From: Caldovatus aquaticus
Lineage (GTDB): Bacteria > Pseudomonadota > Alphaproteobacteria > Acetobacterales > Acetobacteraceae
Assembly (NCBI RefSeq): GCF_019458025.1
Contig: NZ_JAHZUY010000001.1
Span: forward strand, 62,001-126,000
Length of the DNA stretch: 64,000 bases
Reading direction: 5' to 3'
Shown here: piece by piece, positions 1-64,000 of the stretch
Layout: each line of letters opens with the position of its first letter
How positions within the stretch are numbered: position 1 is the first letter of the stretch
Notes under the pieces: model-generated
What the model was told of the DNA's origin: nothing
Seen by the model: only the letters and a program-made list of their open reading frames with translations
Database searches by the model: none
Translations under genes and position numbers: made by a program

Positions 1-231
1 CGCCTGCAGCGTCCGCACCGGCCCGAGCCGCGCCAGCACCGCGCCGCCGCAGAGCAGGAACAGCACCGTGCCGAAGGCGACGAGCGAGCTGAGCGGCCCC
101 ATCCGCTCCGGCGGCCACCCGGCCGCGGCGATGATCAGCGGCGCGATCACCGGCAGGCTCTGGCCGAGGAAGGAGGCGACGGTCTGCGTCAGCAGCGTCG
201 CCCACAGCGCGGCGGCCCAGACCGGCGTCAC
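1..231 (-). CDS. MFS-type permease, N-terminal fragment (cut by window edge)
   Basis: Translating the reverse strand from a GTG at 231 gives 77 open codons that run off the left edge. The peptide begins VTPVWAAALWATLLTQTVAS. Two hydrophobic helices are visible, about residues 5-36 and 48-66, followed by a short basic loop (ARLGPVRTL). This fits the first two membrane spans and loop of a major facilitator superfamily transporter in the inner membrane. The alternative reverse frame over the same bases is arginine-rich and looks non-coding. The GTG start is uncertain because no strong ribosome site precedes it. Substrate cannot be told from this fragment. Confidence 0.6.
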   Translation of the reverse strand, partial: MTPVWAAALWATLLTQTVASFLGQSLPVIAPLIIAAAGWPPERMGPLSSLVAFGTVLFLLCGGAVLARLGPVRTLQA

Positions 232-679
232 CGCGCGCGCCCCGCGGCGCGAGGCCCGGCCGTCGCACCGCCTCGCGGAAGGCGGCGGCGAGCCGTTCGC
301 CGGCCACCGCCGGCACGCCGGCGGGGAAGCTGCATCATCGGGCCTTCCTCCCCTCCTCCCGGCGCGATGCTAGTCGGCGGCGGCGCCGGGTCCAGTCGCG
401 GCGTCTCGCCGCCGCACCGGCCCGTCCTGCTCGCCTTCGTGCCGGGGGGCGTTGCCGATCCCGCCATGGCCTCCCGCGCCGCGAGCGACGACATGCGCCT
501 CGCCAGCCGCGTGCGCCCCCTGGGCCAGCCGGCCCGTCCCGATGCTGCCGCTGCGCGCGGCGACCGGCGCCCGCCAAGGTCCGTGCGCCCTGGCCGCGTG
601 CGGACGAGCCCGGTCCGGGCGCCTTGCCAACCGCGCCGCGGCGGCCGACGATCGGCAGCGGACGGAGGAGAGGAAGGCA
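232..679. other. 448 bp intergenic region, divergent promoters expected
   Basis: This lies between the leftward permease fragment and the rightward dehydrogenase, so promoters for both should be here. Open frames across it are arginine/proline-rich with no recognisable domain. I see no convincing gene, repeat or strong sigma-70 hexamers. The only clear signal is the GGAGGAGAGGAAGG ribosome site just before 680. Confidence 0.45.
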
Positions 680-1573
680 ATGGGTCCGATCGGCTTCATC
701 GGCCTCGGCATGATGGGCCTGCCGATGGCGCGCTCGCTGCTCGCCAAGGGTCATCGGCTGCTCGCCTGCGACGCCGCCGAGGCGGCACGCGCCGCGCTGC
801 GCGACGGCGCGCCGGCGGGGCGGCTGGAATTCGCGCCCACCCCCGCCGCCGTCGCCGCCGGTGCCGACATCGTCGTGCTGATGCTGCCGACCAGCGCCGT
901 GGTGGCGCAGGTGATGGAGGGCGCGGACGGCCTGCTCGGCGCGCTACGGCCCGGCGCGCTGGTGATCGACATGGGCTCCTCGATCCCGGCCGAGACGCGC
1001 CGCCTCGCCGCGCTCGCCGCCGCGCGCGGCGCGGCGCTGATCGACGCGCCGGTCTCGGGCAGCGTGACCAAGGCGCGCGCCGGCACGCTCGCCATCATGG
1101 TCGGCGGCGACGACGCCGCCTTCGCCAGGGCCGAGCCGGTGCTGCGCGGCATGGGCGAGACGCTGATCCGCTGCGGCCCGGTCGGCAGCGGCCACGCGAT
1201 GAAGGCGCTCAACAACTACGTCTATGCCGCCGGGCTGCTCGCCCTGTGCGAGGCGCTGCAGATGGGGGCGCGGCTCGGCCTCGACCTCGGCGTCCTCACC
1301 GACGTGATGAATGCCTCCTCCGGCCGCAACGTCGCCACCGAGACCAAGGCGAAGCAGGAGATCCTCTCCGGCCGCTACGCCGGCGGCTTCCAGCTCGGCC
1401 TGATGGCCAAGGACCTGGAGACGGCGGGCGCGATCGCCGAGGAGACCGGCTTCGACGCCCGCGCCCTCACGCTCTGCCGCGCGCTCTGGCGCGAGGCCGT
1501 GACGGCGCTCGGGCCGCGGGCGGACAACACGGAGATCCACCGCTTCCTCGGCGGCGCCGCGGACGCGGGCTGA
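680..1573 (+). CDS. NAD(P)-dependent 3-hydroxyisobutyrate dehydrogenase-family enzyme
   Basis: The 297-residue product is a beta-hydroxyacid dehydrogenase of the 3-hydroxyisobutyrate / tartronate semialdehyde reductase family. An N-terminal Rossmann fold carries the dinucleotide motif GFIGLGMMG (residues 5-13). The substrate-binding signature DAPVSGS is at 122-128, and the catalytic lysine is K175 in GHAMKALNNY. Length matches the family norm of about 290-300. The start at 680 was chosen over an upstream in-frame ATG at 452. The Rossmann strand begins immediately after 680, a strong purine-rich ribosome site precedes it, and the upstream extension looks non-coding. It likely oxidises or reduces a short 3-hydroxy acid in the cytosol. 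The exact substrate is not readable from sequence. Confidence 0.9.
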   Translation: MGPIGFIGLGMMGLPMARSLLAKGHRLLACDAAEAARAALRDGAPAGRLEFAPTPAAVAAGADIVVLMLPTSAVVAQVMEGADGLLGALRPGALVIDMGSSIPAETRRLAALAAARGAALIDAPVSGSVTKARAGTLAIMVGGDDAAFARAEPVLRGMGETLIRCGPVGSGHAMKALNNYVYAAGLLALCEALQMGARLGLDLGVLTDVMNASSGRNVATETKAKQEILSGRYAGGFQLGLMAKDLETAGAIAEETGFDARALTLCRALWREAVTALGPRADNTEIHRFLGGAADAG

Positions 1574-1582
1574 GCCGCGGCG

Positions 1583-2302
1583 TCACCGCCGGAAGCGCAG
1601 GTCGAGTCCGCGCGCGATCCACTCCGCCTCGATCTTGTCGAGGTCGGTCTCGCCCGACGGGTTCGCCTTGCACGGCGCGCGCGCGAGCCCCGGTTCGCGC
1701 ACCTGCCGCCACAGCCCGAGCAGGCGGCGCAGCTCCGCGAGCGGCTCCGGGTGGTCGTCCACCCGGAGGTCGAGGTCGGGGAAGTCCTCGGTGGTCGTCA
1801 TCACCATCGCCGCCGACTGCCTGCCGCGCCGGTCCCCGCCCGCCTCCTGGCCGGCGTCGAGCGCGGCGAGCAGCCGCTCGGGCAGCGGCAGGTCGGTGCG
1901 CGCGGCGAAGGTGGCGAAGGTCGCCTCCAGCACCGCCGGGCCCGCCAGCATGTTGCCGGCGACGCTGAACCCCTCGCCCGTCCGCTCGCCGCACCAGGGG
2001 ACGCAGTTCGCGCCGGTGAAGGCCGCGGCGCGGCCGTGGCGGTCCACGCAGTGCACCTGGCGGATGCCGCGCCCGGCGTCGCCGGCGAGCGCCCCCTCGA
2101 TCGCCGCCGCCGGCGGCAGGCCGCGCGCGAGCGCGTCGAGGATCGCGGGTCCCAGATAGCGGTTGGTGAAGGACTGGGTCGAGCCGGCGCCGACCCCGGC
2201 GCGCACGAAGGGACAGCTCGCCCCGACCGCGAGGTTGCAGGTGGTGACGGCAACGGCGAAGGCGCCGCTCGCCGGGTCGTGCGCGACGATGGACCAGGTC
2301 AT
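1583..2302 (-). CDS. DUF1028 family protein (Ntn-hydrolase-like fold)
   Basis: The 239-residue protein begins MTWSIVAHDPASGAFAVAV and contains the typical DUF1028 blocks: an N-terminal AVTTCNLAVG segment, GAGSTQSFTNRYLG, and VAGNMLAG near residue 118. The family is predicted to adopt an Ntn-hydrolase-like fold, but its reaction is not settled. The C-terminal 60 residues carry the peptidoglycan-binding-like extension often seen in long members, with an acidic DLDKIEAEW motif. An in-frame extension upstream to 2734 is alanine/arginine-rich and overlaps the divergent receptor gene, so the ATG at 2302 was preferred. It is divergent from the Bug receptor at 2415 and may share its promoter region. 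Confidence 0.85.
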   Translation of the reverse strand: MTWSIVAHDPASGAFAVAVTTCNLAVGASCPFVRAGVGAGSTQSFTNRYLGPAILDALARGLPPAAAIEGALAGDAGRGIRQVHCVDRHGRAAAFTGANCVPWCGERTGEGFSVAGNMLAGPAVLEATFATFAARTDLPLPERLLAALDAGQEAGGDRRGRQSAAMVMTTTEDFPDLDLRVDDHPEPLAELRRLLGLWRQVREPGLARAPCKANPSGETDLDKIEAEWIARGLDLRFRR

Positions 2303-2414
2303 GGCAACGCTCCCGAATCCCCTTCCGCCCCCAGCCTCGCACGGCCGGGGCGGTTGCGCATCCCGCCGGCCAGTGCCATGAGCGGGCCGACAGGCTTGCG
2401 GGAGACGGAACGCC

Positions 2415-3404
2415 ATGCCGACGCATCCCTCGCGCCGCGCCCTCCTCGCCGGCGCCGGCGCCGCCCTCGCCCTCGGCCCGCGCGGCGCGCGCGCCCAGGG
2501 GTCCTGGCCGGACCGGCCGGTCAGGCTGATCGTGCCCTTCGGACCCGGCGGGGCGGTGGACACCCTCTCGCGCATCGTCGCCAACGCCTTCCCGGCGCAT
2601 GCCGGCGGCCAGAACCTGGTGGTGGAGAACCGCGGCGGCGCCGGCGGCACCATCGCCGGCGCCTTCGTCGCCCAGGCGCGGCCGGACGGCGCCACGCTGA
2701 TGATGGCCGACGTCGGGGCGAACGCGATCGGCAAGCTGCTGCAGCCGGGCCTGATCTACGACCCTCCCACCGCCTTCACCCCGATCATCCATCTCGTCAA
2801 CCTGCCGATCGTCATCATCGTGCGCGCCGATTCCCCGGTGCGCACGCTCGCCGACCTGCTCGAGCGCGCGCGCGCCCGTCCGGACGGCCTGCCCTACGCC
2901 TCGCCCGGGGTGGGGCACGTGACGCATCTCGCGCCCGAGCTGCTCGCCCGGCTCGCCGGGGTGAAGCTCAGCGCCGTGCACTACCGCAGCGGCGCCGACG
3001 TGATCCGCAGCCTGCTCGCGGGCGAGACCGAGTTCACCTTCCCCTCCGTCTCCACCGCGCTGCCCTTCATCCGCGAGGGCAAGGTGCGCCCGATCGCGCT
3101 CGGCACGCCGCGGCCGGTGCCGGCGCTGCCGGAGGTGCCGGCGGTGGCGGCGATGTTCCCCGGCTTCGAGGCGATGACCTGGCACGGCATCGTCGGCCCG
3201 GCCGGCATGGACCCGGCGCTGGTGCAGCAGATCCATCGCGTCTTCCACGCCATCATCACCGCGCCCGAGGTGAAGTCGGCGGTGGAGACGCGCCAGGCCG
3301 CCGAGGTGGTGGCGAGCACGCCGCAGCAATTCGCGGCGTTGATCGCGGGCGACGTGGCGAAGTGGGGGCCGGTGATCCGCGAGGGCAACATCCGCGCCGA
3401 GTGA
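2415..3404 (+). CDS. Bug/TctC-type tripartite tricarboxylate transporter substrate-binding protein
   Basis: This is a 329-residue periplasmic solute receptor. The N-terminus has a twin-arginine-like RRALLAG followed by a hydrophobic core and an Ala-X-Ala-type cleavage region near residue 27. The mature part opens with WPDRPVRLIVPFGPGGAVD, the classic Bug signature in which the first loop contacts a ligand carboxylate. VVENRGGAGG near residue 75 is the second conserved block. Family members bind carboxylates such as citrate, terephthalate or nicotinate, and the ligand here is unknown. No TctA or TctB membrane partner is encoded nearby, so any uptake role would need partners elsewhere. Confidence 0.93.
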   Translation: MPTHPSRRALLAGAGAALALGPRGARAQGSWPDRPVRLIVPFGPGGAVDTLSRIVANAFPAHAGGQNLVVENRGGAGGTIAGAFVAQARPDGATLMMADVGANAIGKLLQPGLIYDPPTAFTPIIHLVNLPIVIIVRADSPVRTLADLLERARARPDGLPYASPGVGHVTHLAPELLARLAGVKLSAVHYRSGADVIRSLLAGETEFTFPSVSTALPFIREGKVRPIALGTPRPVPALPEVPAVAAMFPGFEAMTWHGIVGPAGMDPALVQQIHRVFHAIITAPEVKSAVETRQAAEVVASTPQQFAALIAGDVAKWGPVIREGNIRAE

Positions 3405-3419
3405 GCGGTGCGGCGCGCC

Positions 3420-4136
3420 TCAGCAGCCGAGCCGCGCGGCGAGGTCCTCGAAGTCGCGCGCGATCACGTCCCACGCCTCCGCCGGCGCGAGGTCGCTGGT
3501 CTGCCCCGGCCCGTGCTCGCGCGGGCGGGGGACGAAGGCGGTGCGCAGCCCGCAGGCGCGCGCCGCCTTGAGGTCGCCGTTGTGCGCCGCGACCAGCGCC
3601 ACCTGCCCGGGCGCGAGGCCGAGGATGTCGGCGGTGCGCAGGTAGGCTTCCGGCTGCGGCTTGTAGGCCTGCGCCACCTCGGCGCCGAGGATCGCATCCC
3701 AGGGCAGCCCCGCGCGCTTGGCCATGTTCAGCAGCAGCGCGACGTTGCCGTTGGAGAGCGGGGCGATGACGTAACGCGCCTTGAGGCGCGTCAGCCCGGG
3801 CACCACGTCCGGCCAGGGATCGAGGCGGTGCCAGGCGCGGTTCAGCGCGTCGAGCTCCGCCTCGGCGATCCCCGCCGGGTCGAGGCCGTGCGCGCGCAGC
3901 ACCGCCTCCAGGTTCTCGCGGTGCAGGACGTCGAGGCGGGTGAAGGGCCGCCGCCCGCTGCGGCATTCCTCCATCGCCGGCTGGTAGCGCGCCCGCCAGG
4001 CGTCGGCGAAGGCGCGCGGGTCGAGGTCCGCGCGCCCGTGCCGCGCGAGGAAGGGCGCGGCCTCGCGCGCGATCCCCTCGCGCCAGTCCACCACGGTGCC
4101 GAACACGTCGAACACCAGCGCGCGCACGCCCTCCAT
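3420..4136 (-). CDS. haloacid dehalogenase, type II (HAD superfamily hydrolase)
   Basis: The 238-residue product matches L-2-haloacid dehalogenase type II. Motif I is DVFGT with nucleophile Asp10, motif II is in PLSNGN, and AYKPQPEAY holds the motif III lysine. The substrate-cap region lies between motifs I and II. Such enzymes hydrolyse 2-haloalkanoic acids to 2-hydroxy acids through an aspartyl ester, although many annotated members are phosphatases or have other substrates. The ATG at 4136 lies 6 bases past the end of the preceding isocitrate-lyase-family gene. A GTG at 4145 that overlaps that gene's TGA is an alternative start. The two genes probably form one transcript. Confidence 0.88.
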   Translation of the reverse strand: MEGVRALVFDVFGTVVDWREGIAREAAPFLARHGRADLDPRAFADAWRARYQPAMEECRSGRRPFTRLDVLHRENLEAVLRAHGLDPAGIAEAELDALNRAWHRLDPWPDVVPGLTRLKARYVIAPLSNGNVALLLNMAKRAGLPWDAILGAEVAQAYKPQPEAYLRTADILGLAPGQVALVAAHNGDLKAARACGLRTAFVPRPREHGPGQTSDLAPAEAWDVIARDFEDLAARLGC

Positions 4137-4141
4137 CGCCG

Positions 4142-5029
4142 TCACTCCGCTGCCTGCCCGGGCTGTGCCCAGCGCCGCTCGAACGCCCACACCTCGGGAA
4201 AGCCCATCAGCTCGCACATGCGGGCGAAGCCGTAGGACATCTCCGGCGGCAGCCCGCTGGAATCGCCGTGCGCCTTGAGGTGCGCATAGGCCCGCTCCAG
4301 CGCCGCCGCCGCCGCCAGGAAGCCGAGCGCGGGGTAGATCGCGATCGCGTAGCCGATCTCGGCGAGCCGCCTCGCGGGCAGGATCGGCGTGCGCCCGCCC
4401 TCGACGCAGTTGGCGAGCAGCGGCCAGCGCGCGCCGAGCTGCCGGCCGATCTCGACCATTTCCGCCTCGCTCTCCGGGCTCTCGATGAAGACGACGTCGG
4501 CCCCCGCCTCCCCGTAGAGGCGCCCGCGCCGGATCGCCTCCTCGAGGCCGAGCGAGGTGCGCGCGTCGGTGCGGGCGACGATCAGGAAGTCGGGGCTCCG
4601 CCGCGCCTCGGCCGCGACCCGGATCTTCAGCACCATCTCCTCGGCCGGGATCACGCGACGGCCCGGCGTGTGGCCGCACTTCTTCGGCACCTCCTGGTCC
4701 TCGATCTGGATGCCGGCGATGCCCGCCGCCTCGTAGCCGCGCACCGTCTCGCGCACGTTGAGCAGCCCGCCGTAGCCGGTGTCGGCGTCGGCGATCAGCG
4801 GCGTGCGGCAGCCCTGCGCGATGCGCCCCATGCGGCCGAGCATGTCGGTGTAGGTGGCGAGCCCCGCGTCCGGCAGGCCGAGATGGGAGGCGACGACGCC
4901 GAAGCCGGTGCCGTAGAGGCAGGCGAAGCCCATGCCGTCCGCGATCCTGGCGGAGATCATGTCGTACACGCCGGGGGCGACGATGAAGCGCCGCTCGGCG
5001 AGGGCGCGGCGCAGGGCGGGATCGGGCAT
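4142..5029 (-). CDS. isocitrate lyase / PEP mutase family C-C lyase
   Basis: The 295-residue protein has the PEP mutase/isocitrate lyase TIM-barrel hallmarks. YGTGFGVVASHLG is near residue 39, and the Mg2+-binding DADTGYGG segment is at 81-88. KKCGHTPG at 116-123 holds the catalytic cysteine used by methylisocitrate and isocitrate lyases, and ARTDAR follows near 152. The length fits methylisocitrate lyase, dimethylmalate lyase or carboxyphosphonoenolpyruvate mutase, and KKCGH favours a lyase. It lies upstream of the haloacid dehalogenase gene on the same strand, with a Bug receptor further upstream. A role in degrading a branched or substituted dicarboxylate is plausible but inferred. Confidence 0.88.
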   Translation of the reverse strand: MPDPALRRALAERRFIVAPGVYDMISARIADGMGFACLYGTGFGVVASHLGLPDAGLATYTDMLGRMGRIAQGCRTPLIADADTGYGGLLNVRETVRGYEAAGIAGIQIEDQEVPKKCGHTPGRRVIPAEEMVLKIRVAAEARRSPDFLIVARTDARTSLGLEEAIRRGRLYGEAGADVVFIESPESEAEMVEIGRQLGARWPLLANCVEGGRTPILPARRLAEIGYAIAIYPALGFLAAAAALERAYAHLKAHGDSSGLPPEMSYGFARMCELMGFPEVWAFERRWAQPGQAAE

Positions 5030-5056
5030 GGCAGGGTCTCCGTTCGGCGGGGCGGC

Positions 5057-5081
5057 GGCGCCGGCCGCGGCGGCCGGCGCC
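5057..5081 (-). terminator. intergenic GC hairpin
   Basis: A perfect 10 bp inverted repeat (GGCGCCGGCC / GGCCGGCGCC) with a 5-base loop lies just after the stop of the Bug receptor and before the lyase gene. It has no T-tract, so it may be a weak or factor-assisted terminator, or a transcript-stabilising stem that uncouples the two genes. Confidence 0.3.
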
Positions 5082-5090
5082 CCGCCCGGC

Positions 5091-6074
5091 TCAGTCTATG
5101 GTCGCGCCGGAGATGCGGATGATCGGCGTCCAGCGCTCGATCTCGGCGGCGATGAACTCCCGCGTCTTCTCCGGCGTGTAGCCGAGGGTGATCACGTTGC
5201 CGAGCTGCAGCAGCCGCTCGCGCACCGCGGGCGTCTGCAGCGCCGCCTGGATCTGCTCGTAGAGGAACTGCCGGATCGGCAGCGGCGTACCGAGCGGCGC
5301 CGACCACGGCGTCCAGGTGCTGGCGACGAACTCGGGCAGCCCGGCCTCCGCCGAGGTCGGCAGGTCGGGCAGCATCGGCGAGCGTTCGGGCGTCGAGACG
5401 AACAGGCCGCGCACCGTGCCGCCGCGGATGTGGCTCTCGAGGAAGGAGATCGTGTCGAGCTGGAACGCGACGCGTCCCGCGGCCAGGTCGGAGAACGCCG
5501 CCGCCGAGCCGCGATAGGGGATGTGGTTGGCCCGCACCCCCATCAGGTGCAGCATCATCACCGCCGCGATGTGCCCGGTCGAGCCGTTGCCCGCGGAACC
5601 GAAGTCGTAGCGCCCCGGATTGGCGGCGAGCAGCGCGCGGAACTCGGCGAAGTCGCGGGCCGGCACGCTCGGGTGCACGGCGAGGACCAGCGGCGAGAGG
5701 CTGTTGATGGTGATGTGGTCGAAATGCGTCAGCGGGTGCACCGGCAGGTTGCGGTAGAGCCCCGGCGTCAGCCCGTGCGTCCCGAGCGCGCCGACCAGCA
5801 GCGTGTAGCCGTCGGGCGCCGCCCGCGCCACGGTCTCGAGCGCGACGATGCCGCCGCCCGAGGGCCGGTTCTCGACCACGAACTGCTGCCCGGTCTGCGC
5901 CGACAGCGCCTGGCCGATCAGCCGCGCGTTCATGTCGGCGTTGCCGCCGGCGGCGAAGGCGACGACGATGCGCACCGGCCGGTTCGGATAGTCGCTGCCC
6001 GGCGCCCGCGGCTGCGCCGCCGCCACGCCGGCCGAGAACAGCAGCGCGCCGAGCGCCGCGATCCACGCCTTCAT
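5091..6074 (-). CDS. Bug/TctC-type substrate-binding protein
   Basis: The 327-residue periplasmic receptor starts with a Sec-type signal peptide (MKAWIAALGALLFSAGVAAA, cleavage expected near residue 20). YPNRPVRIVVAFAAGGNAD follows, which is the Bug ligand-loop signature with Ala in place of the usual Pro. VVENRPSGGG and HIPYRGSAAA are further family blocks. It is co-directional with the FAH and TauD genes upstream and the PEP-mutase-family gene downstream. This suggests it supplies a carboxylate to that group, though this is inferred from position only. No TctAB genes are present in the window. Confidence 0.93.
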   Translation of the reverse strand: MKAWIAALGALLFSAGVAAAQPRAPGSDYPNRPVRIVVAFAAGGNADMNARLIGQALSAQTGQQFVVENRPSGGGIVALETVARAAPDGYTLLVGALGTHGLTPGLYRNLPVHPLTHFDHITINSLSPLVLAVHPSVPARDFAEFRALLAANPGRYDFGSAGNGSTGHIAAVMMLHLMGVRANHIPYRGSAAAFSDLAAGRVAFQLDTISFLESHIRGGTVRGLFVSTPERSPMLPDLPTSAEAGLPEFVASTWTPWSAPLGTPLPIRQFLYEQIQAALQTPAVRERLLQLGNVITLGYTPEKTREFIAAEIERWTPIIRISGATID

Positions 6075-6128
6075 CGGTTCCCTCCTCCCCCAGTCGCGCG
6101 GGCGGCACGCCCGGCCGCCCGGTCGCGC

Positions 6129-7043
6129 TTATCCGATCGTGTGCTCCAGCACGCCGACGCGCTCGACCTCGAGGCGCAGGCGGTCGCCCGCGCGCAGCCA
6201 GCGCGGCGGGTCGCGGAAGGCGCCGGAGCCCGCCGGGGTGCCGGTGGCGATCAGGTCGCCCGGCTCGAGCGTCATGTAGCGGCTGAGATAGGCGATCAGC
6301 CGGGGCACGGGGAAGATCATGTCCGCCGTGTTCCCCTCCTGCACCAGCTCGCCGTTCAGCCAGCAGCGCACCGCGAGCCGCCACGGCTCGCCCACCTCGT
6401 CCGGCGTGGCGAGCCAGGGCCCGATCGGGCAGAACCCGTCCAGCCCCTTGGCGAAGGAGGTCTGCGGCGGGCTGACGTCGAACTGGAATTCGCGCGCGCT
6501 GACGTCGTTCAGCACCACGTAGCCGGCAACGTGCTCGAGCGCCGCATGCTCCGGCACGTCGCGCGCCGCGCGGCCGATGACGACGCCGAGCTCCGCCTCG
6601 TAGTCGGGCTTCGTCACCGCCTTCGGGATGCGCACGACGGCGCCCGGCCCGGCCACCGCCGAGGGGGGCTTGAGGAAGATGCGCGGCGCCGCCTGCGCGG
6701 GACCGCCCACCTCCTTCGCGTGCTCGGCGTAGTTGCGCCCGACGCCGAGGATCTTGCCGGGGCGGAGCGGCGCCAGCAGCTCGACCTCCGCGAGCGGGAT
6801 GCGCAGCGCCGCGTTCTCCGGCCGCGCCGCGAAGGCGAGCGCGCGCGCCGCGGCGAGCATCGCCGCCTCGTCGGCGACCAGCGCCGCCATCTCGGCCGGG
6901 ATCGCGGCGGCGCGGTCCGGCTCCCCCGCCGCCCGCAGCGCCGCGGCGAGCGCCGGCCGCAGCTCGGCCACCGCCTCCGTCCCGACCATCCCGCCCAGCG
7001 ACGGCGCGCCGCCCCCGCGGCGGCGGAAGGTGACGAGCCTCAT
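6129..7043 (-). CDS. fumarylacetoacetate hydrolase (FAH) family protein
   Basis: The 304-residue protein has a variable N-terminal segment followed by the FAH catalytic domain from about residue 100. The domain starts at KILGVGRNYAEHAKEVGG. The metal-binding acidic residues fall in PDYEAELGVVIG and NDVSAREFQ, and FAKGLDGFCPIGPW and TGTPAGSGAF are conserved family segments. Members cleave or hydrate/decarboxylate 2,4-diketo acids, for example acylpyruvate hydrolase or 2-hydroxyhepta-2,4-diene-1,7-dioate isomerase. Its ATG overlaps the TGA of the dioxygenase gene in an ATGA, so translation is probably coupled. A larger in-frame ORF continues upstream but overlaps the dioxygenase and was rejected. 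Confidence 0.9.
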   Translation of the reverse strand: MRLVTFRRRGGGAPSLGGMVGTEAVAELRPALAAALRAAGEPDRAAAIPAEMAALVADEAAMLAAARALAFAARPENAALRIPLAEVELLAPLRPGKILGVGRNYAEHAKEVGGPAQAAPRIFLKPPSAVAGPGAVVRIPKAVTKPDYEAELGVVIGRAARDVPEHAALEHVAGYVVLNDVSAREFQFDVSPPQTSFAKGLDGFCPIGPWLATPDEVGEPWRLAVRCWLNGELVQEGNTADMIFPVPRLIAYLSRYMTLEPGDLIATGTPAGSGAFRDPPRWLRAGDRLRLEVERVGVLEHTIG

Positions 7044-7924
7044 GCCGCGAGCGCCGCGTAGTCGAGGGTCGCCATCACCTGCACGCGATGGATCAGCCGC
7101 GGCTCGTCCGGCCCGTAGTCGGGCACCGCGTTGTGGATCGTGCCGATGTTGTCCCACATCAGGACGTCGCCCTCCGTCCAGCGGTGCGAGTAGAGGTACT
7201 TCTCCTGCGCCTGGTGGCGGAAAAGGAATTCGAGCATCGCCGCGCTCTCCACCGGGTCGAGGCCCTCGATCCGCACCGCGTAGCCGACGTTGCAGTAGAG
7301 CACCCGCCGCCCGGTGATCGGGTGCAGGCGGAAGATCGGCTGCGGCACCGGGGGCTTCTTCGCCCGCTGCTCCGGCGTCAGCGGCCCGCGGATCGAGCCC
7401 GGGCGCTGCCGCGCCATGTCCCAGAACTTGGCGAAGTCGTGGATCGCGACCTTGCCCTCCAGCCGCGCCTTCACCTCCGCCGGCAGGTCGTCGTAGGCCG
7501 CGTGCATGTTGCGGAACTGCGTGTCGCCGAGCGGGCGGCCGTCGCGGACCGGCACGCGCTTCGCGTGCAGCACGTTGGCGAGCGCGATCTCCCTCGAGTA
7601 GCTCATGTCGGTGTGCCAGCCCTGGCCGGCGTCGCCGAGCCCGATCGGCTTCCCGCTCTCGTCCCGGATGTTGGAGAGGATCATCACCTCCGGATGCCCC
7701 GGCGCGTGGAACCCGCCGGCGGCGACGTTCACCTCGAGCTCGCCGAAGCGGCGGCCGAAGGCGGCGAGCTGCGCCGGCGCTAGGTCCTGGCCCGGGAAGC
7801 ACAGCACGCCGTGCGTGCCGAGCGCGCGCAGCAGCGTGCGGAACGTCGCATCGTCCAGGGGCCGGCGCAGGTCCACCCCCTCCACGCGCGCGCCCAGGCC
7901 GGCGTTGTTCGGCGTGATCCGCAT
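7040..7924 (-). CDS. TauD/TfdA family Fe(II)/2-oxoglutarate-dependent dioxygenase
   Basis: The 294-residue protein has the TauD fold. VCFPGQ-like LCFPGQDL is near residue 41. The facial triad HTD is at 104-106 (WHTDMSY) with the distal histidine H279 in IHRVQ. The following conserved block GDVLMWDNIGTIHNA is just before it. Family members hydroxylate alpha to a sulfonate, phenoxyacetate ether or similar group using 2-oxoglutarate and O2. The start at 7924 follows a GAGGGAG ribosome site. It is the first gene of a leftward unit with FAH, and it is divergent from the amino acid oxidase gene. An oxygenase followed by an FAH hydrolase suggests breakdown of an organic acid, substrate unknown. Confidence 0.9.
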   Translation of the reverse strand: MRITPNNAGLGARVEGVDLRRPLDDATFRTLLRALGTHGVLCFPGQDLAPAQLAAFGRRFGELEVNVAAGGFHAPGHPEVMILSNIRDESGKPIGLGDAGQGWHTDMSYSREIALANVLHAKRVPVRDGRPLGDTQFRNMHAAYDDLPAEVKARLEGKVAIHDFAKFWDMARQRPGSIRGPLTPEQRAKKPPVPQPIFRLHPITGRRVLYCNVGYAVRIEGLDPVESAAMLEFLFRHQAQEKYLYSHRWTEGDVLMWDNIGTIHNAVPDYGPDEPRLIHRVQVMATLDYAALAA

Positions 7925-8059
7925 CGTCGCTCCCTCCGCGCCGCACAGTGTGGCGCCGCCGCCGCCGCCGTCAACGCCGCCGCCCGAGGGCGGGCTTCCG
8001 CCGCCGCCTGCGGCGCGCCATCCTGCCGCGGAAGGGAAGCGCAAGGGGATCGCGCCCGC

Positions 8060-9331
8060 ATGGACACCGCGCCTCGGCACGAGGAACGGCCGCGCGTCGC
8101 CGTGATCGGCGCCGGCGTCGTCGGCCTCTGCGTCGCCTGGCACCTCGCGCGCCGCGGCGCCCGGGTGACGGTGCTGGACGGCGCGGAACCCGGCAGCGGC
8201 GCCTCCTCCGGCAACGCCGGCGCGATCAGCGCCGGCTCGGTCGCGCCGCTCGCCATGCCGGGCGTGCTGCGGCAGGTGCCGGGGATGCTGCTCGACCCCG
8301 CCGGCGCCCTGCACGTCCCGCCGGGCTACTGGCCGCGCGCCGCGCCGTGGCTGCTGCGCTTCGTCGCCGCCGCCCGGCCGGCGCGCGTCGAGGCCATCGC
8401 CCGGGCGCTCGCCGGCCTGCTGTCCGGCGCCATGGAGCGCCACCGCGAGATCCTCGCCGCCGAGGGCGCGCTCGACCTGCTGCGCGCGGACGGCCAGCTC
8501 TACCTCTACCGCGACGAGGCGCACTACGCGAAGGACGCCGCGGCCTGGGCGCTGCGCCGCCGCCACGGCCTGCGCATCGAGGTCCTGCGCGGCCACGGCG
8601 CGATCCGCGCGCTGGAGCCCGAGGTCTCGCCAACCTACACGCTCGGCCTGTTCCTCCCCGACCAGGGCCATTCGACGAACCCGCTGCGGCAGGCGCAGGC
8701 CGTCGCGGCGGGGGTGCGGCGCATGGGCGGGGAGATCCACCGCCGCGCCGCGCGCGCCATCGCCACCGCCGGTGGGCGCGTCATCGGCGTCGAGCTCGCG
8801 GGCGGCCGCATCGAGGCCGACGCGGTGGTGCTCGCCGCCGGCGCCTTCTCGGCGCGCCTGCTGCGTCCGCTCGGCGTGCGCGTGCCGCTCGAGACGCAGC
8901 GCGGCTACCACGTGATGGTCCCCGAGCCCGGCCTGCGCCTCTCCCGCCCCGTCGTCCCGGCCGACCGCAAGGTGTTCCTCACGCCGATGGAGGGCGGGCT
9001 GCGCGTCGCCGGCACGGTGGAGTTCGGCGGCCTCGACCGCCCGCCGAGCGAGCGCCGCGCCGCGCTCCTGCTCGACGATCTGCGCCGCGTGTTCCCGCAC
9101 GCCCGCACCGAGGGCGTGCGCGGCTTCTGGATGGGCCATCGCCCCTGCCTGCCGGACAGCCTGCCGGTGCTCGGCCCGGTGCGGCGCTGGCCCGGCCTCT
9201 GGTGCGCCTTCGGCCACGGCCATCTCGGCCTCACCGGCTCGGCCCCGACCGGCGCCGCGCTCGCCGCGGCGCTCCTGGGCGAGCGGCCGAACCTCGACCT
9301 CGCGCCCTTCGCGCCGGAGCGGTTCGGCTGA
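8060..9331 (+). CDS. FAD-dependent D-amino acid dehydrogenase / DAO-family oxidoreductase
   Basis: The 423-residue flavoprotein opens with RVAVIGAGVVGLCVAWHLARRG, the dinucleotide-binding Rossmann motif near residues 12-33. GSGASSGNAGAISAG follows, typical of DadA-like enzymes, and the C-terminal FAD segment is GLWCAFGHGHLGLTGSAPTG. Length is close to that of DadA (about 415-430). It would oxidise a D-amino acid or another amine to the 2-oxo acid at the membrane or in the cytosol. The start at 8060 sits directly before the flavin fold. An upstream in-frame ATG at 7811 would overlap the dioxygenase gene. The 135 bp divergent gap contains a run of CCG triplets. Confidence 0.88.
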   Translation: MDTAPRHEERPRVAVIGAGVVGLCVAWHLARRGARVTVLDGAEPGSGASSGNAGAISAGSVAPLAMPGVLRQVPGMLLDPAGALHVPPGYWPRAAPWLLRFVAAARPARVEAIARALAGLLSGAMERHREILAAEGALDLLRADGQLYLYRDEAHYAKDAAAWALRRRHGLRIEVLRGHGAIRALEPEVSPTYTLGLFLPDQGHSTNPLRQAQAVAAGVRRMGGEIHRRAARAIATAGGRVIGVELAGGRIEADAVVLAAGAFSARLLRPLGVRVPLETQRGYHVMVPEPGLRLSRPVVPADRKVFLTPMEGGLRVAGTVEFGGLDRPPSERRAALLLDDLRRVFPHARTEGVRGFWMGHRPCLPDSLPVLGPVRRWPGLWCAFGHGHLGLTGSAPTGAALAAALLGERPNLDLAPFAPERFG

Positions 9332-9358
9332 CGGCGGCGCCGGTCGGCCCGCGCCTTC

Positions 9359-9377
9359 CGGCCGGGCCCGCCGGCCG
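9359..9377 (+). terminator. hairpin downstream of the amino acid oxidase gene
   Basis: A perfect 7 bp inverted repeat (CGGCCGG / CCGGCCG, 5-base loop) starts 28 bases after the stop codon. No T-run follows, so termination activity is uncertain. Confidence 0.3.
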
Positions 9378-9482
9378 TCCGCCCCGCGCCGCCTTCGCGC
9401 TTCCGGACCGCGGCCGGCCGGCGTAGCGTCACCGCTGCGGATGCGGCCGCCCGCACGCGGCAGCCCGCGGGAGGGAACGAGG

Positions 9483-9983
9483 ATGACGCCACGCCGGGCC
9501 TTCGCATCGGCCACCGCGCTCGCGCTCGCGCTCGCCGCGGCGCCCGCGCTTGCCCAGCCCGCCGGGCCGCCGCAATACGGCGCCCCGATCGGCCTGGAGG
9601 CGGCGCGGCGCGCCATGGCCGCGGCGGAGGCCGAGGCCATGCGCAACAACTGGCCGGTGGCGATCGCCATCGTGGACAGCGGCGGCCATCTCGTCATGCT
9701 GCACCGCCTCGACAGCACGCAGATCGGCTCGATCCGCATCGCCGAGGGCAAGGCGCGCACGGCGCTGGAGTTCCGCCGCCCGACCAAGGCGCTCGAGGAC
9801 GTCGTCGCCGGCGGCGGCGCCGGGCTGCGCCTGCTCGCCGTCGAGGGATTGACCCCGCTCGAGGGCGGCGTGCCGATCGAGATCGGCGGACGGATCGTCG
9901 GCGCGATCGGCGTCTCGGGCGTGCTGTCCGCGCAGGACGCGCAGGTGGCGCGCGCCGGCGCCGCCGCGGCCGCCGGGCCATGA
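9483..9983 (+). CDS. exported GlcG/HbpS-family heme-binding-like protein
   Basis: The 166-residue protein has a Sec signal peptide (basic MTPRRAFAS, hydrophobic core, ALA cleavage near residue 21) followed by a GlcG/HbpS domain. The domain shows LEAARRAMAAAEAEA, NNWPVAIAIVDSGGHLVMLHRLD and the C-terminal GGVPIEIGGRIVGAIGVSG. Relatives bind heme or act as small accessory proteins beside oxidases and glycolate genes. The start at 9483 follows a GGGAGGGAACGAGG ribosome site and gives a proper signal peptide. An ATG at 9441 adds an unlikely leader. The stop overlaps the start of the following SDR gene (ATGA), so the two are translationally coupled. Confidence 0.87.
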   Translation: MTPRRAFASATALALALAAAPALAQPAGPPQYGAPIGLEAARRAMAAAEAEAMRNNWPVAIAIVDSGGHLVMLHRLDSTQIGSIRIAEGKARTALEFRRPTKALEDVVAGGGAGLRLLAVEGLTPLEGGVPIEIGGRIVGAIGVSGVLSAQDAQVARAGAAAAAGP

Positions 9984-10792
9984 CGCCCGTCTCCCCCGGC
10001 CCCGACGCGACCGAGGGCCGCGGCCGCGTCGCGGTGGTGATCGGCGGCGCCAACGGGATCGGCGCCGCGACCGCGCGGCTGATGGCGGCGCGCGGCTGGC
10101 GCGTCGCCCTCGCCGATTGCGACGCCGCCGCGGGCGGGGCGCTCGCCGCCGCGCTCGCCGCTCCCTTCTTCGCGCTCGACGTCACCGACCGCGCCGCCGT
10201 CGCGGCGCTGCCGGCCCGGGTCGAGGCCGCGCTCGGCCCGGCCGCGGCGCTGGTCGTCTCCGCCGGCGCCTTCCAGCGCAACCTCCGCGTCGAGGAGGAG
10301 GATCCGGCGGAGCTCGACCGCATCCTCGCCGTCAACGTCAAGGGCACGTGGTGCGCCAACCGCGCCTTCGGGCCCGGCATGGCGCGCCGCCGCGCCGGCA
10401 GCATCGTCAACCTCGCCTCGACCGCCGCCTCGCTCGCCACGCCGCTCTCGATCTACGGCCCGTCGAAATCGGCGATCGTCGGCATGACGCGCAGCTTCGC
10501 CGGCGAATGGGGGCGCGCCGGGGTGCGCGTCAACGCCGTCTCGCCGGGGATCACCCTGGTCGAGCGCGTGCGCGCGCGCCTGCGGAGCGAGCCCGGCCGC
10601 TACGGCGCCGACCCGGCGCAGACCACCGCGCTCGGCCGCCTGGTCGCGCCGGAGGAGGTCGCCGAGGCCATCGCCTTCCTCTGCTCCGACCGCGCCTCCG
10701 CCATCACCGGCATCGACCTCACCGTGGACTGCGGCTGGGGGGTGAGCGCCGGATGGGCGATGTACGGCGGCGTGCGCCCGCCGCCCGCCTAG
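9980..10792 (+). CDS. short-chain dehydrogenase/reductase (SDR)
   Basis: The 270-residue classical SDR carries the cofactor motif GGANGIGAAT (about residues 15-24). The VVSAGA variant replaces NNAG, Ser is in NLASTAAS, and the catalytic YGPSK holds Tyr and Lys near residue 160. The C-terminal segment ITGIDLTVDCGWGVSAGW is typical of SDRs acting on small alcohols or 3-oxo substrates. An acidic residue after the second strand (LADCD) favours NAD(H). It overlaps the preceding HbpS-like gene by 4 bases. The stop codon lies at the edge of a dispersed repeat described separately. Confidence 0.9.
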   Translation: MTPVSPGPDATEGRGRVAVVIGGANGIGAATARLMAARGWRVALADCDAAAGGALAAALAAPFFALDVTDRAAVAALPARVEAALGPAAALVVSAGAFQRNLRVEEEDPAELDRILAVNVKGTWCANRAFGPGMARRRAGSIVNLASTAASLATPLSIYGPSKSAIVGMTRSFAGEWGRAGVRVNAVSPGITLVERVRARLRSEPGRYGADPAQTTALGRLVAPEEVAEAIAFLCSDRASAITGIDLTVDCGWGVSAGWAMYGGVRPPPA

Positions 10793-10975
10793 CGGGTCGT
10801 GGACGGCGGAAAACGGCCGGGAGCGGCAATCCGCTCGTCAGGCAACCTGCGAGAGCCGGCGCCGCACGCACCGCCCGGCGAACCCGCGCCCGCGCGGATC
10901 GCGGAGGGCGGGAGGCCGCCGGACGCGCGAACCCGCCCGCCGGAGCGAGCCGCAGCCGTCGCCGCCCGGGGCCGC
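10791..10975 (+). repeat. dispersed ~100 bp repeat, copies 1a and diverged 1b
   Basis: Copy 1a begins inside the TAG stop of the SDR gene (AGCGGGTCGTGGACGGCGG), continues with ACGGCCGGGAGCGGCAATCC, and runs to about 10880. A second, more diverged unit (GCGGATCGCGGAGGGCGGG ... GGAGCGAGCCGCAGCCGTC) occupies about 10892-10975. Both align with the units at 13008-13214 and with the reverse-strand unit at 52949-53052. Orientation follows that of the upstream gene. Confidence 0.65.
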
Positions 10976-10997
10976 CGCCCGCCGCGCCCCCGGCCGC

Positions 10998-12098
10998 TCA
11001 GGTGCGCGCCGGCGCGGGCGTGTCGAGGGACGTGAGCTTCGGCAGCACCTCCTCGGCCAGCAGGCCGAGCGAGGTCCGCCACGCCTCCGGATTCTCGGCG
11101 TAGTCGAAGCCGAACACCAGCAGCACGCCGAAGCCGCCCACCTCCTCGTGGATGCGCGCGAGCTTCTCCGCCGCCGTCGCCGGCGAGCCCACCAGCCAGT
11201 TGTGGCGCGCGCAGTACTCCACCGTCACCTCGGAGTCCGCCACCTCCGGGCTGTGCTTGAGGTATTCGAGGAAGCCGAAATTGGCGAGCAGGGGGAGGAA
11301 GTACTCGCGCATCATCCGCCCCATCATGCCGCCGACCGAGAGGCGCCAGGCCTCGGCGTCGGTCTCGGCGACGAACACCTCGCGCACCAGGCGCCAGTCG
11401 CGCCGGTCGGGCGTGCGCCCGGCGCGCCGCGCCCCGGCCTCGACCGACTCCCAGTGGCTGCCGACATAGGCCGGGTTGAGGTTGAGGCTCATCGGCAGGA
11501 AACCGCGCTCGCCGGCGAGCTTGAGCGTGTCGGAGTTCTTCGACAGCCCGGCGACGCCGATCGGCGGATGCGGCTTCTGCAGCGGCCGGATGTGCGGCTT
11601 GAGGAAGCCGAACATCGTCTCCGGCGCGCTCACCTTCCAGAACTTCCCGTCGTGCGTGAAGGGCGCCTCCTCGGTCCAGAGGCGGAGGATGATGTCGAGC
11701 GCCTCGCGCGTCATCTCGCGGTTCACGCCCGACATGCCGTCCACGTGGAACATCGCCCAGTCGCTGGGGAGGCCGGAGGCGGCGACGCCGAAATTCAGCC
11801 GCCCCTCCGAGAGGTGGTCGAGCATCGCCACCCGGTTCGCGAGCTCCGCCGGGTGGTGGTAGGGCAGCAGGAAGCCGCCCGGGCCGAGGCGGATGCGCTG
11901 CGTCTCCTGGAGCGCCTGCGCGACCAGGAGATCGGGCGCCGGGTGCGGCTCCCAGGGCGCGGTGTGGTGCTCGCCGATCCAGGCCTCGGCGTAGCCGAGA
12001 TCGTCGAGCCAGCGCAGCACCTGGAGGTCCCAGTCGTGGCCCGCCTTCAGGCCGCGCTCGGGCGGGTGCGAGGGCATCGCGAAATAGCCGAGCTGCAT
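10998..12098 (-). CDS. LLM-class flavin-dependent monooxygenase (luciferase-like)
   Basis: The 366-residue protein is a bacterial luciferase-like TIM-barrel flavoenzyme. It starts MQLGYFAMPSHPP and has YAEAWIGEHHTAPWEP near residue 36, where the conserved EHH sits in the active site. IRLGPGGFLLPYHHPAELAN is near 69 and LSEGRLNFGVAASG near 94. Members use reduced FMN and O2 to oxidise substrates such as alkanes, sulfonates or EDTA-like chelators. The start at 12098 follows GAGGGAGCGACC. The gene is divergent from the SDR at 12256 and convergent with the repeat-bearing 3' end of the SDR at 9980. The flavin reductase partner is not nearby. Confidence 0.9.
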   Translation of the reverse strand: MQLGYFAMPSHPPERGLKAGHDWDLQVLRWLDDLGYAEAWIGEHHTAPWEPHPAPDLLVAQALQETQRIRLGPGGFLLPYHHPAELANRVAMLDHLSEGRLNFGVAASGLPSDWAMFHVDGMSGVNREMTREALDIILRLWTEEAPFTHDGKFWKVSAPETMFGFLKPHIRPLQKPHPPIGVAGLSKNSDTLKLAGERGFLPMSLNLNPAYVGSHWESVEAGARRAGRTPDRRDWRLVREVFVAETDAEAWRLSVGGMMGRMMREYFLPLLANFGFLEYLKHSPEVADSEVTVEYCARHNWLVGSPATAAEKLARIHEEVGGFGVLLVFGFDYAENPEAWRTSLGLLAEEVLPKLTSLDTPAPART

Positions 12099-12193
12099 GG
12101 TCGCTCCCTCCGGTGTGCCGGTCCCCCGGCGGCATTCTCGCGCCCGGCCGCAGCGCGGCGCAACCGCAACGTGGCGCCGCTCCCGCGGCCGGG

Positions 12194-12221
12194 TTCCGCG
12201 CCGCTCCGCCCGTGCTAGGCT
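12194..12221 (+). promoter_or_regulatory. candidate sigma-70-type promoter for the SDR gene at 12256
   Basis: TTCCGC and TAGGCT are separated by 16 bases, 35 bases before the SDR start. The -35 match is weak. It is offered because TAGG-type -10 boxes recur ahead of other genes here. Confidence 0.25.
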
Positions 12222-12255
12222 GCCCGGCATCGGCGATGCGAGGCGGGAGGAAGCG

Positions 12256-13008
12256 ATGGCGGCAAGGCGCGTGCTGTTCGTCACCGGCGGGGGGCGCGGC
12301 ATCGGCGCGGCGGTGGCGCGCCTCGCCGCCGCGCGCGGCTACGACCTCTGCCTCACCTATCGCAGCGAGGCGGCGCGCGCCGAGGCGACCGCCGAGGCCT
12401 GCCGCGCCGCCGGCGCCGCCGTGCTGCTCGAGCGCGCCGACATGGCGGAGGAGGCCGAGGTCGCGCGCGTCTTCGCCGCGCTCGACGCCCGCTTCGGCCG
12501 GCTCGACGCGCTGGTGAACAACGCCGGCACGGCGGGCACGGTCGGCACGCTGCTCGACACGCCGCTCGCGACCTGGGAGGCGGTGTTCCGCCTCAACGTC
12601 CTCGGCCTCGTCGCCTGCACGCGCGAGGCGGTGCGGCGGATGTCCACGCGGCGCGGCGGGCGCGGCGGCGCGATCGTCAACGTCTCCTCCCGCGCCGCGG
12701 CCCTCGGCGGCGCCGGCGAGTGGATCCACTACGCGGCGAGCAAGGGCGCGACCGATACCATCACCATCGGCCTCGCGCGCGAGGTCGCCGCCGAGGGGAT
12801 CCGCGTCAACGCCGTCAGCCCCGGCCTGATCGAGACCGAGCTGCACGCCCGCGCCGGCCTGCCCGACCGCGTCGCGCGCCTTGCCCCCGGCGTGCCGCTC
12901 GGCCGTCCCGGCACGCCGGAGGAGGTGGCGGAGGCGGTGCTCTGGCTGCTCTCCGACGCCGCGCGCTACATCACCGGCGCGATCCTGCCGGTCAGCGGCG
13001 GGCGCTAG
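12256..13008 (+). CDS. short-chain dehydrogenase/reductase, FabG-like
   Basis: The 250-residue classical SDR has TGGGRGIGAAV at about residues 10-20, LVNNAGTAG near 88, and the catalytic Ser in NVSSRAA. YAASKG holds the catalytic Tyr and Lys. An Arg-rich second strand (TYRSEAARA) favours NADP(H). The C-terminal YITGAILPVSGGR is typical of FabG-like enzymes. It probably reduces a 3-oxo or sugar-like substrate. The start was placed at 12256 with GGGAGGAAGCG in front. An ATG at 12097 would overlap the divergent monooxygenase start and add an arginine-rich non-coding leader. A dispersed repeat begins at its stop codon. Confidence 0.9.
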   Translation: MAARRVLFVTGGGRGIGAAVARLAAARGYDLCLTYRSEAARAEATAEACRAAGAAVLLERADMAEEAEVARVFAALDARFGRLDALVNNAGTAGTVGTLLDTPLATWEAVFRLNVLGLVACTREAVRRMSTRRGGRGGAIVNVSSRAAALGGAGEWIHYAASKGATDTITIGLAREVAAEGIRVNAVSPGLIETELHARAGLPDRVARLAPGVPLGRPGTPEEVAEAVLWLLSDAARYITGAILPVSGGR

Positions 13009-13214
13009 AGCGGATCGCGGACGGCGGGAAACAGCCGGGAGCGCGGATCCGCCCGGCAGACGACGCGCCGGAGCCGTTGCCGCGCGCAGAGCCGGGCGGA
13101 AACGCCTCGGGGGGCCGATGGCGGGCGGCCGGCACCGGCCGGGGAGCGGGAATCACCTGCGGGCGATGGCCGGAGCCGCCGCGGCGCGCGCGGCCGGGCG
13201 GAAGCGGCTCGGGC
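13006..13214 (+). repeat. dispersed ~100 bp repeat, copies 2a and diverged 2b
   Basis: Copy 2a (13008-13110) starts at the SDR stop with GAGCGGATCGCGGACGGCGG. It contains AGCCGGGAGCGCGGATCC and CGCCGGAGCCGTTGCCGCG, then GCCGGGCGGAAACGCCTCGG. Copy 2b (about 13116-13214) has the same order of blocks in degraded form, ending GGAGCCGC ... GCGGCTC. The end of each unit can fold into a stem. Both lie between the convergent SDR and aminotransferase genes. Confidence 0.65.
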
Positions 13215-13228
13215 GCGGGCGCCGGCCC

Positions 13229-14563
13229 TCAGGCGTCCGGCAGCAGCGGCCGCCGCGCGGCGACGAACTCCTCCACCGCCGCCACGTAGCGGTCGCAATC
13301 GGCCTCCGTCACCGGCAGGCTGAGCGCCGTCATGCCGCGCCGCGCGAGATAGATGCCCGCCTCCAGCATGTCGAGGAAGAACAGCTCGCGCAGCCCGGCC
13401 TCCGCCGGCGTCTCGGCATAGGGCCGCGTCACCGGCCCGCGGCGGAAGTGCACCGCCATCATGCTGCCGGCCCCGGTGAAGTGCATCGCGGTGCCGGCGC
13501 GCGCGCAGGCGGCGTTCAGGCGCTCGCGCAGCGCCTCGCCGCGCGCGAACAGCGCCTCCGCCTCCGCCGCGCCGAAGATCTCGCCCATCGCCACGCAGCC
13601 CGCGGCCATGGAGAGGACGTTGTTGTTGAAGGTGCCGGCATGGGGCAGCGCGCCCGGCCGGTGGCCGTCGAACACCGCCATCACCTCCGCCCGCCCGCCG
13701 AAGGCGCCGAAGCTCATCCCGCCGGCGATGTACTTGCCGAGCGTCGTCAGGTCCGGGATCACGCCGGTGCGCTGCTGCAGCCCGCCCGGCCCGTGGCGGC
13801 TGGTCATCACCTCGTCGAAGACGAGCAGCGCCCCGGTCTCGCGCGTCGCCGCGCGCAGTGCCGGCAGGAACTCCGGCCGCGCCGGGATGCAGCCGCCGGA
13901 GCCGAGCATCGGCTCCACCAGCACCGCGGCCAGCTCCTCGCCTGCCTGGCGGATCGCCGCCGCCGCGCCCTCCGCGTCGTTGTAGTCGGCGAAGAGCAGC
14001 GGCACCGGCAGCGACACCGCGCTCGACCCGCCCACGGGGAAGGTCAGCACCCCGCCGTGGTAGCCGCCGCGCATCACCATCACCGTCTGCCGCCCGGTGA
14101 AGGCCCGCGCCGCGGCGAGCGCCATGATGTTCGCCTCGGTCCCCGAATTGGTGAAGCGCACCAGCTCGACGGAGGGGAAGCGCCCGACGATCAGCGCCGC
14201 GAGCCGCCCCTCGTTCTCCCCCACCGCGGCGAGGTTGATCCCCCGCTCCAGCGCCTCCCGCACCGCCGCCAGGATGCGCGGGTCGGAATGGCCGAACAGC
14301 CCGGCCGTGTACTCGCCGCAGAGGTCGAGGTACTCGTGCCCGTCCACGTCCCACAGGCGGCAGCCCTCGCCGCGCGCCATGGCGGTGGGAAAGGGCGTGT
14401 AGAACAGCACGGTGCGGGTGTTGCCCCCGGGCATCACCGCGCGCGCCCGGGCGTGGATCGCCGCGCTCCTCGGCCGCGCCGCCGCGTAGCGCGCCCGCGC
14501 CTCCGCCAGGGCGGCGTCGAGATCGCTGTTGCGTGCGGGGGCCGGGACGTCGGGCGGGCTCAT
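13229..14563 (-). CDS. class III PLP-dependent aminotransferase (glutamate-1-semialdehyde aminomutase-like)
   Basis: The 444-residue protein is a fold-type I class III aminotransferase. RAVMPGGNTRTVLFY near residue 42 and DVDGHEYLDLCGEY near 72 are GSA-aminomutase-type blocks. NSGTEANIMALAAARAFTG near 139 contacts PLP phosphate, VFDEVMTSR holds the cofactor Asp, and TLGKYIAGG carries the Schiff-base lysine. True HemL is usually elsewhere with shorter spacing blocks. Because the neighbours are catabolic, this is more likely a general omega- or beta-amino-acid aminotransferase. It is convergent with the SDR at 12256 across the repeat region. Confidence 0.88.
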   Translation of the reverse strand: MSPPDVPAPARNSDLDAALAEARARYAAARPRSAAIHARARAVMPGGNTRTVLFYTPFPTAMARGEGCRLWDVDGHEYLDLCGEYTAGLFGHSDPRILAAVREALERGINLAAVGENEGRLAALIVGRFPSVELVRFTNSGTEANIMALAAARAFTGRQTVMVMRGGYHGGVLTFPVGGSSAVSLPVPLLFADYNDAEGAAAAIRQAGEELAAVLVEPMLGSGGCIPARPEFLPALRAATRETGALLVFDEVMTSRHGPGGLQQRTGVIPDLTTLGKYIAGGMSFGAFGGRAEVMAVFDGHRPGALPHAGTFNNNVLSMAAGCVAMGEIFGAAEAEALFARGEALRERLNAACARAGTAMHFTGAGSMMAVHFRRGPVTRPYAETPAEAGLRELFFLDMLEAGIYLARRGMTALSLPVTEADCDRYVAAVEEFVAARRPLLPDA

Positions 14564-14714
14564 GCGGACCGGTCTCCTCGGGGCGGGCTGCGTCGGTCGA
14601 GCGTCCCCCCGTCCCCCTGCCGCGTCAACGCCCGCCCGCGCGGCACCGCCCCGGGCGATGCGCGGAGTCCGTGCAACGGCGCAAGAATTTCCCGCTGCCT
14701 CCTTGCGTAACGAT

Positions 14715-14743
14715 TTGCGCCCGGCGCCGGACGCGACTATTGC
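14715..14743 (+). promoter_or_regulatory. candidate promoter for the L,D-transpeptidase gene, possibly leaderless
   Basis: TTGCGC and TATTGC are spaced by 17 bases within an unusually AT-rich patch. The -10 box ends only 7 bases before the GTG at 14751. Transcription from it would begin at or beside the start codon. No Shine-Dalgarno sequence is visible, which is consistent with a leaderless message. Confidence 0.35.
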
Positions 14744-14750
14744 TTTTCCC

Positions 14751-16352
14751 GTGAAGCTTCGGAGCCTCCTGCCGCTTCTTGCCGTCGCGCTGGCCGGATC
14801 GGTCGCCGCGCCGCCGCCGACGCTCGCCGGTTCCGCCCCGCCGGCCTCGCAGATCGTTCCGACCGCCGAGCCGCACGCCGGCCGGGAGGCCCTGCTGCGC
14901 CTGCGGGACCGGCTGCAGAGGCTGGAGGAGGACGGCCTCGACCCGGCCCACTACGACATCCCGCCCGCGGCCCTCGCCGCTTCCGACCCGGAGGGCTTCC
15001 ACGCCGCCCTTCTCCGCGCCGCCGCCGCGGCGCTCGAGGATCTGCTGCACGGGCGGGTGCGCGATCCGCTCCCCGGCCGCGCCGACCTGCAGCGGGACCC
15101 GGCCGCCCATCCCCTCGCCCCCTGGCTCGCCGAGCTGGCCACCGCCGCCGAGCCCGCCGCGGTGATCGAGCGGGCCGCGACCCTGCACCCCGACGCTCCG
15201 GCGCTGAGGCGCGCGCTCGCCCGGCTGCGCGCCCGCGCCGCCGCCGGCGGCTATCCCGTGATCCCGCCGCTCGCCGGCCCCGGCGACACGATCGAGCCGG
15301 GCAGCGCCGATCCGCGCCGCATTCCCCTCCTGCGCGCCCGGCTCGGCCTCGAGGAGCCGGCCCTGGTTGCCGGCGCCCGCGCCGCCGACCCGCACTACGA
15401 CGGCGCCCTGGTCGCGGCGGTGAAGCGCTTCCAGGCCGCCGAGGGGCTCGAGCCCGACGGGCGCATCGGCCGCCTCACCCTGGAGGCGCTCAACCGGCCG
15501 ATCGAGGCGCGCATCCGCCAGCTCCGCGTTGCCCTCGACATGCGTCGCGGCCTGGCCCCGCCCCCGGCCGGACGCCGCATCGAGGTCAACGTCCCCGACT
15601 ACCGCCTGCGCCTGATCGGGGAGGACGGCCGCGTCGCGCTCGAGATGGCGGTCGTCGTCGGCCGCCGCACGCGCCCCACGCCGATGCTGCGCGCCCAGCT
15701 CACCGCGGTGATGTTCAACCCGCCCTGGGGCGTGCCGCAGCGCAACGCGCGCGAGGACCTGCTCCCCCGCCTGCGCCGCGACCCGCGGGCGGTGATGGAG
15801 AAGGGCTTCCGCATCTTCGCCTACCGCGACGGCGAGCGGGTCGAGATCGACCCCACCACGGTCAACTGGCACGCCGTCAGCGCCGAGCGCTTCCCCTACG
15901 TGATCCGCCAGGACGCGGGCGACGCCAACGCCCTCGGCCGGATCAAGTTCATCATGCCGAACAGCGAGGACATCTTCCTGCACGACACGCCGGAGCGGCA
16001 CCTGTTCCGGCGCGCCGACCGCGCCTTCTCCTCCGGCTGCATCCGGCTCGAGCGTCCCATGGAGTTGCTCGAGGCCGCGCTCTCGGGTACCCCGGGCTGG
16101 GACCGCGCCCGGGCCGAGCGCGCGATCGCCGCGCGCAGCACGAGCGTCGTGCAGCTCGCGCGCGGCATCCCGGTGCTCCTGCATTACACCACCGTGACCG
16201 TAGAGGAGGGGGACGGAGTGCGTGTGAGACCCGACATCTACGGCCTCGACGAGGCCTATGCCCGCGCCCTGGACGCGCCCCACCCGAGCCGGCGGCAGGT
16301 GGCTGCCGCCGGCTCCGGCGGACCGACGGCGATCCCGGCGTCGGGGCGCTAG
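14751..16352 (+). CDS. L,D-transpeptidase, YcbB/LdtD-like
   Basis: The 533-residue exported enzyme forms 3-3 cross-links in peptidoglycan or attaches proteins to it. An N-terminal hydrophobic signal (KLRSLLPLLAVALAGSVAA) is followed by a helical scaffold region with ALLRLRDRLQRLEEDGLDP. A peptidoglycan-binding-type repeat follows near residues 210-245 (AVKRFQAAEGLEPDGRIG). The YkuD catalytic domain contains VVVGRRTRPTPM, FIMPNSEDIFLHDTPERHLF and SSGCIRLERP with nucleophile Cys430. Size and order match LdtD/YcbB. The GTG start was chosen because the signal peptide begins there. An ATG at 14658 would add a 31-residue polar leader. The DUF882 gene follows 2 bases downstream. Confidence 0.9.
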   Translation: MKLRSLLPLLAVALAGSVAAPPPTLAGSAPPASQIVPTAEPHAGREALLRLRDRLQRLEEDGLDPAHYDIPPAALAASDPEGFHAALLRAAAAALEDLLHGRVRDPLPGRADLQRDPAAHPLAPWLAELATAAEPAAVIERAATLHPDAPALRRALARLRARAAAGGYPVIPPLAGPGDTIEPGSADPRRIPLLRARLGLEEPALVAGARAADPHYDGALVAAVKRFQAAEGLEPDGRIGRLTLEALNRPIEARIRQLRVALDMRRGLAPPPAGRRIEVNVPDYRLRLIGEDGRVALEMAVVVGRRTRPTPMLRAQLTAVMFNPPWGVPQRNAREDLLPRLRRDPRAVMEKGFRIFAYRDGERVEIDPTTVNWHAVSAERFPYVIRQDAGDANALGRIKFIMPNSEDIFLHDTPERHLFRRADRAFSSGCIRLERPMELLEAALSGTPGWDRARAERAIAARSTSVVQLARGIPVLLHYTTVTVEEGDGVRVRPDIYGLDEAYARALDAPHPSRRQVAAAGSGGPTAIPASGR

Positions 16353-16354
16353 GG

Positions 16355-16945
16355 ATGCGATGGCGTCCTGAACCCGCCTGCCCCTGCTGTGGCGGAGAGG
16401 TGGCCGGCCGGCGCGCGGCGCTCCGCGCCGCGATCGGCGGCCTCGCCTGCGCCGCGGCGTTCCTGGCGGGAGGCGCGCCGGCCGCTCTCGCCGCCTCCGG
16501 CGCGGCCCGCGCCGTCAGCGTGCGCCGCGTGCAGACCGGCGACTCCTTCGCCGGCGTCTACTGGCGCGACGGCCAGTACGACCGCGAGGCGCTGCGCCGG
16601 CTCGACTGGGTGTTCCGCGACCCGGCGCTCGACGAGGCGACACCGATGGACCCCCGGCTGTTCGACGTGCTGCACCTCCTCGCGCAGCGCATGGAGAGCA
16701 CCGAGGCGTTCGAGGTGATCAGCGGCTACCGCGCGCCGGAGACCAACGCGAGCCGCGCCTTGCGCTCGCGCCGGGTCAGCCGCGTCAGCCTGCACATGTC
16801 CGGCATGGCCGCGGATGTCCGCCTGCCGGGCCGCGACTCGCTCGGCCTCGCGCGGCTCGCGGCCGAGCTGCAGGTCGGCGGCGTCGGGCTCTACCGGCGC
16901 GACGGCTTCGTGCATCTCGACTGCGGGCCGGCGCGCCGCTGGTAG
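16355..16945 (+). CDS. DUF882 / YcbK-like M15-family murein hydrolase
   Basis: The 196-residue protein resembles MepK/YcbK. An RR-containing signal (GRRAALRAAIGGLACAAAFL) suggests Tat or Sec export. The zinc-peptidase domain holds ISGYRAPETNA, SLHMSGMAADV (His and Asp ligands) and VHLDCG with the last His. Such enzymes cleave peptidoglycan cross-bridges, and YcbK-type proteins can cut 3-3 links made by L,D-transpeptidases. That fits the position 2 bases after the transpeptidase gene and argues for a shared transcript. A CPCC cysteine cluster precedes the signal peptide (residues 9-12), which is unusual and may indicate a slightly later start. Confidence 0.88.
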   Translation: MRWRPEPACPCCGGEVAGRRAALRAAIGGLACAAAFLAGGAPAALAASGAARAVSVRRVQTGDSFAGVYWRDGQYDREALRRLDWVFRDPALDEATPMDPRLFDVLHLLAQRMESTEAFEVISGYRAPETNASRALRSRRVSRVSLHMSGMAADVRLPGRDSLGLARLAAELQVGGVGLYRRDGFVHLDCGPARRW

Positions 16946-17078
16946 GCCGGGCACGGGCCCGGCGCCGGCGCCGCAGGCCGTTTCCGCCCGGCCCGGTCCG
17001 GCCGGGCGTCTCGCGGCCGCGGGCGGACCGGGGCGGGCCCGGCGCGTCTCCTTCCCCGCCCGTCCGGCGCCGCATGTC

Positions 17079-17092
17079 CTGACCTGGATCAA
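17079..17092. promoter_or_regulatory. FNR/FixK-like palindrome upstream of ppsA
   Basis: CTGAC-CTGG-ATCAA matches 8 of 10 defined positions of the FNR/FixK consensus TTGAT-N4-ATCAA. It shares a 12-base core with the site at 21386. A CTAGCG-like -10 at about 17114-17119 lies where an activator centred near -41.5 would place it. The PEP synthase start is 144 bases downstream. Confidence 0.55.
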
Positions 17093-17235
17093 GGACGGAG
17101 CGCGACCACTCCTCTAGCGCTGGCAGTGCGTCGCCCCGTGGAGCGCGCGGCGGGCGGCGCCGCGGCCGCGGGCGGCGTTCCTGCGCCGCGAGGCCGGCCG
17201 GGCACCGCCCCGGCCGGGCGCCGAGGGAGGACCCG

Positions 17236-19698
17236 ATGCCGCCGGACGACCGCTACGTGGCGTGGTTCGAGACCCTGGGCATCGCCGACGTGCCGCGCGT
17301 CGGCGGCAAGAACGCCTCGCTCGGCGAGATGATGCGGTCGCTCGCCGCACAGGGCGTGCGCGTCCCGCCCGGCTTCGCCACCACCGCTGCCGTCTACCGC
17401 GCCTTCGTCGCGGCGAACGGGCTGGAGCCGGAGATCCGCGCCCGCCTCGCCGCGCTGCAGGAGGGCCGCGCCACGCTGCAGGAAACCGGCGAGGCGATCC
17501 GCCGCCTGTTCCTCGAGAGCGGCTTTCCGCCCGACCTCGCGGACGCGATCCGCGCCGCCTACCGCGACCTCGGCGCGCGCCGGGGGGTGGAGGCGCCGGC
17601 GGTCGCGGTGCGCAGCAGCGCCACCGCCGAGGACCTGCCGACCGCGAGCTTCGCCGGCCAGCAGGAGACCTTCCTCAACGTCCGCGGCGAGGCGGCGCTG
17701 CTCGACGCCTGCCGGCGCTGCTTCGCCTCGCTCTTCACCGACCGCGCGATCAGCTACCGCGAGGCGCAGGGCTTCGACCACCTGCAGGTCGCGCTCTCCG
17801 TCGGGGTGCAGGCGATGGTGCGCGCCGACCTCGCCGGGGCGGGCGTGATCTTCACCCTCGACACCGAGACCGGCTTTCCCGGCGTCGTCGTGATCACCGC
17901 CGCCTGGGGCCTCGGCGAGACGGTGGTGCAGGGCCTGGTCGAGCCGGACCGGATCCTGGTCTTCAAGCCGCTGCTCGACGAGCCGGCGCGCACGCCGATC
18001 ATCGAGAAGACGCGCGGCGCCAAGGAGCGCAAGCTGGTCACGGCGACCGGCGGCAGCGCCCCGACCGCGCTCGTCGAGACGACGCAGCGCGAGCGGCTCT
18101 CCTTCGTGCTGCAGGACGCCGAGGCGCTGCAGCTCGCGCGCTGGGCGGTCGCGGTGGAGCGCCACTACGGCCGGCCGATGGACCTCGAATGGGCCAAGGA
18201 CGGCGAAACCGGCGAGCTGTTCATCCTCCAGGCCAGGCCGGAGACGGTGCAGGCGCGGCGCGCGGCAAGCGGCACGCTGCGCGTCTGGCGCCTCAGCGAC
18301 CGCCGCGCCCGCCCGCTGCTGCGCGGCGCCGCGGTGGGAGAGGGGATCGCCGCCGCCGAGGCCTGCGTGCTGCGGAGCGTGGAGGAGATCGGCCGTTTCC
18401 GCGACGGCGCCATCCTGGTGACCGAGGCGACCGACCCGGATTGGGTGCCGGTCATGCGGCGCGCCGCCGGGATCGTCACCGACCATGGCGGCCCGACCAG
18501 CCACGCCGCGATCGTCAGCCGCGAGCTCGGCGTCCCGGCGGTGGTCGGCACCCGCCAGGCGACGGCGCTGCTGCGCGACGGGCAGCCGATCACCCTCTCC
18601 TGCGCCGAGGGCGACCAGGGCCTGGTCTACGACGGCCGGCTCGCGTTCACGGTGACGGAGCTCGATCTCCGCGACCTGCCGAGGACCCGCACGGCGATCA
18701 TGCTCAACCTCGCCAACCCCGCCGCGGCGCTGCGCTGGTGGCGCCTGCCGGCGGCGGGCGTCGGCCTTGCGCGCATGGAGTTCATCATCAACAACCATGT
18801 CCGCATCCACCCGATGGCGCTGGTGCGCTTCGCGGAGGTCGCGGACCCCGAGGCGCGGCGGCAGATCGAGGAGCTGACGCGCGGCTACCCCGACAAGGCC
18901 GAGTACTTCGTCGAGCATCTGGCGCGCGGGATCGCCAAGCTCGCCGCGCCGTTCCACCCGAACCCGGTGATCGTCCGCCTCTCCGACTTCAAGAGCAACG
19001 AGTACGCGCATCTGATCGGCGGCGCGGCGTTCGAGCCGGCGGAGGAGAACCCGATGCTCGGGCTGCGCGGCGCCTCGCGCTACTACAGCGCGCGCTACCG
19101 CGACGGCTTCGCGCTCGAGTGCCGCGCCATCCGCCGCGTGCGCGAGGAGATCGGCCTCGCCAACGTCGTCGTTATGGTCCCCTTCTGCCGCACGCCGGCC
19201 GAGGCCGACCGGGTGCTGGCGGAGATGGCGCGGCACGGCCTGGTGCGCGGGCAGGCGGGGCTCGAGGTCTACGTGATGTGCGAGATCCCCTCGAACGTGA
19301 TCCTCGCCGAGGAGTTCGCCGCCCGCTTCGACGGCTTCTCCATCGGCTCGAACGACCTCACCCAGCTCGTGCTCGGGGTGGACCGGGATTCGGCCGAGCT
19401 CGCCCACCTCTTCGACGAGCGCGACGAGGCGGTCAGGCGCATGATCGCCGACGTCATCCGGCGCGCCCACGCCTCGGGCGTCAAGGTCGGCATCTGCGGC
19501 GAGGCGCCGAGCAACCATCCGGAGTTCGCCGAGTTCCTGGTCGAGCAGGGGATCGATTCGATCTCCCTCAACCCGGACAGCTTCGTGCGGACGCTGCGGC
19601 ACGTCGCCGCGGCCGAGGCCCGCCTGGCGCGGACGGCCGAGGCGGCCGCGGGCGACGCGCCGCGGCGCGAGGGCGCGCAGGAGGGGAGGACACCGTGA
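17236..19698 (+). CDS. ppsA: phosphoenolpyruvate synthase (pyruvate, water dikinase)
   Basis: The 820-residue enzyme converts pyruvate and ATP to PEP, AMP and phosphate, feeding gluconeogenesis. Domains in order are the N-terminal ATP-grasp domain (VGGKNASLGEM near 18; AVRSSATAEDLPTASFAGQQ near 128) and the swivelling phosphohistidine domain with TDHGGPTSHAAI (catalytic His423). The C-terminal PEP-binding barrel follows (GLARMEFIINNHVRIHP, GSNDLTQLVLGVDRD, and VGICGEAPSN with the catalytic Cys). It is slightly longer than E. coli PpsA (792), mainly at the C-terminus. The GGPTSHAA motif has Ser where many relatives have Cys. An FNR-like box precedes it, and a small gene overlaps its stop (GTGA). 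Confidence 0.95.
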   Translation: MPPDDRYVAWFETLGIADVPRVGGKNASLGEMMRSLAAQGVRVPPGFATTAAVYRAFVAANGLEPEIRARLAALQEGRATLQETGEAIRRLFLESGFPPDLADAIRAAYRDLGARRGVEAPAVAVRSSATAEDLPTASFAGQQETFLNVRGEAALLDACRRCFASLFTDRAISYREAQGFDHLQVALSVGVQAMVRADLAGAGVIFTLDTETGFPGVVVITAAWGLGETVVQGLVEPDRILVFKPLLDEPARTPIIEKTRGAKERKLVTATGGSAPTALVETTQRERLSFVLQDAEALQLARWAVAVERHYGRPMDLEWAKDGETGELFILQARPETVQARRAASGTLRVWRLSDRRARPLLRGAAVGEGIAAAEACVLRSVEEIGRFRDGAILVTEATDPDWVPVMRRAAGIVTDHGGPTSHAAIVSRELGVPAVVGTRQATALLRDGQPITLSCAEGDQGLVYDGRLAFTVTELDLRDLPRTRTAIMLNLANPAAALRWWRLPAAGVGLARMEFIINNHVRIHPMALVRFAEVADPEARRQIEELTRGYPDKAEYFVEHLARGIAKLAAPFHPNPVIVRLSDFKSNEYAHLIGGAAFEPAEENPMLGLRGASRYYSARYRDGFALECRAIRRVREEIGLANVVVMVPFCRTPAEADRVLAEMARHGLVRGQAGLEVYVMCEIPSNVILAEEFAARFDGFSIGSNDLTQLVLGVDRDSAELAHLFDERDEAVRRMIADVIRRAHASGVKVGICGEAPSNHPEFAEFLVEQGIDSISLNPDSFVRTLRHVAAAEARLARTAEAAAGDAPRREGAQEGRTP

Positions 19699-19988
19699 GC
19701 GGAGCGACGGTGCTGTCCGAGATCGCCGCCGAGCGGACACGGCAGGACGCGCAATGGGGCGGTCCGGCCCACGACGACACCATGCCTCTTGACGAGTTCG
19801 TCGCGCTGATCCGCGACTACGCGGGCTGGGCGCGGGTGAAGGCGCGCGAGGGCTCGATGGTCGAGGCGCGGCAGCGGCTGATCCAGGTGGCGGCGCTCGC
19901 GGTCGCCGCGGTCGAGAGCCTCGACCGTCGCGGCACCGGGCGGCCGGCGGTGGTGCCGCGCCGGAGCGCGGGGATGGACTGGGAGTGA
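19695..19988 (+). CDS. small conserved protein with ERTRQDAQWGG / HDD motif
   Basis: This 97-residue protein starts at a GTG overlapping the ppsA stop and is preceded by GAGGGGAGGACACC, so it is almost certainly coupled to ppsA. Its N-terminal SEIAAERTRQDAQWGGPAHDD and the helical RLIQVAALAVAAVESLDRR resemble a family of short phage and bacterial proteins related to MazG-like nucleotide pyrophosphohydrolase helices. I do not recognise a defined enzyme. The acidic HDD and DEF residues could bind metal, but the full ExxE motif of MazG is not evident. Its place behind a PEP synthase under an FNR-like box is its most informative feature. Confidence 0.7.
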   Translation: MSGATVLSEIAAERTRQDAQWGGPAHDDTMPLDEFVALIRDYAGWARVKAREGSMVEARQRLIQVAALAVAAVESLDRRGTGRPAVVPRRSAGMDWE

Positions 19989-20016
19989 GGGGCGCCGCCG
20001 GCCGCGCCGGCGCCCC
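19989..20016. terminator. bidirectional-type hairpin between convergent genes
   Basis: A perfect 9 bp inverted repeat (GGGGCGCCG / CGGCGCCCC, 10-base loop) begins at the base after the TGA of the small gene. It lies before the end of the oppositely oriented DUF2267 gene. No T-tract is present. Confidence 0.4.
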
Positions 20017-20054
20017 GGCCCTCCGGCGCGGCCGTCCGGGCGCCGCCCGCGCGC

Positions 20055-20519
20055 TCAGGCGCCCGCTCCGCCCCTGGGCGCCGCCGCCCGCTCTCCCTTC
20101 CGCCAGAACTCGCGGATCTCGCCCGGCAGCGCCTCCGCCACCTTGTGCACCTGGCCGGGGTCCACGTGATGCGCGAGCGTCCGCAGCACCGCGAGCGTGG
20201 CGTCGCGCACGTCCATCGGCCGCGTGCCGCGCAGGCCCTCCGCCACCCGCTGCAGGAACTCGTCGAGCGAGCGCAGCTTCTCCGGCTGCCGGGCGACGTG
20301 CCACTGGTCGTAGTAGAGCCCGCGCACCAAGAGCGGCAGCTGCGCGCCGAGGTGCACGGCGAGCTCGAGCGGCAGCCGGTCGCGCAGCGCGTGCAGCACG
20401 GCGCCGAGCGCGTGCCACGCGGCGTGCCGGTCCGGCCCGATCGTCTTCATGATCTCGTCGAGCCAGATGTTGGTCGTCTGCACCGTCCGGTCGAACACTT
20501 CAAGCCCGGTGGCCGCCAT
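20055..20519 (-). CDS. DUF2267 domain protein
   Basis: The 154-residue, mostly helical protein has the DUF2267 pattern. FDRTVQTTNIWLDEIMKTIG is at the N-terminus, then HAALGAVLHALRDRLPLELAVHLGAQLP-like helices, LLVRGLYYDQWHV, and a C-terminal VRDATLAVLRTLAHHVDPGQVHKVAEALP. DUF2267 proteins are of unknown function and often sit beside BON, CBS or universal stress proteins in stress regulons, as here. It is co-directional with and 44 bases downstream of the BON-domain gene, so probably co-transcribed under the FNR-like site at 21386. It is soluble with no signal peptide. Confidence 0.85.
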   Translation of the reverse strand: MAATGLEVFDRTVQTTNIWLDEIMKTIGPDRHAAWHALGAVLHALRDRLPLELAVHLGAQLPLLVRGLYYDQWHVARQPEKLRSLDEFLQRVAEGLRGTRPMDVRDATLAVLRTLAHHVDPGQVHKVAEALPGEIREFWRKGERAAAPRGGAGA

Positions 20520-20563
20520 GATCCTGTCTCCCTTGCGTTGTCAGCGGTGCCCCGCCGTCGCCC

Positions 20564-21289
20564 TCACGGCCGCACCTCGAGCCGGTTGACCACCCCGTCC
20601 ACGCCGAACACGGCCCAGGCGTCGTCCTCCGCCATGTGCCGCTGGTCCTCGCTGGGCACGAAGCCCTCCAGCGTGACGACGCCGCGGTGCGTCGTGACCG
20701 CGATGCTCTCGGCGGCGAGCAGCGGGTCCTTCTCCAGCACCTGCCGCACGGCGTCGGTGATCGCCTCGTCGCTGTCCACATCGGGCGGGTTGACGCCGAG
20801 CCCGTTGACCACGTCGCGGCTGCCCGGCACCCACCACGCGAGCACGCCGGCCATGCGCTTCTGGCCGAGTCCGGCGACCTCGCCGTCGAGCGTCACCACG
20901 CCGTCCTCCACCGAGATCACGATCTCGCCATGCGGGTCGGGAGGCTCGCGCACCGTCTCGATCCCGTCCTTGGTCCGCACGCGCAGCGTGCAGTCGGCGA
21001 GCACGATCTCCTCGAGCAGCGCGTCGCGCACCGCGTCGCGGATCGCGCCGTCGCCCATCGGCGTCGCCGGCCGCACGCGCAGCCGGTCCACGATGCCCGT
21101 CACGCCGGGAACGCGGGCGGCCGCCTCCAGGGCGAGCTTCTTGCCGGCGAGGCGGTCCACCTCGCCCTCCATCGCCAGCGCGCCGTCCGGCGCGAAGGAG
21201 AGACGGATCGGCCCGGCCGTCGGGCGGATCCGCGGATCGCTGCGCAGCGCCTTGCGCACCTGCTCGAGGATGTCGTGCTCGCCGGTCAT
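20564..21289 (-). CDS. BON-domain protein with three BON repeats
   Basis: The 241-residue protein consists of three consecutive BON domains, at about residues 5-70, 77-148 and 155-225. Each contains the glycine-rich turn, seen as LAMEGEVDRLAGKKLALEAA, VTLDGEVAGLGQKRMAG and VTLEGFVPSEDQRHMAE. Inter-repeat hydrophobic VVNGLGV/VVNRLEV strands end the units. BON domains bind phospholipid or proteins in osmotic-stress proteins such as OsmY. No signal peptide is apparent, so this version looks cytoplasmic or peripheral. It heads a two-gene unit with DUF2267. Its start is 97 bases from an FNR-like palindrome. Confidence 0.88.
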   Translation of the reverse strand: MTGEHDILEQVRKALRSDPRIRPTAGPIRLSFAPDGALAMEGEVDRLAGKKLALEAAARVPGVTGIVDRLRVRPATPMGDGAIRDAVRDALLEEIVLADCTLRVRTKDGIETVREPPDPHGEIVISVEDGVVTLDGEVAGLGQKRMAGVLAWWVPGSRDVVNGLGVNPPDVDSDEAITDAVRQVLEKDPLLAAESIAVTTHRGVVTLEGFVPSEDQRHMAEDDAWAVFGVDGVVNRLEVRP

Positions 21290-21385
21290 CCCGCTCGTCC
21301 TTCTGCGCCGCGCCCCGCCCCGGCCGCCAGCCGCGCCCGGGCGCGCCTGCCTCTCCCTTCCTGCCGCAGCGGCACGCCTTCGGCC

Positions 21386-21399
21386 TTGACCTGGATCAG
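21386..21399. promoter_or_regulatory. FNR/FixK-like palindrome upstream of the BON-DUF2267 unit
   Basis: TTGAC-CTGG-ATCAG matches 8 of 10 positions of TTGAT-N4-ATCAA. It has the same central CTGG and 12-base core as the site before ppsA. It lies in the 164 bp gap after nrdJ and in front of the leftward BON gene. Confidence 0.55.
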
Positions 21400-21453
21400 T
21401 CCCGGCCTCCTCGCGCCGTCACGCATTGCGGAGCGTCCTCCGCCGGTACGCCC

Positions 21454-23880
21454 TCAGGTCGGGCAGATGCCTTCGGCGCAGCGGAGCTGCGCCATGTCCA
21501 CCGCCTCATGCAGGCCGGGGTCGCGGATGCGGGCGAGCAGCGCGGCGAAGCGCTCCTCGTCCACCTCCTCCTCGGGCAGGTACTCGTAGCCGAGGGTCGC
21601 GTCCTCGGGCCGCACCGGCAGCACGGTGCAGGCGCGCACGTGCGGCTGGTGGCGCAGCAGGATGCGCCGGAAGCCCGCGAGGTCGAGGCCGCCGTCGGTG
21701 CGCAGCTTCATGGTGTAGCTCACCTGGTTGCCGCGCTCCTCCCCGATCCAGTGGCGCTCGAGCAGCCCGATCCAGCGATACTGCTCCTCGGCGCTGGCCT
21801 CGGTCGCGGTGACGAGGCGCGCGCCCATGCCGAGGCGCACCGCCATCGGCAGGGTGGGAAAGCCGACGATGCTCATGCCGGGCGCGTCGCGCAGCGCCCG
21901 CACCGGGTAGCCGCGCTGCTCGTACTCGGCGAGCAGCGGATCGGACCCCGGCGCCCAGCGGCCGTCCGGCCCGCGCGTGCCGCGGAACTGCACCCAGCGC
22001 AGGTACTGCCGCCTGGCCGGCAGGTGCGCGCCCTCGCTCAGCCCGAACAGCTTGGAGGTGGTGCCGGCCGGCTTGACCGTGGTGACGGTGACCGGCGGCG
22101 CCATGCCGAGCGATTCCGCATAGGCCAGCGCCTCCTGCTTCGCCGCCGCGGAGAGCCGCGCGAGCATCGCCCAGAACGGCGCCCCCCGTCCCGTCTCGTC
22201 GAGCAGGTCGCGGAAGCCCAGGCCGAAGCGCAGCCAGGCCCATTCGTGCAGGCCGGTCGGGCCGATGCCGATGCGGTTGGTGCGCCGCACCTCCTCCGCG
22301 TAGAGCGCGTCCATGCGGTTGACGCGGATCAGGAACCGCACGCCGAGCCGGACCGCATCCTCCACCCGCGCATCCCACAGCGCCGCGGTGTCCGGATCGG
22401 GCGCGCCCGGCGTCACCTGCTCGAACGGAACCGGGCAGGCGAGCAGCGGCGCGAAGTCGGCCACCACGCAGTAGCCGCCCATGACGTGCAGCACGACCTC
22501 GCCGCACGGATTGGTCGTGACCGGGAAGCGCGCGCGGGAAGCGCGGCGCGAAAGCTCGGCGAGCAGGCCGACCGCCGCGTCGGCCCGGTAGCGCGCGCTG
22601 CGGACGTCGCCGCCGTCCTCGCGGACGGGCCGCGCCCGGGCGAAGCCGGTGCGATGGTCCTCGAGGAGATCGGCGTTGAGGAATCCCGGCTCGCCGTTGA
22701 TCCAGGCGCAGCGCGTCGCCTCCTCGAACAGCGTCAGCGCGTGCCGCGTCCAGGGATCGTCGAGCCCGCGCCGCGCCTGCCCGTCCCGCACCCGCTCCCA
22801 GAACTCGCGGTCCACCATCAGGGAGTGGTTGGCGGTCCAGAGGCCGCCCTGCGCCTTCAGGCGCACGAAGCGCAGCGCGCCGGGATCGCGCCAGCTCTTG
22901 GTCGCCATGCGCGCCGCGCGCCGCGCCCCGCCGCCCTGCACCTCGACCGAGAGGTAGTGGTCGGCGAGCAGCGCCTGCTCCCAGGGCTGCAGCGCCTCGC
23001 CCGCCGGGTCGCGCGCGCGCGCCGGCGCGATGACGTGGCGGCGCAGGTTCCACAGGCCGCGCAGCAGCGACAGCGGCCCCGGCGCGGGCCGCCCCTGCAT
23101 GCCGCGGATCGGCGCGCCGCGCGGACGGATCGCGGAGAGGTCGAGCACCAGCGTCCGATGCCGCTCGCGGCGGAACGTCATCGCCTCGAGCAGCTCGACC
23201 GCCTTCGCCCATCCCTCCCGGCTGTCCTCGACCTCGTGCAGCACGGCATCCGGCGGCGGCGGCGCCGCGTCGGCGCCGGTGAGGGCGGCGAGCTCCCGCC
23301 ACAGGCGCTCCTCGGCCGCCGCATCGAGGGCCGCCGGGGCGGGAAGCAGGCCGAACTCGGCCGCGAACTGGCGCAGCTCCGCAGGCCCGCGCGGATAGTC
23401 GGGATGCGCGGGCGAGAGCCGGAACCGCAGCTCCGGCGCCTCGGCCCAGTCGAGCGCCACCAGCTCGTCGTCGTAGGCGCGGCCGACGCCGGCGCCGTGC
23501 AGCAGCAGGTAGAAGCAGGTGAAGCTGGCGATCGCCGTGGCGCAGTTGACGAACACCTCCATCGGGCGGCGGGGCTGCGTCGCGTCGCCGTGCTGGAGAT
23601 GCCGCCCCGAGGTGAGCAGCGCGCCGGTCGCGATCGCGTTGCGCAGCCGCGCGCGCTCGGCCTGTTCCGCCGCGGTCGGCGGGTGGCCGAGCAGCGCCAT
23701 GTTCCCCTCGGCCACCCGATCGGCCACGCGGCCGAAGTCCTCCGCGTCCTCGGGCCGGAACAGGGTGCGGCGCGCGACCGCGAGCCCCATGCCGCGATCG
23801 AACGGCCGGGCCGGCAGCGGCGCCTCGCCGAAGGCCGTGCCGGGCACCCGCTCCGGGGGATCGCCGCTCCGATCCGCCAT
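21454..23880 (-). CDS. nrdJ: class II (adenosylcobalamin-dependent) ribonucleotide reductase
   Basis: The 808-residue enzyme makes deoxyribonucleotides using coenzyme B12 as the radical source, so it works with or without oxygen. Key segments are SGRHLQHGD near residue 92, FVNCATAIASFTC near 109 (redox-active Cys), and NPCGEVVLHVMGGYC holding the thiyl-radical Cys region. TVTTVKPAGTTSKLFGLSEG is the phosphate-binding loop. The C-terminal CAEGIC pair acts as the swinging reductant. Length fits monomeric or dimeric NrdJ without an extra intein. It lies 9 bases after nadE and is the last gene of a DUF3775-nadE-nrdJ unit. No cobalamin riboswitch was recognised in front of the unit. Confidence 0.9.
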   Translation of the reverse strand: MADRSGDPPERVPGTAFGEAPLPARPFDRGMGLAVARRTLFRPEDAEDFGRVADRVAEGNMALLGHPPTAAEQAERARLRNAIATGALLTSGRHLQHGDATQPRRPMEVFVNCATAIASFTCFYLLLHGAGVGRAYDDELVALDWAEAPELRFRLSPAHPDYPRGPAELRQFAAEFGLLPAPAALDAAAEERLWRELAALTGADAAPPPPDAVLHEVEDSREGWAKAVELLEAMTFRRERHRTLVLDLSAIRPRGAPIRGMQGRPAPGPLSLLRGLWNLRRHVIAPARARDPAGEALQPWEQALLADHYLSVEVQGGGARRAARMATKSWRDPGALRFVRLKAQGGLWTANHSLMVDREFWERVRDGQARRGLDDPWTRHALTLFEEATRCAWINGEPGFLNADLLEDHRTGFARARPVREDGGDVRSARYRADAAVGLLAELSRRASRARFPVTTNPCGEVVLHVMGGYCVVADFAPLLACPVPFEQVTPGAPDPDTAALWDARVEDAVRLGVRFLIRVNRMDALYAEEVRRTNRIGIGPTGLHEWAWLRFGLGFRDLLDETGRGAPFWAMLARLSAAAKQEALAYAESLGMAPPVTVTTVKPAGTTSKLFGLSEGAHLPARRQYLRWVQFRGTRGPDGRWAPGSDPLLAEYEQRGYPVRALRDAPGMSIVGFPTLPMAVRLGMGARLVTATEASAEEQYRWIGLLERHWIGEERGNQVSYTMKLRTDGGLDLAGFRRILLRHQPHVRACTVLPVRPEDATLGYEYLPEEEVDEERFAALLARIRDPGLHEAVDMAQLRCAEGICPT

Positions 23881-23889
23881 GCCCGATCC

Positions 23890-25974
23890 TCATCCCGCTC
23901 CGGCGGAGCGCTGGCGGTCGAGGTCGCGCCGCAGCGCCTCCAGCCACGCCTCGGCGCTCGCGTCGCTCGGCGCGCGCCAGTCGCCGCGCGGCGACAGCGA
24001 CCCGCCCGAGCCGACCTTCGGCCCGTCCGGCATCGCCGACCGCTTGAACTGGCTGGTCTGGAAGAAGCGCCTGAGGAACACCGCCAGCCAGTGCTCGATC
24101 GTCGGCAGGTCGTAGGCGATGCGCTGGTCGGGCGGCACGGTGTCCGGCCAGGCCCCGCGCGCCGCGTCGCCCCAGGCATGCAGGGCGAGGAACGCCACCT
24201 TGCCCGGCCGGTAGCCGAACCGGCTGAGGTGGTACAGGTTGAAGTCCTGCAGCGCGTAGGGGCCGATGGTCTCCTCCGCGCGCTGGCCCGGCCCCTCGCG
24301 GTCCGCGGCGGGCACCAGCTCCGGCGAGATCGCCGTGTCGGCGATCGCGCGCAGCACCGGCGCGACCTCCGCGCCGAACCGCCCCGTCGCCGCGGCCCAG
24401 CGCAGCAGGTGCTGGACCAGCGTCTTGGGCACCGAGGCGTTGACGTTGTAGTGCGCCATGTGGTCGCCGACGCCGTAGGTGGTGTAGCCGAGCGCGAGCT
24501 CGGACAGGTCGCCGGTGCCGATGACCAGCGCGCCGTGCAGGTTGGCGAGGCGGAAGAGGTGCGAGGCGCGCTCGCCCGCCTGCACGTTCTCGAAGGTGAT
24601 GTCGTGCACCGGCTCGCCGCGCCCGGCGGGATGGCCGATGTCCCGCAGCATCTGCTCCGCCGCCGGGCGGATGTCGAGCTCGGCGGCGGAGACGCCGAGC
24701 GCCCGCATCAGCGCCCAGGCGTTCCCGCGCGTGCGCGCGCTCGTGCCGAAGCCCGGCATGGTGTAGGCGAGGATGTCGCGCCGCGGCAGGCCGAGCCGGT
24801 CGAAGGCCCCGACCGTCACCAGCAGCGCCAGCGCGGAATCGAGTCCGCCCGAGACGCCGATCACCGCCTTGCGGATGCCGCTGGCCTCCAGCCGCTGCGC
24901 GAGGCCCACGACCTGGATGCTGTAGGTCTCCTCGCAGCGCGCGTCGCGCGTCGCCGGATCGGCCGGCACGTAGGGGAAGCGCGGCACGGCGCGCTCCAGC
25001 GGCACCTCGCCGGCGGGCAGCTCCAGCCGGAAGGGGACGCGCCGGAAGCCGGCGACGCGGTCGCGATGCAGCACGGCGCAATCGGCGAAGGAGGTCATGC
25101 GGGCGCGGTCCTGCCGCAGGCGGTCGAGGTCGATGTCGGCGGTGACCAGGCCCGGCGCCGGCGCGAAGCGTTCCCCCTCGGCGAGCAGCTCCCCGTTCTC
25201 GAACACCATGGCGTGGCCGTCCCAGGCGAGGTCGGTGGTCGACTCGCCCTGACCGGCCGAGGCGTAGAGGTAGGCCGCGATGCAGCGCGCGGACTGTGAG
25301 GCGCAGAGCAGGCGCCGGTACTCCGCCTTGCCGATGGTCACGTTGCTGGCCGAGAGGTTGGCGAGCAGCGTCGCGCCGGCGAGCGCGCCGTAGGTGCTGG
25401 GCGGGATCGGCACCCAGAGGTCCTCGCAGATCTCGACGTGCAGCACGATGTCTGGGTGGTCCTCGGCCTCGAACAGCAGGTCGGTGCCGAACGGCACCTC
25501 CCGCCCGCACAGCCGGAGGGTGGGCGGCGCGGCCGGGGCGCCCGGCAGGAAGTGGCGCCGCTCGTAGAACTCGCGGTAGTTCGGCAGGTAGGCCTTGGCC
25601 ACGACCCCGAGCACGGCGCCGCGATGCAGCACCACGGCGCAGTTGAACAGCGTCCCCCGCGCGCGCAGCGGCGCGCCGACCACGAGGACCGGCGCCAGGC
25701 CCCGGCTCGCCGCCGCCAGCTCGGCGATCGCATCCTCGACGGCGTCCAGCAGCGCATCCTGGAGGAGCAGGTCCTCGTTGGAGTAGCCCGAGAGGCCAAG
25801 CTCGGGGAACAGGACGAGGATCGCCTGGCGCTCGGAGGCCTGCTGCGCCAGGTCAAGCGTTCTCGCCAGGTTGTCGCGCGGCCTGGCGAGCGCGACCCGC
25901 GGCGTGGCGACCGCGACGCGCACGAAGCCGTGCCGGTAGAGGGAGCGGAACGGCCTGGCCACGGGCCGCGTCAT
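23890..25974 (-). CDS. nadE: glutamine-dependent NAD+ synthetase
   Basis: The 694-residue two-domain enzyme amidates nicotinic acid adenine dinucleotide to NAD+. The N-terminal nitrilase-type glutaminase has its Glu-Lys-Cys triad at E58 (FPELGLSG), K127 ([13 protein letters not shown]) and C183 (EICEDLW). The C-terminal synthetase has the pyrophosphatase loop SGGLDS at 375-380, followed by [16 protein letters not shown] and the [12 protein letters not shown] segment. Length is typical of the long proteobacterial/actinobacterial form. It is placed between DUF3775 (25 bases upstream) and nrdJ, so it probably belongs to an FNR-type controlled unit. This may be a second NadE used under low oxygen. 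Confidence 0.95.
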
Positions 25975-25999
25975 GGCCGTCGCCCGGCGCCGCCGCGCA

Positions 26000-26401
26000 T
26001 CAGAGGCGCTGCTCCTCGTCGGTGATCGAGTAGCCGAGCTCGGCGAGCCCCTGCTCGATGAGGTCGCCGAGGTTGGGGGTCTCGATCAGGTAGTCCACCG
26101 TGCGGCGGTTGCGCGCCTCGCGCGCCGCGGCAAGCGCGGGCAGCCATTCGCTCGCCGCGTAGTCGCCGCGCCCGATCCAGACCAGGGCGAGAACCTCGGC
26201 GAGCTCGTCCTCGTTCAGGCTTTCGAGCGCGGCCCGCAGCTCGTCGCCGGTGGGGTTGTCGGAGGTGTCCTCCAGCACCGAGAACTCGCGGTCGTCGGCC
26301 GGGTTGGACCCCTCCTCCAGCCCCTCCGGCTCCACCTCGGCGTCGAACTCCCGCGCCTTCACGACGAGGTAGGCAAGCTTCTCCAGCGACGTCGAGAGCA
26401 T
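26000..26401 (-). CDS. DUF3775 family protein
   Basis: The 133-residue acidic protein matches DUF3775. The N-terminal helix is [20 protein letters not shown], and a central acidic stretch ends in [20 protein letters not shown]. The [20 protein letters not shown] block and the C-terminal [19 protein letters not shown] follow. The function of the family is not known. The start at 26401 has a strong CAGGAGG ribosome site; an upstream in-frame ATG at 26455 lies inside the FNR-like box and was rejected. It is the first gene of the DUF3775-nadE-nrdJ unit. DUF3775 genes are often seen with low-oxygen genes, in keeping with this context. Confidence 0.85.
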
Positions 26402-26454
26402 GGCGGGCCTCCTGGGATGCCGACCGATCCTCTCCGCCACAGCTAGGCCCGGCA

Positions 26455-26468
26455 CTGATCTGCCTCAA
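26455..26468. promoter_or_regulatory. FNR/FixK-like palindrome upstream of the DUF3775-nadE-nrdJ unit
   Basis: Read leftward, TTGAG-GCAG-ATCAG matches 8 of 10 positions of the FNR/FixK consensus. Its centre is about 60 bases before the DUF3775 start. A GAGGAT -10-like hexamer at 26427-26432 fits an activator centred near -41.5. Confidence 0.5.
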
Positions 26469-26540
26469 CACCGCACCATGTCGCGGGGCGGCCGCTCGCG
26501 TTTCCGTGCGCCCCCTGGCCGGGCGGCCGGCGCCCGCCGC

Positions 26541-27659
26541 TCAGCCTTCGCCGGGCCGGGCGACGAGGAGGTGTCCGTGGCCGCCCTCCGCCCGCACCCG
26601 GACGCCGAACCGGCGGCTCTCGCGGTCGAGCCGCTCGGCCAGCCAGCGGACGTCGTCCGCCGCCGGGCGGTTCAGCCGCATCCGCCCGATCCGGAACGGG
26701 GCCAGCGTCAGCCCGAGCAGCTCCCCCGTCGCGCGGGAGAGCCGCGGCAGGTAGAGCACCGCGAGATCGCCCCGGAACTCCTCGTAGCCGCCGATGCCCT
26801 CGTAGTCGTTGAGGAAGTCGCCGGCGCCGTAGAGGATGAGCCGGTTCCGGTGGATCTCGAGGCCCTGGGCGTGGTGCGAGGAGTGGCCGTGGACCAGGGC
26901 GAACCCGGCCTGGTCCAGCAGGGCGTGCGCGAAACGCCGGAACGCGGGCGGGATGTCGTAGCCCCAGTTCGGCCCCCAGTGGATCGAGGCGATGGCGATG
27001 TCGCCGGGCCGCCGCGCGGCGCGCACCGCTTCGGCGATCCGCGCGACGGTGGCATCCGAGAGGTCGCGCAGCAGATGGACGCCGGGCCTGCCGGGCCCCG
27101 CCGCCCAGTCCGGCGGGATCCCGCTGGTCGGCGAGCCGTAGGCGAACACCAGCAGCCGGCCGCTGCCGGCCGGCGCCAGCGCGATCGCCGCGGGCGCCGC
27201 CGCCTGCGCGAGGTCGCGCCCGGCTCCGGCGGTGTGCACCCCGGCCCGCTCCAGCGTTTCCAGCGTCTCCAGCAGGCCGGCGACGCCCCAGTCGAGCACG
27301 TGGTTGTTCGCCAGCACGCAGCACTCGATCCCGGCAGCGCGCAGGCAGCCCACGTTGTCCGGATGCATGCGGTAGTTGATCCCCTTGGGCTCGAACGCCT
27401 CGCTCGTCGTCACGCTGGTCTCGAGATTGACGATCCGCGCGTCCGCCTGGCGCATCGTCTCCAGGGCGTCGCCCCAGACGTAGGCGAAGCCGACCGGGCG
27501 CGGGATCGGGCCGTTCGCGCGCTCGGCGAGCGCGACATAGGTCAGGGCCGAGCGCACATGGGGCTCGTGCAGCGTCGGCTCGCTCGGATGCGGCAGGATC
27601 TGGTCCACGCCGCGCCCGAGCATCACGTCGCCGGTCAGCGCCAGGGTGATCGTGTCCAT
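26541..27659 (-). CDS. CapA-family metallophosphatase-like protein
   Basis: The 372-residue protein has the CapA/PgsA calcineurin-like fold. The N-terminal motif TLALTGDVMLGRGVD supplies metal-binding Asp, VNLETSVT follows near residue 76, and VLANNHVLDWGVAGLLET near 113 is the hallmark NNH block. IHWGPNWGYDIPP and LVHGHSSHHAQGLE carry the later histidines. CapA proteins act in poly-gamma-glutamate synthesis in some bacteria, but many stand-alone members are of unknown function. No capB/capC partners are nearby. There is no signal peptide. The start at 27659 was selected because an in-frame extension to 28088 is arginine-rich and non-coding in appearance. Confidence 0.88.
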   Translation of the reverse strand: MDTITLALTGDVMLGRGVDQILPHPSEPTLHEPHVRSALTYVALAERANGPIPRPVGFAYVWGDALETMRQADARIVNLETSVTTSEAFEPKGINYRMHPDNVGCLRAAGIECCVLANNHVLDWGVAGLLETLETLERAGVHTAGAGRDLAQAAAPAAIALAPAGSGRLLVFAYGSPTSGIPPDWAAGPGRPGVHLLRDLSDATVARIAEAVRAARRPGDIAIASIHWGPNWGYDIPPAFRRFAHALLDQAGFALVHGHSSHHAQGLEIHRNRLILYGAGDFLNDYEGIGGYEEFRGDLAVLYLPRLSRATGELLGLTLAPFRIGRMRLNRPAADDVRWLAERLDRESRRFGVRVRAEGGHGHLLVARPGEG

Positions 27660-28432
27660 GCTTCCTCCGCGGCTTCCCGCTGCCGGAGTCCCGGTCGCGG
27701 CCGCCCGGCCGGGCGGCGCGGGGGCGATCCGCCGCCAGCCCCCCGCCGGAGCGCGAGAACGGCACGCCGTGGCAGCGCGCGGCGGCCGGCCGCGTCCGCG
27801 CCCGCCGGGCGGCGGAGCAGGGCCGGTTCCGCCGCGATGCCTGCAGGCAGCGGCCCCAGCCCGGAGCGCCGCGCGGGAGGGACCGCCCGACCGGCCCCTC
27901 GGATCGCAGCCGACCTTGCGGCTCTTGCCGCTCGGCGGGCATTGGCCCCGGTCAGTTCGGCCGGCCCGGGCACGAGGCGCACGCCCCGCGCGAGGCGCGG
28001 AAGAGGCGAGCAGGCGGGACCGACGACGCCATACGCGTTGTGTCCATCGGCCACCGCCCAGCGTGCGCGGGGTCGTGGCGGCAGGCAAGCGGGTGCGCGC
28101 CGGGCCCGCGCGGCGGCCTTCCGACGCGCGGGGCCTGCGCCGCGCTCCCCGACCGGCCGCGGGCGCGGAAGGTCGAAGGGCCGGGGCCCACCGTCCACGG
28201 TCCGGGCCAGGGCCGCGGCGGCGCGCTCGTGGCGGTCGGCGGGCCGCCGCGCCGGGTGCGGCCGGTCACCGGCCTCTTAAGGTCCTCCGAGGGTGCGGAG
28301 CTGCGGACGGAGGCCGCATGGGCCGCGCCGCGCGCAGCACGACCGACCGGAAGGCCAGATCGCCGGAAAGGGCGCGCGCTCCGCGCCACCTCCACCCGCC
28401 CGCGATCGGCGCTCGGTGCAGGAAGCGAAAGG
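27660..28432. other. 773 bp region without a recognisable gene
   Basis: Frames on both strands are open in places but give arginine/proline/alanine-rich translations without domains or ribosome sites. A slightly less GC-rich patch (CATACGCGTTGTGTCC) near 28030 could hold a promoter for the leftward CapA gene. No repeat, tRNA or mobile element was seen. It may be decayed coding DNA. Confidence 0.4.
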
Positions 28433-28505
28433 TGCCCAGGGGCGGAATCGAACCACCGACACTGCGATTTTCAGTCGCATGCTCTACCAACTGAGCTACC
28501 TGGGC
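28433..28505 (-). tRNA. tRNA-Phe (anticodon GAA)
   Basis: The reverse strand folds as a complete cloverleaf: acceptor GCCCAGG / CCTGGGC, D-arm GCTCAGTTGGTAGAGC, anticodon stem-loop GCGACTGAAAATCGC with GAA, and T-arm GGTTCGATTCC. The discriminator is A. The genome continues CCT, so the terminal CCA is not fully encoded and would be added by the CCA enzyme. The extended reverse-strand ORF through it is an artefact of the tRNA. It follows yacG, as in many alphaproteobacteria. Confidence 0.97.
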
Positions 28506-28515
28506 CCAGGAGCAC

Positions 28516-28536
28516 CCGGACCTGCGGCGGGTCCGG
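28516..28536 (-). terminator. hairpin between yacG and tRNA-Phe
   Basis: CCGGACC / GGTCCGG with a 7-base loop forms a perfect 7 bp stem. It can extend by three further pairs past a bulged C. It lies after yacG and just ahead of the tRNA on the same strand. It could end the infA-yacG transcript or mark the tRNA leader. Confidence 0.35.
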
Positions 28537-28647
28537 TGCGGCAGAGGCCCGCGCAATAGCCGAGGCCGCGCAACCTGTCCAGCCATCCGGCGCCGCGGGC
28601 AGGCGCGCACCTGTCCGCCTGGCCGCCGTCGCAGCGCGGCCGCCCGG

Positions 28648-28866
28648 TCAGCGATCCCACGGCTCGTCCTCCGCCCCGCCGGAGGTCGGCGGCGCGTCCT
28701 CGGTGGGGAGGGCATAGGCGCCGGCCAGCCAGCGCCCCAGGTCGATCTGCGCGCAGCGCGCGGAGCAGAAGGGGCGATACGGCGCCGCCGGCTCCCGCCC
28801 GCAGATCGGGCACCGCCCGCGCCCGCCCCGCGGCCGCGCCGGCCCGCCCCGCTCAGCCTCGTCCAT
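28648..28866 (-). CDS. yacG: DNA gyrase inhibitor YacG (zinc-binding)
   Basis: The 72-residue zinc-ribbon protein has CPICGREPAAPYRPFCSARC, giving the four Cys ligands CxxC...CxxxC. IDLGRWLAGAYALPT, the conserved second half, follows. YacG binds gyrase B and blocks its DNA binding. Size and motif match the family. Its start lies 14 bases inside the end of the RNase E/G gene, indicating coupling. This order (infA, maf, rng, yacG) is conserved in many alphaproteobacteria. Confidence 0.95.
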   Translation of the reverse strand: MDEAERGGPARPRGGRGRCPICGREPAAPYRPFCSARCAQIDLGRWLAGAYALPTEDAPPTSGGAEDEPWDR

Positions 28867-30094
28867 CGCCGCCCGCCTCCTCGACCACCTCCGCTCCCGG
28901 TGAGATCGTGGGATCGGCGCGCAGTTCCAGCCCCTGGCCGAGCGCGGCGGCGCACTCGTCGAGCGCCCCCGGCCAGGCGCGCAGCGCCGCCACCACCGCC
29001 GGCGCCGCGCGCAGCGCGAGCGGCCGCCCGCTCCGGCGCGCCGCCGCCTCGCGCAGCACGCGCCGCAGCGCAGCGAGGCCCCGGGTCAGCGGCGAGGGCT
29101 CCGGCCAGCCGAGCACCTCGTGCAGCGGCGCATGCACCCGCGTGCGCACGATCTCGGCGAAGCCGAGGCCGGTCAGGCCCACCAGCCGGGCCAGCGGATC
29201 GGCGGCGAGGGCGGCACGCAGCCGTTCCAGCAGCGGCCCGCGCCGGCCCCGCCGCGCGGCGAGCCCCGCGAGGTCGAGGAAGATCGCGCCCCCCAGCCGG
29301 CGCAGCCGGATCTGCCGCGCCGCCTCCTCCACGGCCGCCTGGTTCAGCGCCTCCTGCGCCCGCCGGTCGCGCGCGCCGGCGGCGCTGCCGGCGTCCACGT
29401 CCATCGCCACCAGGGCCGGCGTCGGGTGGATCAGCAGCCGTCCGCCGCCGGGCAGCGGCACCTCGGGGCCGGAGAGGGTCTCGATCTCCGCCTCGAGCGC
29501 CTCGTCGAAGGCGGGGCCGGAGAGCAGCCGCACCCGCGCCGGGCCCAGCGCGCCGCGCAGCCGCGCCGCGAGCGCCGCGTCGTCGGTCTCCACCACCGCC
29601 CGCGAGTGGACGAGGGCGAGGCGCAGCGCCGCCTCCGGCGCCCGCCGCAGCAGCGCCGGGGCGGGCGCCGCCACGGCGGCGGCGAGCGCGGCCTCCTCCT
29701 CCGTCAGCTGGGCGGTGACGCGCGGCCCCTTGCCGCCCTGCGCCGCGCGGATGACGCGCACCGCCAGGACCTGACCCTCGCGCAGCACGCGACGGAGCGG
29801 CGGACGCGGTCCGGGCTGCGCCGCCCCTGCCGCCTCGGCCTCCGGCAGGAAGCCGGTCTCGCCGCCGGCCAGCTCCACGAAGGCGCCGCCCATCGCGGGC
29901 GCGAGCGCAACGACGCGGGCCCGGTGGAGGTCGCCGATCCCCTCCGGCCGGGCCGGCCGTTCCACCTCGTAATCCAGCAGCGTCGCGCCGCCGGCGCCGA
30001 GCACCGCGATGCGCCGCTCGCCCGGCCCGGCGCTGACGCGGATCAGGGCGCCGCCGCCCGTCCCGGCGGCGGGCCGCTGCGCGCGCGCGCTCAC
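28853..30094 (-). CDS. rng: ribonuclease E/G family protein, short form
   Basis: The 413-residue protein resembles RNase G/CafA. GIGDLHRARVVALAPAMGGA and FVELAGGETGFLPEAE match the S1-like region. The DNase-I-like catalytic part has LVAMDVDAGS with the metal-binding Asp, and then RRLGGAIFLDLAGLA. It is expected to process or degrade RNA in the cytosol. The segment FAEIVRTRVHAPLHEVLG would normally be followed by the Cys-rich Zn-link (CPxC) that joins RNase E/G protomers, but no such cysteines are present. The C-terminus ends soon after. It starts at a GTG overlapping the maf stop (GTGA). Confidence 0.85.
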   Translation of the reverse strand: MSARAQRPAAGTGGGALIRVSAGPGERRIAVLGAGGATLLDYEVERPARPEGIGDLHRARVVALAPAMGGAFVELAGGETGFLPEAEAAGAAQPGPRPPLRRVLREGQVLAVRVIRAAQGGKGPRVTAQLTEEEAALAAAVAAPAPALLRRAPEAALRLALVHSRAVVETDDAALAARLRGALGPARVRLLSGPAFDEALEAEIETLSGPEVPLPGGGRLLIHPTPALVAMDVDAGSAAGARDRRAQEALNQAAVEEAARQIRLRRLGGAIFLDLAGLAARRGRRGPLLERLRAALAADPLARLVGLTGLGFAEIVRTRVHAPLHEVLGWPEPSPLTRGLAALRRVLREAAARRSGRPLALRAAPAVVAALRAWPGALDECAAALGQGLELRADPTISPGAEVVEEAGGDGRG

Positions 30095-30690
30095 GGCCGG
30101 AGCCAGCCGACGCCGCGCAGCAATTGCGCCGTCTCGTACAGCGGCAGGCCGACCACGTTGGAGTAGGAGCCCGAGAGGAAGCGCACGAACGCCTCGGCCC
30201 GGCCCTGGATGGCGTAGCCCCCCGCCTTCCCCTGCCACTCGCCATGGGCGAGGTAGTCGGCGATCTGGGCCTCGGTCAGGCGCTGGAACAGCACGGTCGA
30301 GTCGGCGAGGCGCCGCAGCCGCCGGCCGTCCGGGAGGGCCAGCACGACCCCCGTGAACACGTGATGCCGCCGGCCCGAGAGCCGTTCCAGGCAGGCGCGC
30401 GCCTCCTGTTCGGTCTCCGCCTTCGGCAGGATGCGCCGGCCGACCCCGACCACGGTATCCGCCGCGAGGACCAGCGCCTCCGGCGCCAGGGCGGCGGCCG
30501 CCTCGGCCTTGGCGGCGGCGAGCCGGGCCGCGAGCTGGCGCGGCAGCTCCCCCTTGCGCGGGGTCTCGTCGATCGCGGTGGCGACGATCCGGTCGGGAAT
30601 GATGCCGATGCGGGCGAGCAGCGCCCGCCGGCGCGGACTGGCGGAGGCCAGCACCAGCGGCGGCCGTTCGCGGCCGCACCCGACGCCCAT
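30091..30690 (-). CDS. maf: Maf-family nucleotide pyrophosphatase
   Basis: The 199-residue protein has the Maf signature LVLASASPRRRALLARIG at residues 12-29, IDETPRKGE near 43, and LAADTVVGVGRRILPKAETE near 75 with the catalytic Asp and Lys. FTGVVLALPDG and YAIQGRAEAFV follow. Maf proteins hydrolyse dTTP, UTP or modified nucleotides to the monophosphate, acting as house-cleaning enzymes or in septum control. It overlaps the downstream RNase G start by 4 bases and follows infA by 31 bases, so it is in the same operon. Confidence 0.95.
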   Translation of the reverse strand: MGVGCGRERPPLVLASASPRRRALLARIGIIPDRIVATAIDETPRKGELPRQLAARLAAAKAEAAAALAPEALVLAADTVVGVGRRILPKAETEQEARACLERLSGRRHHVFTGVVLALPDGRRLRRLADSTVLFQRLTEAQIADYLAHGEWQGKAGGYAIQGRAEAFVRFLSGSYSNVVGLPLYETAQLLRGVGWLRP

Positions 30691-30721
30691 GGTCCGGTTC
30701 CGCCTGGCCGGAAGGGAGCCG

Positions 30722-30940
30722 CTACTTGTAGCGGAAGGTGATGCGACCCTTGGTGAGGTCGTAGGGCGTCATCTCGACGTTCACGCGGTCGCCGGCCAGC
30801 ACGCGGATGCGGTTCTTGCGCATCTTGCCGCTGGTGTGGGCGAGCACGATGTGGTCGTTGTCGAGCTTCACCCGGAACATGGCGTTCGGCAGCAGCTCCA
30901 CGACGGTGCCGCTGAACTCCATCATGTCTTCCTTGGACAT
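30722..30940 (-). CDS. infA: translation initiation factor IF-1
   Basis: The 72-residue S1-like OB-fold protein reads [20 protein letters not shown], then [40 protein letters not shown] and GRITFRYK. This is essentially the full-length bacterial IF-1. It binds the ribosomal A site during initiation. The start at 30940 was chosen because an upstream in-frame ATG at 31069 would add a non-homologous leader. It is the first gene of the infA-maf-rng-yacG unit. Confidence 0.98.
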
Positions 30941-31114
30941 CAGGATCCTTCTTCGCGGTCGGGCATGGTCGGTCGCGGCGGTCCGGCCGGGCGGCGGGCG
31001 CGGGCCGCGCGTCGCGAGCGGGGGGTGACCGGCGCCGCGAAAGATGAGTGGGGCGCGGGGCGGGGTCAAGCGCGGGGGCCGGCCGGCGCGGGCCGTCCCC
31101 TGCCCCGCCGCCGG

Positions 31115-32416
31115 CTAGGCCCGGCGCCCCGGCAGCCGCGCCGCCACGCTGCGCGCGTGCGCGTCGAGCCCCTCGGCCTCCGCCAGCGCCACCGCCGCCG
31201 GGCCGATCGCGGCGAGGCCGGCCCGGTCGGCCTCCACCCAGGTGGTGCGCTTGAGGAAGTCGAACACGGAGAGTCCGGAGGCGAAGCGCGCCGTGCGCCC
31301 GGTCGGCAGCACGTGGTTCGGGCCGGCGACGTAGTCGCCGAGCGCCTCCGGGCAGAAGCGGCCCAGGAAGGCGGCGCCGGCGTGGCGGATGCGGGCGAGC
31401 ACGGCGCGCGGCTCGGCGAGCATGAGCTGCAGGTGCTCGGGCGCGAGGCGGTTCACCAGCGCCGCCGCCTCCGTCCAGTCGCGCACCAGGATCACCGCGC
31501 CGTGGCGGCGCCAGCTCTCGCCGGCGATCGCGGCCCGCGGCAGGGCGGCGAGCTCGGCCTCCACCGCCGCGACGACGGCGTCGGCGAATCCGGCGTCGTC
31601 GGCGATCAGGATGGACTGCGCCGCCTCGTCGTGCTCGGCCTGGGCGAGCAGGTCGAGCGCGACATGGCGCGGGTCGTTCGCGGCGTCGGCGAGGACCACC
31701 ACCTCCGACGGGCCGGCGATCGAATCGATGCCGACGCGGCCGAAGACCTGGCGCTTCGCCTCCGCCACATAGGCGTTGCCGGGGCCGACGATGCGGTCCA
31801 CCGGGGCGAGGCTCTCCGTGCCCCAGGCCAGGGCCGCGACCGCCTGCGCGCCGCCGAGGCGCCAGATCTCGGAGACCCCGGCGCGCCGCGCCGCAGCGAG
31901 GACCAGCGGGTTGAGCGCGCCGTCCGGCGCCGGCACGCACATGGCGAGGCGCGGCACCCCGGCGACCCGCGCCGGGATCGCGTTCATCAGCACCGAGGAG
32001 GGATAGGCGGCCTTGCCGCCCGGCACGTAGAGCCCGACCGCGTCGAGCGGCGTCCAGCGCAGGCCGAGGCAGAGGCCCGTCTCGTCGCGCAGCTCCAGAT
32101 CGCGCGGCATCTGCGCGCGGTGGAAGGCCTCGATCCGCCGGGCGGCGAGGTCGAGGGCGGCGCGCAGGTCGGCGGGCACGGTGCGCAGCGCCGCCTCGAC
32201 CTCCTCCTCGGCGACGCGCAGCGCCGCGGGTCCGGCCGGGCGCCAGCGGTCGAAGCGGGCGGTGTACTCGACGAGCGCCGCATCGCCCCGCGCGCGCACC
32301 TCGGCGATGATCGCCGCCACCGCCGCGTCCACGCGCGCCGTCGTCTCGCGCGCCTGCGCGAGCAGCGCGGCGAAGCCGGCCTCGAAGCCCGGATCGGCGG
32401 TGGAGAGGCGGATCAT
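31115..32416 (-). CDS. hisD: histidinol dehydrogenase
   Basis: The 433-residue enzyme catalyses the last two steps of histidine synthesis, oxidising L-histidinol to histidine with NAD+. Characteristic stretches are VGLYVPGGKAAYPSSVLM near residue 128 and VDRIVGPGNAYVAEAKRQVF near 200. GIDSIAGPSEVVVLAD follows near 225, then QAEHDEAAQSILI with a Glu/His pair and LAPEHLQLM. The C-terminal YVAGPNHVLPTGRTARF carries a zinc ligand. Length is the family norm. Its ATG overlaps the stop of hisG in an ATGA, so the two histidine genes are coupled. Confidence 0.97.
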   Translation of the reverse strand: MIRLSTADPGFEAGFAALLAQARETTARVDAAVAAIIAEVRARGDAALVEYTARFDRWRPAGPAALRVAEEEVEAALRTVPADLRAALDLAARRIEAFHRAQMPRDLELRDETGLCLGLRWTPLDAVGLYVPGGKAAYPSSVLMNAIPARVAGVPRLAMCVPAPDGALNPLVLAAARRAGVSEIWRLGGAQAVAALAWGTESLAPVDRIVGPGNAYVAEAKRQVFGRVGIDSIAGPSEVVVLADAANDPRHVALDLLAQAEHDEAAQSILIADDAGFADAVVAAVEAELAALPRAAIAGESWRRHGAVILVRDWTEAAALVNRLAPEHLQLMLAEPRAVLARIRHAGAAFLGRFCPEALGDYVAGPNHVLPTGRTARFASGLSVFDFLKRTTWVEADRAGLAAIGPAAVALAEAEGLDAHARSVAARLPGRRA

Positions 32417-33123
32417 CGCGCGCTCGCCGAGGCGAGCGCGGCGCGGAAGCGGGCGATCCAGCCGCCGATCACCTCCGGCCGGGTCTTCAGCGCCGTGCGG
32501 TTGACGATCAGGCGGGAGGTGACGTGCGCGATCACCTCCGTCTCCATGAGCCCGTTCGCCTTCAGGGTCGCGCCGGTCTGCACCAGGTCGACGATCAGCC
32601 GCGCGAGGCCGAGCGAGGGGGCGAGCTCCATCGCCCCGTTCAGCTCCACCACCTCCGCCTGCACGCCGCGCGCGGCGAAGTGGCGCTGGGCGATGTTCGG
32701 GTACTTGGTGGCGACGGTGACGCGCGACCAGCGGCTCGGGTCGTCGCGCCCGGCGAGCTCGGCGGGCTCGGCGACGCTGACGCGGCAGCGGCCGATGCCG
32801 AGGTCGAGCGGGGCGTAGATCTGGTCGTAGTCGAACTCCATCAGCACGTCGGCGCCGCAGACGCCGATCTGCGCCGCGCCGTGGGCGACGAAGGTCGCGA
32901 CGTCGAAGCTGCGCACCCGCACCACGTCGAGGGCGGGGTCGTCGGTCGGGAAGCGCAGGCGGCGGCTGTTCTCGTCGGCGTAGTCGGGCGCGGGGCGGAT
33001 GCCGGCGCGCGCGAGCAGCGGCGCCAGCTCGGACAGGATGCGGCCCTTCGGCACCGCCAGCACCAGCGTGCCGGAATCCGCCGGGGTCGCGGGATCGAGA
33101 GGGGTGGAGAGGGAGGTGTCCAT
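32413..33123 (-). CDS. hisG: ATP phosphoribosyltransferase, short form catalytic subunit
   Basis: The 236-residue protein performs the first step of histidine synthesis, condensing ATP with PRPP. LVLAVPKGRILSELAPLLARAG is at the N-terminus, GVCGADVLMEFDYDQIYAPLDLG near residue 92, and ATKYPNIAQRHFAARG near 145. The PRPP loop LVQTGATLKANGLMETE is near 185. The lack of the C-terminal regulatory domain marks the short form, which needs HisZ elsewhere. The start could be the ATG at 33123 or a GTG at 33138; neither has a strong ribosome site. It is followed by hisD with a 4-base overlap and preceded by murA 39 bases away. Confidence 0.95.
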   Translation of the reverse strand: MDTSLSTPLDPATPADSGTLVLAVPKGRILSELAPLLARAGIRPAPDYADENSRRLRFPTDDPALDVVRVRSFDVATFVAHGAAQIGVCGADVLMEFDYDQIYAPLDLGIGRCRVSVAEPAELAGRDDPSRWSRVTVATKYPNIAQRHFAARGVQAEVVELNGAMELAPSLGLARLIVDLVQTGATLKANGLMETEVIAHVTSRLIVNRTALKTRPEVIGGWIARFRAALASASAR

Positions 33124-33162
33124 GGGGGCGTCTAGCACAAGGCGGGCGCGTCTGTCCCGGGG

Positions 33163-34422
33163 TCAGCCGGGGATCCTCTCGATGTCGGCGCCGACGGCGG
33201 CGAGTTTCTGCTCCACCCGCTCATAGCCGCGGTCGAGATGATAGACGCGGCTGACGATCGTCTCACCTTCCGCCGCCAGGCCGGCAAGGATGAGCGAGAC
33301 GGAGGCGCGCAGGTCGGTCGCCATCACCGGCGCGCCGGACAGCTTCGGGACGCCGCGCACGATCGCCGAGGCCCCGTGCACGTTGATGCGCGCGCCCATG
33401 CGGTTCAGCTCCGGCACGTGCATGAAGCGGTTCTCGAAGATCGTCTCGGTCACCATCGCCGCGCCCTCGGCGACCGACATCAGCGCCATGAACTGCGCCT
33501 GCATGTCGGTGGCGAAGCCCGGGAAGGGCTCGGTCATCACGTCGGTGCCGCGCAGGCCGTCGAGGCGGGAGACGCGGATGCCGCCGGGCGCCTCCTCGAT
33601 CTCCACCCCGGCCTCGCGCAGGATGCGCGCGACCGCGCCGAGATGGTCGAGCCGCGCGCCCTCGAGCAGCACGGCGCCGCCGGTGATCGCCGCGGCGCAG
33701 GCGTAGGTCCCGGCCTCGATGCGGTCCGGGATCACCGCATGGGTCGCGGGGCCGAGGCGGCGCACGCCCTCGATCCGCAGCCGGTCGGTGCCGAGGCCCT
33801 CGATGCGCGCGCCCATCGCGATCAGGCAGCGCGCCAGGTCCTCGATCTCCGGCTCGCGCGCGGCGTTGACGAGCTCGGTCTCGCCCTCGGCGAGGGCGGC
33901 CGCCATCAGCAGGTTCTCGGTGGCGCCGACCGAGACCTGGGGGAAGAGGATGCGCGCGCCCCGGAGGCCGCGCGGCGCGCGGGCGTGGATGTAGCCGGCC
34001 TCGAGCGCGATCTCCGCGCCCATCTGCTCGAGGCCCTTGAGGTGGAGGTCCACAGGCCGCGTGCCGATGGCGCAGCCGCCGGGCAGCGAGACGCGCGCCT
34101 CGCCGTAGCGCGCGACCAGCGGGCCGAGCACGAGCACCGAGGCGCGCATCTTGCGCACGATGTCGTAGGGTGCGACCAGGCTGGCCGCGGCGCCCGAGAG
34201 GGTGAGCGTGCGCCCCGCCCGGTCGTGCGCGACCGAGAGGCCGTGCTGGGCGAGCAGCGCCGCCATGGTGGCGATGTCGGCGAGGTCGGGCACGTTGGTG
34301 AGCGTGAGCGGCCCGTCGGAGAGCAGCGCCGCGGCCATCAGCGGCAGCGCGGCGTTCTTCGCCCCGCTGATCGGGATGCGCCCCGCGAGCGGGCGGCCGC
34401 CGCGGATCCGGATGCGGTCCAT
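33163..34422 (-). CDS. murA: UDP-N-acetylglucosamine 1-carboxyvinyltransferase
   Basis: The 419-residue enzyme transfers enolpyruvate from PEP to UDP-GlcNAc, the first committed step of peptidoglycan synthesis. [20 protein letters not shown] and [17 protein letters not shown] form the N-terminal region with the catalytic Lys. [18 protein letters not shown] holds the active-site Cys attacked by fosfomycin, and [18 protein letters not shown] carries the catalytic Asp. [10 protein letters not shown] and the C-terminal [14 protein letters not shown] complete the fold. It begins 13 bases after dcd, and the his genes follow. Confidence 0.97.
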
Positions 34423-34435
34423 CGCCCCGTCCCGC

Positions 34436-34990
34436 CTACAGCTTCGGCAGCGCCACGCCGCGCTGGCGCATGTACTTGCCCTGCCGGTCGGCGTAGCTGA
34501 CGTCGGGCGGCGCCTCGCCCTTGAGGAAGAGGAACTGGCAGATCCCCTCGTTGGCGTAGATGCGCGCGGGCAGCGGCGTGGTGTTGCTGATCTCGATCGT
34601 CACCTGCCCCTCCCATTCCGGCTCGAGCGGGGTGACGTTCACGATGATGCCGCAGCGCGCGTAGGTGGACTTGCCGAGGCAGATCACCAGCACGTCGCGC
34701 GGGATGCGGAAGTACTCGACCGTGTGGGCGAGGGCGAAGGAGTTGGGGGGGACGATGCAGACCGGGCCGGTGCGGGTGACGAAGCCCTTCTCCGAGAAGG
34801 CCTTCGGGTCCACCACCGCGTTGTCCACGTTGGTGAAGATCTTGAACTCGTCGGCGACGCGGGCGTCGTAGCCGTAGGAGGAGAGCCCGTAGGAGATCAC
34901 CCCCTCGCGCCGCTGGCTCTCGACGAAGGGCTCGATCATGCCGTGCTCGGCCGCCATGCGGCGGATCCAGTGGTCGGGCATGATCGGCAT
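34436..34990 (-). CDS. dcd: dCTP deaminase
   Basis: The 184-residue enzyme deaminates dCTP to dUTP for thymidylate synthesis. Motifs are [20 protein letters not shown] near residue 30, [12 protein letters not shown] near 60, and [20 protein letters not shown] near 105. [20 protein letters not shown] carries the catalytic Glu near 128, and [13 protein letters not shown] follows. Length and C-terminus match proteobacterial Dcd. It heads the dcd-murA-hisG-hisD cluster. Confidence 0.97.
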
Positions 34991-35128
34991 GGGCGGGGCG
35001 GGCCTTCGGCGTGATGGGCGGCGGCGGAGCGGCGGGCGGCCGGCAGGACCGGGGCGCGCCCGGTCCGGGGCCCGGAGCGATAGCGCGGCGGGGGCGGGGG
35101 CGGCAACCGCGGCGGATGGGCGGCGGAG

Positions 35129-35344
35129 CTAGGACCCGCGCTCCCCGGGCGGCTCCGACGGCGCGGGGGCAGGGGCGGTCCGCTGCGCCGCCTCCCGCGC
35201 CCGCGCCTGGGCCTTGCGGCGGCGCAGATTCTCGCGCAGGGCCGCGGCGAGCCGGTCGGCGCGCGGGGGCGCCAACGGCTTAGGCCGGCCGGTCGCGGCG
35301 GCGCCGGGCCGGCGCGGCGGCGGGTCGTCCTGGGGCGGAGTCAT
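35129..35344 (-). CDS. small basic hypothetical protein
   Basis: This 71-residue product starts MTPPQDDPPPRRPGAAATGR and carries a conserved-looking core KPLAPPRADRLAAALRENLR, then RRKAQARAREAAQ, which is helical and strongly basic. Similar short proteins are common near murA/dcd or tRNA genes in Rhodospirillales, where they have no assigned function. The ATG at 35344 was chosen over 35383 because the latter would add an unrelated leader. The very high Arg/Ala/Pro content weakens confidence that it is translated. Confidence 0.5.
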   Translation of the reverse strand: MTPPQDDPPPRRPGAAATGRPKPLAPPRADRLAAALRENLRRRKAQARAREAAQRTAPAPAPSEPPGERGS

Positions 35345-35450
35345 GGCGGGGCGGACCGTGGCAAGGCGGGGCGGCCGTGGCAAGCCGGGGGTTGCAGGGC
35401 CAGGGACCAGGGGCTAGGTAGCGCCCCTCGCGGGCCCTGCACGCCACGGC

Positions 35451-35525
<75 letters not shown>

Positions 35526-35928
35526 CGAAAATCCCTGCATTTCCGGCGCTTTCGGCCCCTCCCTCCCCCGCCGCATGAGGCCGTGAGAGGCAGAACGGGG
35601 CAGGACCGGGAACGCCGGGGTGGTGCAACGACGGTGCAGCCCGGGCGCCCGCCCTTCGCCATGCATCCGGCCCCTGCGCGCGACCGCCCCGCTCTGGACA
35701 GCCGGGGGCATGGCCTCCATCGCCATCCCCGACGCAGACGCCCGCACCGCCTGCCCCGCGCGCGGCACCTCCCGGTCGTGCCGTCCGGCGCAGACCGAGC
35801 CCACGGGCGAAGACGGCGGGGAAGCGGTTCGGCCCTCCCGCCCCCGCCGCCCGGGAGAAGCCCGGCCGGCTCCGCGAGGAGCGGCCCCGTGCAGGGCGAA
35901 GCGCCGGCGCCTCTCCCGCGCTTCCTGC
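35526..35928. other. 403 bp region between tRNA-Thr and the catabolic operon
   Basis: No gene with a recognisable domain is present. A GGTGCAACGACGGTGCAGCC stretch (two GGTGCA units 12 bases apart) lies near 35621. I looked for a duplicated tRNA 3' end as an integration scar and did not see one in this window. Frames here give only arginine/proline-rich peptides. Confidence 0.4.
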
Positions 35929-37380
35929 TCAGAACGGGTACGGCCGCGGGCCGGTCTGGATCGTGATCCAGCGCAGCTCGGTGAAGGCCTCCACCGCCGC
36001 CTTGCCGCCGAAGCGGCCGTAGCCCGAGGCCTTCATGCCGCCGAAGGGCATCTGCGCCTCGTCATGCACGGTGGGGGCGTTGATGTGGCAGATGCCGCTC
36101 TCGATCCGCCTGGCGACGCCGAGCGCCCGGCCGATGTCCCGCGAGAAGACCGCGGCGGCGAGGCCGTACTCGGTGTCGTTGGCGATGCGGATCGCCTCCT
36201 CGTCGCCGTCCGCCCGGATGACGGCGACGACCGGACCGAAGCTCTCCTCGCCATAGAGGCGCATCGCCGGGGTGACGCGATCGAGGATGGTCGCGGGCAT
36301 GATCGTGCCGTCCGGCAGGCCTCCGCAGGCGAGCACGGCGCCCTTGCCCACCGCGTCCTCGACCAGCGCCTTTACGCGGCCGGCGGCTTCCCGGGAAACC
36401 AGGGAGCCGAGCACGACATTGCCCGCGCGCGGGTCGCCGGAAGGCAGGCTCTTCGCCCGGGCGACGAACTTCTCGAGGAAGGCGTCGGCCACCTTGGCGT
36501 CCACGATGACGCGCTCGGTGGACATGCAGATCTGGCCCTGGTTCATGAAGGCGCCGAAGGTCGCGGCTTTCGCCGCCTCCTCCAGATCGGCGTCGTCCAG
36601 CACGACCAGCGGCGCCTTGCCGCCCAGCTCGAGCAGCACCGGCTTGAGATAGCGCGCCGCCGTCTCGGCGACGATCCGGCCGACGGCGGTTGAGCCGGTG
36701 AAGTTGATGCGCCGCACCGCGCGATGGGCGATCAGCGCCTCCACGACCTTCGCCGCATCGGCGGGCGCATTGGTCACGACGTTGACGACCCCCGGCGGGA
36801 AGCCCGCGTCGCGCATCACCTGGCCGATCATCTGATGCGTGCCCGGGCAGGTCTCGGAGGCCTTCAGGACCACGGTGTTGCCGCAGGCGAGCGGCATGGC
36901 GATCGCGCGCACGCCCAGGATGACGGGGGCGTTCCATGGCGCGATGCCGAGGCAGACCCCGGCCGGCTGGCGGATCGCCATGGCCAGGTTGTTCGCCTTG
37001 TCGGACGGGATCACCTCGCCGGCGATCTGCGTCGTCATCGCGGCCGCCTCGCGCAGCATCCCGGCCGCCAGGCCGACATTGAAGCGGCCCCATTCGCGGG
37101 TGCAGCCCGTCTCCGCCATCATCAGCCCGCAGAAATCCGCCGCGCGCTGCTGCAGCAGCTCGGCGGCCGCCAGCAGTCTGGCCCGCCGTTCGCCGGGGCC
37201 GGTCTGCGACCAGGCCGGGAAGGCGTCCTGCGCCGCATCGGCTGCGGCGACGGCGTCGCCGCCGGTCGCGGCCGCGGCGCGCGTTGCGATCTCGCCGGTC
37301 ACCGGATCGAGCCGATCGAAGGTGCGGCCGTCGGCGGCACCGATCTCGCGCCCCTGGATCATCAGGTTGACGTGGTTCAT
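35929..37380 (-). CDS. aldehyde dehydrogenase (benzaldehyde/vanillin/salicylaldehyde type), internal start product
   Basis: From the ATG at 37380 the product is a 483-residue NAD(P)-dependent aldehyde dehydrogenase. It has GIAPWNAPVILGVRAIAMPL near residue 138, INFTGSTAVGR near 215 for cofactor binding, and LLELGGKAPLVVLDDADLEE with the general-base Glu. FMNQGQICMSTERVIVD carries the catalytic Cys. NQGQICMSTER is characteristic of the vanillin/benzaldehyde/salicylaldehyde branch, which suggests an aromatic aldehyde substrate. Its own ribosome site makes an independent protein plausible even though it is also the C-terminal half of the LivF fusion. It pairs logically with the thiamine-diphosphate decarboxylase at the head of the operon. 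Confidence 0.8.
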   Translation of the reverse strand: MNHVNLMIQGREIGAADGRTFDRLDPVTGEIATRAAAATGGDAVAAADAAQDAFPAWSQTGPGERRARLLAAAELLQQRAADFCGLMMAETGCTREWGRFNVGLAAGMLREAAAMTTQIAGEVIPSDKANNLAMAIRQPAGVCLGIAPWNAPVILGVRAIAMPLACGNTVVLKASETCPGTHQMIGQVMRDAGFPPGVVNVVTNAPADAAKVVEALIAHRAVRRINFTGSTAVGRIVAETAARYLKPVLLELGGKAPLVVLDDADLEEAAKAATFGAFMNQGQICMSTERVIVDAKVADAFLEKFVARAKSLPSGDPRAGNVVLGSLVSREAAGRVKALVEDAVGKGAVLACGGLPDGTIMPATILDRVTPAMRLYGEESFGPVVAVIRADGDEEAIRIANDTEYGLAAAVFSRDIGRALGVARRIESGICHINAPTVHDEAQMPFGGMKASGYGRFGGKAAVEAFTELRWITIQTGPRPYPF

Positions 37381-38157
37381 GGTTCGCTCCCGAGGGGTGG
37401 AGGGGACCGGCAGCGTCGGCGCCGTGGATCCGCCCATGCCGGCGATCGCGTGCCCGCCGAGATAGGCGGCGACGACCTTCGGATCGCGCGCCAGGGCGGC
37501 GGCCTCGCCCTGGCCGACGATGCGGCCGTTGGCGAGGAGGTAGGCGCGGTCGGCCAGCTTCAGGCTCTTGCGGGCGTTCTGCTCGACGATCAGGACCGCC
37601 GTTCCGCGCGCCTTGATCGCGGCCAGGGTCCGGAAGAGCTCGGCGGCCATCAGCGGGGAGAGGCCGAGCGACGGCTCGTCCAGCATCAGCAGGTCGGGGC
37701 GGGACATGAGCGCCCGGCCGATGGCGACCATCTGCTGCTCGCCGCCGGACATGGTGCGGACCTGCTGGCCCAGCCGCTCCCGCAGCCGGGGGAAGAGGGC
37801 GAGGACCTCCTCCAGCGTCGCGCGCTCCTGCGCGCGCGCGCGGCGCGGAAAGGCGCCGAGCTGCAAATTCTCGCGGACGGTCAGGTCCCCGAAGACGCCG
37901 CGGCCTTCCGGCACCAGCGCGATCCCGCGCTCGACGATGTCGTTGGCCGGGCGTCCGGCGAGCGGCACGCCGCCGAAGACGACGGCCGTTCCGCGTCCGA
38001 CCGGCACGAGGCCGGCGATGGCCTTCAGCAGGGTCGTCTTCCCGGCGCCGTTCGCGCCCAGGATGGCCACCGTCTCGGCGCGTCCGACACGGAGGGAGAC
38101 GCCGTCCACGGCCCGGTGCGCGCCGTGGGCCGCGGTCAGGTCGGCGACCTCAAGCAT
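35929..38157 (-). CDS. LivF-type ABC ATPase fused in frame to aldehyde dehydrogenase (no stop between them)
   Basis: One 742-codon frame encodes two complete proteins. Residues 1-240 are a high-affinity branched-chain amino acid-type ATPase (LivF): GANGAGKTT at 34-42, Q-loop region ALVPEGRGVFGDLT, signature TMSGGEQQM and Walker B LLMLDEPSLGLS. Residues 260-742 are an aldehyde dehydrogenase. The join is a 20-residue Gly/Pro/Thr linker in place of the usual LivF stop. A good ribosome site (GGGAGCGAACC) lies just before the internal ATG at 37380, so separate translation of the dehydrogenase is also likely. The start overlaps livG by 8 bases. It is the last gene of the operon behind the decarboxylase. 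Confidence 0.75.
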   Translation of the reverse strand: MLEVADLTAAHGAHRAVDGVSLRVGRAETVAILGANGAGKTTLLKAIAGLVPVGRGTAVVFGGVPLAGRPANDIVERGIALVPEGRGVFGDLTVRENLQLGAFPRRARAQERATLEEVLALFPRLRERLGQQVRTMSGGEQQMVAIGRALMSRPDLLMLDEPSLGLSPLMAAELFRTLAAIKARGTAVLIVEQNARKSLKLADRAYLLANGRIVGQGEAAALARDPKVVAAYLGGHAIAGMGGSTAPTLPVPSTPRERTMNHVNLMIQGREIGAADGRTFDRLDPVTGEIATRAAAATGGDAVAAADAAQDAFPAWSQTGPGERRARLLAAAELLQQRAADFCGLMMAETGCTREWGRFNVGLAAGMLREAAAMTTQIAGEVIPSDKANNLAMAIRQPAGVCLGIAPWNAPVILGVRAIAMPLACGNTVVLKASETCPGTHQMIGQVMRDAGFPPGVVNVVTNAPADAAKVVEALIAHRAVRRINFTGSTAVGRIVAETAARYLKPVLLELGGKAPLVVLDDADLEEAAKAATFGAFMNQGQICMSTERVIVDAKVADAFLEKFVARAKSLPSGDPRAGNVVLGSLVSREAAGRVKALVEDAVGKGAVLACGGLPDGTIMPATILDRVTPAMRLYGEESFGPVVAVIRADGDEEAIRIANDTEYGLAAAVFSRDIGRALGVARRIESGICHINAPTVHDEAQMPFGGMKASGYGRFGGKAAVEAFTELRWITIQTGPRPYPF

Positions 38158-38881
38158 CCCCGTCCTCGCCGAGATAGGCGGCGATCACGGCCGGGTCGGA
38201 GAGCGCCTGCTCCGGCGTGCCCTCCGCAACGGCGCGGCCCGCGTTCATCACCAGGACGCGGGTGCAGAGCGCCCGGATCGCATCCATCACATGCTCGACC
38301 ATGACGATGGTGATGCCGTCCTCCGCCAGCGCCCGAACCAGCGCGATCCCCTGGACGAGCTCGGACGGGTTGAGCCCGGCAAGCCACTCGTCGAGCAGCA
38401 GCAGCCGCGGGCGTGCGGCCAGCGCGCGCGCAAGCTCCACGCGCTTCTGGTCGATGTAGGTCAGGCGAGCGGCCGGATGGTCGGCGCGCCCGGCGAGACC
38501 GACGCGCGACAGCAGCGGCAGCGCGCGCGCCAGCGCCTCGGCGGGCGAGCAGGGGTCGGCTCCGAACATGGCGCCGATCGCCACGTTCTCCGCGATGGTG
38601 AGGGAAGGCATGATGCGGACGAGCTGGAAGGTGCGCGCGATCCCGAGCCGCGTGATGGCATGGGGCGGCAGCCGGTCCAGCCGCCGATCGCCGAACAGGA
38701 TCATCCCCTGATCCGGCTTCAGCGCGCCGGTGATCAGGTCGAGGACGGTGGTCTTGCCCGATCCGTTCGGCCCGACCAGGCCGAGGACGTCGCCCTGCCG
38801 CACGGACGCCGCCATCGCCTCGACCGCGCGCAGGCCGCCGAAGCTCTTGTGCAGGCCGACGATGCGGAGCAGCGGCTGCAC
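38150..38881 (-). CDS. livG: branched-chain amino acid-type ABC transporter ATPase LivG
   Basis: The 243-residue ATPase has Walker A GPNGSGKTT at about 37-45, the long LivG insertion around GIARTFQLVRIMPSLTIAEN, and Walker B LLLLDEWLAGLN. The signature motif is unusual: the expected LSGGQ-like loop reads LTYIDQKRVELARAL, with Ile where the invariant second Gly normally stands. The residue after the catalytic Glu is Trp. Otherwise length and order match LivG. It would pair with the LivF-like domain to power LivH/LivM. It overlaps the livF fusion gene by 8 bases and follows livM closely. Confidence 0.9.
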   Translation of the reverse strand: MQPLLRIVGLHKSFGGLRAVEAMAASVRQGDVLGLVGPNGSGKTTVLDLITGALKPDQGMILFGDRRLDRLPPHAITRLGIARTFQLVRIMPSLTIAENVAIGAMFGADPCSPAEALARALPLLSRVGLAGRADHPAARLTYIDQKRVELARALAARPRLLLLDEWLAGLNPSELVQGIALVRALAEDGITIVMVEHVMDAIRALCTRVLVMNAGRAVAEGTPEQALSDPAVIAAYLGEDGDA

Positions 38882-38887
38882 GGCGCC

Positions 38888-39838
38888 TCACGCTGCCGGA
38901 CGCGGGTGCGTCCGCCGGGCAAGGCGCAGGGCGCCCCGTCCCTGCTCGATCAGCCCGACGACCCCGCGCGGCAGGAGGTAGACCACGCCGAGGAAGACGA
39001 GGCCGAGCAGGACCGAGAAGGCGTTGGGGAAATTGGCCTGCAGCAGCTCGAACAGGACGGCGAGCGGCACCACGCCGAGCAGGGGGCCGAACAGCCGCCC
39101 CGCACCGCCGAGCAGCGCCATGATCAGGACCTGGAAGGACAGGATCGGGTTGAAGGCGATCGCCGGGTCGATGTAGGTCCAGCGCGGCGCCATGATCGCG
39201 CCGACGAGGCTGATCAGGGTGGCCGAGATCGCGAAGACCGCGACCTTCGTGCGGGTCGTGTCCACGCCGCAGTGGCGTGCCGCGATCTCGTCATCGCCGA
39301 TCGCGCGCAAGGCCCAGCCGAGACGCGACCGGCCGATCCACCAGCCGACCAGGAAGACCAGGACGCAGACGGCGAGCAGCAGCCAGTAGATGCCGCGCGG
39401 CGTGACGTCCACGAAGACGAAGCGCCCGACGGTGCCGCCGAGCCTGGCTTCGGCATAGGTGACGAGCTGGCGGATCAGCTCGGCCAGGCCGAAGGTGAAG
39501 ATCACGAAATACACGCCCGACAGGCGCAAGGTGGAGAGCCCGACGACGGCGGCCACGACCGCGCCGGCGAGGGCGGCAGCGGGATAGACGAGGGGCAGCG
39601 GGAGCGCCTCGCCGAGGAAGGCCGTGGTGTAGGCGCCGATCCCGAAGAAGGCCGCGGTGGCCAGCGAGACGTAGCGCGTCGGCCCGGAAAAGAGCGCCCA
39701 GGCGGTCGCCAGCGCGGCGTACATCAGGACGTTCACCAGCAGCGACTGCCAGAAGGGACCGAGGAGGAGAGGCAGGGGCGCGAGCGCCAGGGCCGCGACG
39801 AGGACCGCGATCGGCACGGCAGGATCGCGGCGCCTCAT
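38888..39838 (-). CDS. livM: branched-chain amino acid-type ABC transporter permease LivM
   Basis: The 316-residue inner-membrane permease has about nine hydrophobic segments. Typical LivM blocks are SLATAAFFGIGAYTTAFLGE near residue 58 and STLRLSGVYFVIFTFGLAEL near 101. The coupling-loop EAA-like region is WALRAIGDDEIAARHCGVDT near 175, and ILSFQVLIMALLGGAGRLFG is near 230. The ATG overlaps the stop of livH (ATGA). An in-frame extension upstream belongs to another frame of livH and was rejected. Together with LivH it forms the channel of the importer, whose ligand is probably an organic acid rather than leucine given the operon. Confidence 0.93.
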   Translation of the reverse strand: MRRRDPAVPIAVLVAALALAPLPLLLGPFWQSLLVNVLMYAALATAWALFSGPTRYVSLATAAFFGIGAYTTAFLGEALPLPLVYPAAALAGAVVAAVVGLSTLRLSGVYFVIFTFGLAELIRQLVTYAEARLGGTVGRFVFVDVTPRGIYWLLLAVCVLVFLVGWWIGRSRLGWALRAIGDDEIAARHCGVDTTRTKVAVFAISATLISLVGAIMAPRWTYIDPAIAFNPILSFQVLIMALLGGAGRLFGPLLGVVPLAVLFELLQANFPNAFSVLLGLVFLGVVYLLPRGVVGLIEQGRGALRLARRTHPRPAA

Positions 39839-40710
39839 CGGCCGGGTTTCCCGAACAGCCCGGTCGGCCGGACCAGCAGGACGGCCAGGAACAAGGCGAA
39901 GTTCACCGCCATGGTCAGGCCGGGATCGAGGAACCCCGTCGCCAGCGCCTCCGCCAGGCCGAGGATCAGCCCCGCCACGAGCGCGCCGAGCGCGTTGCCG
40001 ACCCCGCCCATGATGACGACGATCAGCGCCTTCATGGTGAAGACGACGCCCATCGCGGCGTTGAAGGTGAGGAACATCGAGACGAGCACCCCCGACGCCG
40101 CGACCATGGCCCCGCCGAGGGCGAAGGCGAAGGCGGCATAGGACCGGGCGTCGATGCCGACGAGCGAAGCGGACGAAGGGCTGGCCGCGACGGCGCGGAT
40201 CGCGGTGCCGATCCGCGTGCGCGTCAGCGCGCCGTAGAGCGCGACGGCCAGCGCCGCCGCGATCGCCGCCGCCAACAGCCGGTTCGCCGCGACCGGGGAG
40301 CCGGCGATCCGGATCGGCACGGCGAGGTAGGAATAGGAGAAGTAGGTGCCGCCGAAGAGCAGCAGCAGCACACCCTGCACGATGAAGAGCAATCCGAAGG
40401 TGGCAAGGATCGTGTCCACCTCCAGGGCGGCGGCATCCGGGGCGCGGCGGACCAGGGGTGCCAGCAGCCCCTGGTAGATGAGCCAGTTCGCCAGGAAGGA
40501 CACCGGCATGGCGATGGCGAGCGCCAGGATCGGACTGACGCCCGCCAGCGCGAACAAGGCATAGGCCGCGAAGGAGGCGGCGACGGTGAACTCGCCATAG
40601 GCAAGGTTCATGATCCGCGCGACGCCGTATTGCAGCGTCAGCCCGATGGCGATCAGGGCGTAGATCCCGCCGAGCACCAGGCCGGACAGGACGACGTCGA
40701 TGACGAACAT
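39835..40710 (-). CDS. livH: branched-chain amino acid-type ABC transporter permease LivH
   Basis: The 291-residue polytopic permease starts MFVIDVVLSGLVLGGIYALI, followed by IGLTLQYGVARIMNLAYGEF, the LivH hallmark. TRIGTAIRAVAASPSSASLV near residue 165 is the cytoplasmic coupling loop, and FTMKALIVVIMGGVGNALGA near 225 is also conserved. About eight membrane spans are visible. It lies 30 bases after the receptor gene and overlaps livM by 4 bases. Confidence 0.93.
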   Translation of the reverse strand: MFVIDVVLSGLVLGGIYALIAIGLTLQYGVARIMNLAYGEFTVAASFAAYALFALAGVSPILALAIAMPVSFLANWLIYQGLLAPLVRRAPDAAALEVDTILATFGLLFIVQGVLLLLFGGTYFSYSYLAVPIRIAGSPVAANRLLAAAIAAALAVALYGALTRTRIGTAIRAVAASPSSASLVGIDARSYAAFAFALGGAMVAASGVLVSMFLTFNAAMGVVFTMKALIVVIMGGVGNALGALVAGLILGLAEALATGFLDPGLTMAVNFALFLAVLLVRPTGLFGKPGR

Positions 40711-40740
40711 CGGGCAGGCCGCGCGGATCGGCGACGAGGC

Positions 40741-41961
40741 CTAGGCGGCGCCCCAGGCCGGCTTCGGGAAGCGGATCGGCTGCACGCCGGGGACGCCGGG
40801 CGGGCCGACGGCCACGAACTCGCCGCCCTGCCACTGGCCCACCCACCATTGCCGGACGCGCTGGTTGTTCTCGAGCCTGACGGTGCCGATGACGGTCTCG
40901 AACGTGCCCGATGCGATCGCGCGGATCAGGGCGGGGCGGTCCACGCCGACCTGCGCGATCGCCTGTTCCAGCACCTGCAGCGAGGCGTAGGTGACAGGCG
41001 AGGCCCAGCCGTCGGGCGGGCGGCCGATCACCTGGGTGTGGCGCGCGATGTAGTCGCGGATGGCCGGGCTCTGCGTGTCCACCCCGCCGATCCCCGTCAC
41101 CCCTTCCGCGTTGTTGCCGAAGCGCTGCCGGAACAGGGGGAAGGCCGTTCCCACCGCCGTGTAGAAGACCTTCGGGTTGAAATTCGCGATCCGCGCCTGC
41201 TCGGTGAGCGCGAGGGTGTCGGGCGGATAGGAGAAGGCGATGAAGATCTCCGGGTTCGCGCGGGCGGCTTCGGCGATGATGGGCGACAGGTCCTGGGAGC
41301 CGAGCGGATACTGCCGATCCATCAGGATGCGGAAGCCGGCGCGGTTCAGCGCCGCCCGCCCGGCGTTCATCAGCTCGATGCCGAACTGGTCCTGCACGGA
41401 GACCAGCGCGACCGTGCTGCCGAGGCCGTGCTCCTGCCGCAGCCCCTGCAGCGCCGAGACCAGCGCCTCGGCGGCGGCCGAGGAGCGGCCGAGGAAGAAG
41501 AAGGCGTTCGGCCAGCGCTGCACCAGCTCCGGGATCCGGTCGGTGACTGAGGTCACCGCGAGGTGCGGATAGCCCGCCCGGTTGAGCACCGGGCCGACCG
41601 CCAGGTTGAGCGCCGTTCCCCAGGGCGGCAGCACCAGATCCGCGCGGTCCTGGTTGATGAGCCGGTCCACGTTGCGGACGGCCTCCTCGGACTGGGAACG
41701 GTCGTCATACTCGATCAGCTCGATCGGACGACGCTGGCCATCGGGCAGACGCAAGCCGCCCGCCTCGTTCACCGTGCGGGCCCAGAGCTGGTAGTTCGGC
41801 AGGGTCGTCGTGTTCGCGCCGCCGGCATTCGGCCCGGTCTTCGAGATGGAGTAGCCGATGCGAACGGGCCGCGCCTGCGCGCGCGCCGCGGTGCCGAGGA
41901 CCGCTGCCGTCGCGATGCCGCCGAGCAGGGCGCGGCGGTCCGGCGTGAAACGCGGGGGCAT
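40741..41961 (-). CDS. ABC transporter periplasmic receptor, LivK/amide-urea-like family
   Basis: The 406-residue type I periplasmic binding protein has a twin-arginine-like signal (DRRALLGGIATAAVLGTAARA, cleavage near residue 28). RPVRIGYSISKTGPNAGGAN opens the mature domain. GRPPDGWASPVTYASLQVLE near 320 and a long central part with VALVSVQDQFGIELMNAGRA match LivK-like receptors. No lipobox is present. It delivers its ligand to the LivHMGF complex encoded just downstream. Members of this subfamily with catabolic neighbours often bind aromatic or amide compounds; the ligand here is inferred only from context. Confidence 0.9.
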   Translation of the reverse strand: MPPRFTPDRRALLGGIATAAVLGTAARAQARPVRIGYSISKTGPNAGGANTTTLPNYQLWARTVNEAGGLRLPDGQRRPIELIEYDDRSQSEEAVRNVDRLINQDRADLVLPPWGTALNLAVGPVLNRAGYPHLAVTSVTDRIPELVQRWPNAFFFLGRSSAAAEALVSALQGLRQEHGLGSTVALVSVQDQFGIELMNAGRAALNRAGFRILMDRQYPLGSQDLSPIIAEAARANPEIFIAFSYPPDTLALTEQARIANFNPKVFYTAVGTAFPLFRQRFGNNAEGVTGIGGVDTQSPAIRDYIARHTQVIGRPPDGWASPVTYASLQVLEQAIAQVGVDRPALIRAIASGTFETVIGTVRLENNQRVRQWWVGQWQGGEFVAVGPPGVPGVQPIRFPKPAWGAA

Positions 41962-41995
41962 GTGCCTCGTGACCTCCCTTGGGCGGTGTTGTCGT

Positions 41996-42994
41996 TCAGC
42001 CTTCCTCGATCCGGATGCCGGCCTGGCGGATGATCGGCTCCCACATCTCGGCCTCGGCCCGCATGGCCTGCCCCAGGGCCTCCGGGGTCGAACCCACGGC
42101 GGCCGCGCCGAGCTCGGCCAATCGGCCGGTCACGGCCGGATCGCGCAGGGCCGCCGCCATGTCGCGCGCGATGCGCGCCACGATCTCGGCAGGCGTGCGC
42201 GCGGGGGCGAAGAAGGCGAACCAGGACGCGACGTCGAAGTCCGGAACCGTCTCGGCGATGGGCGGCACATCCGGGATCGCCGCCGCGCGGCTGCGCGTGG
42301 TGACCCCGAGGGCCCGGATGGTGCCGGCCCGGAGATGGGAGGCGGAGACGGTCAGGGTGTCGAACATCACGTCGAGACGGCCCGCGATCAGGTCGTTCAT
42401 CGCCGGCGCCGCGCCGCGATAGGGGACATGGACGAGGTTGACGCCGGTGCGATGCTTGAACAGCTCGCCCGCGAGGTGGATGGAGGTGCCCACACCGGCC
42501 GAACCGAAGGTGAGCCGCCCGGGATTCGCCCGCGCGCGCGCGATGAAGTCCGCCACGCCGCGATCCGGCGAGGTGGCCGGCACGACCATCACATTCGGCA
42601 CGCTGATCGCCAGCGAGACCGGCGCCACGTCCGCCGCCGGATCGAAGGGCATGCGCGCATAGAGGAAGCGGTTCACGGCGATCGATTGCGACGTGATCAG
42701 CAGGGTGTGCCCGTCGGGCTCGGCGCGCGCCACTTCGGCGCCGGCGATGTTGCCGCCGGCCCCGGCGCGGTTCTCGACAACCACCGGCTGCCCCCAGGCC
42801 TGCCGCAAGTGATCGGCCAGCAGGCGGGCGACGATGTCGGCGGCGCCGCCGGGCGGGAACGCCACCACGATGCGCACGGGGCGGGCAGGAAAGGCTTGGG
42901 CGCGACCGGGCGAGACGCGCAGGGCGGCCATCGCCGCCGCCGTGGCCAGCAGGCGGCGGCGTCCGGCCCCTCCGCGCGGCGTCCGAGTGCTCAT
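41996..42994 (-). CDS. Bug/TctC-type substrate-binding protein
   Basis: The 332-residue receptor has an Arg-rich, Tat-like signal (GRRRLLATAAAMAALRVSPG, cleavage after AQA) and the Bug opening FPARPVRIVVAFPPGGAADI. VVENRAGAGGNIAGAE and HVPYRGAAPAMNDLIAGR follow. The ATG at 42994 has GGAGGAGGACGCC in front. A second Met 5 codons upstream lies inside that ribosome site. It sits inside the operon between the decarboxylase and the Liv importer, so two different periplasmic receptors serve one pathway, or Bug acts as a sensor of the substrate. Confidence 0.93.
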   Translation of the reverse strand: MSTRTPRGGAGRRRLLATAAAMAALRVSPGRAQAFPARPVRIVVAFPPGGAADIVARLLADHLRQAWGQPVVVENRAGAGGNIAGAEVARAEPDGHTLLITSQSIAVNRFLYARMPFDPAADVAPVSLAISVPNVMVVPATSPDRGVADFIARARANPGRLTFGSAGVGTSIHLAGELFKHRTGVNLVHVPYRGAAPAMNDLIAGRLDVMFDTLTVSASHLRAGTIRALGVTTRSRAAAIPDVPPIAETVPDFDVASWFAFFAPARTPAEIVARIARDMAAALRDPAVTGRLAELGAAAVGSTPEALGQAMRAEAEMWEPIIRQAGIRIEEG

Positions 42995-43056
42995 GGCGTC
43001 CTCCTCCATCCTTGTCACGCCGCGGGTCGTTGCGCGCCCGGCGGTCGCGTCGTCGT

Positions 43057-44832
43057 TCATTCCATGAGGTGCGGCAGCCAGACATCCAGCACGGCGGCGC
43101 GCCCCTCCTCCTTCACCGCGCGCAGGGCCTCCGCGAGCGCCGCTTCCAGCTCGCCGGCGCGTTCCACCTTGCGGGCGTATGCCCCCCCGGCCGCGGCCGC
43201 GATCGCCGCGTAATCCGGCGGCGGGTCGAAGGCGACGCCGATTTCGGCCGCACGCGCCGCGTAGCCGGAGGGATGAAGGGCCAGCGCCGAGAAGCGCGGG
43301 GCCTTCCAGCCGCGGTTGTTGTAGACCACCTGCAGGAAGGGCGTGCGATACTGCCGTGCCATCCAGTGGACGGTGGACGGCTGCGAGAACATGTAGCAGC
43401 CATCGCCCATCAGGGCGATCACCGTCTTGCCCGGGTCGGCGAGCTTCGCGCCGATCGCGGCGCCCCCCGCCCAGCCCAGGTTGCCGCCGCCGGAATTCAG
43501 CATCTGCCCGGCGCGCGTCGGCGCGATGTGGTCGCAGATCACCGGGTAGTTCGTGATGCCCTCGTTGAGCACCAGGGTGTCGGCGTCCACATGGGCGCGC
43601 ACGCAGGCGGTGAGGAATTCGGGGGTTATGCGATCGTCCGCCGGCCGCGCTTCCCGTGCGGCCAGCGCCTCCCGCCGGCGGCGATGCCGCTCCGCGTAGT
43701 GCCGGCGCCGCTCGGCGATCCGGACCGGGTCGGGCCGGAAGCGCGCGAGCTCCGCATTGAGCTGCGCCAGCGCCGTCGCCGCATGCGCCTTGAAGACCTG
43801 GCGTGCCGGGATGGACCACAGCGGCATCTGCTGCTTCAGCGGATCAACGTCCAGGTGCCAGATCCGCGCCCCGGGCCGCGGCCGCGAGACCGTGGGAATC
43901 CACGGCACGTCGGAATCGATCACGATGACCAGATCGGCCTCGGCCAGCGCCGGATTCTGCCGCGGCTCGTTCCACTGGCAGCCCTGGTACATCGGATCGT
44001 CGTGGGGCAGGTTCACCGCATTCGGCACGGAATCCAGCACGCCGATGCCGAGCGGCCCGACCAGGCGCTGCAGCTCCGCCACCGCCTCCCTGTTCCGGCC
44101 GAGATAGGAGGTGACGATCAGCGGACGGTGCGCCGCCAGGATGTCCTCGAGCAGCGCGTGCACCGCCGCCTGCGGCAGGGCGGCAGGGCCGACCGGCACG
44201 AAATCGGCGGGGTCGGTCTCGGCCGGCGGGACCACCTCCTCCAGCACTTCGCGGGCCGCCATCAGGTAGACCGGCCCCTTCGGATCGGAGTGCGCGAATT
44301 GCAGGGCCCGGAAGACCATCTGGCGGATGTTGCGCCCCGTGCGGATCTCCGCGTCGTAGCGCATGTAGCCGCGCACGATCCCGCGCTGGTCGTGCACGTC
44401 CTGGATCCACTGGATGAATTCGTTCCGGCTGCCCTTCAACTCGCCGAACTGGGTGAAGGGGGAGGCGCCGGCGAAGATCAGGACGGGCACGCGGCCCTTG
44501 TCCACGTTGTGGACCGCCCCGGCCAGCGATTGCGTGCCGCACTCCACATGGACGACGACCGCCTGCGCACGGCCTGACACCTGGGCATGACCCTGCGCCG
44601 CGGTCAGCGCCACCATCTCGTTCGGGCAGGTGATGACGCGCGGAATCGGTCGCCCGCGCGCCTTGGCCTCGGCGATCGCCTCGACGAGGCCGGGATGATC
44701 CGAGCCGAAATTCGCAAAGATGTATTCGACCCCTGCGTCCTGCAGGGCATGGAGGAAGGCCGCGGCCGCGGTGTGGCCGGCGCTGGCCGGCGCGGGCGCC
44801 CGAGCGGCGGGCTGGAACGGCGGGCCGTCCAT
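43057..44832 (-). CDS. thiamine diphosphate-dependent decarboxylase (benzoylformate decarboxylase / acetolactate synthase family)
   Basis: The 591-residue enzyme has the three-domain TPP fold. The N-terminal pyrimidine-binding domain holds the activator Glu in ITCPNEMVALTAAQGHAQVS near residue 88. The central domain has IWHLDVDPLKQQMP, and the C-terminal diphosphate domain has LMGDGCYMFSQPSTVHWMARQ...VYNNRGW, the GDG-N-NN thiamine motif. Lack of acetolactate-synthase FAD residues cannot be judged by eye. As the first gene of the operon, divergent from a MarR regulator and ending in an aromatic-type aldehyde dehydrogenase, it most likely decarboxylates a 2-oxo acid to an aldehyde. Other TPP reactions remain possible. 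Confidence 0.85.
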   Translation of the reverse strand: MDGPPFQPAARAPAPASAGHTAAAAFLHALQDAGVEYIFANFGSDHPGLVEAIAEAKARGRPIPRVITCPNEMVALTAAQGHAQVSGRAQAVVVHVECGTQSLAGAVHNVDKGRVPVLIFAGASPFTQFGELKGSRNEFIQWIQDVHDQRGIVRGYMRYDAEIRTGRNIRQMVFRALQFAHSDPKGPVYLMAAREVLEEVVPPAETDPADFVPVGPAALPQAAVHALLEDILAAHRPLIVTSYLGRNREAVAELQRLVGPLGIGVLDSVPNAVNLPHDDPMYQGCQWNEPRQNPALAEADLVIVIDSDVPWIPTVSRPRPGARIWHLDVDPLKQQMPLWSIPARQVFKAHAATALAQLNAELARFRPDPVRIAERRRHYAERHRRRREALAAREARPADDRITPEFLTACVRAHVDADTLVLNEGITNYPVICDHIAPTRAGQMLNSGGGNLGWAGGAAIGAKLADPGKTVIALMGDGCYMFSQPSTVHWMARQYRTPFLQVVYNNRGWKAPRFSALALHPSGYAARAAEIGVAFDPPPDYAAIAAAAGGAYARKVERAGELEAALAEALRAVKEEGRAAVLDVWLPHLME

Positions 44833-44857
44833 GAACGATCCTCCCGACCGTCAATGT

Positions 44858-44881
44858 TTGAGATCCAACAGTTGGAGTCAA
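44858..44881. promoter_or_regulatory. palindromic operator, probable MarR-family binding site
   Basis: In the 105 bp gap between the divergent decarboxylase and MarR genes lies TCCAAC-A-GTTGGA, a perfect 6 bp inverted repeat. It is flanked by TTGA on the left and TCAA on the right, so symmetry spans 24 bases. This AT-richer palindrome is the strongest operator-like sequence in the window. It starts 26 bases from the decarboxylase ATG. Confidence 0.7.
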
Positions 44882-44937
44882 GGAGAAATCGTGCTCTCCT
44901 TCGCCGGCCCGGCGGGCAGGTCGGTGGGAACGCAATC

Positions 44938-45438
44938 ATGGCAGGCGGCAAGGCTGCACGCGCACCGCGCGAGGACAACCCCACGGGGGCCGCGCGCGGC
45001 GAACCCCCGGTCCGCCTGGGGCCGCTCGCGGATTTCATAGGCTTCCATCTGCGCCTCGCGCAGGAGGCCTCCTTCCGCGCCTTTGCCCAGCGGGTCGGCG
45101 ATCCGAAGCTCAAGCCCTCGCGCTTCGCCATGCTGACGCTGATCCACGAGAATCCGGGAATCACGCAAACGGCGCTGAGCCGCGCCAGCGGGCGCGACAA
45201 GTCCACTCTCACCGCGGCGCTGGACGACCTCGTGCAGCGCGGGCTGGTCCTGCGGGAGAAGGATGCCGGGGACCGGCGCAGCTACCGCCTGCATCTGACC
45301 GCCAAGGGCCGGCGGGTGCTCGCGCGTCTGACCGAGAAGGCGCGCGAGCACGACCTGAAGCTGGACCGGATCGTCGGCCCGGACCGGAAGCGGGAGTTCC
45401 TGCGTCTTCTCGCCCGCATCGCCACCGAGCTGGAGTGA
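44938..45438 (+). CDS. MarR-family transcriptional regulator
   Basis: The 166-residue winged-helix regulator has FHLRLAQEASFRAFAQRVGD in the N-terminal dimerisation helices. NPGITQTALSRASGRDKSTL is the recognition helix-turn-helix (near 78-100). RGLVLREKDAGDRRSYRLHL forms the wing, where DxRSxxxxLT is the family hallmark. MarR proteins are usually repressors released by aromatic acids or related ligands. It is divergent from the decarboxylase operon across a palindrome. The start at 44938 follows GGTGGGAACG; an in-frame ATG at 44854 lies within the operator and was rejected. Confidence 0.93.
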   Translation: MAGGKAARAPREDNPTGAARGEPPVRLGPLADFIGFHLRLAQEASFRAFAQRVGDPKLKPSRFAMLTLIHENPGITQTALSRASGRDKSTLTAALDDLVQRGLVLREKDAGDRRSYRLHLTAKGRRVLARLTEKAREHDLKLDRIVGPDRKREFLRLLARIATELE

Positions 45439-46005
45439 CCGTCCCGCCCGGGGCCCGCGTCCTGGCGGCTTCGCCCCTCGCCCGGCCGGACGATGGCGGC
45501 GGCGAGCCGGGTGCCGCCGCGCGGTCGCGGGCGAGGCGGAGGCGCCGGCCGGGCCTCGGCCCGACGGGTCCGGCGCGGCCTGGCGCCGGCGCGATCCGCC
45601 CGGCGCTGCGGGAGGCGGAGCCGCGCCACGCCGCCGTGGCCGTCGTGCGGGGCGGCAGGCGAGACCGCGGCCGGCGGCAGGCGCCCATCGGTGGTCCGCG
45701 CGCAGGGCGCCCGCGTTCGACCGCGCGCCGCGCGGCTGCGGCCCTCTCCGTTCCGCAGCGGGCCGCAACGCCGCGGGCACGCGCCGCGGACACGGAGCGG
45801 ATCGCCGGGGCCCGGCGCCCCAACCGCACCTGCTGGCGGGCCTGCGCGAGGATGGTATGTCGGAGTGCGGGAACACCGGGGACGGGCCGGGGCGGCACGC
45901 GGCGACACGGCGCGTGGCCGGCGCGGCCGGCGGCCCCGGCGACGACCCGGGAGGAGACGGCCGCGGCGCGCGCCCGCGTCCGCGCCGCCGAGGAGAGCGA
46001 ATCGG
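45439..46005. other. 567 bp region without a recognisable gene
   Basis: Frames run open but give Arg/Ala/Pro-rich peptides with no domain. The sequence contains many short GC inverted repeats. A good ribosome site (AGGAGAGCGA) at the right end belongs to the deacetylase gene. An ATG-led in-frame extension from 45493 is judged non-coding. Confidence 0.4.
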
Positions 46006-46884
46006 ATGCCCATGCAGCCGCGCGAACGCGCGCCCTATTCCGCCATCGTGGACCGCCCTCCGCTGCGCCTGCCGGACGGCGCGCGCATCGTGCTCTGGAC
46101 CGTCGTCAACCTCGAGGTCTGGGACATCGGCAAGCCGATGGCGCGGCAGGTGCTGCCGGCGCCGACCGGCCAGGCCCTGCTGCCGGACGTGCCGAACTGG
46201 TCCTGGCACGAATACGGCATGCGGGTCGGCGTCTGGCGCTTCTTCCGCCTCTACGCGCGTCTCGGCATCGCGCCCACGCTCTCGATCAACGCCCGCGTCG
46301 TCGAGGACTACGAGCGGGTGGCGGCGGAGGCGCGCGACGCGGGCTGGGAGTTCATGGGCCATTCCTGGGAGCAGGGGCCGATCCACAAGGAAGCGGACCA
46401 GCGCGCCATGATCCGGCGGTCGCTCGACCGGCTGGAGCGGTTCACCGGCACGCGCCCGATCGGCTGGCTCGGCCCCGGCCTGACCCAGACCCTGGAGACG
46501 CCGGAGCTGCTGGTGGAGGCCGGCATCAAGTACATCGGGGACTGGGTCTATGACGACGAACCGACCACCATCCGCACCGAGAAGGGCCCGCTGGTGACGC
46601 TGCCCTACACGGTCGAGATCAACGACATCCCGATGATGATCGTGCAGCACCACGAGAGCGACTACCTGCTCCGCCGCGCCCGCGACCAGTTCGACCGGCT
46701 CTACGCCGAGGGCGCGGAGCGGGCGAAGATCATGTGCATCGCCATCCACCCCTACATCTCCGGCCAGCCGCACCGCATCCGCTGGCTCGAGGAGTTCTAC
46801 GACTACGTGAACGGGCATCCCGGCGTGCTGCACTGGAACGGACCGCAGATGCTCGACTGGTACGCGGGCCAGCCGAAGCCGTGA
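46006..46884 (+). CDS. polysaccharide deacetylase-family protein (PuuE/allantoinase-like)
   Basis: The 292-residue NodB-fold protein contains IVLWTVVNLEVWDIGKPMAR near residue 28 in place of the usual TFDD block. EFMGHSWEQGPIHKEADQRA near 120 is the metal-binding His region. RPIGWLGPGLTQTLETPELL, YIGDWVYDDEPTTIR and IMCIAIHPYISGQPHRIRWL with the C-terminal His follow. This arrangement is typical of the PuuE-like branch, which includes cofactor-independent allantoinase and related amidohydrolases, rather than chitin deacetylases. There is no signal peptide, consistent with a cytosolic small-molecule amidase. The ATG at 46006 was chosen; a second ATG lies 2 codons on. Confidence 0.85.
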   Translation: MPMQPRERAPYSAIVDRPPLRLPDGARIVLWTVVNLEVWDIGKPMARQVLPAPTGQALLPDVPNWSWHEYGMRVGVWRFFRLYARLGIAPTLSINARVVEDYERVAAEARDAGWEFMGHSWEQGPIHKEADQRAMIRRSLDRLERFTGTRPIGWLGPGLTQTLETPELLVEAGIKYIGDWVYDDEPTTIRTEKGPLVTLPYTVEINDIPMMIVQHHESDYLLRRARDQFDRLYAEGAERAKIMCIAIHPYISGQPHRIRWLEEFYDYVNGHPGVLHWNGPQMLDWYAGQPKP

Positions 46885-47249
46885 CGCCCCGCGCGCGGCT
46901 GGAGGCGGCCGCGCGGGCGGCCGGATCGCCCGCCGGCCGTCCGGCGGCGGCCGCTGCGCCTGCCGGCGGTGCGCGCCGCGGGCTCCGGGGCCGGGACCGC
47001 CGCGGCGCGAGGCGGCGCCGCCCGGGCGCTCCCCGCGACCGCGCCATGCCGGCGCCCCCCGGGGATCGCGGCGTGGCCGTCGCGCGCCGCGCCTCGGCTT
47101 GACGGGCGTGGCCGCCTCGGCGAAGGGTAGGGCCGGAGGAAACGGTCAGGGACACGCAGTGTCGGACTTCGTCATCGGCTTGGTCCGGCGCGGCGCCGCC
47201 ACGGCGTCGCGCTCCGCGTCGTGAAAGCCGGGCCGGCAGGGCGCGCGGC
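46885..47249. other. 365 bp intergenic region with a possible repeat remnant and promoter
   Basis: The segment at 46951-46988 contains CCGGCGGTGCGCGC followed by GGGCTCCGG. This matches, with changes, the hairpin end of the dispersed repeat at 52951-52990, so it may be a decayed copy. A TTGACG hexamer at 47099-47104 could be a -35 element for the Liv operon, with only a weak -10 (AAGGGT) 18 bases on. No gene was recognised. Confidence 0.35.
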
Positions 47250-48110
47250 ATGCAGTTCTGGCTGATCCAGACGCTGAACAGCCTGGCGCTCGGGGGGCTG
47301 CTGTTCCTGCTCTCCTCCGGCTTCTCCCTGATCTTCGGCCTGCAGCGGATCCCCAACCTCGCGCACGGGGCGCTGTTCATGCTCGGCGCCTACATCGGCA
47401 CCAGCCTGCTCGCGCGCGAGGTGGACTTCTGGCTGGCGGCGCCGCTCGCCGGCGTGCTGGTCGGGCTGCTGGGGGTGGCGCTCGAACGCCTCGTGCTGCG
47501 CCGCCTCGCCGGCAACGAGCAGGGGCAGGTGCTGGTCACGCTCGGGGTCGCGTTCATCATCGCCGACCTCTGCCTGCTGGTCTGGACCGGCGATCCGATC
47601 CCGGTGCCGGCGCCGGAGGGGCTGCGCCGGCCGGTCTTCCTGTTCGGCTTCGCCTTCCCGACCTACCGGCTGGTGGTGCTGGGCATCGCCGTGGCCGCGG
47701 CGATCGGCCTGTTCCTGCTGATGGAGCGCACGCGGCTCGGCGCCATGATCCGCGCCGGCGTGGACGACCCGGAGATGGCGCGCGGCGTCGGCATCCGCGT
47801 CTCCGGGCTGTTTACCACGGTGTTCTGCCTCGGCGTGGCGCTGGCCGGGACCGCCGGCGTGCTCGGCGGGCCGATCCTCTCGGCCTATCCCGGGCTCGAC
47901 GCCGACATGCTGCCGCTGGCGCTGGTGGTGGTGATCCTGGGCGGGGTCGGCAGCCTGCTCGGCGCCTTCGTGGGCAGCTTCGTCGTCAGCTCGATCTACA
48001 ATTTCGGCACGGCGCTGTTCCCCGACCTCGCCTACGTCATCCTGTTCCTGCCCATGGTGCTGGCGCTGGTCTTCAAGCCGGAGGGGCTGTTCGGCCGGGT
48101 GCGGGCATGA
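47250..48110 (+). CDS. livH: second LivH-type ABC transporter permease
   Basis: The 286-residue permease starts MQFWLIQTLNSLALGGLLFL with SSGFSLIFGLQRIPNLAHGA near residue 22, the LivH hallmark. ERTRLGAMIRAGVDDPEMAR near 158 is the coupling loop, and LVVVILGGVGSLLGAFVGSF near 225 is conserved. Eight or so membrane spans are visible. It opens a second complete Liv operon (H, M, G, F, receptor, amidohydrolase) with 4-base overlaps between most genes. The ligand is unknown; the trailing amidohydrolase suggests an aromatic or heterocyclic acid. Confidence 0.93.
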   Translation: MQFWLIQTLNSLALGGLLFLLSSGFSLIFGLQRIPNLAHGALFMLGAYIGTSLLAREVDFWLAAPLAGVLVGLLGVALERLVLRRLAGNEQGQVLVTLGVAFIIADLCLLVWTGDPIPVPAPEGLRRPVFLFGFAFPTYRLVVLGIAVAAAIGLFLLMERTRLGAMIRAGVDDPEMARGVGIRVSGLFTTVFCLGVALAGTAGVLGGPILSAYPGLDADMLPLALVVVILGGVGSLLGAFVGSFVVSSIYNFGTALFPDLAYVILFLPMVLALVFKPEGLFGRVRA

Positions 48111-49117
48111 GGAGGGAGGCGGCGGGCGCGGCGGTGCGCGGCGGCCTGGCCCTGCTGGGCCTAGCCCTCCTCCCCTGGGTGCTGGGCGGCGACTTCTACG
48201 TGAACCTGGCGAGCCAGGTTCTGATCTACGCGCTGCTCGCGCTCAGCCTGAACCTGCTGATCGGCGCCGCCGGCCTCACCTCGCTCGGCCACGCGGCCTA
48301 TCTCGGCATCGCCGCCTACGCGGCGGCCTGGCTCACCGGCAACGCCGGCTTCGGCGCGCTGCCGGCGGCGCTCGCCGCGCTCGCGATCGGCACGGCCTCG
48401 GCGGCCGTCTTCGGGGTGCTGGCGCTGCGCGCCTCGGGCCTTGGCTTCCTGATGATCACCCTCGCGCTCGGGCAGATCGTCTGGGGCGTGGCCTATCGCT
48501 GGGTGTCGCTGACCGGCGGCGACAACGGCATCCGGCTGGCGGACAGGCCGGCGGTTCTGGGCTTCGACCTCGGGACGCCGGTCGCCTTCTACTACTTCGC
48601 GGCGGCCGTCTTCGCCCTCGCCTTCCTGTTCCTGCGCCGCCTCGCGCTCTCGCCCCTCGGCGCCTGCCTGCGCGGCACGAAGGAGCAGCCGCGGCGGATG
48701 GCGATGCTCGGCCACCACGTCTGGATGCTGCGCTGGATCGCCTTCGTGCTGGCGGGGTTCTGGGGCTCGGTCGCCGGGCTGCTCTACCTCTACTACCACA
48801 AATTCGTCAGCCCGCAGGCGCTGTCGCTGCAGCAGTCGGCGGAGGCGCTGCTGATGGTGCTGCTCGGCGGGTCGAGCACGCTCGCCGGCCCGGTCGTCGG
48901 CGCGGCGGTGATCACGCTGGTGAAGAACCTCGTCAGCTCCTACGTGGACCGATGGCTGACGCTGCTCGGCGTCATCTTCGTCGCGGTGGTCGTGTTCATG
49001 CCGCAGGGGATCGTTCCCGGCCTCGCCGGGCTGCTGCGGCGCCTCCGCGCCCTGCGGCCGGAGCGCGCGGGCGCCGCCCCGCCCCGCGCCGCCGCCGGCC
49101 ACGAGGCGGCGCCGTGA
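48107..49117 (+). CDS. livM: second LivM-type ABC transporter permease
   Basis: The 336-residue permease shows QVLIYALLALSLNLLIGAAG near residue 36 and TSLGHAAYLGIAAYAAAWLT near 57. The coupling loop LGACLRGTKEQPRRMAMLGH is near 185, and EALLMVLLGGSSTLAGPVVG is near 246. About nine spans are visible, with a basic, Ala-rich cytoplasmic tail of some 30 residues. It overlaps livH by ATGA and livG by GTGA. Confidence 0.93.
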   Translation: MRREAAGAAVRGGLALLGLALLPWVLGGDFYVNLASQVLIYALLALSLNLLIGAAGLTSLGHAAYLGIAAYAAAWLTGNAGFGALPAALAALAIGTASAAVFGVLALRASGLGFLMITLALGQIVWGVAYRWVSLTGGDNGIRLADRPAVLGFDLGTPVAFYYFAAAVFALAFLFLRRLALSPLGACLRGTKEQPRRMAMLGHHVWMLRWIAFVLAGFWGSVAGLLYLYYHKFVSPQALSLQQSAEALLMVLLGGSSTLAGPVVGAAVITLVKNLVSSYVDRWLTLLGVIFVAVVVFMPQGIVPGLAGLLRRLRALRPERAGAAPPRAAAGHEAAP

Positions 49118-49866
49118 GCGCCGCCGCCGCGCCGGCGCTCGCGGTCGAGGGGCTGGCCAAGCGCTTCGGCGGCCTGACTGTCACGCGCGACGTCTCGCTC
49201 GCGGTCATGCCCGGGGAGCGGCGCCTGATCATCGGCCCGAACGGCGCCGGCAAGACGACGCTCTTCAACCTCATCACCGGCGAGATCGCCGCGGACGCCG
49301 GCAGCGTGCGGCTGTTCGGGCAGGAACTGCTCGGCCTGCCGACCCGCCGGCGCGCGCATCTCGGCCTCGCCCGCACCTACCAGATCCTCACCCTCTTCCC
49401 TCGCGAGACGCTGCTGCACAATGTGGTGCTGGCCCTGCTCGGCCTCGCGCCCTTCCGCTGGGATCCCTGGAGCGCGCTCGCCTGCCGCCGCGCGCTGCGG
49501 GAGGAGGCGCTGGAGGCGCTCGCGCGCGTCGGCCTTGCCGGGGCGGCGGAGCGCACCGTCGCCGAGACCTCCTACGGCGAGCGGCGGCGCCTGGAGCTGG
49601 CGATGGCGCTGGCGCAGCGGCCGCGGGTGCTGCTGCTGGACGAGCCGCTGGCCGGCCTCTCCCAGCCCGAGCGCCACGCGATCCGCGAGCTGCTGGAGGC
49701 GATCCCGCGCGACGTCACCATCGTCATGATCGAGCACGACATGGACGTCGCCCTCGCCTTCGCCGAGCGCATCACCGTGCTGCACTTCGGCGAGGTGATC
49801 GTCGAGGGCACGCGCGCCGAGGTGGTGGCCGACCCGCGCACGAGGGAGGTCTATCTTGGCGAGTGA
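49114..49866 (+). CDS. livG: second LivG-type ABC transporter ATPase
   Basis: The 250-residue ATPase has Walker A GPNGAGKTT near residue 45, GLARTYQILTLFPRETLLHN near 87, signature ETSYGERRRLELAMALAQRP, and Walker B LLLLDEPLAGLS. MIEHDMDVALAFAERITVLH carries the switch His. These are the canonical residues, unlike the odd LivG at 38150. Its GTG start overlaps the livM stop (GTGA). The C-terminus AEVVADPRTREVYLGE is typical. Confidence 0.93.
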   Translation: MSAAAAPALAVEGLAKRFGGLTVTRDVSLAVMPGERRLIIGPNGAGKTTLFNLITGEIAADAGSVRLFGQELLGLPTRRRAHLGLARTYQILTLFPRETLLHNVVLALLGLAPFRWDPWSALACRRALREEALEALARVGLAGAAERTVAETSYGERRRLELAMALAQRPRVLLLDEPLAGLSQPERHAIRELLEAIPRDVTIVMIEHDMDVALAFAERITVLHFGEVIVEGTRAEVVADPRTREVYLGE

Positions 49867-50566
49867 CGCCGCGGCCCTGTCGCTCAGCGGGGTCGACAGC
49901 TTCTACGGCGACAGCCACGTGCTGCACGGCGTCGGCTTCGCGCTCCGGCCCGGGCGGCTGCTCGCGCTGCTCGGGCGCAACGGCGCCGGCAAGACCACCT
50001 GCCTCGCCACCATCATGGGCTTCCTCCGCCCGCGCCGGGGCGAGATCCGGCTGTACGGGGAGCGGATCTCCGGCCTGTCGCCGGAAGCGATCTGCCGGCG
50101 CGGCGTCGGGCTGGTGCCGCAGGGGCGGCGGGTGTTCCGCAGCCTCACCGTGCGCGAGAACCTGGCGGTGGCGGCGCGCGGCCGGGGCCCCTGGACCGTC
50201 GAGCGCGTCTTCGAGCTCTTCCCGCGGCTGCGCGAGCGGCACGGCCAGCTCGCCGGCTCGCTCTCGGGCGGCGAGCAGCAGATGCTCGCGATCGGGCGCG
50301 CGCTGATGGGCAACCCGCGCGTGCTGCTGATGGACGAGCCCTCCGAGGGCCTGGCGCCGCAGATCGTGGCCGAGGTCGGCCGCATCATCGGCCGGCTGAA
50401 CGCCGAGGGGCTGTCCATCGTGCTGGTCGAGCAGAACGTGAAGATGACGCTCGGCCTCGCACACGACGTCGTCATCATCAACACCGGCGCGGTGGTGTTC
50501 GAAGGCCCGGTCGAGGAGGCGCGGCGCGACGAGGCGCGGCTCGCCCAGCACCTCGGCGTGTTCTGA
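49856..50566 (+). CDS. livF: second LivF-type ABC transporter ATPase
   Basis: The 236-residue ATPase begins at a TTG preceded by GAGGGAGGT five bases away, and overlaps the end of livG by 11 bases. Walker A GRNGAGKTT is near residue 39, GLVPQGRRVFRSLTVRENLA near 85, signature SLSGGEQQML near 137, and Walker B LLMDEPSEGLAP. IVLVEQNVKMTLGLAHDVVI contains a Gln at the switch position, as is normal for LivF. Unlike the LivF at 35929 it ends with its own stop. Confidence 0.93.
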   Translation: MASDAAALSLSGVDSFYGDSHVLHGVGFALRPGRLLALLGRNGAGKTTCLATIMGFLRPRRGEIRLYGERISGLSPEAICRRGVGLVPQGRRVFRSLTVRENLAVAARGRGPWTVERVFELFPRLRERHGQLAGSLSGGEQQMLAIGRALMGNPRVLLMDEPSEGLAPQIVAEVGRIIGRLNAEGLSIVLVEQNVKMTLGLAHDVVIINTGAVVFEGPVEEARRDEARLAQHLGVF

Positions 50567-50590
50567 CGGGATTGCGGGGAGGAGGCGGAC

Positions 50591-51832
50591 ATGGAACGCA
50601 GGACGGTCCTGAAGGGCCTGGCGGGAGCGGCGGCGGCGCTCGCGGCGCCCGCGGTGCACGCGCAGCCGGCGCCGATCCGGGTGGGGATGCTGACGGTCAA
50701 GACCGGCCCGCTCGCCTCGGGCGGCATCCAGATGGAGAACGGGCTCCGGATCTTCCTCAACGACCGCGGCATGCGCCTCGCCGGCCGCCCGGTGGTGCTG
50801 ACCGTCTCCGACACCGGCGGCGTGCCCGCCCAGGCCCGCACCAAGACGCAGGAGCTGGTCGAGCGCGAGCGCTGCCAGGTGCTGATCGGCCCGCTCGCCG
50901 CCTTCGAGGCGCTGGCGATCGACGACTACATCCGCCAGGCCGGCGTGCCGATCATCAGCTCCTCCGCCGCGGCCGAGGACCTGACGCAGCGCCAGCCGAA
51001 CCCGTGGTTCGTGCGGCCCGTCGGCACCTCCGCCCAGTGCATGCACCCCTTCGCCGAGTACGCGGCCAAGGACCTCGGCTACCGGCGCATGTCCACCATC
51101 GCCGACGACTTCGCCTACGGCCACGAGCAGTGCGCCGGCTTCCAGCGCAGCTTCGAGGACAACGGCGGGCGGATCGTGCAGAAGCTGTGGCCGCCGCTCG
51201 CCGTGCCGGACTACGGCACCTACATCTCGCAGCTCAAGACCAACGCGGACGGGGCGTTCATCGGCTTCGCCGGCTCCAACGGCTTCCGCTTCGTCCGCCA
51301 GTTCAACGAGTACGGGCTGAAGGGCCGCCTGCCGCTGCTCGGCGGCATGACGGCGGTGGACGAGTCCATCCTGCAGCAGATGGGCAACGACGCGATCGGG
51401 ATCGTCTCGACCAACTGGTACTCGGCGGAGATCGACAATCCCGCGAACCGCCGCTTCGTCGAGCAGATGCGGCGCGAGCACCGGCAGGACCCCGGCTACT
51501 ACTCGGCCGGCGCGCACATCTCCGGCGCCGTGCTCGAGGCGGCGCTGGAGGCGGTGGACGGCCGGATCGAGGACAAGGAGGCCTTCATGCGCGCGCTCCG
51601 CACCGGCCGGGTGGAGGAGACGGTGCGCGGCCCGATCCGCTTCGACCAGTACGGCCAGTCCATCGGCAACGTGTACATCCGCCGCGTCGAGCGCAAGGAC
51701 GGGCGCCTGGTGAACAGCGTCATCAAGGTCTACCCGGAGGTCAGCCAGTTCTGGACCTACGACCCGCAGGAGTTCCTGCGCAACCCGGTCTATTCGCGCA
51801 ACTGGCCGCCGGCGCGCCACCTCGAGAACTAG
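50591..51832 (+). CDS. ABC transporter periplasmic receptor, LivK-type
   Basis: The 413-residue receptor has a signal peptide (MERRTVLKGLAGAAAALAAP, cleavage after VHA, with RR at the start suggesting Tat). The type I binding-protein fold begins PIRVGMLTVKTGPLASGGIQ. PAQARTKTQELVERERCQVL is near residue 78, STIADDFAYGHEQCAGF near 170, and VSQFWTYDPQEFLRNPVYSR is near the C-terminus. The last block is typical of receptors for aromatic or amide ligands. It lies 24 bases after livF and 8 bases before the amidohydrolase gene. Confidence 0.92.
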   Translation: MERRTVLKGLAGAAAALAAPAVHAQPAPIRVGMLTVKTGPLASGGIQMENGLRIFLNDRGMRLAGRPVVLTVSDTGGVPAQARTKTQELVERERCQVLIGPLAAFEALAIDDYIRQAGVPIISSSAAAEDLTQRQPNPWFVRPVGTSAQCMHPFAEYAAKDLGYRRMSTIADDFAYGHEQCAGFQRSFEDNGGRIVQKLWPPLAVPDYGTYISQLKTNADGAFIGFAGSNGFRFVRQFNEYGLKGRLPLLGGMTAVDESILQQMGNDAIGIVSTNWYSAEIDNPANRRFVEQMRREHRQDPGYYSAGAHISGAVLEAALEAVDGRIEDKEAFMRALRTGRVEETVRGPIRFDQYGQSIGNVYIRRVERKDGRLVNSVIKVYPEVSQFWTYDPQEFLRNPVYSRNWPPARHLEN

Positions 51833-51840
51833 GACCGGAC

Positions 51841-52908
51841 ATGAGCGAACCGACCAACCACTACGGCCCGACGGCGGCGCGCGCCCACGGCCGGCCCGGG
51901 CGCGAGACGCGGCCCGCCTCCGTCACCATAGACATCCACTCCCATGTGCTGGTGCCGGAGGCGGCCGCGTTCGCGGCGCCGCACCTCGACCTCTCGACCA
52001 TCCCGCTCGCGCATTTCGCCACGCCCGAGACCCAGGCGCTGAACCGCAAGCAGGATGCGGACCGGCGCGAGGTGATGACGGCGATCGCGCCGCGCCTGCG
52101 CGACCTGGACGCGGCGGGCATAGACCTCCAGGTCGTCGCGCCGCCGCCGCCGCAGTGCTACTTCACGCTGCGGCCCGAGCATGCGGTGCCGGCGATCCGC
52201 ATGGTGAACGACGGGATCGCCGCCTTCGTCGCGCGGCGGCCGGACCGCTTCGTCGGCCTCGGCACCGTGCCGATGCAGGAGCCGGCGGAGGCGGTGCGCG
52301 AGCTCGAGCGCTGCATGGGGCCGCTCGGCTTCAAGGGCGTGCAGATCCTCACCAACGTCGCGGGGCGGGAGCTGTCCGACCCCGCCTTCGCGCCGTTCTG
52401 GGCGGCCGCGGAGCGGCTCGGCGCGCTGGTGATGCTGCATCCCAACGGCTTCACCGAGGGCGAGCGCTTCCGCCGCTTCTACTTCAACAACGTCATCGGC
52501 AACCCGCTGGACACGGCGGTGGCGCTGCACTACCTGATCTTCGACGGCGTGCTGGAGAGGCACCCGGGGCTCAAGATCCTGGCGGTGCACGGCGGCGGCT
52601 ACCTGCCGGCCTATTCCGGGCGCATCGATCACGCCTGGGGCGCGCGCAGCGACGCGCGCGGCAGCCTGCCGAAGCCGCCGACCCACTACCTGCGCCAGGT
52701 GTGGTTCGACTCGATCGTCTTCACGCCGCACCAGCTCGACCACCTCGTGCGCGTGTTCGGCGCGGACCGCATCGTGATGGGGACGGACTATCCGTACGAC
52801 ATGGCGGAGTCCGACCCGATCGGCCACGTCTGCTCGGTCGAGGGCTTCGACGCCGCGACCCGCGCCGCGATCTGCGGCGGGAACGCGCAGCGGCTGCTCG
52901 GCCTGTAG
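51841..52908 (+). CDS. amidohydrolase 2 / ACMSD-like decarboxylase
   Basis: The 355-residue TIM-barrel metalloenzyme has the HxH ligand pair in TIDIHSHVLVPEA near residue 30. LGALVMLHPNGF has the next His, LKILAVHGGGYLPAYSGRID the following, and VMGTDYPYDMAESDPIGHV near 310 supplies the catalytic Asp. This set matches aminocarboxymuconate semialdehyde decarboxylase, gamma-resorcylate decarboxylase and related hydrolases. The C-terminal CGGNAQRLLGL is also diagnostic. It terminates the second Liv operon and probably acts on the imported compound in the cytosol. Confidence 0.9.
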   Translation: MSEPTNHYGPTAARAHGRPGRETRPASVTIDIHSHVLVPEAAAFAAPHLDLSTIPLAHFATPETQALNRKQDADRREVMTAIAPRLRDLDAAGIDLQVVAPPPPQCYFTLRPEHAVPAIRMVNDGIAAFVARRPDRFVGLGTVPMQEPAEAVRELERCMGPLGFKGVQILTNVAGRELSDPAFAPFWAAAERLGALVMLHPNGFTEGERFRRFYFNNVIGNPLDTAVALHYLIFDGVLERHPGLKILAVHGGGYLPAYSGRIDHAWGARSDARGSLPKPPTHYLRQVWFDSIVFTPHQLDHLVRVFGADRIVMGTDYPYDMAESDPIGHVCSVEGFDAATRAAICGGNAQRLLGL

Positions 52909-52948
52909 CCGGACGGCGCGGCCCGGGTCAGGCCCCGCCCCGGGCCGC

Positions 52949-53052
52949 CCGGAGCCGTTGCCGCCCGGCGGTGCGCGCGGCAACGGCTCCGGCGCGTTGT
53001 CCGGCGAGCGGATTCACGCTCCCGGCCGTTCCCGGCCGTCCGCGACCCGCTC
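52949..53052 (-). repeat. dispersed ~100 bp repeat, copy 3, with perfect 13 bp hairpin
   Basis: Read leftward the unit is GAGCGGGTCGCGGACGGCCG, GAACGGCCGGGAGCGTGAAT and CGCCGGAGCCGTTGCCGCG, then GCCGGGCGGCAACGGCTCC. GGAGCCGTTGCCG (left arm, read leftward) and CGGCAACGGCTCC form a perfect 13 bp inverted repeat at 52951-52963 / 52978-52990 with a 14-base loop. The unit overlaps the last dozen codons and the stop of the CoxL-type gene. Confidence 0.7.
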
Positions 53053-55332
53053 CCGGAGCGCCGCCCAGACGCGCGCGGGCGAGGCCGGCATGTCGAGATG
53101 CCGCACCCCCGCCGGGCGCAGCGCATCGAGCACCGCATTCATCGCGGCGGGCAGCGCGCCGGTGGTGCCCGCCTCGCCCGCGCCCTTCACCCCGAGCGGG
53201 TTGTTCGGCGAGGGGACGCAGCGTTCGCGCAGCACCACCTCGCGCAGCAGGTCGGCGCGGGGCATGGCGTAGTCCAGGAAGCTGCCGGTCAGGAGCTGGC
53301 CGCTCTCCGGATCGTAGGCGCAGAGCTCGCCGAACGCCTGCCCCAGGCCCTGGACCATGCCGCCCAGGATCTGCCCCGCGAGCAGCGTCGGGTTCAGCAC
53401 CACGCCGCAATCGTCCACGGCGACGTAGCGCAGCAGCGCGACCTCTCCGGTGTCGGGGTCCACCTCCACCTCCGCGACATGGGCGCCGGAGGGGAAGGCG
53501 CGGGTCGCCGGCAGCGCCGCGGTGGTGTCGAGCGGGTTCGGCCCCGGCCCGGCGTGGCGCCGCGCCAGCTCCAGCAGGCCGATGCGGCGGTCGGTGCCGG
53601 CGATGCGGTATTCGCCGGCGGCGAATTCGATGTCCGCCTCCGCCGTCTCCAGCGCCTCCGCGGCGAGGGCGCGACCCTTGCGCACCGCCTCCCGCGCCGC
53701 GACCAGGCCCGCCGCGCCATGCGAGAGCATCGAGCGCGAGGCGAAGGCGCCGCCGCCGAACAGCGGCGGCCCCTCGGGGTCGCCGGTGCGCAGCGTGACG
53801 CTTTCGGGCGGGACGCCGAGCGCGCGGGCGACGATCTCCGGCATCACCGTCTCGTGCCCCTGGCCGGAGGGGCCGATGACGCTGTGGATGACGATCCCGC
53901 CCTCGGGCGTGAAGGCGAGGGCGATCTCGTCGCGCGGCACGACGCCGCCGGAGGGCTCGACGAACAGCGCGCAGCCGATGCCGCGCAGCCTGCCGCGCGC
54001 CGCGGCCTCCGCCCGGCGCGCCTCGAAGCCCGCCCAGTCGGCGGCCTCCGCCGCGGCGTCGAGCAGCGCGGCGTAGTCGCCGCTGTCGTACTCGGCGGCA
54101 CCGGACGGCACGCGGTAGGGGAAGGCGTCGCGGGGGATGAGGTTCAGCCGGCGCAGCGCGAGCCGGTCCCTGCCGGTCTGCCGCGCCGCCTCGTCCACCA
54201 GGCGCTCGATCACGTAGGCCATGTCGGGCCGCCCGGCGCCGCGGTAGGCGGTGACCGGCACGGTGTTCGTCACCGCGAGGCGGTGGCGGCCATAGACGAC
54301 CGGGATGCGGTAGCAGCCCGTGCACATCATGGCCGGGTTCAGCGTGTTGATCAGCGGCCCCGTCGCCACCGGATAGGCGCCCTGGTCGCACAGCCAGGCG
54401 TGGCGGATCGCGAGGAAGCGGCCCTCCGCGTCCAGCGCCAGCTCGGCGGTCATGCGCAGCGCGCGGCCGTGGTAGTCGGAGAGGAAGGTCTCGCTGCGGC
54501 TCGCCACCCACTTCACGGGGCGCCCGAGGCGCTTCGCGGCCAGCGCCAGCGCGGCGTGCTCGGGGTAGGCCGGGCCGCGGATGCCGAAGCCGCCGCCGAC
54601 GTCCTGCGCGCGGACGCGGATCCGCTCCGGCGGCAGGCCGGTCAGCGAGGCCAGGCTGTCGCGCAGCGCGACCATGCCCTGGGTGCCGGTCCAGAGGTCG
54701 AGCGTCTCGCCGTCCCAGGCGGCGAGCGCCGCCTTCGGCTCCATCGGATTGCCGACCACGCGCGCGCTCTCGAGCTCGAGCCGCACCACATGCGCCGCCC
54801 GCGCGAAGGCGGCGTCGGCCGCGGCGGCGTCGCCGTACTCGTAGTCGAAGCAGAGATTGCCCGGCACCTCGGCGTGGATCTGCGGCGCGCCGGGGGCGAG
54901 GGCGGCCTCCGGCGTCGCGGCGGCGGGCAGCGGGCGGTAGTCCACCGCGATCCGCTCGGCCGCGTCCCGCGCCTGGGCCGCGGTCTCGGCGACCACCAGC
55001 GCCACCGGCTCGCCCACGTAACGCACGCGCCCCGCGGCGAGCGCAGGGCGCGGCGGCGCCTTCAGCGCCTCCCCCCCGCGCCCCGTGTAGGGCAGCAGGG
55101 CCTGGGTCCGGTGGAAGCCCGCGGCCAGGGTATCGGCGCCGGTCAGCACCGCCACGACGCCCGGCGCGGCCAGCGCGGCGGAGGCGTCGAGGCCGAGGAT
55201 CTCGGCATGCGCATGCTCGGAGCGCAGGAAGGCGGCGTGCAACTGGCCCGGCAGGGTCCAGTCCGCGGTGAAGCGCCCGGTGCCCGTCAGCAGCCTCTGG
55301 TCCTCGCGCCGGCCGGCGAACGGAACGGTCAT
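53014..55332 (-). CDS. CoxL-type molybdopterin hydroxylase large subunit (orphan)
   Basis: The 772-residue protein belongs to the xanthine dehydrogenase / CO dehydrogenase large-subunit family. It has REDQRLLTGTGRFTADWTLP at the N-terminus and YVGEPVALVVAETAAQARDA near residue 103. RVRAQDVGGGFGIRGPAYPE is near 250, TVPVTAYRGAGRPDMAYVIE near 352, IGPSGQGHETVMPEIVARAL near 480, and GVKGAGEAGTTGALPAAMNA near 735 with the catalytic Glu. It would hydroxylate an aromatic, heterocyclic or aldehyde substrate. The usual FAD (CoxM) and 2Fe-2S (CoxS) partners are missing from this window. The start at 55332 follows CAGGAGGACAGGC. The C-terminus is formed by a dispersed repeat. Confidence 0.92.
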   Translation of the reverse strand: MTVPFAGRREDQRLLTGTGRFTADWTLPGQLHAAFLRSEHAHAEILGLDASAALAAPGVVAVLTGADTLAAGFHRTQALLPYTGRGGEALKAPPRPALAAGRVRYVGEPVALVVAETAAQARDAAERIAVDYRPLPAAATPEAALAPGAPQIHAEVPGNLCFDYEYGDAAAADAAFARAAHVVRLELESARVVGNPMEPKAALAAWDGETLDLWTGTQGMVALRDSLASLTGLPPERIRVRAQDVGGGFGIRGPAYPEHAALALAAKRLGRPVKWVASRSETFLSDYHGRALRMTAELALDAEGRFLAIRHAWLCDQGAYPVATGPLINTLNPAMMCTGCYRIPVVYGRHRLAVTNTVPVTAYRGAGRPDMAYVIERLVDEAARQTGRDRLALRRLNLIPRDAFPYRVPSGAAEYDSGDYAALLDAAAEAADWAGFEARRAEAAARGRLRGIGCALFVEPSGGVVPRDEIALAFTPEGGIVIHSVIGPSGQGHETVMPEIVARALGVPPESVTLRTGDPEGPPLFGGGAFASRSMLSHGAAGLVAAREAVRKGRALAAEALETAEADIEFAAGEYRIAGTDRRIGLLELARRHAGPGPNPLDTTAALPATRAFPSGAHVAEVEVDPDTGEVALLRYVAVDDCGVVLNPTLLAGQILGGMVQGLGQAFGELCAYDPESGQLLTGSFLDYAMPRADLLREVVLRERCVPSPNNPLGVKGAGEAGTTGALPAAMNAVLDALRPAGVRHLDMPASPARVWAALRERVADGRERPGA

Positions 55333-55458
55333 GCCTGTCCTCCTGGATGCGTCATGCTCCCCGCCGGATGCGGACGGGGTCAAGCCATGCTGACGGCGCG
55401 CGCCGCCGGTGATAGGAGCGCGCCCGGGTGCCGCGCGCACTGCAGGGGAGGAACCGCC

Positions 55459-56238
55459 ATGCCCGAACACCGCCTTGCCGCCGGCCGCGTGCGCGCCGAG
55501 GTGACGGGAGACGGCCCCGTCATCTGGCTGTTCCATTCGCTGCTCGCGGATGCCGGGAGCTGTGCGCCGCTCGCGCAGCGGCTCGCGCCGGCGCATCGGG
55601 TGGTGCTGCCGGACCTGCCCGGCTTCGGCGGATCCGAGGCCGTCGCCGGAGGGCTTCCGGCCGTCGCCGACCGCCTGGCGGAAGCGGTGGCGGAGGCCGG
55701 CGGAGGACCGGCGATCCTGTTCGGCAACGGCTACGGCAGCTTCGTCGCCCTGACGCTGGCGCTGCGCCACCCCGCGCTGGTGCGCCGCCTCGTGCTCGCC
55801 GGCACCGGCGCCGCCTTCCCGGAGCCGGGCCGCGCGGCCTTCCGCGGCATGGCCGCGGCGGCGCGGACGCAGGGGCTGGCGGCGATCGCGGAGACGGCGA
55901 TGCGCCGGCTGTTCCCGCCGGAATTCCAGGCGGCCCACCCTGCGCTGGCGGCCGAGCGCCGCGCGCGCTTCCTCGCCACCGACCCCGCGGTCTTCGTCGC
56001 CGCCTGCGAGGCGCTCGCCGACCTCGACCTGCGCGCCGAGGTGGGCGCGATCACGGCGCCCACGCTCGTTCTGGTCGGCAGCGAGGACGAGGCGACGCCG
56101 CCCCCGATGGCGCGGGAGCTGGCGGCGCTGCTGCCGGATGCGCGGCTGCGCGAGCTTCCCGGCCTCGCGCACGTGCCGCAGCTGCAGGACACGGCGGGCT
56201 TCCATGCCGCGATCGGGGAATTCCTCGCCGGGCGGTGA
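55459..56238 (+). CDS. alpha/beta hydrolase-fold protein lacking the nucleophile serine
   Basis: The 259-residue protein has the alpha/beta-hydrolase architecture of enol-lactone hydrolases. The oxyanion segment VIWLFHSLLADAGSC is near residue 21, and the PDLPGFGGSE strand-loop is near 51. The nucleophile elbow reads ILFGNGYGSFVALTLAL near 87, and the acid region VGSEDEATPPP is near 207. The catalytic His is in LAHVPQLQD. The elbow should be G-x-Ser-x-G, but the DNA clearly encodes Gly-Asn-Gly-Tyr-Gly, so the serine is absent. It may be non-hydrolytic or use another mechanism. The start at 55459 follows GGGGAGGAACC. It is divergent from the CoxL gene. Confidence 0.85.
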   Translation: MPEHRLAAGRVRAEVTGDGPVIWLFHSLLADAGSCAPLAQRLAPAHRVVLPDLPGFGGSEAVAGGLPAVADRLAEAVAEAGGGPAILFGNGYGSFVALTLALRHPALVRRLVLAGTGAAFPEPGRAAFRGMAAAARTQGLAAIAETAMRRLFPPEFQAAHPALAAERRARFLATDPAVFVAACEALADLDLRAEVGAITAPTLVLVGSEDEATPPPMARELAALLPDARLRELPGLAHVPQLQDTAGFHAAIGEFLAGR

Positions 56239-56254
56239 CGTCGGCGGCGCGGCA

Positions 56255-56283
56255 TTGACCGGAGGCCGGGGCGGCGCTTACGT
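56255..56283 (+). promoter_or_regulatory. candidate promoter for the Gfo/Idh operon
   Basis: TTGACC and TTACGT are spaced by 17 bases, with the gene start 28 bases after the -10. The -35 is good, the -10 is poor. It lies in the 72 bp gap after the hydrolase gene. Confidence 0.3.
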
Positions 56284-56310
56284 CGCGCCCGGTTTGCGAG
56301 GGGAGGAGAC

Positions 56311-57396
56311 ATGCGGCGAATCGAGGCGGCCGTGGTCGGCACCGGCTGGTGCGGAGGCATCCGCGCGGAGGCGCTGGCCAGGCACCCGCTGGTGGAGCGC
56401 CTGCACATCGCCGAGACGCGCGAGGAGCGGCTGCGCGAGGTGGCGGCGGCGACCGGGGCGGCGACCGCGACCACGAGATGGCGCGAGCTGCTGGAGATCC
56501 CGGGCATCGAGGCGGTCTATGTCTGCGCCACGCCGGAGCAGACGCACTACCCGATGGCCAAGGCGTTCCTCGAATCCGGCCGCCACGTCTTCCTCGAGAA
56601 GCCGATCGCCCTGACGCTCGAGGAGGCGGACGAGCTGGTGGCGCTGGCGCGCCGGCAGGGCGTGTTCTTCACCATCGGCTACTCGCAGCGCTTCAACCCG
56701 AAATACGCCTACGTGAAGAAGACCGTCGCCGAGGGGACGCTCGGCGAGCCGGTGAGCGTGCTGATCAGCCGCCACATCACGCGCGGCCTCGGCAACAAGA
56801 TCAGCGGCCGGGTGAAGCTCTCGCCGGCGGCGATGGAGGCGACGCACGACATCGACTTCGTGCTGTGGTGCCTGGCGCCGGCGAAGCCCGTGAAGGTCTA
56901 TGCGCAGGAGGTGAAGCGCGTGATGGCGCCGAAGAACGGCGCCGCGGACTGCAACTGGATCATGATCACCATGGACAACGGCGTGGTGGTCACGATCGGC
57001 GCCGGCTGGATCCTGCCGCCCGGCTACCCGAACTTCTCCTCCACCTGGATCGAGTTCGTCGGCTCCGAGGGCGCGCTGATGGTGGACGACACCCACCGCG
57101 ACGTGACCCTGATGCGCATGAGCCAGCCGGGCGCGGTGTTCCCGATCTCCACCATGCCGGGCGAGTCGGCGGGCCACGTCTTCGCCGGCCCCATGGCGGG
57201 CGAGACCGCCGCCTTCGTCGAGGACGTGGTGCGCGGGCGCGCGCCCCTGGTGAAGCCCGAGGAGGCGCTGCTGGCGATGGAGGTCTACACCGCCGCCGAC
57301 CTCTCGATCGAGCGCGGGGAGCCGGTGGCGCTGCCGATCCCGCGCAACCCCCAGGCCGAGCGCCTGAGCCTCACCCTGACGGAGGGCGTGCTGTGA
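56311..57396 (+). CDS. Gfo/Idh/MocA-family oxidoreductase (first of a pair)
   Basis: The 361-residue NAD(P)-dependent oxidoreductase starts with RIEAAVVGTGWCGGIRAEAL, the Rossmann dinucleotide motif. EKPIALTLEEADELVALAR, with the catalytic-site Lys in EKP, is near residue 93. IGYSQRFNPKYAYVKKTVAE and the C-terminal substrate domain with ATHDIDFVLWCLAPAKPV follow. Family members oxidise sugars, inositols or similar polyols or cleave glycosides by redox chemistry. It overlaps the next paralogue at GTGA. The ribosome site GGGGAGGAGAC is excellent. Confidence 0.92.
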   Translation: MRRIEAAVVGTGWCGGIRAEALARHPLVERLHIAETREERLREVAAATGAATATTRWRELLEIPGIEAVYVCATPEQTHYPMAKAFLESGRHVFLEKPIALTLEEADELVALARRQGVFFTIGYSQRFNPKYAYVKKTVAEGTLGEPVSVLISRHITRGLGNKISGRVKLSPAAMEATHDIDFVLWCLAPAKPVKVYAQEVKRVMAPKNGAADCNWIMITMDNGVVVTIGAGWILPPGYPNFSSTWIEFVGSEGALMVDDTHRDVTLMRMSQPGAVFPISTMPGESAGHVFAGPMAGETAAFVEDVVRGRAPLVKPEEALLAMEVYTAADLSIERGEPVALPIPRNPQAERLSLTLTEGVL

Positions 57397-58523
57397 TCCG
57401 ACCGAAGCAGCGCAAGAAGATCGGCCTCGCCATCGTCGGCGCCGGGCGTGTCGGCCTGTTCCGCGGCGGCGTCGCCGCGCGGCACCCGATGGTGGAGTGG
57501 ATCGGCCTCGCCGAGCTGAAGCCGGAGCGCGGCCGCGAGGTCGGGGAGAGGATCGGCGCCGACTTCGTCACCACCGACTTCCGCGAGCTGATCGCGCGGC
57601 CGGAGGTCAACGCGGTGATCGTCGCCACCGACGAGCACCTGCACGTCGGGCCGGTGCTGGCCGCCGTGGAGCGCGGCCTGCCGCTGCTGATCGAGAAGCC
57701 CCTGGCCACCGACCTCCGCGACTCCGCGCGCGTGCTCGCGGCGATCCGCCGGGCCGGGGTGGACGCGGTGATCGGCTACACCCAGCGCTTCCGCCGCCGC
57801 TGGCTGGCGGCGAAGGAGAAGGTGCGCAGCGGCGCGCTCGGCGACGTCACCCTGGTGACGTCGCGCGCCTTCATGAACCGGCTGGTGGCGATCGACAACT
57901 ACAAGCGGACCGACAAGCCGGAGACCATCTCGCCCATGGTCATCTCCGGCACCCACGCCCTCGACATCGTCATGTGGATGATGGAGGGCAAGCGGCCGGT
58001 GGAGTGCTACGCGCGCTCGGTGGACAAGGTGCTGGGGCCGGAGTGGAAGGGGATCGACGCCACCGCCGGCCTGATCGCCTTCGACGACGGCGCGATCTAC
58101 CACCTCAACATCTCCTGGGCGCTGCCGGTGACCTGGCCGGGCGCGGTGTACAGCCTGGAGGTGGGGATCAACGGCACCGAGGGGGTGCTGACCATAGACG
58201 ACACCCACCGCGACATCGTGCTGGCGGTGAGCCGACCGCAGTCGGAGGGCTACGCGCCGGACAGGCAGCGCCTGGTGGACTTCCTCGGCAGCTACCCGCC
58301 CGGCGACATGGCGCTCGGCGAGCTGCGCGGGCCGATGCGGGAGGAGACGGTGGCCTGGCTCGACCGCGTCTCGCTCGGCGTGCCGACGCAGCACGCCACC
58401 GCGGAGGACGGGCACGACCGGCTGATGCTGACCAAGGCGCTCGACCTCTCCGCGAAGCTGAAGCGGCCGGTGCGGCTGCCGATCGAGAGCGAGGACCCGG
58501 CGGAGGCGGCACGGGCGGCCTGA
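57393..58523 (+). CDS. Gfo/Idh/MocA-family oxidoreductase (second of a pair)
   Basis: The 376-residue paralogue of the upstream gene starts at a GTG overlapping its stop. IGLAIVGAGRVGLFRGGVAA is the cofactor motif, VIVATDEHLHVGPVLAAVER is near residue 70, and LLIEKPLATDLRDSARVLA holds the EKP lysine. VISGTHALDIVMWMMEGKRP is near 185. The two genes share order and motifs but are clearly diverged, so they may form a heteromer or act in sequence on a polyol-derived substrate. A Bug receptor gene follows 39 bases on. Confidence 0.92.
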   Translation: MIRPKQRKKIGLAIVGAGRVGLFRGGVAARHPMVEWIGLAELKPERGREVGERIGADFVTTDFRELIARPEVNAVIVATDEHLHVGPVLAAVERGLPLLIEKPLATDLRDSARVLAAIRRAGVDAVIGYTQRFRRRWLAAKEKVRSGALGDVTLVTSRAFMNRLVAIDNYKRTDKPETISPMVISGTHALDIVMWMMEGKRPVECYARSVDKVLGPEWKGIDATAGLIAFDDGAIYHLNISWALPVTWPGAVYSLEVGINGTEGVLTIDDTHRDIVLAVSRPQSEGYAPDRQRLVDFLGSYPPGDMALGELRGPMREETVAWLDRVSLGVPTQHATAEDGHDRLMLTKALDLSAKLKRPVRLPIESEDPAEAARAA

Positions 58524-58562
58524 CCGCGGGATGCTCGGATTCGGGGGAGGGGAACGGACACC

Positions 58563-59561
58563 ATGCGCATCGCCATCGGCCGGCGGACACTGCTCGCCGG
58601 CACCATCGCCATCGCCGCGGCGCCGCCGGCGGCCCGCGCACAGACGGCCGCGGGCTATCCCGCGCGGCCGATCCGCGTCATCGTGCCCTTCGCGCCGGGC
58701 GGCGCCTCCGACGTCGCGGCGCGCATCCTGCAGCAGCCGATGGCCGAGGCGCTCGGCCAGCCGGTCGTGGTCGAGAACCGCGCCGGCGCGGCCGGCAACA
58801 TCGGCATGGAGGCCGCCGCCCGCGCGGCGCCGGACGGCTACACCCTCTACCTCGGCAACGTCGGCACGCTGGCGGTGAACCCCGCCGTCTTCGCGCGCAC
58901 GATCCGCGTCCGGCCGCAGCAGGACTTCGCGCCGATCTCGCTGGTGGCGGACACGCCGGACGCCCTGGTCGTGCATCCGTCGCTGCCGGTGCGGACCGTG
59001 CGCGAGTTCGTCGAGTACGCGCGCGCGCGGCCCGGCCAGCTCAACTACGGCTCCCCGGGTTCGGGCAGCTTCAACCGGCTGGAGATGGAGAAGCTGCGCG
59101 AGGCCGCCGAGCTCGACATGGTGCACGTGCCCTACGCGGGCGGCGCCGGCCCGGCGGCGGTCGCGATCGCCGCGGGCGACATCCACTGCCTGTTCACCAC
59201 GCTGTCCTCGATCATCGGGCAGGTGCAGGCGGGGCGCGTGCGCGCGCTCGCCGTCACCGGCACCCGGCGCGTCGCCGCGCTGCCGGAGGTGCCGACGATG
59301 GTGGAGAGCGGGTTCCCGGACTTCGACAGCGGCTCCTGGCAGGGCCTGCTCGCGCCGGCCGGCACGCCGCCCGAGATCGTCCGCCGCCTGCACGCGGTGA
59401 TCGTCGAGGTCGTGGCGAAGCCGGAGGTCCGCCAGCGCTTCGCGGCCTCCGGCACCGAGGCGGTGGCGAGCCGGTCGCCGGCGGAGTTCGCCGACCTGAT
59501 CCGCCGCGAGGAGGAGAAGTGGGGCGCGCTGGTCCGCCGCGTCGGCGCGGTGGCCGAGTGA
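58563..59561 (+). CDS. Bug/TctC-type substrate-binding protein
   Basis: The 332-residue receptor has an export signal MRIAIGRRTLLAGTIAIAAA (RR plus hydrophobic core, cleavage after ARA). YPARPIRVIVPFAPGGASDV is the canonical Bug ligand loop. VVENRAGAAGNIGMEAAARA and HVPYAGGAGPAAVAIAAGDI follow. It is placed between the Gfo/Idh pair and an amidohydrolase gene in one orientation, suggesting recognition of the compound these enzymes process. No TctA/TctB genes are visible. Confidence 0.94.
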   Translation: MRIAIGRRTLLAGTIAIAAAPPAARAQTAAGYPARPIRVIVPFAPGGASDVAARILQQPMAEALGQPVVVENRAGAAGNIGMEAAARAAPDGYTLYLGNVGTLAVNPAVFARTIRVRPQQDFAPISLVADTPDALVVHPSLPVRTVREFVEYARARPGQLNYGSPGSGSFNRLEMEKLREAAELDMVHVPYAGGAGPAAVAIAAGDIHCLFTTLSSIIGQVQAGRVRALAVTGTRRVAALPEVPTMVESGFPDFDSGSWQGLLAPAGTPPEIVRRLHAVIVEVVAKPEVRQRFAASGTEAVASRSPAEFADLIRREEEKWGALVRRVGAVAE

Positions 59562-59586
59562 TCGGGCAGGCAGGAGGGTTTCCAGG

Positions 59587-60666
59587 ATGACCGCGTTCGG
59601 CTGCGGCTGCTGCCCGCCCGGCTTCCCGCACCGCCGCGCCGTGCCGCGCGCCGCCGGCGGCGGCGGAGGCGGCGCGGCGCGCCCGCGGGTGATAGACCCG
59701 CACGCGCACTACTTCCCGCAGGAGTTCCTCGACCTGCTCGCCTCGCCCGACGGCCGCGCCGAGGGCGCGGACTGCCTGCGCGGGCCGGAGGGCTTCACCG
59801 TCGTCGCCGGCGGCATGCGCAACGGCCCGCTGCCCGCCAGGTTCACCGACCTCGCGCCGCGCATCGCCGAGATGGACGCGGCCGGCGTGGACGTGCAGGT
59901 GCTCTCCCTGACCACGCCGATGGTGTACTGGGCCTCGCCGGCGTTCGGCGAGCGCCTGAGCCGCGCCTACAACGACGCGGCGAGCGCGGCGCACCAGCAA
60001 TACCCGGACCGCTTCTTCGGCTTCATCACCCTGCCGCTGCAGGACACCGACCGCAGCCTGCGCGAGCTCGAGCGCGCCCGCGCGCTGCCCGGGATGCGCG
60101 GCGTGTACATGGGCACGCACATCGCCGGCACCGACCTCTCCGCCCCGCGCCTCATGCCGGTGTTCGAGGCGATCGAGGCGGCGGGGCTGAACCTGTTCCT
60201 GCACCCCTGCCAGACGCTCGGCGGGCCGCGGCTCGCCCCCTACTACCTCTCCAACCTGCTCGGCAACCCGTTCGAGAGCGCGGTGGCGGCGGCGCACCTG
60301 ATCTTCGGCGGCGTGCTCGACCGCTGCCCGAGGCTCGAGGTGCACCTGGTGCACGCCGGCGGCGCGCTGCCGGTGCTGTTCGGCCGGCTCGACCACGGCC
60401 ACCGCGTGCGCAAGGAGGCGCGCCACCTGCCGCGGCCGCCGAGCGCCTACAAGCGCCGCTTCGCCTACGACACGCTCTCGCACTCCGCCGAGATCATGCG
60501 CTGGGTGGCCCGCTTCGTCGGCCTCGACCGCGTGACCATCGGCAGCGACTACTGCTTCGACATGGGACTCGAGCGGCCGCTCGAGATCGTGGAGGAGCTC
60601 GGCCTGACGCCGGAGGAGCGCGCCCAGGTGGTGGGCGGCAACGCGGCGCGGCTGCTCGGACTCTAG
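59587..60666 (+). CDS. amidohydrolase 2 / ACMSD-like decarboxylase with Cys/Gly-rich N-terminus
   Basis: The 359-residue metal-dependent barrel enzyme has RVIDPHAHYFPQEFLDLL near residue 35 (HxH pair). AAGLNLFLHPCQTLGG near 200 and LEVHLVHAGGALPVLFGRLD near 252 follow, and VTIGSDYCFDMGLERPLEIV near 315 has the catalytic Asp. The C-terminal GGNAARLLGL is the same as in the amidohydrolase at 51841. The first 34 residues (MTAFGCGCCPPGFPHRRAVP, then a poly-Gly stretch) are odd: three nearby cysteines and no homology expected. The true start may be later, although a purine-rich GCAGGAGGG precedes this ATG. Confidence 0.88.
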   Translation: MTAFGCGCCPPGFPHRRAVPRAAGGGGGGAARPRVIDPHAHYFPQEFLDLLASPDGRAEGADCLRGPEGFTVVAGGMRNGPLPARFTDLAPRIAEMDAAGVDVQVLSLTTPMVYWASPAFGERLSRAYNDAASAAHQQYPDRFFGFITLPLQDTDRSLRELERARALPGMRGVYMGTHIAGTDLSAPRLMPVFEAIEAAGLNLFLHPCQTLGGPRLAPYYLSNLLGNPFESAVAAAHLIFGGVLDRCPRLEVHLVHAGGALPVLFGRLDHGHRVRKEARHLPRPPSAYKRRFAYDTLSHSAEIMRWVARFVGLDRVTIGSDYCFDMGLERPLEIVEELGLTPEERAQVVGGNAARLLGL

Positions 60667-60718
60667 GCCGCCGGACTCGGCCGGCGGCCCCCTCCGGCGC
60701 GGCAGGCGGGCGCCTGCC
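60666..60718. terminator. two hairpins between convergent genes
   Basis: GGCCGCCGG / CCGGCGGCC (9 bp, 6-base loop, 60666-60689) starts at the last base of the amidohydrolase stop. GGCAGGC / GCCTGCC (7 bp, 4-base loop, 60701-60718) lies 5 bases beyond the stop of the oppositely oriented receptor. Each is placed to end one transcript. Neither has a T-tract. Confidence 0.45.
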
Positions 60719-60723
60719 CGCCG

Positions 60724-61731
60724 TCAGTTGTTCACCTCGATCTTCGCCTCCTCGACGATCCGCCGCCAGTTGGCAAGCTCGCCCTCGAACCAGGCCCGCG
60801 CGTCGTCCACCGAGGCGTTCGGCACCGCGCGGATCCCCTGGCGGCGGAAGGCGTCCAGCACCGGCTCCGCGCGCAGCGCCTCCGTCGCGGCGCGGTGCAG
60901 CGCCTCCAGCGCCTCGCGCGGGGTGGCGGCCGGGGCGAACATGCCCTGCCAGGCGATGGTGCCGATGCCCGGGTAGCCGGCCTCGGCGAGCGTGGGGATG
61001 TCGGGGAATTCGGGCAGGCGGGCGTCGGAGATCGCGGCCAGCGCCCGGATGCGCCCGTCGCGGACGTGCCCCGCCGCGGTGGCGACGTTCAGCATGCAGA
61101 ACTGGATGTTGCCGCTCAGCATCTCGGTGATGATCGGGCCGGCGCCGCCCGGCATGGGCACGTGCACCATCTCGATGCCGGCGCGGCGCGCGAACAGCAC
61201 CGCATCGAACTGCGGGTAGCTGCCGACGCCGGCGCTGCAGTAGTTCACCTTGCCCGGATTGGCCCGCGCGTAGGCGACGAATTCTTCCAGCGTGCGCGGG
61301 GCGAAATTGGTCGCGGTGGCGAGCACGAAGGCCGGCAGGTCCGCGAGCCGCCCGACGGCGACCACCTCCTTCGCGTAGTCGAGCGGCATGCGCTGCCGGA
61401 AGAGCACCGGCGTGATGGCGTTGGTGGTGACGTTGCCGATCATCACCGTGTGGCCGTCGGGGCGGGAGCGCGCCATCGCCTCGATCGCGATGATGCCGGC
61501 GGCGCCCGGGCGGTTCTCGACCACGAGCGGCTGGCCGAGCTGGCGGCGCATCTCCTCGCCGAGCAGGCGCGCGACGATGTCGGTCGCGCCGCCGGGCGCG
61601 TAGGGCACGATGACGCGGATGGGGCGCGAGGGGAAACGTTCCCCAGGCGGCTGGCCCTGCGCCCGCGCCGCGCGGGGCAGGGCGGCAAGGCCCGCGGCCG
61701 CCGCCAGCAGGCTTCGCTTCGTGATCGTCAT
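60724..61731 (-). CDS. Bug/TctC-type substrate-binding protein
   Basis: The 335-residue receptor begins MTITKRSLLAAAAGLAALPR with cleavage expected after ARA. FPSRPIRVIVPYAPGGATDI, VVENRPGAAGIIAIEAMA and HVPMPGGAGPIITEMLSGNI then follow in the Bug pattern. It is the last gene of a leftward unit with an Ldh-family dehydrogenase and a Kelch protein, separated from them by an 81 bp gap. It is the fifth Bug receptor in the window. Confidence 0.94.
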   Translation of the reverse strand: MTITKRSLLAAAAGLAALPRAARAQGQPPGERFPSRPIRVIVPYAPGGATDIVARLLGEEMRRQLGQPLVVENRPGAAGIIAIEAMARSRPDGHTVMIGNVTTNAITPVLFRQRMPLDYAKEVVAVGRLADLPAFVLATATNFAPRTLEEFVAYARANPGKVNYCSAGVGSYPQFDAVLFARRAGIEMVHVPMPGGAGPIITEMLSGNIQFCMLNVATAAGHVRDGRIRALAAISDARLPEFPDIPTLAEAGYPGIGTIAWQGMFAPAATPREALEALHRAATEALRAEPVLDAFRRQGIRAVPNASVDDARAWFEGELANWRRIVEEAKIEVNN

Positions 61732-61812
61732 GGCGTATCCTCCCGGTGCGGGCGCCGGTCTCCGGCGCCGCGTTGCGGGACGACTGTAATCACGGCGCGG
61801 AAGCGCCGGTAA

Positions 61813-62907
61813 TCATCTGATCTGTGGCGCGGCATCAGCGCCACTGATGCCGCCGAGGCGCGGCGCGCCGAGCGCGTCGGCGAGCCGGTCGAGCTCCGCG
61901 CGCAGCGGCGGCGGGATGGGGACGCCCCGCGCCGCGCGCTCCTCGCGGCGCAGGTGGCTCTGCTCGCCGGGGAGCCAGATGCGCTCGACGCCGGGAAGAC
62001 GCGCCGAGCCGCGGATGTCGCGCACCAGCGCATCCACCCGGCGCTTGAACGCCGCCACCTCGCCGAAGGCGGCGATGTCGATGGCGAGGATCGCCTGCCC
62101 GGTGTTGGTGGGGGTGGTGTCGTCGGCGTTGAAGTCCACCACCTCGCGGCCCATCGCGGCGCCGTTCAGCGTGCCGGCGAGCAGGCCGAAGACCAGCGCC
62201 AGCCCGTAGCCCTTGTAGCCGCCGATCGGCAGCAGCAGGCCCTCCGCGGCGCGCCTCGGGTCGGTCAGCGGGCGGCCCTCGCGGTCCACCATCCACCCTT
62301 CGGGCATCGGCTCGCCGCGCTGCGCCCTGGTCTTCACCTTGCCGTAGGCGGCGACGGTGGTGGCCATGTCGAGCACCACCGGCGGCTCCTCGCCCGCCGG
62401 CACGGCGACCGCGATCGGGTTGGTCGAGAGCAGCAGCTCGAGCCCGCCCCAGGGCGGCAGGTGGTTGGCGCTGCCGACCGCGAGGTAGAGGCCGATCATG
62501 TCGTGCGCGAGCGCCATGCGCGCGTAGAGCGAGGCGGGACCGGCATGGTTGCCGTTGCGCACGCCGCACCACGCCACGCCCTGGCTGCGCGCCTTGGCGA
62601 TCGCGGTCTGCGCCGCGACGCGCACGGCGAGGTGGCCGAGGCCGTTGTCGCCGTCCACCAGCGCGCTCGCCGGCCGCTCCGCGACGATGCGGATGCGGGG
62701 GCGGAGGTTGATGCCGCCGGCGCGGATGCGGCGGACGTATTGCGGCAGGCGGAAGACGCCGTGGCCGTCGGCGCCGATCAGGTCGGCCTCCGCCATCAGA
62801 CCGGCGACGATCCCCGCGTCCTCCTCCGGCACGCCGGCGGCGGCGAGGACGCCGGCGATGAAGCGGCGGAGCGCCGCGCCGGGGACGCGGAGGGCGTCGC
62901 CGCTCAC
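61813..62907 (-). CDS. Ldh/Mdh type 2 family NAD(P)-dependent dehydrogenase
   Basis: The 364-residue protein is of the malate/L-lactate/ureidoglycolate dehydrogenase family (YlbC, DlgD type), which has a non-Rossmann NAD(P) fold. Characteristic parts are LIGADGHGVFRLPQYVRRIR near residue 52 and NGLGHLAVRVAAQTAIAKAR near 95. VAWCGVRNGNHAGPASLYAR holds the catalytic His near 120, and LSTNPIAVAVPAGEEPPVVL is near 160. GGYKGYGLALVFGLLAGTLN is near 228. It oxidises a 2-hydroxy acid to a 2-oxo acid or the reverse. Its ATG overlaps the Kelch gene stop in an ATGA. Confidence 0.92.
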   Translation of the reverse strand: MSGDALRVPGAALRRFIAGVLAAAGVPEEDAGIVAGLMAEADLIGADGHGVFRLPQYVRRIRAGGINLRPRIRIVAERPASALVDGDNGLGHLAVRVAAQTAIAKARSQGVAWCGVRNGNHAGPASLYARMALAHDMIGLYLAVGSANHLPPWGGLELLLSTNPIAVAVPAGEEPPVVLDMATTVAAYGKVKTRAQRGEPMPEGWMVDREGRPLTDPRRAAEGLLLPIGGYKGYGLALVFGLLAGTLNGAAMGREVVDFNADDTTPTNTGQAILAIDIAAFGEVAAFKRRVDALVRDIRGSARLPGVERIWLPGEQSHLRREERAARGVPIPPPLRAELDRLADALGAPRLGGISGADAAPQIR

Positions 62908-63998
62908 CGCGCCACCATGTCGAGGCGGAGCGCGTCGTGCGCGGCGGTGTGCACGGAGACGCCGGTGCCGGCGGACTGCACGTCGCCGCTGACGAGGTGG
63001 AGCCGGTCGCCCAGCACCGCGCCGGCCAGGCCGTGGCGCGGCACGGGCATGGAGGGCAGCACGTGCCAGCGGTTGGCGGCGGGCTCGTAGGCCTCGACGG
63101 CGCGGAAGGTCGCCATCAGGCGGGCGTCCTGGACCTCGCCGCCGGCGACGAGGATGCGCCCGCCATGCACGCCCGCGGCGAAGGCGCTGCGCGGCGTCGG
63201 CATGCGCGCGCGCGCCGCGCCCCAGGAGTCGGAGGCGGGGTCGTATTCCTCCACCACGTCGGTGTTGCTCGCGACCGTGATGAAGGCGCCGCCGAGCCGG
63301 CCGCCGATGGCGTAGATCCGCCCGCCGACCGCCGCCGCCGCGTGGTGGTTGCGCGGCGTCGGCATCGGGCTGCGCGGACGCCAGGCGTTCGCTTCCGGGT
63401 CGTATTCCTCGACGGTGGAGAGGGCGCGGTGCGGCCGGTCGGGCCGCAGGCCGGGCTCCGCGGAGCCGGGGGCGAGACCGGCGCCCCCCACCACGTAGAG
63501 CCTGCCGTTCACCGCCGCGGCCGCCGCCGCGCCGCGGCGCGAGGGCATCGGCGCCAGGGCGCGCCAGGTGTCGCCGCGCGGGTCGTACTCCCAGGCGGCA
63601 TCGGTCGGCACCCAGGAGGGCGGGCGGCCCTCGCCCGGATGGGTGAAGCCGCCGAACGCGTAGATGCGGTCGTTCAGCACCGCGAAGGCCACGTGGTGCG
63701 TCGGCACCGGCATCGGCCGCCTGCGGGTCCAGGCGTCGGCGGCGGGATCGTACTCGTACACCAGGCCCTGCGGCCGCCAGCCGGGGGCGAGGCCGCAGAA
63801 GACGTAGAGCCGGCCGTTCGCCGCGGCGCCGATCAGCTCCTCGGAGGGTTCCGGGAACGGCGCGAGGCGCTGCCAGGGGCCCGCCTGCGGCGCCGGCGCG
63901 GGCTGCGCCAGCGCGCTGCCGGCCCCCGCGCGCCGGACGGCCAGCGCCGCCAGCCCGCCCACGACCGCGGCGCGGCGCCCCGTGAGGAGCCCGGACAT
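62904..63998 (-). CDS. exported Kelch-repeat protein
   Basis: The 364-residue protein has an N-terminal signal (GRRAAVVGGLAALAVRRAGA, cleavage after ALA; RR suggests Tat) and then six Kelch motifs. They are seen as RLYVFCGL, RIYAFGGFTH, RLYVVGGAGL, RIYAIGGRLG, RILVAGGEVQ and RLHLVSGDVQ. Each is followed by a YDPxxDxW-type strand such as YEYDPAADAWTRRRPM. It should fold as a six-bladed beta-propeller in the periplasm. Bacterial propellers of this kind include sialate mutarotases and structural or binding proteins; the role here is not known. It heads an operon with an Ldh-family enzyme and a Bug receptor. The ATG is 3 bases from the window edge. Confidence 0.88.
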   Translation of the reverse strand: MSGLLTGRRAAVVGGLAALAVRRAGAGSALAQPAPAPQAGPWQRLAPFPEPSEELIGAAANGRLYVFCGLAPGWRPQGLVYEYDPAADAWTRRRPMPVPTHHVAFAVLNDRIYAFGGFTHPGEGRPPSWVPTDAAWEYDPRGDTWRALAPMPSRRGAAAAAAVNGRLYVVGGAGLAPGSAEPGLRPDRPHRALSTVEEYDPEANAWRPRSPMPTPRNHHAAAAVGGRIYAIGGRLGGAFITVASNTDVVEEYDPASDSWGAARARMPTPRSAFAAGVHGGRILVAGGEVQDARLMATFRAVEAYEPAANRWHVLPSMPVPRHGLAGAVLGDRLHLVSGDVQSAGTGVSVHTAAHDALRLDMVAR

Positions 63999-64000
63999 TG

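Follow-up and report, generated by a model that had tools for sequence, protein, structure and literature searches.

Does the open reading frame that spans an importer ATPase and an aldehyde dehydrogenase (ALDH) in Caldovatus aquaticus encode one maintained protein, or do two neighboring genes happen to lack a stop codon between them? We addressed this question in a window of 64,000 nucleotides (the whole stretch of DNA that was analyzed) and in related genomes. The original prediction of a single 742-codon frame containing both LivF and ALDH was borne out. In the open-reading-frame listing of the window the gene lies on the minus strand, with its ATG at 38157 and a stop ending at 35929, and the one translated product carries both PF00005 and PF00171 (Table 1). 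The predicted ALDH start at residue 260 was also correct, whereas LivF, thought to extend to residue 240, ends at about residue 235 with the typical AYLG, after which no stop follows. The Aldedh match is full-length (profile positions 5–461 of 461), and the BCA_ABC_TP_C segment (PF12399) of the LivF half scores 19.5 bits, below its cut-off of 25.5. The LivF half is 65% identical to the free LivF of locus L039, and the closest other ALDH in the window's genome shares 36% identity with the fusion ALDH. With no stop between the halves, the gene yields LivF only with an ALDH attached, unless the protein is cleaved; free ALDH could also come from the gene, given its internal ALDH start. In DNA this rich in GC, one long frame counts for little when taken alone, and many such frames overlap in the window. 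What lifts this one above chance is its recurrence and maintenance in other genomes.

Table 1. Positions in the window of the fusion gene, its parts and the neighboring importer genes.
Feature	Position	Strand	Evidence or remark
livF-ALDH fusion gene	35929..38157	-	single open frame, 742 codons plus stop; PF00005 and PF00171
ALDH part, residues 260-742, own ATG at 37380-37378	35929..37380	-	Aldedh (PF00171, Pfam) 507.7 bits, residues 276-731
Linker, residues 236-259, 24 codons, predicted unstructured	37381..37452	-	pLDDT below 50 at residues 235-259
Internal Shine-Dalgarno-like GGGAG	37387..37391	-	six bases before the ALDH ATG
LivF part, residues 1-235, HAAT-type importer ATPase subunit	37453..38157	-	ABC_tran (PF00005, Pfam) 97.3 bits, cut-off 25, residues 18-163
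livG	38150..38881	-	PF00005 and BCA_ABC_TP_C; 8-base overlap with the fusion gene
livM permease	38888..39838	-	PF02653 117.3 bits
livH permease	39835..40710	-	PF02653 109.1 bits
Periplasmic substrate-binding protein of the importer	40741..41961	-	Peripla_BP_6 165.3 bits
TctC-type binding protein, upstream, same strand	41996..42994	-	PF03401 248.1 bits; same order in L215
Thiamine-pyrophosphate (TPP) enzyme, family NF006203	43057..44832	-	672.9 bits, cut-off 456

Each half has well-known relatives. Like other LivF subunits of HAAT-type importers, the fusion possesses Walker A, signature and Walker B motifs and lies beside LivG, LivM, LivH and a Peripla_BP_6 protein (38150–41961), but it continues past AYLG into a linker and a 483-residue enzyme. 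The ATPase residues G34, N36–K40, S137–E140 and D160–E161 (Walker A, SGGEQ signature and Walker B), which in this family bind and hydrolyze ATP, are invariant in 29 aligned fused proteins, as are C544 and E510, the catalytic Cys and Glu of the ALDH. The nearest solved chains to the ALDH part are vanillin dehydrogenase 9ihb (636.6 bits) and the salicylaldehyde dehydrogenases 6qhn (623.4 bits) and NahF 4jz6 (542.5 bits), with the 9ihb and 6qhn matches spanning ALDH residues 20–482 of 483. The fusion ALDH shares close full-length sequence and the catalytic Cys and Glu with these enzymes; they are chains of 467–500 residues, whereas it is joined to an importer ATPase. Among the best 25 of 231 NCBIfam families, no named ALDH equivalog (HpaE, BADH, SSADH and others) reached its cut-off, and the best-scoring model, HpaE, gave 362.9 against 638.35.

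Among solved structures, the importer's own binding protein has no more than remote relatives (best E 2e-9). The TPP enzyme of the cluster is distantly related to benzoylformate decarboxylase and possibly acts as a 2-oxoacid decarboxylase. On the plus strand, the window holds a second importer cluster of the branched-chain-amino-acid type (45493–51832), preceded by a polysaccharide deacetylase / PuuE-like gene. Operons with the same genes and LivF directly before the ALDH (SBP-LivHMGF-ALDH) are found in Microvirga, Paracoccus, Shinella, Acidovorax, Comamonas and Sulfitobacter, but there LivF has its own stop and the ALDH follows at a spacing that may be in or out of frame. The two halves and the unfused operon are of known kinds. 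For a conserved fusion that retains an internal start, a full-text literature search, with most subscription journals outside its coverage, returned no description, in agreement with the earlier statement that no described LivF-ALDH fusion was known; excerpts of PMC9007349 and PMC4921024 do not mention it.

How widespread is the fusion? Looking for it in other genomes, as had been proposed for those of Roseomonas, proved fruitful: LivF-ALDH fusions, with their frames checked, are present in 42 genomes and fall into four supported clades. The window's own family contributes 2 of 397 genomes, namely the window's genome and G328, a member of another genus, and the Hyphomicrobium family 7 of 103. 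Two Burkholderiales families account for 9 of 74 and 24 of 399 genomes, with one of the 24 fused genes truncated where its contig stops. The searches beyond the window's family were made around fused genes that a scan of species genomes had turned up in Roseateles, Rubrivivax, Hyphomicrobium and a Burkholderiaceae MAG. G328 has the same seven genes in identical order, with a linker nine codons shorter than that of the window and a TPP enzyme in the equivalent place that is 81% identical to the window's; within its genus, a match was found in 1 of 9 genomes. In the search of the window's family, 36 of the 397 genomes had a relative of the ALDH with an E of at most 1e-90, 34 of them without the fusion; six of these matches (G167, G215, G247, G281, G327 and G350) came without a locus, in open frames of 507–545 amino acids that are too short for a fusion. 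The 399-genome family had 118 matching genomes, of which 30 loci and 40 further stretches were examined, the rest being ALDH-only rows with at most 77% identity to the query; 11 of the 40 stretches had no LivF beside the ALDH. The five other matches in the 74-genome family (L189–L193) were checked for fusion and none was fused, an adjacent LivF being present at L189 only. Finally, 271 ALDH matches of at least 38% identity in the examined loci were tested for an upstream LivF in the same frame, and no new fusion emerged.

Two readings were set aside. An in-frame ORF of 753 amino acids at L038 in G005 is not a fusion; the gene upstream of the ALDH is a TPP enzyme in a different frame. Spans of about 2.9 kb had raised the suspicion that an intervening gene had been deleted, but they start in LivG and contain LivG, LivF and ALDH with short spacers. 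We also noted that the related ALDH sits elsewhere in the cluster in some genomes, before the binding-protein gene in L039 and L117 and between the TPP enzyme and TctC in L038, and so has changed place within the cluster.

To follow the fused state through evolution, we built a tree from LivF and ALDH without the linker. It comprised 101 distinct pairs of neighboring LivF and ALDH, 41 of them fused and 60 separate (30 with the two genes in frame and 30 out of frame), after merging identical rows and leaving out rows with fewer than 300 ALDH residues, fused L254 among them. Fused genes grouped into a Burkholderiales clade of 32 genes (bootstrap 99, SH-aLRT 96), a Hyphomicrobium-family clade of five genes (100/98), the window with G328 (100/100) and L199 with L200 (100/100). 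The fused state needs four changes on this tree, with gains and losses indistinguishable by these counts, and four origins is thus the upper reading. A single group of the window pair and the five Hyphomicrobium-family genes was rejected (AU p 0.0025), in a test that assumes a group named beforehand and was here applied to one named after the tree.

Besides the join, the fused genes have in common a start site for the ALDH alone. A match of at least four bases to AAGGAGGTG at proper spacing, together with a start codon (33 ATG and 5 GTG), was present in 38 of 38 distinct fused genes, and 18 of them had the six-base match (full AAGGAG). Separate ALDH genes looked much alike, with at least four bases in 32 of 33 and six bases in 13. 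As a control, other in-frame ATGs inside the fused ALDHs had at least four bases in 165 of 471 cases and six in 0 of 471. The original prediction of a good internal ribosome site thus holds for the fused genes as a set but less well for the window itself. Its site belongs to the twelve, along with those of G328 and most Hyphomicrobium genes, that match at four bases only, as much as a third of the control ATGs reach, and is suggestive only. Of the Glu codons among the four that surround the site, 38 are GAG and 1 is GAA; in the rest of these genes the counts are 1309 and 345, a difference suggesting that the DNA itself, not just the protein, is under constraint. RNA folding was uninformative as to the internal start; in the window, folding there is somewhat strong (z -1.7), which if anything counts against our reading. 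With such a site and a start codon ahead of the ALDH in all 38 fused genes counted, free ALDH is probably made besides the fusion. Internal starts that give a C-terminal subunit are known from SctQ/SpaO and Cas8-Cas11. The LivF-ALDH genes would resemble them if long and short products are both made and co-assemble; they differ in that the proteins are unrelated and that LivF and ALDH also occur as separate genes elsewhere.

A kept internal ribosome site is also what one would expect if the stop of LivF had been lost neutrally, with LivF reading through and tolerating a tail, the functional ALDH coming from the internal start and the fusion itself having no role. Such an origin would be easy, requiring only the loss of a stop in a correctly framed GC-rich spacer, and half of the 60 separate pairs (30) are already in frame. 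We nevertheless regard this explanation as unlikely, given how the frame behaves after fusion and the fact that several clades are fused. Counted by parsimony on both a quick and a careful tree, the linker of the Burkholderiales fused clade changed length at least 16 times, with 0 frame changes and no stop gained, such that none of the 32 members with an adjacent LivF has a stop or frame break. In three separate-gene clades, by the same counting, length changed 41 times and frame 23 times (Fisher p 4.6e-5 for the comparison with the fused clade), and in the largest separate clade alone 25 and 11 times (p 0.0026). Even if neutral change were no faster than that of the protein, between 2.2 and 4.6 stop gains would be expected in the fused clade, and true neutral rates should exceed this; 0 were observed. 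Two simpler measures were given less weight. Read in the LivF frame, the linkers of the 38 fused genes contain 0 stops in 858 codons, and read in the two remaining frames 17 in 1640; the zero follows from the definition of fused. That all fused linkers are multiples of three also follows from this definition and was dropped as stand-alone evidence in favor of the clade comparison. GC content by codon position, in which linkers differ from spacers but without the usual coding pattern, was not used as evidence.

The ability of the ALDH to work alone, which would fit neutral loss of the stop, is indicated by two ALDHs that lack a neighboring LivF. A quick tree built from the ALDH alone, with 170 rows of which 69 have no adjacent LivF in the sequence examined, places L261 and L281 inside the Burkholderiales fused clade; it is less resolved than the tree of LivF and ALDH together. 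By eye, their ALDHs stand alone beside thiolase-like and MutS-like frames. The join may therefore have been lost twice by relocation, and our claim that fused genes do not revert is limited to stops and frameshifts where LivF and ALDH stay neighbors. Within that scope, the fusion appears to be kept by natural selection.

What, then, might be selected? The linkers of the 38 fused genes vary from 9 to 74 codons and consist to 58% of Ala, Ser, Pro and Thr. A search for tandem repeats gave none. AlphaFold2, run with 29 sequences (mean pLDDT 74.7), predicted for the window protein that LivF folds well and that residues 235–259 are unstructured, with mixed confidence over the ALDH. The gene product is best read, from its sequence, as a relative of vanillin and salicylaldehyde dehydrogenases flexibly linked to an importer of the branched-chain-amino-acid type. 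We judge it just on the probable side that this is a selectively maintained transporter-enzyme fusion, with tethering of the ALDH to the importer as the most likely mechanism. For the substrate, the effect of tethering and the two protein products we infer the following scheme. The LivF half would pair with LivG on LivHM, and the flexible linker would keep one ALDH subunit beside the importer's inner opening, with free subunits completing the ALDH oligomer. Anchored in this way, the ALDH could oxidize a reactive, probably aromatic, aldehyde before it spreads, whether this had been imported or was formed close by, for instance by the operon's TPP enzyme. The more specific proposal of a dual-output gene class with up to four origins, whose long product would be LivF with an anchored ALDH and whose internal start would supply free subunits for oxidizing a toxic aldehyde on entry or formation, is more tentative, and we consider it plausible rather than probable.

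The same arrangement could instead be regulatory. Some importer ATPases carry C-terminal regulatory domains, and the ALDH might act as a sensor or brake, with bound substrate or NADH altering the ATPase. The C-terminal position of the ALDH on the ATPase, its kept residues and the pairing of one fused LivF with an ordinary LivG in the window and L045 would all fit, but a linker of such variable length and predicted disorder suits tethering better than allostery, and with invariant catalytic residues the ALDH is no dead sensor, making a regulatory role distinctly improbable in our estimate. An error of sequencing or assembly, by which a stop was lost or the frame shifted in the window, is scarcely credible: although the analysis covered a single assembly of the window's genome and a scaffold gap of 10 N interrupts LivF in G328, the G328 gene reads through the join without a break from LivF residue 154 onward to its end, genomes of Hyphomicrobium and Burkholderiales have the join in full, and neither restriction to one assembly nor a misread stop accounts for a fusion that recurs and stays in frame elsewhere.

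To our knowledge, coupling of uptake to the first enzymatic step has often been proposed and seldom shown. Here an importer ATPase is joined to an enzyme in several clades, the largest of which preserved the frame even as the linker between the halves drifted. Since a single family holds closely related operons both with and without the join, one stop codon would suffice to test the cost and benefit of physical coupling; if true, the dual-output class would offer, in an ABC importer, a transport metabolon open to direct testing.

The surrounding genes give some indication of the pathway served by the tethered enzyme. On Sulfitobacter plasmid pDSM110093_c, an unfused importer-ALDH operon (L249) lies three genes downstream of pobA-pcaCHG, and its surroundings include a TRAP transporter, another NF006203 TPP enzyme and a gene of the 2,4'-dihydroxyacetophenone dioxygenase family. 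This context and the TPP enzymes in the clusters of the window and G328 suggest a role with plant- or lignin-derived aromatics, in which the aldehyde would arise from an imported 2-oxo acid or be imported as such. Neighborhoods differ between clades, so that a single fixed pathway is not indicated. For example, of the two Burkholderiales fused loci scanned, L216 shows no other catabolic gene and L207 has an AtuA-like gene upstream, and in the Hyphomicrobium family AraC-type and IclR-type regulators are found near the binding protein of L209.

Unfused LivF proteins also vary at their C-termini. By eye, those of the Burkholderiales loci L077, L079, L241, L242, L247, L258 and L259 have a short tail like TTAADAxxRR before the stop. 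In L042, L120, L146 and L149, LivF carries a tail of about 150–180 residues, often rich in Pro and Ala and with short look-alike stretches (again by eye), and stops shortly before a separate ALDH of 43–46% identity. Such a long tail might let the enzyme dock onto LivF, and the arrangement would then be the fusion's non-covalent equivalent.
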